A DNA stretch of 9,404 bases from Candidatus Fermentibacterales bacterium (GTDB lineage Bacteria; Fermentibacterota; Fermentibacteria; Fermentibacterales; JAFGKQ01). The translations under genes and the position numbers were made by a program. The DNA lies in contig JAFGKQ010000159.1 in assembly GCA_016928495.1 (NCBI GenBank), positions 1 to 9,404 on the forward strand, written 5' to 3'. The notes under the pieces were generated by a model. It worked only from the letters and a program-made list of their open reading frames with translations, did no database searches and was not told the origin of the DNA. This document shows, in pieces, positions 1 to 9,404 of this stretch (positions within the stretch are counted from its first letter, which is position 1; each line of letters starts with the position of its first letter).

Positions 1-151
1 CGAGTATCGCGGCCTGGGAGATATCCCGCATGACCCCCAGCACTCTGCTCACGAGAGTGAGGAGCCCGAGCTTTCCTGCCGCCCTTGCGATCCGCCGCCC
101 TTCCTGGGCCGGCGTTCCCAGATCCGTCAGCGCCTCAGCTTCCCTGCCCAC
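1..151 (-). CDS. murJ: MurJ/MviN-type lipid II flippase, N-terminal 50 codons (cut by window edge)
   Basis: This is the start of a MOP-superfamily flippase, a family that moves lipid II across the inner membrane for peptidoglycan synthesis. The visible part is a polar 26-residue lead followed by the family's N-terminal signature: residues 27-44 read KLGLLTLVSRVLGVMRDI, with the S-R-V-L-G-x-x-R-D core seen at the start of MurJ proteins, then SQAAIL. The start chosen is the GTG at 149-151. It has an AAGGG-type ribosome binding site about 7 bases upstream, and no other ATG, GTG or TTG lies nearby in this frame upstream. The gene follows the glycosyltransferase after a 131-base gap and reads off the left edge of the window, so 90% or more of the protein is missing. 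A Wzx-like or O-antigen flippase of the same superfamily cannot be ruled out from this fragment, but the SRVLGxxRD motif favours MurJ. Confidence 0.78.
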   Translation of the reverse strand, partial: MGREAEALTDLGTPAQEGRRIARAAGKLGLLTLVSRVLGVMRDISQAAIL

Positions 152-282
152 CTCGCTGCCCTTCCCGTCCGAGCGGCTCCAATGCGACTCCCGGCGTGAG
201 CCGGGGCTGCCGGCGGCGGTCCCGGCCGCGGCCTTTTCGGAAGATCACAACAGCGGGGGAGTTCAGCAAGCCCGATCGGGCC
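152..282 (-). other. Palindrome-rich gap between the glycosyltransferase gene and murJ
   Basis: No reading frame here looks coding apart from the approach to the murJ start. The gap holds three GC-rich self-complementary elements. One is the perfect 12-mer GCCCGATCGGGC at 270-281, directly after the glycosyltransferase stop. The second is the perfect 10-mer GGCCGCGGCC at 224-233. The third is CCCGGC-GTGA-GCCGGG at 190-205, a 6-bp stem with a 4-base loop. None is followed on the minus strand by a run of T, so none is a convincing intrinsic terminator. The hairpins could stabilise or process the transcript, or tune murJ expression. I saw no -10/-35 pair in the gap. Confidence 0.4.
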
Positions 283-1854
283 TCAGAGGTCAGAGGGGAC
301 TGGCCCGAGGCTCCTGGACCTGGCCAGGGCCCCCTCTCCGGCGACGCTATCTCCGACCTCGAACAGCGCCGAAGCCAGGTTGCTCCAGGCGGTAGGTGAG
401 CCGGGAGCGATGGCAAGGGCCATCCTGAACTGGCACACTGCCTCCTCCGGCCTTCCACCGATCGCGAGCGCAATGCCCCGGAGGTTATGGAGATCGGCGC
501 CGGCGAACCCGGATGAGCCCGCCATGTCGAGCTGGCGCATCGCTTCCGCCGGGTCGCTGCCGTAGTTGATCTCGTACTCCGCCCTGAGGATGTGGTTGAA
601 GCCGGGACGTGTCCCCGGCCATCCCAGGCGTGGAGCAGCGATCGATGCCAAAACGAGGATCCCCGCGATGGCTGCGGCAGGTCTGAGGATCTGCCGGAGC
701 TCTCGCGGATCACCTCGGGGACAGGTCATGGCTACCAGGAACCAGACCGCCGGAACCACTGCCACGCGATACCGGGCTGCCGGGAAGAACACCAGCGCCA
801 CCACGGCCTGTAGCAGCAGGAAGCAGAAGAGCCAGGATGCGCCTCGTCTGAGCGAGGAGGAGCGCAACAACGCAGCAAGCGCCAGCGAGAGAGCAGCGAG
901 AGGCAGCGGCAGCAGCACGAGCAGGCCCGAGGAGCGGAAGGCGCTCGGCACGTCCAGGTTCCTCCCCGGCCCCGGAAACGCGAAGCCCGACAACAGCTTC
1001 CGTGGAAGGAGACCGAGCAATCGAAGGGGCTGCGATCCTGCCGCCCGTACAGCTCTCTCCCAGAAGACAGCGTCGATGTCCCCGGCATTCCCCGAAGCGG
1101 CCCTGGGGTCCGTGACCACGACCAGCTCCTCGAACTCCAGGCCGGGCGGCACCGAGCCGAGCTCCTCGTCCGTTCCCAGCCAGGCGTTGAGGCCGCCGTT
1201 GGCCGCCGGGGTCGCCAGCGTGCCGCCGGACAGGTTCCAGACGGCTACGGGTACGAGAACCAGGGCCGCCCCGGCCATGCCTCCGAGCCAGCGTCGCCAC
1301 CTCCATTCCACCGATAGCCCGAGAAGGGGGAGCAGCAGAACGAGCTCCCCCCTGAAGAGGGTTGCCAGGCCGAGGAGCAGCCCGGATAGCAGGTCCCGTC
1401 CCCGGCGGGGGCCGCGCATCGAGAGCAGTATGGCGGCAGCGACGAGCGCTGCGGCCCAGGCCCCCGGCAATAGCTGGTAGCCGGCCAGCACGAGATAGGG
1501 ATCGAGGGCGCACATGACGGAGGCGATGACCGGAACCGCCCCGGGGGCGCACAGCGGCACGAGCAGCGCGGGAACCAGGGAAGCGAGGGAGCCTGCTATC
1601 CTTCCCCCGTCGTGCCTACCGGCGACGGCCTCGAAGCAGTCCATGAGAAGGTACATGGCCGGGGGTCTCGGAAAGCAGGGAGGGGCCGCGGCGGCCTGCA
1701 CGCCCCCGGCGTAGGCGCACTCGTCCACGTAGAGGCCGTCTGCCGGAAGCATGGAGGCGATCACGGGCAGGAAGACCAGCCTCGCGGCCAGTCCGGCACA
1801 CAGCGCCGGCAACAGCCTGCGCAGGCCGTGGCCGAGGTCCCACTTCCCGATCAG
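283..1854 (-). CDS. GT-C (ArnT/PMT-like, GT39 type) membrane glycosyltransferase with C-terminal TPR-like tail
   Basis: This is a predicted polytopic inner-membrane enzyme that would transfer a sugar from a polyprenyl-phosphate donor to an acceptor on the outer face. A basic N-terminus and TM1 (about residues 14-36) lead to a first outer loop with YVDECAY; D44/E45 fit the Asp-Glu pair of the family. PRPPAMYLL (63-70) matches the usual xPPLyyLL. Many hydrophobic segments follow: about 88-142, 154-180, 188-206, 308-330, 340-375 and 392-408. Residues 425-515 look like two or three TPR helix pairs (HNLRGIALAIGGRPEEAV...). No ATG, GTG or TTG lies near the upstream stop in this frame. The best start is CTG at 1852-1854: it overlaps the upstream TGA as CTGA and has GGAGAG 6 bases upstream, giving 523 residues. 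The TTG at 1810-1812 is the alternative (509 residues). Sugar and acceptor are unknown. Confidence 0.78.
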   Translation of the reverse strand: MIGKWDLGHGLRRLLPALCAGLAARLVFLPVIASMLPADGLYVDECAYAGGVQAAAAPPCFPRPPAMYLLMDCFEAVAGRHDGGRIAGSLASLVPALLVPLCAPGAVPVIASVMCALDPYLVLAGYQLLPGAWAAALVAAAILLSMRGPRRGRDLLSGLLLGLATLFRGELVLLLPLLGLSVEWRWRRWLGGMAGAALVLVPVAVWNLSGGTLATPAANGGLNAWLGTDEELGSVPPGLEFEELVVVTDPRAASGNAGDIDAVFWERAVRAAGSQPLRLLGLLPRKLLSGFAFPGPGRNLDVPSAFRSSGLLVLLPLPLAALSLALAALLRSSSLRRGASWLFCFLLLQAVVALVFFPAARYRVAVVPAVWFLVAMTCPRGDPRELRQILRPAAAIAGILVLASIAAPRLGWPGTRPGFNHILRAEYEINYGSDPAEAMRQLDMAGSSGFAGADLHNLRGIALAIGGRPEEAVCQFRMALAIAPGSPTAWSNLASALFEVGDSVAGEGALARSRSLGPVPSDL

Positions 1855-3494
1855 GGCTGGCTCTCCAGACGTATCAGAAGCCCTCCGGAGCGCCCAGGCA
1901 CGGTGTCCTCTATCACCCACGCCGGACCCTCCCGGACGGCGGCGCACCCCGAGCCCGTCTCGATCGCGAGCCGGCCCTGCCATTCGATCGTCCATCTACG
2001 CCTGAAGCTGCGTGGAACGCCCTCTCCGCTTCCCCAGTCGAGAGCCGGCAGCAGCAGCATGCCCTGCTCGCCCTCGGGCACGACCCCAACCCTGAAGACT
2101 GCCTCGAGCCAGGCCGGCTCGGCAAGGTCGAGCAGAGGGCTGCTGCCCAGGGTGTCGGGCATGCAGAGCCACCTGCTGCGCCAGAGCCATCGAACGAGCG
2201 CTCTCCCGATGTCGTCGGGAGCCGAGCTGCCTCCTGCGGTCAGGAGTCGCCGAAGGACCTCGCTGTAGTGACCCCTGGGCTGGACTCTCATCTCGATCCG
2301 CCCGGCGGTCGGATCGAGCTCGTATTCCTCGAGGCAGGCGTTCTCGGAAGGCGTGTTGGGCGCAAGGTAGGGCGGGCAGGCCCCGCCGGGCTCGAGCACC
2401 CACAGGCCCTCCGGCCGACGAAGGTAGCCGGCGGGCGAGGCCCAGGCGGCCGGCTCGAGGTAGAGCTCTCCGGAGGCGGTCTCGAGCCTCACCGCGAAAC
2501 GCGTCCACTGATCGGGAAGCGGTATCGAGGGCTCGCACTCGCTGCAGGCGATCAGCGCGGCGGGGAGCCCGAGATCGACCAGCATCTTCGAGAGCAGCGC
2601 GCACATCTCGAGCGAGGATGCGATCCTGGAGTCGAGTATCTCCTGTGCGCTCCTGCAACTGAAACTCCTGTGCAGAGGGGGAGATGCGATGAGCCTCAGG
2701 TTGTCCGTGAGCGCGAAGCTGGCCCTTCTCGCCAGATCCGCGCCGATCGCGGACCTCGCGGCTATCTCCAGCTCAGCCTCCCTCAGGTCCGGCGGGCTGG
2801 GGGACCCGGCCAGGCTGCATGCGCTCGCGAGAACCAGCCCGGACAGCTCCTCCCATGAAGCGATGGCTGACACGCGGAGACCCGAGTCTGGATGGCTCGC
2901 GTGGAGCACGAGATGCCCTTCCCCCGCCCGGGAGCCGGGCGCCTCGGTGTAATCCCCCGGCAGGTCCGTCTCGAAGGAGATCCGGCGCCCGCCGTCATCA
3001 TCCCTGATCTCCAGCTCCAGGCTCGAGATGCCCGGCAGCTCACCGGGCGAGAAGCGGAGCCACGGCCCGCATTCCCAGAGCCCGCTCCAGTCGAGCAACT
3101 CGACCTCGTACTCAACGGCCCAGCCGGTCGTCAGGCCGGGAAACACGAAAACCAGCTCCGCGCGACCGGAAGAGGCATCGTAGAGGGTGTCCACGGCCCA
3201 CTCCGGAATATCAGACCAGCACTCGACCTCCCCCCCGCCCCCGAGGGGGCCCATCCTCGCCAGGAGCAGGGAAAGCGACTGCACCTCCGGATCGTACCTG
3301 TCCCCGGCTCTGCGCAACAGCGCGGCCCCCAGGGGACCCTCCGCCCGAGCCAGGACCCTTGTCCTTACGCGCATCGTGTCAGCATCCAGGCGAGCGTCTA
3401 TCCTGTACTCCTCGATCAGAGCCCCGCCGGACGGATCGAGCTGTCCGGCGAGCGCGAGAGACGCCAGGATGCGGGAGACAAGGGCGCAGATCAC
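1851..3494 (-). CDS. DUF3857/transglutaminase-like exported protein with a degenerate catalytic triad
   Basis: This is a 547-residue protein with a short hydrophobic N-terminus (MICALVSRILASLALAGQ), probably a signal peptide or anchor. Residues about 25-200 resemble a DUF3857-type beta domain, and about 275-370 a transglutaminase-like core. Compared with the upstream neighbour, the core aligns as S294-L-E-M-C-A-L-L against C304-R-D-Q-A-V-L-L. The neighbour's H344 falls at R332, and its D361 (FLDPSA) at E347 (YLEPAA). All three catalytic positions are therefore substituted, and the protein is probably not a working thiol enzyme, although C298 lies four residues from the expected nucleophile. 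The GTG start at 3492-3494 overlaps the upstream stop as GTGA and places the hydrophobic segment at the N-terminus; the open frame extends further upstream, but only into sequence that is coding in another frame. A binding or scaffold role beside its active-looking paralogue is inference. Confidence 0.75.
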   Translation of the reverse strand: MICALVSRILASLALAGQLDPSGGALIEEYRIDARLDADTMRVRTRVLARAEGPLGAALLRRAGDRYDPEVQSLSLLLARMGPLGGGGEVECWSDIPEWAVDTLYDASSGRAELVFVFPGLTTGWAVEYEVELLDWSGLWECGPWLRFSPGELPGISSLELEIRDDDGGRRISFETDLPGDYTEAPGSRAGEGHLVLHASHPDSGLRVSAIASWEELSGLVLASACSLAGSPSPPDLREAELEIAARSAIGADLARRASFALTDNLRLIASPPLHRSFSCRSAQEILDSRIASSLEMCALLSKMLVDLGLPAALIACSECEPSIPLPDQWTRFAVRLETASGELYLEPAAWASPAGYLRRPEGLWVLEPGGACPPYLAPNTPSENACLEEYELDPTAGRIEMRVQPRGHYSEVLRRLLTAGGSSAPDDIGRALVRWLWRSRWLCMPDTLGSSPLLDLAEPAWLEAVFRVGVVPEGEQGMLLLPALDWGSGEGVPRSFRRRWTIEWQGRLAIETGSGCAAVREGPAWVIEDTVPGRSGGLLIRLESQP

Positions 3495-5362
3495 GGTCTC
3501 AGCACCACCACCCTGCCTGAGAGATCGCCGGACATCTCCCTGGAAGAGAACGCTGCGGCGCGGATGAGAGCCCATCTGGAGGGGGCGGGGCGCACCGGCG
3601 TGAGATCACAGGACTCCCTGAGGCGGATGGTGTCGCCATCGATCCGGGTCTCCGCCGAGTGCAGCCGATTCGCGTCGCCCTGTGAGCGGACAGCGGTCAT
3701 CAGGCGGGGTTGCAGGGAATCCGCGACAGCCAGGTCGATCTCCAGGACCTCGAGCATCGGGGTGTCGATCATCATCCCCTGTCTCGCCTCCTCTCCATCA
3801 CGCACCGGCAGGCCTGCCATGATCCTGTAGCAGAGCCTGGATCCCAGCAGGTCCAGGTCCGAGAGACCGGGCAGGAGCACGAACAGCGACGAGTCGGAGC
3901 CGGCAACGGCCCGGAGAGGCATGGTCCCGGCTCCGGAGACGCTCAGGACCCCCGGAGGGCTGGATGAGGCCACCGACAGCGAACAGGAGCCCCACGGCGC
4001 GAACAGGGTGAGCAGCAGCCCCTCTCCGGCGTCCGCACCACCCGCCAGCTCCGTCATCTCTCTCAGCAGGTCACCGGCGGCGCCGTGCAGCTCGATCACG
4101 CAGGAGTACCTCATCCTCGGCGGGTCGAGCGCCAGTACCCCGCAGAAGCGCATCCGCAGCGTATCCGTGGAGAGCGGATCGGCGATCCCGGCAATGGGGC
4201 TTCCGGGGTCCGTGGCCGGCAGGCAACTCGATCCCCTCAGGGCCCAGGGAATCCCGGAACGGGAAGAGGCAGCGGAGGGGTCCAGGAACTCCATCACACC
4301 CCCGGGGTCCTGCCTGAAGAACGCTATGGCGTGATCGAAGCTCCTGATGCCGGGAAGCTCCTCCAGCCTGTGAGAGGAGCTCATGAAGGCCAGCCCGGCC
4401 TCGAATCCCGCATGGTGCAACAGATGAGCCAGAAGGACCGCCTGGTCCCTGCACACGCCGCAGCCCTCCCTGATCGTCTCGAGCGGGGTCCGGGCGTCGA
4501 ACCCGGCCCACTGGCCGAACTCGCCCCCCAGGTAGGAGACTTCCCGGGCAACCCAGAGCCTGAGAGAGTCGGGGTCCGGTGGCACGGAATCGAGGATGGC
4601 GGCGACCTCGGGCGCAAGATCGGACTCCACGAGAGGCTGGAACCTCCTCGCGAGGCTCAGACTGAGCTGCTCTGGCGTGCAGCTCGAGACCAGGACCCTG
4701 TCGAGCGTCTCCCAGAGGGGGAGCCCGAGCTCGGCGCTGCCTCCCGCGGCGCTGCTCCCCCCCCACTGCCAGCTCCTTACGGTGCGGCTTCCCCCGTCCG
4801 TGGTCCAGGATCGGAAGGACGGCTCGGATCCCGCCGGGTCGTGGGATACGATGAGGGGCCTGCCGGTGGGCCATATCACGGTGAAGTCGGCAGAATCGAT
4901 GCTGTCGCGGCCCTGCGGGAAGAAGGCGTAGGAGTAGGCGTCGGCTATCGGAAGCGAGGATACCCTCCTCTCCAGCTCTACGATCACCGTGTCGCCGATC
5001 TCGATGCCCTGGAAGACCAGAGAGACCTCCCTGAGGGAGCTCTCCAGCCTCGAAGCGGCCGAGAGGGAACGGTGCGCGGACCTGGTCTCCAGTGCATCCA
5101 TCTCCCTGCGGCCGGCCCTGCAAGGGTGGCTCTCGGCCCTGAGGACGGTGACCTCCTCCCAATCGTCGTGGTACCCTACCACCATCTCTCCGAAGCGGAT
5201 GACGCCCCTTCCGGTGAGCAGCAGTATCTCCTCGAGGGCCCTCTCGACGTACGCGCCGTCGCCCTGGGTGGCATCAACGGTGGCGCTGTGCCTGAGGAAG
5301 ACCGCGTCCTGACCGGATGCCACGGCAAGCCCGGAGAGCACGATCGTCAGGACGGCTCTCAC
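3491..5362 (-). CDS. Exported DUF3857 and transglutaminase-core protein with intact Cys-His-Asp triad
   Basis: This is a 623-residue protein beginning with a signal peptide (MRAVLTIVLSGLAVASGQ; cleavage likely after ASG or SGQ, about residues 17-18), so it probably acts in the periplasm or at the cell surface. Residues about 25-220 fit DUF3857, including the typical GDTVIVELE turn at 123-131. Residues about 260-365 form a papain-like transglutaminase core, with C304 in GVCRDQA, H344 in FDHAIAFF and D361 in FLDPSA. The C-terminal 240 residues look beta-rich. Family members are thought to act as transglutaminases, peptidases or amidases on envelope proteins or peptidoglycan; the substrate here is unknown. 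The GTG start at 5360-5362 overlaps the surE stop as GTGA and has AAAGGCGG about 7 bases upstream. A longer open frame to 5467 exists but would put 35 charged residues ahead of the signal peptide. Confidence 0.85.
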   Translation of the reverse strand: MRAVLTIVLSGLAVASGQDAVFLRHSATVDATQGDGAYVERALEEILLLTGRGVIRFGEMVVGYHDDWEEVTVLRAESHPCRAGRREMDALETRSAHRSLSAASRLESSLREVSLVFQGIEIGDTVIVELERRVSSLPIADAYSYAFFPQGRDSIDSADFTVIWPTGRPLIVSHDPAGSEPSFRSWTTDGGSRTVRSWQWGGSSAAGGSAELGLPLWETLDRVLVSSCTPEQLSLSLARRFQPLVESDLAPEVAAILDSVPPDPDSLRLWVAREVSYLGGEFGQWAGFDARTPLETIREGCGVCRDQAVLLAHLLHHAGFEAGLAFMSSSHRLEELPGIRSFDHAIAFFRQDPGGVMEFLDPSAASSRSGIPWALRGSSCLPATDPGSPIAGIADPLSTDTLRMRFCGVLALDPPRMRYSCVIELHGAAGDLLREMTELAGGADAGEGLLLTLFAPWGSCSLSVASSSPPGVLSVSGAGTMPLRAVAGSDSSLFVLLPGLSDLDLLGSRLCYRIMAGLPVRDGEEARQGMMIDTPMLEVLEIDLAVADSLQPRLMTAVRSQGDANRLHSAETRIDGDTIRLRESCDLTPVRPAPSRWALIRAAAFSSREMSGDLSGRVVVLRP

Positions 5363-6141
5363 TCCCGGACCGCCTTTCGCGGGATTCTGTGGGTGCGGTC
5401 CCTGTCGAGAAGGGAGACGCTTATCAGACCGGAGTAGTAGGCTCCGAGGTCGGTGCCCCTCCAGCAATCGCCGGGATGCTCCCGGCGTGCGGCTTCCGTG
5501 CGGTACCTCAGGCGCCGCACCCGGGGAGCAGCCTCCTCCGGCCCTCGAGGGCCCTCGTCGCCCTCGGTATCGAACGGAAGGTCACCGGCAAAGCTCCCCA
5601 GTCTCGTCCAGACGGCAGCGCGTGGGCGTCCCCTGGACAGATCGGGGATGTTCACGTTGAGGAAGCTGCCGCCGGGTATCCTCGACAACAGGCCAGCGTC
5701 GAAGAGCTCCCTGAAGAGGGCGGCCGCCTTGTCCAGGTGCCCTTCGAGCCGAGAGGAGCGCATGGAGAGGCTCACCGCTATCGCCGGGATCCCCCAGGAG
5801 GCGGACTCGGCCGCCCCCGCGACGGTTCCGGAGTACTCGACGTTGTTGGCCAGGTTGGCGCCCGGGTTGATCCCGGAGAGCACCAGGTCCGGAGGCCCTG
5901 ACTCCGCGTAGGCGACGAGCAGGGCCAGCTTGACGCAGTCCACCGGGGTCCCGGAAACGGAATAGCGGCTCTCGTCGAGCTTCTCGAGGGTGATCCAGGA
6001 CCGCAGAGTCAGGGATTGGCTGCAACCGCTCATGTGGGTCGAGGGCGCGACCACGATCAGCTCGTGATCACGGAAAGCACTCTCCAGGGAGGCGATGCCC
6101 GGCTCGCCAATGCCGTCATCGTTCGTCAGGAGTATCCGCAT
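5359..6141 (-). CDS. surE: 5'/3'-nucleotidase SurE
   Basis: This encodes a metal-dependent nucleotidase of 260 residues, the usual length for SurE, which dephosphorylates nucleoside monophosphates in the cytoplasm. The sequence opens with MRILLTNDDGIGEPG, where D8 and D9 are metal ligands. VAPSTHMSGCSQSLT follows with the ligand S38. Then come SGTPVDCVKLAL, and SGINPGANLANNVEYSGTVAGA with the ligand N92. The C-terminal GTDLGAYYSGLISVSLL is the usual closing strand. The ATG at 6139-6141 is chosen because every conserved residue follows it, with AGGG 8 bases upstream; the open frame further upstream runs back through the end of the preceding gene. It lies 25 bases after the outer-membrane protein gene and overlaps the next gene by 4 bases. 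In Proteobacteria surE usually sits near pcm and rpoS; here it heads an envelope-protein cluster instead. Confidence 0.97.
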   Translation of the reverse strand: MRILLTNDDGIGEPGIASLESAFRDHELIVVAPSTHMSGCSQSLTLRSWITLEKLDESRYSVSGTPVDCVKLALLVAYAESGPPDLVLSGINPGANLANNVEYSGTVAGAAESASWGIPAIAVSLSMRSSRLEGHLDKAAALFRELFDAGLLSRIPGGSFLNVNIPDLSRGRPRAAVWTRLGSFAGDLPFDTEGDEGPRGPEEAAPRVRRLRYRTEAARREHPGDCWRGTDLGAYYSGLISVSLLDRDRTHRIPRKAVRE

Positions 6142-6166
6142 CGAGAGCCCTGAGCCAGGCTCCGGC

Positions 6167-7087
6167 TCAGATGCTTCGAGCCAGAGAGAACCTGTGGGTG
6201 GTTCCCAGACTGCTGGCGTAGGGCGCCATCGCGTAGTCCAGCGTCCAGCCCCCCGCGCGCAGGCCGAGTCCGGCGGAGAAGGACTCGGAGTCATGAAGAG
6301 GACGATAGCCACCCCTCAGGGCCAGCCATCCGGCAGGCAGGTACTCGATCCCGAGACCGAGGTCCGGCCTGGAGTCGATCGACTTCGAGACTCTCGCGAT
6401 AAGCATGGCCTCTCCTGGCAGCCCGGGCAGGTCGCCGGTCGCGGCGCCGGCGAGGCTCCAGCTCATGGGCATCCGGTGAGGCTCATCTGCAAGGGTGAAC
6501 GAAGGGCCTACGTGAAGCACGGCCCCGGCGAGCTGGATGAAAGGCCAGGGCTCGTAGCGGAACCCGGCATCGAAGCAGAACCCCCAGGAATCCTCTCTCC
6601 AGATCTTCTCTCTCAACAGCTTGGCGCCGAGACCCACGTCGAAGGCTCCGAGACGCGCAGCGGCCGCGGCCTGGAACGCCATGTCGTAGGCGCTGAAAGT
6701 GGAGAGCGGCTCCGAGGTCGCGGACTCCCTCATCTCGATGTCGCTCACGTGAAGGAAGCGGACCCCGAGCGAAGAGAAGAAGGGTCCGGTGGGACCGACC
6801 CAGCAGACGCACTCCTCCCGGGCCGAGCCCAGCCATTCGTTGTGCGTGGCCGAGATCCGGGCGCTCTGGCCCCCGACCAGGGCAGGATTGGCGAAAAGCC
6901 CCATGGAGCCGGCGGCGAGAAGCCCGGTGCTCCCGAGGGCAGCAGCCCTGGCCGACGTCTCCGTCTTGAGGAAGGCGAAGGCTGAGGAGCCCGCGTCCCT
7001 GTAGGGATCGGCGGCGGCGACCCGGGCCACAGACGCGAGGAGAACGAAGGCGGGCAGCAGGAAACGGCCGATCGGGAGCTTTCTCAA
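6167..7087 (-). CDS. PorV/PorQ-like outer-membrane beta-barrel protein
   Basis: This is a 306-residue protein with a clear signal peptide (basic MRKLPIGR, hydrophobic FLLPAFVLLASVA, cleavage probably after VAAA at residue 26). The mature N-terminus carries the pattern shared by PorV/PorQ-type barrels: AFLKTETSARAAALGSTG, then a segment ending in LFANPA (64-69), matching the family's 'SARAxALGxA...ALFxNPA'. Alternating polar and hydrophobic strands rich in Gly and aromatic residues fill the rest, and the chain ends in a short strand (THRFSLARSI). PorV-type proteins serve as outer-membrane partners in type IX secretion and surface attachment in Bacteroidota, but homologues occur widely without that system, so no secretion role should be assumed. 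The start is the TTG at 7085-7087 with GAAGGA at 7098-7103, 10 bases upstream. It is the first gene of the minus-strand block and has its own candidate promoter. Confidence 0.75.
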   Translation of the reverse strand: MRKLPIGRFLLPAFVLLASVARVAAADPYRDAGSSAFAFLKTETSARAAALGSTGLLAAGSMGLFANPALVGGQSARISATHNEWLGSAREECVCWVGPTGPFFSSLGVRFLHVSDIEMRESATSEPLSTFSAYDMAFQAAAAARLGAFDVGLGAKLLREKIWREDSWGFCFDAGFRYEPWPFIQLAGAVLHVGPSFTLADEPHRMPMSWSLAGAATGDLPGLPGEAMLIARVSKSIDSRPDLGLGIEYLPAGWLALRGGYRPLHDSESFSAGLGLRAGGWTLDYAMAPYASSLGTTHRFSLARSI

Positions 7088-7097
7088 GGATCCTGTG

Positions 7098-7103
7098 TCC
7101 TTC
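7098..7103 (-). promoter_or_regulatory. Ribosome binding site for the TTG start of the PorV/PorQ-like gene
   Basis: On the minus strand this reads GAAGGA, 10 bases before the TTG at 7085-7087. It is the best match near that start, and together with the signal peptide it supports the use of TTG. Confidence 0.5.
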
Positions 7104-7115
7104 CCCGGAAGAAGC

Positions 7116-7143
7116 GTGCGCCACTGGCCGGCGGCAGTGGCAC
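7116..7143 (-). promoter_or_regulatory. Inverted repeat in the leader of the minus-strand operon
   Basis: The arms CCACTG (7121-7126) and CAGTGG (7135-7140) are perfect inverted repeats around an 8-base loop. The stem can be extended by GTG (7116-7118) pairing with CAC (7141-7143) across a 2-base CG bulge. The element lies between the predicted transcription start (about 7152) and the ribosome binding site, so it would form a hairpin in the 5' leader RNA. It could equally be a dimeric DNA operator. No T-run follows it, so it is not a terminator. Confidence 0.4.
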
Positions 7144-7158
7144 GGGCCTGTGCGGCTC

Positions 7159-7187
7159 AATCTAAGAGCTACCCCCGCTGCTGACAA
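7159..7187 (-). promoter_or_regulatory. Candidate sigma-70-type promoter for the minus-strand operon
   Basis: On the minus strand, TTGTCA (7182-7187, 5 of 6 matches to TTGACA) is followed after exactly 17 bases by TAGATT (7159-7164, 4 of 6 to TATAAT). This would start transcription near 7152 and give a leader of about 65 bases before the TTG start of the PorV/PorQ-like gene. It is the best-spaced pair in the divergent intergenic region. Confidence 0.5.
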
Positions 7188-7207
7188 TGGTTCCAGCGTC
7201 ACCTATC

Positions 7208-7236
7208 GCGACAAGCCCGCTGTTTCTGCTTATCTT
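7208..7236 (+). promoter_or_regulatory. Candidate sigma-70-type promoter for lipM-lipA-dus
   Basis: GCGACA (7208-7213, 4 of 6 to TTGACA) and TATCTT (7231-7236, 4 of 6 to TATAAT) are separated by 17 bases on the plus strand, about 65 bases before the likely lipM start. The match is modest. The -35 box lies about 20 bases from the -35 box of the divergent promoter, so the two would be back to back and could share regulation. Confidence 0.3.
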
Positions 7237-7282
7237 CGGCAGGATCCGTGTCGTCTCGTCCGGACGGCGGCGTATCCCGCGG

Positions 7283-7289
7283 AAGGAGG
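7283..7289 (+). promoter_or_regulatory. Shine-Dalgarno sequence deciding the lipM start
   Basis: AAGGAGG is a near-perfect complement of the 16S rRNA tail. The only in-frame start codon downstream of it and ahead of the conserved domain is TTG at 7302-7304, 12 bases later. The GTG at 7291 is out of frame, and the GTG at 7248 lies upstream of this site. Confidence 0.55.
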
Positions 7290-7301
7290 AGTGTCGCGGC
7301 C

Positions 7302-8147
7302 TTGATCGCCTACGCAAGAACCCGACCGGCAACCGGAGCCTGGAACATGGCGCTCGACGAGCTCCTGCTCGAGATGATCGACGCCGGGACCGCTCCCTTC
7401 CGGCTTGTGCTCCGGACCTTCGAGTGGAGCCCGGGGTGTGTCTCGTTCGGGCGCCTTCAGGACCCCGGCCGGGAGCTCGACCTGCGCCGGTTGCTCGAGG
7501 CGGGCACGGACGTCGTGCGAAGGCCCACCGGTGGACGTGCCGTCTGGCACGAGCACGAGGTGACCTACAGCATCGTGGCTGCAAGGGGGCACCCGTTCCT
7601 GGGAGCGAGCCTCGGCGAGAGCCTGGACCGCATCTCGGCCCCACTCGTAGAGGCACTGAGGGGCCTGGGGCTGGATGCGTTCGCGGGCAGGACGCCGGAC
7701 ACCTCCGCTCCCAGGGGCTCCAGGGGAGCACCCTCGAGCCCCTGCTTCGCCTCCCACGGACGAAGCGAGGTCATGATCGGAGGCAGGAAGGTGGTCGGAA
7801 GCGCTCAGGCCAGGACGCAGAGGGGCTTCCTGGAACACGGCAGCGTGCTTCTGGTCAACGACCAGCCGGGGCTTGCCGACTATCTGCCAGCCGGCTCTCC
7901 CTCGTCGATGAGGGAGGCCTTTCGCGCAAGCCTGGAGCGAGGGGTGGCCGGGATACGCGAGCACAGGCCGGCCACTACGGCCGAAGAAGTCCACACCAGC
8001 CTGCGCGGGTCTTTCGAGAGAGCGCTCGCCGAGCCGTTCCGGGAGCTCGATCTGAACGCTCTCCTGACCCCTGCTTTCCGGGACAGGGTCCGTGAGAAGC
8101 AGCGGCTTGCCGCAGCGGCGCTCTCGCCTGCCGCCGGTTCCCCGTAG
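7302..8147 (+). CDS. lipM: LipM-type octanoyl-[acyl carrier protein]:protein N-octanoyltransferase
   Basis: This is a 281-residue member of the biotin/lipoate A/B ligase fold family. It should transfer octanoate from octanoyl-ACP to a lysine on lipoyl domains in the cytoplasm. It opens with the family's WNMALDE (14-20). RRPTGGRAVWHEHEVTYSI (73-91) is the acyl-binding loop. PCFASHGRSEVMIGGRKVVGSAQAR follows, ending with FLEHGSVLL (176-184). C148 sits where LipM has its acyl-enzyme cysteine, and K163 is the conserved lysine of the fold. That cysteine and the adjacent lipA favour octanoyltransferase (LipM) over ATP-dependent lipoate ligase (LplA), which lacks it. The TTG start at 7302 is preferred because of the AAGGAGG at 7283-7289; a GTG at 7248 would add 18 residues rich in Arg, Gly and Ser that the family does not need. 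Confidence 0.88.
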   Translation: MIAYARTRPATGAWNMALDELLLEMIDAGTAPFRLVLRTFEWSPGCVSFGRLQDPGRELDLRRLLEAGTDVVRRPTGGRAVWHEHEVTYSIVAARGHPFLGASLGESLDRISAPLVEALRGLGLDAFAGRTPDTSAPRGSRGAPSSPCFASHGRSEVMIGGRKVVGSAQARTQRGFLEHGSVLLVNDQPGLADYLPAGSPSSMREAFRASLERGVAGIREHRPATTAEEVHTSLRGSFERALAEPFRELDLNALLTPAFRDRVREKQRLAAAALSPAAGSP

Positions 8148-8152
8148 CAGGC

Positions 8153-9073
8153 ATGAGCAGAGCGGGAAACGGATCGGAAAACCAGCTGCGGGCACGCAAG
8201 CCTCCATGGCTGAGAGCCACCCCGGTTCCGGGGCGCAGCGCGAACCTGGTCCGCCGTGTTCTGGCCGCCTACAGGCTCGAGACGGTGTGCGAGCAGGCGA
8301 GGTGTCCGAACAGAGGGCACTGCTACGGCCGCGGCACCGCCACCTTCATGATAATGGGCACGGTCTGCACGAGGGCCTGCACCTACTGCGCTGTCGAGCA
8401 TCAGGCGAACGGCGATGAGCCGCCCGGGTTGCCGCCACTCGATCCGGACGAGCCGTCCAGGATCGCCGGGGCTGCCCGGGAGCTCGGTTTGGAGCACGTG
8501 GTGGTCACGTCGGTCACAAGGGACGATCTGCCTGACGGAGGAGCACGGCATTTCGCCTCTACAGCGGCCTCGATCCGCAGGGAGCTGCCGGACGCCACCA
8601 TAGAGCTCCTGGTTCCGGACTTCAAAGGTAAGGCCTCTTCTATCGAGCTGTTAGCGTCATCACCTCTGGACGTGCTCAACCACAACATCGAGACCGTCCC
8701 TTCCCTCTTCCCCTCTGTCAGGCCGGGAGCCAGCTTCGAGGTCTCCCTCGGACTCCTGTCCAGCTTCTGCGGTCTGCGGCCCGACATTCCGTTGAAGAGC
8801 GGGATGATGCTGGGCATGGGAGAGGCTCGCGAGGAGGTCATGACCTCCCTCTCCAGGCTCTTCGATGCCGGGGTCCGCATCCTCACCCTGGGCCAGTACC
8901 TCCAGCCGTCGTCCCGTCACCGACCGGTCAGCCGCTACGTCCATCCCGATGAGTTCACGAGTATCAGGTTGGCAGCCATGGGAATGGGCTTTGATGCCGT
9001 GGAGGCTGGCCCGCTCGTCAGGAGCTCCTTTCATGCCGACATGACCATGAGACTGCTCTCCCGGAGGACATGA
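8153..9073 (+). CDS. lipA: Lipoyl synthase (radical SAM)
   Basis: This enzyme inserts two sulfurs into protein-bound octanoyl chains to make the lipoyl cofactor of 2-oxoacid dehydrogenases and the glycine cleavage system. It has 306 residues, a normal length. The auxiliary 4Fe-4S cluster motif CX4CX5C is present (C46, C51, C57 in CEQARCPNRGHC). So is the radical SAM motif CX3CX2C (C72, C76, C79 in CTRACTYC). Other family blocks follow: VTSVTRDDLPDGGARHF (118-134), LVPDFKG (153-159), NHNIETV (176-182), LGQYLQPS (246-253) and RYVHPDEF (261-268). The C-terminal motif reads R290-S-S-F, where RSSY is usual; the serine that ligates the auxiliary cluster is kept. The ATG at 8153 is 5 bases after the lipM stop. 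Its ribosome binding site is weak, suggesting coupling to lipM. Confidence 0.97.
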   Translation: MSRAGNGSENQLRARKPPWLRATPVPGRSANLVRRVLAAYRLETVCEQARCPNRGHCYGRGTATFMIMGTVCTRACTYCAVEHQANGDEPPGLPPLDPDEPSRIAGAARELGLEHVVVTSVTRDDLPDGGARHFASTAASIRRELPDATIELLVPDFKGKASSIELLASSPLDVLNHNIETVPSLFPSVRPGASFEVSLGLLSSFCGLRPDIPLKSGMMLGMGEAREEVMTSLSRLFDAGVRILTLGQYLQPSSRHRPVSRYVHPDEFTSIRLAAMGMGFDAVEAGPLVRSSFHADMTMRLLSRRT

Positions 9074-9111
9074 TGCCCCCAGCTTCTCCTCAGTGTGGTC
9101 TCCCGGCTTGA
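9073..9111 (+). CDS. Possible 12-codon leader frame between lipA and dus
   Basis: An ATG at 9073-9075 follows GGAGG (9063-9067) by 5 bases, which is ideal ribosome binding site spacing. It opens a 12-residue frame (MPPASPQCGLPA) ending in TGA at 9109-9111. Its first base is the last base of the lipA stop, and its stop overlaps the TTG of dus as TTGA. Translation of this frame could deliver ribosomes to dus, which has no clear ribosome binding site of its own. Alternatively, the real dus start is this ATG and one base was lost or gained by mutation or assembly error. The peptide itself resembles nothing I recognise. Confidence 0.35.
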   Translation: MPPASPQCGLPA

Positions 9112-9404
9112 GGTGGTTCTACGAGGGGGCGGTGCTGGCTCCGATGGCGGGTCTGACGGACTCCGCATTCAGGAGGGTCTGCCTGAGCATGGGCGCAACC
9201 TGCGTGCTCACCGAGATGGTGAGCGCAGCCGGCCTGGTGCGTGGATCACGACGGAGTCTGGCCCTCCTCAGCCACTCTCCCGAAGAGGTGCCGCTCGGCG
9301 CTCAGTTGTTCGGAAGCAGGCCCGGGGAGCTGGCGACGGCGGCTGCGATGGTATCCGATCCGTCCTTCGGCTTCGACTTCATCGATCTGAACGCCGGCTG
9401 TCCG
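9108..9404 (+). CDS. dus: tRNA-dihydrouridine synthase, N-terminal 99 codons (cut by window end)
   Basis: This is a flavin-dependent enzyme that reduces uridine to dihydrouridine in tRNA. The visible TIM-barrel half shows the family's blocks in order: VLAPMAGLTDSAFRRVC (9-25), VLTEMVSA (33-40), LGAQLFGSRP (63-72), and DLNAGCP (93-99), whose cysteine is the conserved putative proton donor of the PS01136 signature. The window ends immediately after this motif. The likely start is TTG at 9108, because the domain begins almost at once after it; a GTG at 9093 in the same frame would add five residues. Neither has a good ribosome binding site, and the TTG overlaps the stop of the small upstream frame. 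The subfamily (DusA, B or C, or another bacterial class) cannot be decided from this half. Confidence 0.92.
   Translation, partial: MRWFYEGAVLAPMAGLTDSAFRRVCLSMGATCVLTEMVSAAGLVRGSRRSLALLSHSPEEVPLGAQLFGSRPGELATAAAMVSDPSFGFDFIDLNAGCP

Follow-up and report, generated by a model that had tools for sequence, protein, structure and literature searches.

Two adjoining genes of a Fermentibacterales bacterium encode exported proteins of one transglutaminase-like family, the first (A) with an intact Cys-His-Asp triad and the second (B) with all three catalytic positions replaced. We propose, with a probability of roughly 0.6, that the two proteins together make up an ancient, exported module of two transglutaminase-fold subunits, with A as the catalytic subunit and B as its obligate partner. 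Rather than a gene in decay, B is very probably a functioning partner, and the pairing of an active with a dead copy extends well beyond the phylum in which it was first noticed.

Results

Gene order and coordinates of the locus

The window, 9,404 nucleotides long, is one entire contig of a metagenome genome of 2.3 Mb and 81% completeness. Its minus strand carries, in order, genes for a PorV/PorQ-family protein, SurE, A, B and a membrane protein with TPR (Table 1), and the divergent genes upstream of the locus are a lipoate ligase-type gene, lipA and dus. The first-pass annotation had reported a 4-base overlap of the two genes, and this is the GTGA in which A ends and B begins; read in the same way, the surE-A junction is also a GTGA overlap of 4 bases. 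Both A and B begin with a hydrophobic segment that looks like a signal peptide and has no lipobox cysteine, as judged from the sequence. PorV and PorQ are type IX secretion proteins in Bacteroidota, and the neighbour of this family in Fermentibacterota, whose copy in the window scores 94.6 bits with NCBIfam NF033709 (cut-off 90), may therefore connect A and B to an export route. The open frame of the membrane protein overlaps B, and its true start is unsure. Its N-terminal motif and hydrophobicity suggest a putative GT-C glycosyltransferase; the glycosyltransferase models of Pfam and NCBIfam gave no match.

Table 1. Positions of the genes and catalytic sites in the window, with natural single-chain counterparts in other genomes (locus:range)
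Feature	Position	Strand	Basis
Gene A: exported DUF3857-transglutaminase-like protein, intact Cys-His-Asp, 623 aa, GTG start at 5362	3491..5362	-	Pfam, homologue alignment, AlphaFold
Gene B: exported DUF3857-transglutaminase fold without triad, 547 aa, GTG start at 3494	1851..3494	-	hhalign, AlphaFold, dN/dS
GTGA, 4 bases, common to A stop and B start	3491..3494	-	read directly
SurE gene, immediately upstream of A, conserved neighbour	5359..6141	-	Pfam SurE 1.6e-50, synteny
PorV/PorQ-family outer-membrane protein gene, upstream of surE, conserved neighbour	6167..7087	-	NCBIfam NF033709, synteny
Integral-membrane protein, C-terminal TPR, downstream, conserved neighbour	283..1995	-	TPR matches, synteny in nearly all loci
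A C304, catalytic Cys, GVCRD motif, N-terminus of central helix	4451..4453	-	alignment, AlphaFold
A H344, catalytic His, FDH motif	4331..4333	-	alignment, AlphaFold
A D361, catalytic Asp, LDP motif	4280..4282	-	alignment, AlphaFold
B S294 at Cys position	2613..2615	-	alignment, profile comparison
B R332 at His position	2499..2501	-	alignment, profile comparison
B E347 at Asp position	2454..2456	-	alignment, profile comparison
Natural intact + degenerate fusion	L198:2903-6823		one chain
Natural intact + degenerate fusion	L199:2642-6502		one chain
Natural intact + degenerate fusion	L200:2143-6189		one chain

B has the transglutaminase fold and lacks the catalytic site

Gene A matches Pfam DUF3857 (PF12969) at 5e-11 and 43.4 bits, over the gathering score of 24.6, and Transglut_core at 0.002 and 18.8 bits, under the cut-off of 23; with a DUF3857 domain and a Cys-His-Asp core it is a DUF3857 transglutaminase-like protein. 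B of the window has no Pfam match of its own, the DUF3857 sequence model included, and that model matches 6 of 35 B homologues weakly. The membership of B in the family lies in the fold of its whole chain, through its match to the solved structure 3KD4 and its profile homology to A. The AlphaFold models (pLDDT 85 for A, 89 for B) match 3KD4 over most of their length, with Z 25.7 over 490 residues for A and with Z 22.4 and rmsd 4.0 over 426 of 547 residues for B, so that the whole fold of the 3KD4/DUF3857-transglutaminase family (PF12969) is common to all three. The core of A also matches LapG, TglA and 3ISR (Z 9 to 10), and that of B matches 3ISR, TglA and TG2. The DUF3857 part of both proteins resembles the N-domains of M1 aminopeptidases and ribophorin I/Ost1 (Z 9 to 11), a likeness that we take as a common beta-rich arrangement and not as a functional link to either.

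Profile-profile comparison of A and B (hhalign; 33 A and 35 B homologues) gave a probability of 98.5% and an E value of 2.4e-15 over 408 columns, and placed C304 on S294, H344 on R332 and D361 on E347. These are the residues that had been matched by motif in the first-pass annotation, with correct coordinates, and the two AlphaFold models uphold the matching at the level of secondary-structure positions: the first residue of each triple begins the central helix (304-317 in A, 294-307 in B), the second begins a strand (344-350 and 332-339) and the third comes after the next strand (358-360 and 342-346). On the profile alignment, the positions in the models and the matches to 3KD4 and other transglutaminase folds, B therefore has the fold but lacks the site.

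The triad of A is invariant in all 33 aligned homologues. At the corresponding positions of the 35 B homologues, the cysteine is replaced by Pro, Ser, Ala or Arg and is never present, the histidine is always Arg, and the aspartate is Glu except in two homologues (L061 and L062), which have Asp. The suggestion that Ser, Arg and Glu might be fixed thus holds for R332, which is invariant, and nearly so for E347, and fails for the variable S294. Two residues beside the lost cysteine, R290 and E296, are invariant too. It had also been considered that C298 or another cysteine of B might serve a working site, or that some homologue might retain the triad; C298 is not conserved, its column being nearly always Ala, and no active papain- or transglutaminase-type Cys-His-Asp, or shifted equivalent, is present among the 35.

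Conservation in Fermentibacterota

We searched 41 other genomes of the same order (Candidatus Fermentibacteria) for both genes, and detected A in 38 and B in 36, the relatives of B lying in Aegiribacteria, Sabulitectum and Fermentibacteraceae. Two near-complete genomes of the order (G001 and G018) carry neither gene, and the remaining misses are cut-short contigs or partial genomes. On every Fermentibacterota contig that carries both, A and B adjoin with A first; the active/inactive pairing, whose conservation had been proposed as a check, is conserved in the order. The overlap of the A stop with the B start measures 4 bases on 21 of the 31 related contigs compared, and a single base on five. 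The median dN/dS among close pairs is 0.156 for A and 0.178 for B; B is under purifying selection similar to that on A. The order PorV-like gene, surE, A, B, membrane/TPR protein, murJ and uvrC is kept across much of the phylum, and one genus (the L075-L079 type) has different genes after the membrane/TPR protein. In Ca. Sabulitectum silens (G041, L094:6272-9200), gene A runs over two frames and B is shortened, which reflects either an assembly frameshift or broken genes.

Intact and degenerate copies are paired in other phyla

Outside the phylum, a search with the B profile found only weak relatives, many of them in tandem DUF3857-transglutaminase genes. We surveyed the stretches around DUF3857 matches in a sample of 290 genomes, reading the catalytic columns with a common profile. 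This yielded 29 adjacent or fused pairs in 21 genomes of 19 families, all outside the phylum of the window; some of the loci were chosen by similarity to B, and two of the 29 are near-copies of each other. Every one of the 29 consists of one intact and one degenerate copy, with no pair of two intact copies. By independent draw at the observed share of degenerate copies, we estimate the chance of 28 consecutive mixed pairs at about 1e-9, a figure that ignores common descent. The pairing of active and dead copies is thus wider than the first-pass annotation supposed. Intact members read C-H-D, and once C-H-E, while the degenerate members read S-R-D, T-R-D, P-G-D, A-S-N and others, although for the most degenerate copies the alignment is uncertain apart from the missing cysteine; in one pair (L187) the second copy has no alignable core. 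In three of the 29, both halves lie in a single open frame, 1286-1348 aa long (Table 1). Seven degenerate copies have no intact neighbour; of these, two sit at the end of a contig, and the genomes of four contain an intact copy at another place. The neighbours of the pairs in these phyla include GcvP, PPDK, a TonB receptor, EarP, a C25 peptidase, an O-antigen ligase and UvrC, as well as a chaperonin and others, in which we found no common theme; since the neighbouring genes vary between phyla, they suggest no common substrate.

The solved structure of the family may belong to this pattern. 3KD4 is BDI_1141 of Parabacteroides distasonis, titled a putative protease. Alignment of the A profile to it, weak by sequence (E 0.015) and in agreement with the folds, sets GVCRD against GTPLE, and 3KD4 is therefore Cys-less like B, with Pro at the cysteine position, which is the catalytic position that the comparison covers. 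Among 385 genomes, the best relative of the 3KD4 fragment, L165_22, is the degenerate member of two tandem copies. In the literature searched we found no account of a division of the family into intact and degenerate halves.

The two halves share a history

In an 88-row tree, the intact and degenerate labels need 4 changes, against 29.6 in shuffles. The distance matrices of the partners correlate with r 0.80, or 0.71 without one of the two near-identical loci, compared with at most 0.53 (full set) and 0.33 (near-identical locus dropped) for random assignments of partners; under swaps of partners within genomes, the true assignment ranks first of 384. Because partner distances correlate and the true assignment is the best of these swaps, the two halves have travelled together. 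Within Fermentibacterota, A and B come out as sisters in the 88-row tree (support 86) but not in a 30-row tree, and an AU test does not reject a topology with all active pair members in one clade (p 0.22). The pairs may go back either to one ancient founding duplication or to several.

Discussion

A and B stay next to each other, are equally constrained, diverge in parallel and have fused counterparts, which argues that they form one working unit. Most simply, this would be a complex with a catalytic A and a binding or regulating B. In such a complex, Cys304-His344-Asp361 of A would attack a carboxamide or peptide bond of a cell-envelope protein, peptide or glycopeptide to form a thioester, to be resolved either by water, as in a protease or amidase, or by an amine, giving a cross-link. 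B retains the whole DUF3857, transglutaminase and C-terminal architecture, but its pocket has lost the cysteine, and in place of the His-Asp relay it has an Arg and an acid, which could form a pair; with these losses it would be unable to do the chemistry of A. As obligate partner it may instead bind substrate, or position or switch A. The physical heterodimer, the reaction catalysed by A and a role of B in binding substrate or in regulation are inferences from the comparisons above. The idea with which the analysis began, of a pseudoenzyme that has retained its fold and is kept as a partner of the active copy, has gained support from the lack of an alternative site or a kept triad among the B proteins of the order, the conserved adjacency, the recurrence in other phyla and the fusions.

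Mirrored distances and synteny are also expected from one pathway without contact between A and B. B could then be an independent peptide- or glycan-binding protein of the same envelope pathway, co-translated with A for dosage, and the conserved operon with envelope genes (PorV-family, membrane/TPR protein, MurJ) would suit this, as would the published suggestion that, in polymorphic toxins, transglutaminase domains without activity serve as anchors by binding peptides (PMC3482391). We consider this unlikely, as it is the pair, and not its neighbours, that stays constant from phylum to phylum, and both halves can be fused in one chain; natural one-chain fusions lend indirect support to a heteromeric complex of enzyme and pseudoenzyme. 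A more improbable role for B is that of an inhibitor or proenzyme-like keeper of A that is released by a signal. Coupling at equal dosage and a retained dead pocket would fit a competitive pseudo-subunit, and other protein families include regulatory pairs with a pseudoenzyme (PMC10211241), but neither the one-chain fusions nor the lone degenerate copies in a few genomes speak specifically for inhibition.

That B is an enzyme of a different, non-Cys kind, using the Arg-Glu pair together with the neighbouring R290 and E296, is suggested by the conservation of all four residues among the B homologues. In other phyla, degenerate partners have widely differing residues at these places, and we know of no transglutaminase-fold enzyme that uses an Arg-Glu-type set, which makes this reading very doubtful. 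Least credible is a decaying duplicate without function. B has lost the triad and is less similar than A to the Pfam models, yet its frame is intact, its fold is retained, its dN/dS is about 0.18 and it is present wherever A sits on an adequate contig in the order; selection and conservation contradict a pseudogene.

For the family as a whole, we put at about even odds the wider proposal that the DUF3857-transglutaminases of many phyla are an undescribed exported class of two-subunit enzymes, active and dead, of which 3KD4 is a dead subunit. The first-pass annotation knew of no described system built on such a pair, and the literature that we searched, mostly papers open without subscription, likewise yielded no description of a live and dead transglutaminase pairing in bacteria; it names DUF3857 solely for a gene adjoining lolA (PMC6341742). 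RloB has a periplasmic inactive transglutaminase domain with a function (PMC12239564, PMC12096838), but it is a membrane protein of the 7TM type, encoded alongside an aspartic peptidase and an ATP-grasp protein in one operon, and has no active homologue as partner, whereas B has no transmembrane bundle beyond its signal peptide, a mixed alpha/beta model and no Pfam 7TM match. In polymorphic toxins an exported transglutaminase domain has lost C, H or D, but there it is an N-terminal domain before RHS repeats and a toxin domain (PMC3482391), unlike the stand-alone B beside an active copy. Transglut_core2/SirB1 (PF13369) gives weak matches in 17 of the 35 B homologues (best 1.7e-6), around the lost cysteine, but B of the window has no match and carries the DUF3857 N-terminal fold. 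Where a score was seen it lay under the gathering score (21.5 bits against 23.5 in the homologue from L063), and we rejected an assignment of B to this family. Analogous in function only, with folds unrelated to A and B, are FAM20C-FAM20A, JAK JH1-JH2 and PRMT1 ENZ-PRO, in which a catalytic member and a dead homologue cooperate, sometimes in one chain (PMC10211241).

Members of the family are annotated as putative proteases or transglutaminases and read gene by gene, when the natural unit is often a pair. If A and B act together, assays of single proteins would fail or mislead, and 3KD4 would be the wrong half for studies of catalysis. The family also offers a repeated natural experiment in keeping a dead enzyme copy beside a live one, in which the degenerate sites differ by lineage and the pairing is constant. 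A longer type of DUF3857-transglutaminase, of about 1220-1660 aa including an N-terminal stretch of 650 or more residues, occurs at five loci (L203, L209, L210, L216 and L217), which also show neighbouring intact and degenerate copies.
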